Below the pieces are notes generated by a model that searched no databases, was not told the origin of the DNA, and saw nothing but the letters and a program-made list of their open reading frames with translations. A stretch of DNA of 6,271 nt, from positions 575,130-581,400 of the forward strand of contig CP070726.1 in assembly GCA_020350865.1 (NCBI GenBank), read 5' to 3'. Positions within the stretch are counted from its first letter, which is position 1; every line of letters starts with the position of its first letter. The stretch is from Thermoplasmata archaeon (GTDB lineage: Archaea > Thermoplasmatota > Thermoplasmata > GCA-020350865). The position numbers and the translations under genes were made by a program. Shown here one piece after another: positions 1 through 6,271 of this stretch.

Positions 1-519
1 AGCAATTACTTGATATTGAAACAAGGATGGAATTTAATCTCGATCCCCCTCATCCAGGAGGAGCAGAACCTAACTCAGGTGCTCAAGTCCATAGAAGGAT
101 GGTACGATGCGGTCCAGTGGTATGATAACGCTGATACCAGCGACCACTGGAAACATCACAAGGTGGGCAAACCCTTCGGAAATGACCTGTCCGAGCTGAA
201 CGAAACAATGGGTTTCTGGATTCACATCACCAAACCGGGAGACACCATCTTCATCTGCAACGGCACCGAACCCACGGAAAATCAAACCATCCCTCTCCAC
301 CCGGGATGGAACATGGCGGGTTTCCCTTCCCTTACAAACAAGAACAGGACCGCTGCGTTAAACAATCTCACATTTGGTGTGGAGGTGGATTCGATATGGG
401 CTTTTAATGCCTCGTCCAATAAATGGGAAGAACTTGCCAGTCCATCGGACCGCTTCGAGCTCGGCCGCGGTTACTGGCTCCACGTCACCCAAGGGTGCGA
501 ATGGGAGGTCCCCATGTAA
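1..519 (+). CDS. C-terminal part of a large archaeal surface protein with duplicated GWN-type module (5' end outside window)
   Basis: The frame is open from the first base, so only the last 172 residues are visible. A TTG at position 10 is probably an internal leucine and not a start. The visible part holds two copies of one module. Copy 1 covers about residues 5-86 and copy 2 about 97-170. Each has a GWN motif (residues 9-11 and 102-104), a proline seven residues after the glycine, an aromatic core strand (VQWYDN, then SIWAFN), a tryptophan (50, 142), and a closing GFWIHIT or GYWLHVT strand. Seven N-x-S/T sequons (NLT, NET, NGT, NQT, NRT, NLT, NAS) suggest a glycosylated extracellular protein. 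Similar GWN modules are known at the C-termini of secreted archaeal proteins, though I cannot name this family. No membrane anchor or sorting signal is seen before the TAA stop. Function is unknown; a cell-surface or adhesive role is an inference. Confidence 0.75.
   Translation, partial: SNYLILKQGWNLISIPLIQEEQNLTQVLKSIEGWYDAVQWYDNADTSDHWKHHKVGKPFGNDLSELNETMGFWIHITKPGDTIFICNGTEPTENQTIPLHPGWNMAGFPSLTNKNRTAALNNLTFGVEVDSIWAFNASSNKWEELASPSDRFELGRGYWLHVTQGCEWEVPM
13..510 (+). repeat. Internal duplication: two tandem GWN modules in the surface protein
   Basis: Two protein-level repeats lie in tandem, about nt 13-258 and 289-510, separated by a short Thr/Asn linker. Aligned landmarks are KQGWN with HPGWN, QWYDN with WAFNA, and ELNETMGFWIHIT with FELGRGYWLHVT. 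The DNA copies are well diverged, so this is an old domain duplication and not a recent tandem repeat. Confidence 0.65.
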
Positions 520-540
520 TAAAAGATGAAATCAGTCAGT

Positions 541-553
541 TTGGCTGTGCCAA
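541..553. terminator. Possible small hairpin between convergent genes
   Basis: TTGGC (541-545) and GCCAA (549-553) form a 5-bp stem with a 3-base loop in the 38-base gap between the surface protein stop (519) and the - strand gene stop (558). On the - strand it is followed after about 17 bases by CTTTTATT (complement of 517-524). Archaeal termination depends mainly on T-runs, so the hairpin may be incidental. Confidence 0.25.
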
Positions 554-557
554 CTTC

Positions 558-902
558 TCAAGCACTCGCCTTTTCAACTATCACCCTTTGCCCGTCGACC
601 CATATTTCCACTTCATCCTTGTTAGTCAATTCCAGTGCATGGACGATGTCCTTTGGAATCCTGAGTATCAGGCTTTTCCCGTCCGAACTCAATGTGCGGT
701 GCAAGGCCAGAGATTTTGGCGGGCCGCGCAGTCTTTCAAGGATATTGTAGAAGTGCTCGGCCTGCTTTGTGCTCATCGTGATATGGCCGCATCCTGTGCA
801 CTTAAATGCAGGAACATCATGAATGGTGATCTTTTCTTCCTCGATATCGTAATCGATTTTCGTCTCTTTCATCTTTTTTCCACACTTCGGGCACTTAGTC
901 AT
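558..902 (-). CDS. YgiT/MqsA-type zinc finger fused to AbrB/MazE-type DNA-binding domain (antitoxin-like regulator)
   Basis: This is a complete 114-residue protein. Residues 1-45 form a zinc finger with paired CxxC motifs (CPKC at 4-7, CTGC at 35-38) separated by an acidic strand region and VPAFKCTGCGH. That is the arrangement of the YgiT-type finger of the MqsA antitoxin. Residues about 68-112 match a swapped-hairpin AbrB/SpoVT/MazE domain: a short LSSDGKSLILRIPKDIV core, then NKDEVEIWVDGQRVIVEK. In MqsA the second domain is a helix-turn-helix, so here a different DNA-binding fold takes that place. Proteins of this layout are annotated as antitoxin-like or as transcription regulators. No toxin-sized partner gene lies on either side, so it may be a free-standing regulator. 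It has its own TATA box and essentially no leader. It is convergent with the upstream surface-protein gene and divergent from the tungstate operon. Family assignment is firm; function is inferred. Confidence 0.85.
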   Translation of the reverse strand: MTKCPKCGKKMKETKIDYDIEEEKITIHDVPAFKCTGCGHITMSTKQAEHFYNILERLRGPPKSLALHRTLSSDGKSLILRIPKDIVHALELTNKDEVEIWVDGQRVIVEKASA

Positions 903-916
903 ACAGTCTCTTCATC

Positions 917-935
917 ATATATGCGTATATTTTAA
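917..935 (-). promoter_or_regulatory. TATA box for the zinc-finger/AbrB gene, with AT-rich dyad
   Basis: On the - strand, TTAAAATATA (complement of 926-935) is centred about 28 bases before the ATG at 902. This is the usual TATA-to-start distance for a leaderless archaeal transcript, and no clear Shine-Dalgarno sequence precedes the ATG. The adjoining ATATACGCATATAT (complement of 917-930) is a near-dyad (ATATA-CGCA-TATAT). It could serve as an autoregulatory AbrB operator, but AT-rich dyads arise easily. Confidence 0.55.
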
Positions 936-948
936 CTTTTTGATACAA

Positions 949-1011
949 AAGCTGAAGGGCATATGGTTGTTGCACGCCACCCAAGAGTACGTATGGGAAG
1001 TACCCCTGTGA
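949..1011 (+). pseudogene. Remnant of a second surface-protein 3' end, related to positions 478-519
   Basis: Reading codons ending at the TGA at 1009-1011 gives GIWLLHATQEYVWEVPL-stop. This parallels GYWLHVTQGCEWEVPM-stop at the end of the gene at 1-519. At DNA level, 970-1011 and 478-519 agree at about 32 of 42 bases without gaps, counted by eye, and both end exactly at a stop codon. Left of about 949 the likeness fades. No start codon or full domain remains, so this is a decayed gene tail and not a gene. The most economical reading is a former tandem paralogue of the surface protein, mostly lost, with the zinc-finger/AbrB gene and its promoter now between the two tails. Confidence 0.6.
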
Positions 1012-1051
1012 AAGACCCGTCTATCTCGATATGCTTCACCAAACATAACGG

Positions 1052-1060
1052 TTTAATATC
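1052..1060 (+). promoter_or_regulatory. TATA box of the tungstate importer operon
   Basis: TTTAATATC is centred about 27 bases before the ATG at 1083, the spacing expected for a leaderless archaeal mRNA. The purine-rich AAACATAACG just upstream could hold the TFB recognition element. No ribosome site precedes the start, which fits leaderless translation. Confidence 0.5.
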
Positions 1061-1068
1061 TGCTTTTG

Positions 1069-1085
1069 CATTACCATGGTGAATG
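1069..1085 (+). promoter_or_regulatory. Imperfect palindrome at the predicted transcription start of the tungstate operon
   Basis: CATTACC-AT-GGTGAATG is an inverted repeat: CATT-ACC pairs with GGT-AATG with one bulged G. It covers the predicted transcription start and the ATG itself. A repressor bound here would block a leaderless gene. No second copy is seen elsewhere in the window, so an operator role is only a suggestion. Confidence 0.25.
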
Positions 1086-2759
1086 GCCGAGAATATTACA
1101 ACTTCGAATGATGAAGCACAGGTGGAAGAATCAAAGCCGAGACCCTCCGAACATACCGGGAAATACAAGGGGAGAACATTTGTCTGGATAGTCGCCCTTC
1201 TCCTTATCATATCCGCCCTGGCATTTGCCCTCTACCTCACAGGCAACCCCTCCTCCGAAAGAACCCTGCTCCTCGCCACAACCACCTCCACAGCAAACTC
1301 CGGGTTGCTCGACTACATCCTCCCTGAATTCGAGGAGCGGTACGATTGCACCGTTAAGGTCACCCCCGTGGGCACGGGCCAGGCCCTGGAGATGGGCAGG
1401 AGGGGGGATGTGGATGTGCTCATGGTTCATGCCCCTTCGAAAGAAGAGGATTTTGTCAGAGAAGGATACGGGACGCAGAGATTTGCCGTCTGCTACAATT
1501 ACTTCGTCATTGTCGGTCCCACTTCGGATCCCGCTGATATAAAAAATGCGAATAATGTATCTGATGCCGTAAAGATTATTTTCTCCTCAGAATCAACATT
1601 CGTTTCAAGGGGCGATGATTCGGGTACACATACCATGGAAAAGGCTCTGTGGGAGGCTGCGGGTTACGACTATAATTCTGAAATCGACATCCCCGAAAAT
1701 GGCTGGTACTACTCGGTTAGCGCGGGCATGGGCAACACGCTCGTCAGGGCCAACGAACTTGAGGCTTACACATTGACCGACGAGGGGACCTTCTATGCAT
1801 ATGAGGGCAGTCTCGATTTGGATGTGGTCCTTCGTGAGGACCCGAATCTTCTAAATCAATACAGTATCATTCCTGTTAATCCCGGAAAATTCACGCATGT
1901 GAATTTTGAGGCGGCTTGGGACTTTGTGGAATGGATCACATCCGAAAGTACACAGGAAAGAATAGGTGATTTCGAGGCCAACGGTCACAACCTGTTCGTG
2001 CCCAATGCGGATCAGGATATTGCTGATGGAGGAACGGGGGGAGATGAATTCGCTGCCGGCTCGTCTTCAGACGAAACAGAACGGGTCATTGGAATCACGT
2101 TGCTCACATTATATATGGCGGCCTGCAGCACCACCATCTCAAGTCTAATAGGCATCCCGGTTGGAACCTTCCTTGGACTGAGAAAAACCAAATTTTCCTC
2201 CTTGATAAAGGTCTTCACGCACACCCTGTACGGCCTTCCACCAGTCATCGCAGGCCTTGTCATATTCATCCTCCTTTCCAGGGCGGGACCTCTTGGAAAC
2301 CTGGGAATCCTATTCACTCCAACCGCCATGATACTTGCCCAGGTTCTTCTGATCACCCCATTAATAATCGGTCTTACTGCCTCTGCCATCTCTGCCATTC
2401 CGCAGATGACAATCGATTCGGCAAGAACCCTCGGGGCCAGGCGGTTTTCACTTTTGAAAACGATGTTAATCGAATCCAGAATCGGGATATTCACGGGCAT
2501 TATGATCGGATTCGGAAGGGCGATTTCGGAGGTGGGTGCAGTAATTATAGTGGGAGGCAACATCAAATGGCACACTCAGGTTGTAACAACAGCCATCGTC
2601 CTGGAGACCCAGAGGGGGAATTTCGATTTCGCCTTGATTCTGGGGGCGATACTCATCGCACTGGCCCTGGTTACATCCATAGTTCTAACGGTTCTTCAGG
2701 GGAGATTTAAAACAGGAAAAAACGGCAGAGTGATATTTAAGTTGAGAAATGGAGGGTGA
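1083..2759 (+). CDS. Tungstate ABC transporter, substrate-binding protein fused to permease (TupA-TupB fusion)
   Basis: This 558-residue protein joins two importer subunits normally made separately. Residues 1-32 are hydrophilic and 33-52 are one membrane segment. There is no lipobox cysteine, so it is probably an uncleaved anchor that places the next domain outside the cell. Residues about 60-310 are a TupA-type binding protein: ATTTST (65-70) followed by NSGLLD, PVGTGQAL (95-102), GDVDVLMVHAP (109-118) and SRGDDSGTH (175-183), the oxyanion-binding signatures of this family. After a Gly/Ser/Asp-rich linker (315-332) comes a TupB-type permease with about five membrane segments (335-366, 374-399, 410-433, 466-492, 515-538). 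It has a cytoplasmic EAA loop, DSARTLGARRFSLLKTML (445-462), that docks on the ATPase. The topology works: outside domain, EAA loop and C-terminus inside. An in-frame TGA at 1080-1082 fixes ATG 1083 as the earliest start. Tungstate is favoured over molybdate by family; specificity is unproven. Confidence 0.88.
   Translation: MAENITTSNDEAQVEESKPRPSEHTGKYKGRTFVWIVALLLIISALAFALYLTGNPSSERTLLLATTTSTANSGLLDYILPEFEERYDCTVKVTPVGTGQALEMGRRGDVDVLMVHAPSKEEDFVREGYGTQRFAVCYNYFVIVGPTSDPADIKNANNVSDAVKIIFSSESTFVSRGDDSGTHTMEKALWEAAGYDYNSEIDIPENGWYYSVSAGMGNTLVRANELEAYTLTDEGTFYAYEGSLDLDVVLREDPNLLNQYSIIPVNPGKFTHVNFEAAWDFVEWITSESTQERIGDFEANGHNLFVPNADQDIADGGTGGDEFAAGSSSDETERVIGITLLTLYMAACSTTISSLIGIPVGTFLGLRKTKFSSLIKVFTHTLYGLPPVIAGLVIFILLSRAGPLGNLGILFTPTAMILAQVLLITPLIIGLTASAISAIPQMTIDSARTLGARRFSLLKTMLIESRIGIFTGIMIGFGRAISEVGAVIIVGGNIKWHTQVVTTAIVLETQRGNFDFALILGAILIALALVTSIVLTVLQGRFKTGKNGRVIFKLRNGG
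2751..2758 (+). promoter_or_regulatory. Ribosome site supporting the TTG start of the ATPase gene
   Basis: GGAGGGTG overlaps the stop codon of the permease fusion and lies four bases before TTG 2763. It is close to the archaeal consensus GGAGGTG and supports an unusual TTG start with a 3-base intergenic gap, i.e. translation-coupled expression. Confidence 0.6.
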
Positions 2760-2762
2760 ACA

Positions 2763-3494
2763 TTGGAAATTGAACTGAAAGGCGTTTCGAAAAATTTCAA
2801 CGGAAAAAAGGCGCTTTCCAATATCGATTTGAAGGTGGGACCGGGCAAGATCATCGCAATAATCGGCCCCTCCGGATCCGGAAAAACAACGCTTCTCAGG
2901 ATCATCAACCTCCTGGATCTCCCCTTACATGGAACCCTTGCTCTTGATGGTAAGGACGCTGTGAAGCTGACCAATGGTGAACGCCATGAATTGAGAAAAC
3001 GGATGGCCCTCGTGTTTCAGAACCCCAGCCTGTTTCAAAGGACAGTAAAAGATAATGTGGCCTACGGTCTGAAGATTCGATACATGCACCCTGAGATCAT
3101 CGAAAAGGAGGTGCAAAAAGCCCTGAAACTGATCGGTTTAGATGAATTGAAGTATCAATTTGCACCGACCTTATCGGCCGGCGAGGCGCAGAGGGTGTCC
3201 TTTGCCAGGGCCATCGTTTTTAGGCCCGAACTGCTGCTGCTGGATGAATTCACAGCCAACCTGGACCCTGCAAATGTCAGGCTCCTTGAGGAGAGCGTGG
3301 TCAATTTCCATGCAAAAACCAATGCCACCATCGTTTTGGCCACCCACAACCTGTTTCAGGCCCGACGCCTGGCCCATGAGGTGGTTTTCATATATGACGG
3401 TAGAATCGTCGAATACGGGGAAAAAGAGGCATTCTTCTCCCATCCCCATCATCAATTAACCCGTTCATTCCTCTCGGGAGAGCTTGTTTATTGA
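2763..3494 (+). CDS. tupC: Tungstate ABC transporter ATP-binding protein (TupC-like)
   Basis: This 243-residue ABC ATPase powers the importer by docking on the EAA loop of the fused permease at the cytoplasmic membrane face. All motifs are intact: Walker A GPSGSGKT (35-42), Q-loop glutamine 86 in FQNP, signature LSAGEAQR (137-144; Ala replaces the usual second residue), Walker B LLLLDEF (157-163), D-loop NLDPAN and switch histidine 195 in ATHN. It stops soon after the nucleotide-binding domain and lacks the C-terminal TOBE/regulatory domain of ModC or WtpC, which fits the short TupC type. Two copies would be needed per transporter. It follows the permease stop by three bases and uses TTG as start, backed by a good ribosome site; starting here gives the normal first strand MEIELKGVSK. 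The ABC-ATPase call is certain. The substrate is inherited from the neighbour. Confidence 0.92.
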   Translation: MEIELKGVSKNFNGKKALSNIDLKVGPGKIIAIIGPSGSGKTTLLRIINLLDLPLHGTLALDGKDAVKLTNGERHELRKRMALVFQNPSLFQRTVKDNVAYGLKIRYMHPEIIEKEVQKALKLIGLDELKYQFAPTLSAGEAQRVSFARAIVFRPELLLLDEFTANLDPANVRLLEESVVNFHAKTNATIVLATHNLFQARRLAHEVVFIYDGRIVEYGEKEAFFSHPHHQLTRSFLSGELVY

Positions 3495-3498
3495 GTGC

Positions 3499-3528
3499 TT
3501 TTTACCAAAGCCATTTTTATTATAATGG
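3499..3528 (+). terminator. T-rich terminator after the tungstate operon
   Basis: Two five-T runs (3499-3503 and 3514-3518) occur just after the ATPase stop at 3494. The second lies within CCATT...AATGG (3511-3515 with 3524-3528), a weak 5-bp stem. Oligo-T stretches are the main intrinsic termination signal in archaea, and a new promoter follows directly. Confidence 0.4.
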
Positions 3529-3540
3529 ATAATTTTAACG

Positions 3541-3552
3541 AAAAATATATAA
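3541..3552 (+). promoter_or_regulatory. TATA box of the winged-helix/KaiC operon
   Basis: AAAAATATATAA is a strong archaeal TATA element preceded by TTTTAACG. Transcription should begin near 3573, giving a leader of about 35 bases. Within that leader, AACAT (3571-3575) and ATGTT (3589-3593) form a spaced inverted repeat that could be a binding site for the encoded regulator, though its arms are only 5 bp. GGAG (3598-3601) lies seven bases before the ATG at 3609 as ribosome site. Confidence 0.6.
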
Positions 3553-3608
3553 GTCCAGGGGTTCATACATAACATATAACAATCTGTAATGTTCTATGGA
3601 GTGGGGAT

Positions 3609-4193
3609 ATGAAAGACTATGATGCTATTAGAGGAAAGAAGCCCACCAAAACGGAGAACATCCTTGAATACATGGTGGATCACCCAAACGAGGTGCTTTC
3701 TCCTAAAAAGGTGGCGGACGAACTGGGATTCAACCTGCAAACAACTGTCACAGTGCTTAACCGTTTGGCCATGGAAGGGGCCATCTCAAAGGAGGCAAGG
3801 GGGCAGTTCTGCTATCATTCCAAAGAGAAGGCGGAAAAGAAGGAAGTCAAAGGCGCTGAAAAGGAAAGAGAGGACTTCGCCGGGCCCTCATTGGATAAGA
3901 AAAACGCCCCCATTATATACAAGGCCATTTACCATATGGCAAGTGAAAGCACAGGACCTGATATTTTGAAAACAATTACCGGGCTCGGTCCTGACGATTT
4001 CGATGACAAGGCTCCGATAGAATCCATTAAGAACCTCATAGCGGGCTTAATCGATGTCCTCGGAGAGGAGATGGCGGTTGATATTGTCAGCATCGCACTT
4101 CAGAGCGAGTTGAAACCGAAGAAGGATACGAACCTGAAGCAATTGATGGAGTCATGGGAGGATTTATTATGGAAGGAAATGAGTCGTTCGTGA
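3609..4193 (+). CDS. Winged helix-turn-helix protein with unrecognised helical C-terminal domain
   Basis: This 194-residue, probably cytoplasmic protein has three parts. Residues 14-72 fit a winged helix: helix ENILEYMVDHPNEV, then LSPKKVADELG, a likely recognition helix around LQTTVTVLNRLAMEG (43-57), and a wing AISKEARGQFCYH. Residues 73-97 are a Lys/Glu-rich linker. Residues 98-190 are predicted mostly helical (IIYKAIYHMA, IESIKNLIAGLIDVLG, MAVDIVSIALQSEL, LKQLMESWEDLLW), and I do not recognise this domain. It is first in an operon with two KaiC-type genes, and its last 25 bases overlap the next gene, so the products are likely made together. A transcription regulator, or a DNA-binding partner of the KaiC proteins, is the natural guess. 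There is no ligand domain of the ModE type, so nothing ties it to the tungstate genes upstream. The start has a GGAG site at seven bases. Confidence 0.8.
   Translation: MKDYDAIRGKKPTKTENILEYMVDHPNEVLSPKKVADELGFNLQTTVTVLNRLAMEGAISKEARGQFCYHSKEKAEKKEVKGAEKEREDFAGPSLDKKNAPIIYKAIYHMASESTGPDILKTITGLGPDDFDDKAPIESIKNLIAGLIDVLGEEMAVDIVSIALQSELKPKKDTNLKQLMESWEDLLWKEMSRS
4156..4161 (+). promoter_or_regulatory. Ribosome site deciding the start of the KaiC-like gene
   Basis: GGGAGG lies seven bases before ATG 4169 and inside the preceding gene. The same frame has an earlier ATG at 4154, but that one would place the ribosome site within the coding sequence and has no good site of its own, so 4169 is preferred. 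Confidence 0.65.
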
Positions 4194-4918
4194 TAAGAAG
4201 GGTACATACAGGCATACCGGGACTGGACGAGCTGGTGGACGGTGGTTTTCCAGAGAACACTGTCAATCTGGTTGCCGGACCCACGGGCAGCGCAAAGACG
4301 CTTTTCGGCATGCAGTTCATTTACAACGGGGCCGTGGAGTACAATGATGTGGGCATTTATGTCACCTTAGAGGAGCGCAAGGAAAACATTCAGAGGGGCA
4401 TGTGGTCCTTTGGTATGGATGTGAACCGGGCCGAAAAAGAGCGCAAGATGATTCTGGTGGATGTGAGCAAAATCAGGGCAAAGCTGCACTCGGACAGTGA
4501 TATGACCAGGGGTATCGTGGGGTTTGCCAAACTTCAAAATTTCCTGGAAAGATTCCTGTCCGCAACGCAGGCCAAGAGGTTCGTTTTGGATTCAATAACC
4601 GCTGCAGGGATGTCCTACAAAGAGAACGAGCTGATGAGACAGGAGCTCTTTGCTTTCTCATCCTTTCTTCAGGAACAGGATATCACCTCCCTTCTGATAA
4701 CAGAATCAACCAACGAGACAGGTGATCAGACAAGATACGGGGTGGAGCAATTCGTGGCCGATTCTTTCATCAACCTCGGACTTGAGCGGCTCTCAGGTGA
4801 ATTGAGGAGGTCCATTACCATCAGGAAGATGAGATTCACCAGGCACGATACAAAAGTGCACCCCCTGCTGATCACCAAAAAGGGGATAATAGTCGAGTCT
4901 GAGGCTGAGGTGTTCTGA
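4169..4918 (+). CDS. KaiC-like RecA-superfamily ATPase, single domain
   Basis: This 249-residue protein (from ATG 4169) is one KaiC/RadA-fold ATPase domain. The N-terminal signature TGIPGLDELVDGGFP (14-28) is typical of KaiC. The P-loop is GPTGSAKT (37-44), with Ala where the Walker A consensus has its last glycine; the lysine and threonine remain. TLEE (66-69) supplies the paired catalytic glutamates. Walker B is RFVLDS (137-142). The C-terminal RKMRFTRH (219-226) matches the KaiC RKMRGTxH element, which contacts the neighbouring subunit's nucleotide. Such proteins form ATP-dependent hexameric rings. In archaea they act in signalling, regulation and, as ArlH, in motility, but the neighbours here are not archaellum genes. 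It overlaps the winged-helix gene by 25 bases and is followed after one base by a degenerate KaiC-like partner. It looks ATPase-competent, with the Ala as the one doubt. The biological role is unknown. Confidence 0.9.
   Translation: MEGNESFVIRRVHTGIPGLDELVDGGFPENTVNLVAGPTGSAKTLFGMQFIYNGAVEYNDVGIYVTLEERKENIQRGMWSFGMDVNRAEKERKMILVDVSKIRAKLHSDSDMTRGIVGFAKLQNFLERFLSATQAKRFVLDSITAAGMSYKENELMRQELFAFSSFLQEQDITSLLITESTNETGDQTRYGVEQFVADSFINLGLERLSGELRRSITIRKMRFTRHDTKVHPLLITKKGIIVESEAEVF
4907..4912 (+). promoter_or_regulatory. Ribosome site supporting the GTG start at 4920
   Basis: GAGGTG lies seven bases before GTG 4920, inside the last codons of the KaiC-like gene. The spacing equals that of the other two genes of this operon. 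It supports GTG as start with a one-base gap between the genes. Confidence 0.6.
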
Positions 4919-4919
4919 G

Positions 4920-6271
4920 GTGGAAAACAAGGTAAAGAGCGGAATTACAGGATTTGACTTGCTCGTTGGAGGGGGCATTCCCAGCGGGCATTCTGTTCTA
5001 CTGAGGGGGCCCAGTGCCCAGGAAAGCAGTATTTTCATCAATCAATATGTCAAAAAGGGACTTGAGAATTTCGAGCCCGTCCTCGTGGTGCTGTCCAGAA
5101 TATCCCCGGATGCATTCAGGCAAAATCTCAGAAACATCGGTGTAGATGCCAGGAAGTACGAGAAGAGCGGGTACCTCGTTATTGTTGACTGGTACTCGTT
5201 TAAAAGCGGTGTTACGGTGGCGGAGGTTGAGGAAAGGGACGGTGTGATTTACGCGTCAAAGGATCTCACACACATCGGCATCGCCATCTCAAGAGGATTG
5301 AAAAAGCTCCCCGAGGCCCCCATAAAAAGGGCTGTGCTCGATATCCTGTCCCAGGCCCTGAATTTCTTCGAATACAAGAGAACCTACAATTTCATTCAGG
5401 CCATGGCGGCACGATCGAGACGGAATAACCTCACCACTATATTCCCCATGGAAACCCAGGGTTCTGAATCAAAAGATCTCTCCGCCATCCAGGCGATTTT
5501 CGACGGTGTAATCGACCTAAAGTTAGAGCGAGTGGGAGATAGGATCTACAGAAGAGTGGGCATTCTTTCCATGAGCGGCGTTCAGTTCGATTCAAGGTAT
5601 AAAACCTACAGAATCGAGAACTACGAGATGATAATAGGTGAAAAGAAGATAAAACTGGAAGCACCGAAGAAGATACAGCCTGAAGAAATGGAAGGATTGC
5701 CCGGAGAAAAGGAACCCTCAAAACTGCCAACGGAGGCAGAGCAGGAGATCAAATCCAAGATAAGGAAGGTAAAGGACAATCCTGACAACGCCGACATGTG
5801 GTTTGACCTGGGAACCACCCTGCTCACATATGAAAAATATGAGGATGCCATTCGCTCCTTCGACAAGGTTATCGAGAACGACCCGAGTTTTACGCAAGTA
5901 TGGAATGCGAAAGCCGAGGCGCTCACCGCCGTTGGAAGGCATGAGGAGGCGGCGGAATGTCTGAAGAAGTCTGTTGAGGTCTCTGTCAAGGAGCTCGGGA
6001 AGGGTGTTGAGGTCCCGCTGATGAAGGACCTTGAAAAGGAGCTCATGGTTATCCTAGAAGACGTTGAGGGAAAGGTTCCGTCTGAGGGGGGCGCCGAGGA
6101 AGTATTGGAGTTCGAGTGCCCGGTCTGCGGCTCCTCGGTCCGCGAGGATGCCATTCAATGCCCCAGCTGCGGGGCAAAATTCGCAGAGATGGAGGAGGTC
6201 CCGGAAAAAGTCCTTGCAAAGATGGAAGAGAAAGCGGCTGTTTCGGCTCCTCCCCTGACCACTGAGTTGGC
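4920..6271 (+). CDS. ATPase-dead KaiC-like protein with TPR repeats and zinc ribbon (3' end outside window)
   Basis: GTG start; 450 full codons are visible and the frame is still open at the edge. Residues 1-240 follow the KaiC fold: SGITGFDLLVGGGIPSGH (7-24) matches the family's N-terminal signature, VLD (139-141) the Walker B strand, and FDGVIDLKLERVGDRIYRRV a late strand pair. The P-loop is destroyed: RGPSAQESSIF (29-39) lacks the glycines and the lysine. The catalytic glutamates are also gone (LSRI, 58-61, where the neighbour has TLEE). ATP hydrolysis is therefore very unlikely. A charged linker (241-285) leads to two TPR-like repeats, about 291-324 (WFDLGTTLLTYEKYEDAI) and 325-358 (WNAKAEALTAVGRHEEAA). 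Then comes a four-cysteine zinc ribbon, C400, C403, C414 and C417. Inference: a non-catalytic partner or adaptor for the KaiC-like ATPase encoded one base upstream. What follows residue 450 is unknown. Confidence 0.85.
   Translation, partial: MENKVKSGITGFDLLVGGGIPSGHSVLLRGPSAQESSIFINQYVKKGLENFEPVLVVLSRISPDAFRQNLRNIGVDARKYEKSGYLVIVDWYSFKSGVTVAEVEERDGVIYASKDLTHIGIAISRGLKKLPEAPIKRAVLDILSQALNFFEYKRTYNFIQAMAARSRRNNLTTIFPMETQGSESKDLSAIQAIFDGVIDLKLERVGDRIYRRVGILSMSGVQFDSRYKTYRIENYEMIIGEKKIKLEAPKKIQPEEMEGLPGEKEPSKLPTEAEQEIKSKIRKVKDNPDNADMWFDLGTTLLTYEKYEDAIRSFDKVIENDPSFTQVWNAKAEALTAVGRHEEAAECLKKSVEVSVKELGKGVEVPLMKDLEKELMVILEDVEGKVPSEGGAEEVLEFECPVCGSSVREDAIQCPSCGAKFAEMEEVPEKVLAKMEEKAAVSAPPLTTEL

What the first reader, a model, noticed from the sequence alone, without database searches (positions are those of the whole stretch)
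3609..6271. Three-gene module: winged-helix regulator, KaiC-like ATPase and an ATPase-dead KaiC-like adaptor
The three genes share a promoter, overlap or nearly touch (25-base overlap, then a 1-base gap) and have matching ribosome sites. Together they encode a DNA-binding protein with an unknown effector domain, a KaiC-type ATPase, and a second KaiC-fold protein that has lost catalytic residues while gaining TPR and zinc-ribbon parts. Pairing of active and inactive members of an oligomeric ATPase family often means a mixed ring or a sensor-plus-adaptor complex. None of the standard KaiC partners (KaiA, KaiB, archaellum genes) is present. Gene order and motifs are seen; joint function is inferred.
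Basis: partly seen in the sequence, partly recalled or inferred. Interest (0 to 1): 0.72.

Follow-up and report, generated by a model that had tools for sequence, protein, structure and literature searches.

The report
Archaeal live/dead KaiC signalling cassette
Three neighbouring archaeal genes encode a DNA-binding protein, a working KaiC-type ATPase and a broken KaiC copy that in close relatives is the inner end of a giant membrane protein, an arrangement kept in distant relatives that looks like an unstudied way to carry outside signals to genes.

Summary
In detail: regulator (3609-4193), KaiC (4169-4918) and an inactivated KaiC (iKaiC) with TPR and zinc ribbon (4920-6269, cut by the window end). 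The trio is not local: a named Thermoplasmata chromosome has the same order. Of 50 loci compared, 13 keep regulator-KaiC-iKaiC, 10 show KaiC-iKaiC, 12 regulator-iKaiC, 15 neither; four more trios came from a phylum sample. Exception: one regulator-KaiC pair has no iKaiC within 5 kb. Partner KaiCs keep catalytic residues in 25 of 25 rows; iKaiCs keep the Glu pair in 0 of 56. Partners form one tree group against 23 other KaiCs (83/86). Best reading: a signalling cassette in which a dead KaiC couples a sensor to a live KaiC and its regulator. KaiC hubs and iKaiC are published, so this is a new variant of a known kind. Function is inferred.

The parts
3541..3552 (+). TATA-like stretch, putative promoter of the three genes
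   Evidence: read by eye; not tested
3609..4193 (+). winged-helix regulator (194 aa): wHTH ~14-70, linker ~74-95, small all-helical C-terminal domain with a hGxxhAxxhh motif
   Evidence: weak MarR_2; 50 relatives besides itself, 48-69% identical; model pLDDT 72.7, pTM 0.44; no Foldseek match at E <= 0.001; wHTH superposes on Z-alpha, 1qbj, rmsd 1.2 A over 60 columns, E 0.047; motif kept in distant regulators
4157..4161 (+). GGAGG ribosome site of KaiC (7 bases before the ATG at 4169)
   Evidence: read by eye
4169..4918 (+). active-type single-domain KaiC ATPase (249 aa), the 'partner' KaiC
   Evidence: PF06745 1.5e-66; motifs GPTGSAKT, EE, LDSITA, KMRxxxH; groups with 24 other partner KaiCs
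4920..6269 (+). inactivated KaiC (iKaiC, aa 1-245), TPR (aa ~287-357), zinc ribbon (aa 397-421); 3' part beyond the window
   Evidence: (no Walker A Lys, no EE, no KMRxxxH); L001 and P0060/P0061 relatives continue to 2028-2065 aa

Best explanation
It is an archaeal signalling cassette. The dead KaiC (iKaiC) is the receptor or scaffold part: in close relatives seen at full length it is the N-terminus, probably cytoplasmic, of a giant protein with one membrane segment, 1,200-1,340 residues probably outside, and a second C-terminal hydrophobic anchor. The live KaiC made from the adjoining gene docks on it (probably as its own ring stacked on the iKaiC, or a mixed assembly) and acts as an ATP-driven switch; its state controls the adjoining winged-helix regulator through that protein's helical C-terminal domain, and so gene expression. 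Shown: gene order, motif state, conservation, sequence architecture of relatives. Inferred: topology, physical binding, direction of signalling (outside-in), effect on the regulator.
For: Regulator-KaiC-iKaiC in 13 of 50 loci (window, L001, 48 fetched), KaiC directly before iKaiC in 23 of 50, a regulator in 25 of 50 (the L053 regulator is a weak 48-bit match). Neighbours occur in 5 of 11 iKaiC clusters at 45% identity and trios in 4 of them, one only through L053. Four further trios in a phylum sample. Partner KaiCs 25 of 25 keep Walker A Lys, EE and KMR; iKaiCs 0 of 56 assessable rows keep EE. Partners form one group of 25 against 23 other KaiCs from four of these genomes (83/86; 81% of bootstraps); 0 of those 23 loci (3.6 kb each; 30 of 86 KaiC matches were fetched) have an iKaiC over 200 bits or a regulator of either family, against 6 of 6 and 5 of 6 partner loci. 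17 of 17 uncut membrane-type iKaiC ORFs carry a hydrophobic segment and NG motifs. Precedent for a KaiC homologue working with a transcription factor: CirA/CsmR in Haloferax (passages of PMC13286277).
Against: No interaction was tested. Of 50 loci, 12 have a regulator but no KaiC beside iKaiC, 10 non-membrane iKaiCs and 5 membrane ones have neither. L162 has a regulator (85 bits) and a partner-type KaiC (351 bits) with no iKaiC in the next 5 kb. The four extra trios have iKaiCs of 650-744 aa with no membrane segment, so the membrane part is not universal, and L124 is a 1688-aa membrane iKaiC without either neighbour. The window's gene is cut before any membrane segment, and three relatives, P0002 (514 aa, 65% identical), P0003 (415 aa) and P0004 (532 aa, 52%), have none; whether contig ends cut them is not known. 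A KaiC of G361 outside the partner group (33.6 bits to the partner profile) has a weak regulator-like gene beside it (25.8 bits, L010).
Confidence: 0.5

Rival explanations
1. Inside-out reading: the KaiC pair is an ATP-driven cytoplasmic controller that assembles, anchors or gates the giant membrane protein (as ArlH, a KaiC homologue, does for the archaellum), and the regulator merely controls transcription of its own operon.
For: KaiC ATPases are reported beside archaeal type IV pilus and archaellum operons (PMC4858521 passages; ArlH as KaiC homologue, PMC13286277 passages); the iKaiC is fused to the membrane protein.
Against: Trios with iKaiC lacking a membrane segment exist, so the core occurs without a surface part; a regulator is kept beside iKaiC where KaiC is absent (12 of 50) and beside KaiC where iKaiC is absent (L162), which suits signalling to DNA better.
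Confidence: 0.25
2. Mixed live/dead KaiC hexamer used as a purely cytoplasmic sensor, the TPR and zinc ribbon recruiting clients.
For: Both are KaiC folds encoded by adjoining frames; partner and iKaiC are next to each other in 23 of 50 loci; the distant trios have no membrane segment.
Against: iKaiC lacks the EE pair (0 of 56) and the Lys of KMR (0 of 57), so alternating subunits would break neighbouring active sites (inference); three close full-length relatives are membrane proteins.
Confidence: 0.15
3. Adjacency is passive: an old operon kept by descent without joint function.
For: A neighbour of uncertain relation, the tungstate-type ABC transporter, also stays adjacent in the window and L001.
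Against: Two regulator families that align only weakly, in the wHTH, occupy the same slot; order and gaps of 2-11 bases persist in divergent lineages; the transporter was not seen in the other 48 loci, some of them cut short.
Confidence: 0.1

Closest known systems
KaiC-like ATPase signalling hubs of archaea and inactivated 'iKaiC' (Makarova, Galperin, Koonin 2017 mBio: recalled, not held; iKaiC named in PMC5847659, passages read)
   Same: KaiC family expanded (14-26 matches per genome in four genomes), active and inactivated copies, linked to regulators
   Different: This cassette pairs one distinct live KaiC group with iKaiC and a regulator gene; in many loci iKaiC heads a giant membrane protein with TPR, zinc ribbon and NG-repeat linker. 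Whether the 2017 paper already lists it could not be checked.
Cyanobacterial KaiC (CI-CII double domain)
   Same: Sequence match and catalytic motifs of gene 2
   Different: Split into separate proteins, one dead; no KaiA/KaiB among the window ORFs scanned
CirA/CsmR of Haloferax volcanii (PMC13286277, passages)
   Same: KaiC homologue acting on the pathway of a transcription regulator encoded nearby (csmR hvo_1209, cirA hvo_1212)
   Different: CsmR is described as similar to Lrp/AsnC-type regulators; the passages read mention no dead KaiC or membrane receptor
KaiC plus DEATH-like helical protein beside archaeal T4P (PMC4858521, passages)
   Same: KaiC paired with a small helical protein
   Different: Here the helical domain is fused to a wHTH; homology to DEATH domains was not shown (among the 50 rows listed the tight superpositions cover only the wHTH)

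Membership tests
KaiC family ATPase (PF06745), gene 2 | profile match plus Walker A Lys, catalytic EE, Walker B Asp | tested here: met
KaiC family ATPase (PF06745), gene 3 | profile match | tested here: met
   2.1e-26
KaiC family ATPase (PF06745), gene 3 | catalytic residues (Walker A Lys, EE, KMRxxxH) | tested here: not met
   hence iKaiC, not an active KaiC
Circadian KaiABC clock | double-domain KaiC with kaiA/kaiB neighbours | tested here: not met
   single-domain KaiC; below the NCBIfam circ_KaiC cut-off (132 of 546 bits); no kaiA/kaiB among the seven window ORFs scanned; genome beyond the window not held
Archaellum ArlH/FlaH | NCBIfam ArlH cut-off (215 bits) and arl neighbours | tested here: not met
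   47.1 bits; no archaellum family matched among the window ORFs scanned
KaiC-iKaiC receptor cassette (proposed here) | iKaiC fused to a membrane segment and external region | tested here: inconclusive
   window gene cut at its end; L001, P0060, P0061 have it; P0002-P0004 do not show it, possibly cut
KaiC-iKaiC receptor cassette (proposed here) | physical KaiC-iKaiC complex | not testable with these tools
   only single-chain models available
PEF-CTERM sorting signal | NCBIfam TIGR03024 cut-off 23 bits at the C-terminus of giant relatives | tested here: inconclusive
   3 tails: L061 23.1 (met), L001 12.6 and L044 9.2 (not met)

The most novel reading that the evidence does not exclude
A further kind of prokaryotic transmembrane signalling: the receptor's output domain is a dead RecA-fold ATPase (iKaiC) that templates a live KaiC ring, which passes the signal by ATP hydrolysis or phosphorylation to a dedicated winged-helix regulator, in the place of a histidine kinase and response regulator.
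Probability: 0.3. Interest if true: 0.85.

Novelty: new variant of a known kind. Interest (0 to 1): 0.62.

Why it matters
Archaea have expanded KaiC families (14-26 matches in each of four genomes searched) with mostly unknown inputs and outputs (recalled). This cassette names candidates for both in one distinct KaiC group: a possible surface input (giant iKaiC protein) and a DNA output (the adjoining regulator). That makes the proposal that KaiC proteins are archaeal signalling hubs testable with three genes.

Tried and rejected
Third-gene homologues in the large protein set: 8 hits at E <= 0.001, the window's own protein, 3 close relatives, and 4 distant TPR or KaiC proteins (only the 7999 candidates sharing most words were scored). 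A search with residues 1-430 of the 2053-aa relative gave 4 hits, 2 of them close. Regulator in viral contigs: none. Regulator in genome contigs: 1 locus. Structure of the region after the membrane segment (L001 with P0060, P0061): pLDDT 37, unusable; lenient Pfam found nothing useful there. Regulator model: no Foldseek match at E <= 0.001. Profile comparison of the two regulator families: probability 6%, wHTH columns only, so I do not call them one family. Considered and rejected: circadian clock and archaellum component, sigma-70 promoters (2 found, 2.0 expected; archaeal promoters are not covered by that scan).

Selection. The 240 of 400 genomes matched at 1e-10 mostly have weak matches, which I take for generic KaiC or TPR and do not count. 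The 48 fetched loci plus L001 are 49 of the 50 listed places with E <= 4.5e-39 (G473:C81, a cut 325-aa frame, was left out), so the tally describes close iKaiC relatives, not all archaea. Many are near-copies: 30 clusters at 80% and 18 at 60% identity. Upstream sequence is short in some: of the 10 non-membrane loci without neighbours only 6 have 1.4 kb or more before the ORF; of the 10 KaiC-iKaiC loci without a regulator 5 lack room for one (L054, L057, L060, L067, L068). L120-L123 were picked because one search had put a regulator match on the same contig as iKaiC. Genomes with a regulator match (9 plus G391): six are trios (G001, G294, G021, G030, G037, G073); G077 is regulator-KaiC near a contig end; G391 has one regulator-KaiC pair without iKaiC (L162) and one partial match with no KaiC in its 2.2-kb locus (L012); G361 has a weak regulator-like gene beside a KaiC outside the partner group (L010); G346 has a weak match with no KaiC in its 3.2-kb locus (L009). 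Contig lengths that suggest regulator and iKaiC share metagenome contigs (P0036/P0060 19317, P0033/P0061 10405, P0023/P0002 4767) are suggestive only.

Changed after the self-check: cluster counts (5 and 4 of 11, not 4 and 3), longest uncut ORF (2371 aa), ribosome-site coordinates, the L162 exception and the short relatives P0002-P0004 added.
Full report
What is there. Searches confirm three same-strand genes, 3609-4193, 4169-4918 and 4920-6269, with a 25-base overlap and a 1-base gap. Pfam gives a weak winged-helix match for the first, KaiC (1.5e-66) for the second, and KaiC (2.1e-26), TPR and zinc ribbon for the third. The second has Walker A, the EE pair and KMRxxxH; the third has lost them. 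The third gene is open at the window end. No whole genome is held for the window; the protein set places it on a 2,495,319-base contig and holds the third protein as 451 aa, which suggests (inference) that the contig ends there.

It is a conserved cassette. One genome contig of the GTDB collection encodes a close relative of the regulator: CP070751.1, a Thermoplasmata archaeon (L001). It shows the same run: tungstate-type ABC transporter, regulator, KaiC, iKaiC. There the third gene is 2053 aa. A profile of the third protein was run on 400 class-level relatives of that genome; I fetched 48 of the best places and asked what lies directly upstream. Of 50 loci (window, L001, 48): regulator-KaiC-iKaiC in 13; KaiC-iKaiC with no regulator seen in 10 (5 of these lack room for one); regulator directly before iKaiC in 12 (the L087 frame is irregular); neither in 15. 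The 15 are 10 iKaiCs without NG linker or hydrophobic segment after residue 300 (only 6 with 1.4 kb or more upstream) and 5 membrane ones. So 35 of the 40 membrane-type loci have at least one of the two neighbours; 4 of the 40 (window, L052, L076, L077) are cut before the linker and placed there by similarity. From KaiC's last codon to the start of the iKaiC match is 2-11 bases. Two regulator families fill the first slot: the window's (3 loci, the L053 match weak at 48 bits) and a second one (22 loci). Single-linkage clustering of the iKaiC domain at 45% identity leaves 11 clusters; neighbours occur in 5, trios in 4 of these, one only through L053.

A wider search of 389 genomes of the phylum, read with the regulator matches, led to four more trios, L120-L123, with distant members of the window's regulator family (30-40 bits), a KaiC, and an iKaiC of 650-744 aa with no membrane segment. 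These were picked because a regulator match was known on the same contig. In the same batch of 12, L129 shows regulator and KaiC near a contig end, L128 a second-type regulator directly before iKaiC, and L124-L127, L130 and L131 neither. The hGxxhAxxhh motif of the regulator's C-terminal domain is kept in the distant regulators.

Results against a strict trio. G391 carries a regulator (85 bits) and a partner-type KaiC (351 bits) with no iKaiC in the 5 kb that follow (L162). L124 is a 1688-aa membrane iKaiC with neither neighbour. P0002, P0003 and P0004, relatives of the third protein at 52-65% identity, are 415-532 aa without a membrane segment; P0002 and P0003 lie on contigs of 4.8 and 2.3 kb and may be cut, P0004 lies on one of 18.6 kb.

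Live and dead. Partner KaiCs keep the Walker A Lys, EE and KMR in 20 of 20 rows and 5 of 5. Of 50 iKaiC rows, 49 can be judged at Walker A and EE: none has EE and none has Lys followed by Ser/Thr, although many keep the Lys; 7 further rows also lack EE. The Lys of KMR is gone in all 57 rows; Arg or Lys stands at the Arg position in many. iKaiC has its own conserved residues, among them the DW of IVDWYS, RA at 137-138 and FDG (15 rows), so it seems to be under selection for something other than catalysis (inference).

A specific pair. Four of these genomes have 14-26 KaiC-family matches each, 86 in all, iKaiCs included. Thirty came as loci: 6 partners, 1 iKaiC and 23 others. In a tree of 25 partner KaiCs and those 23 others the partners fall in one group (83/86, 81% of bootstrap trees). 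Caveats: domains were cut out with a profile built from partners, several outside rows are long branches, and near-copies inflate clustering. Window and L001 KaiCs group with L120-L123 and L129 (92/84), matching their regulator family. In the 3.6-kb stretches around the 23 others, 0 have an iKaiC over 200 bits or either regulator; of the 6 partner loci, 6 have an iKaiC and 5 a regulator. Outside those 23, a G361 KaiC has a weak regulator-like gene beside it (25.8 bits, L010).

The giant form. Seventeen of 17 uncut membrane-type iKaiC ORFs (957-2371 aa) have a 19-residue stretch of mean hydropathy 1.96 or more after residue 460 and at least 3 NG motifs. The closest to the window are L001 (2053 aa; iKaiC part 57% identical to the window's) and P0060 and P0061 (2065 and 2028 aa; 60-61% identical to L001): iKaiC, TPR, several zinc ribbons, a NGLTNG linker, a membrane segment, two regions with IDGxFxDW, FG-GAP repeats, and an IPEF-hydrophobic-basic tail (the repeats of P0060/P0061 by their precomputed domains). 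One tail of three reaches the PEF-CTERM cut-off (L061). Topology is read from hydropathy only. The exact strings TNGLTNG and NGLTNGL occur in no paper of the library searched.

How it probably works. The outer part senses or binds; iKaiC inside holds the live KaiC; KaiC's ATP state controls the adjoining regulator. Only anatomy, conservation and motif state are shown. The rival in which KaiC serves the display of the membrane protein is not excluded.

What is known. Seven paper searches and passages of four papers (PMC6393860, only a reference to the 2017 paper; PMC5847659; PMC13286277; PMC4858521) showed inactivated KaiC ('iKaiC'), KaiC beside archaeal pili and with a DEATH-like helical protein, and a KaiC homologue working with a transcription regulator in Haloferax, but not this cassette. 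The key 2017 mBio paper was not held, so novelty is stated with caution.

Noticed in passing
window 1083-3494: Tungstate-type ABC transporter: the substrate-binding protein and permease are fused in one 558-aa ORF (TupA-like 217 bits, below the 400 cut-off; TupB-like 141 bits, below 320), while L001 has them as two ORFs (352 and 236 aa). Next to the cassette in L001, not seen in the other 48 loci.
   Followed up: partly
window 558-902 (-): Small protein with a YgiT-type zinc finger and a MazE-like C-terminus, an antitoxin-like layout; no toxin was looked for beside it.
   Followed up: no
L001 10312-16473 and many others: NGLTNG repeat linker between zinc ribbons and the membrane segment, up to 24 NG motifs in one ORF (L085); no match for the exact strings in the paper library.
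   Followed up: partly
L043, L044, L074, L076, L078: KaiC ORFs without ATG, GTG or TTG near the expected start; a CTG follows a GGAGG-like site and may be the start.
   Followed up: partly
L120-L123, L125: iKaiC proteins carry an unidentified N-terminal region of about 270 residues before the KaiC fold; L130 and L131 also extend before it.
   Followed up: no
L162 (G391:C249): Regulator (85 bits) and partner-type KaiC (351 bits) as a pair with no iKaiC in the 5 kb that follow.
   Followed up: partly
window 1-519: 3' end of a gene with weak Kelch matches, cut by the window start.
   Followed up: no
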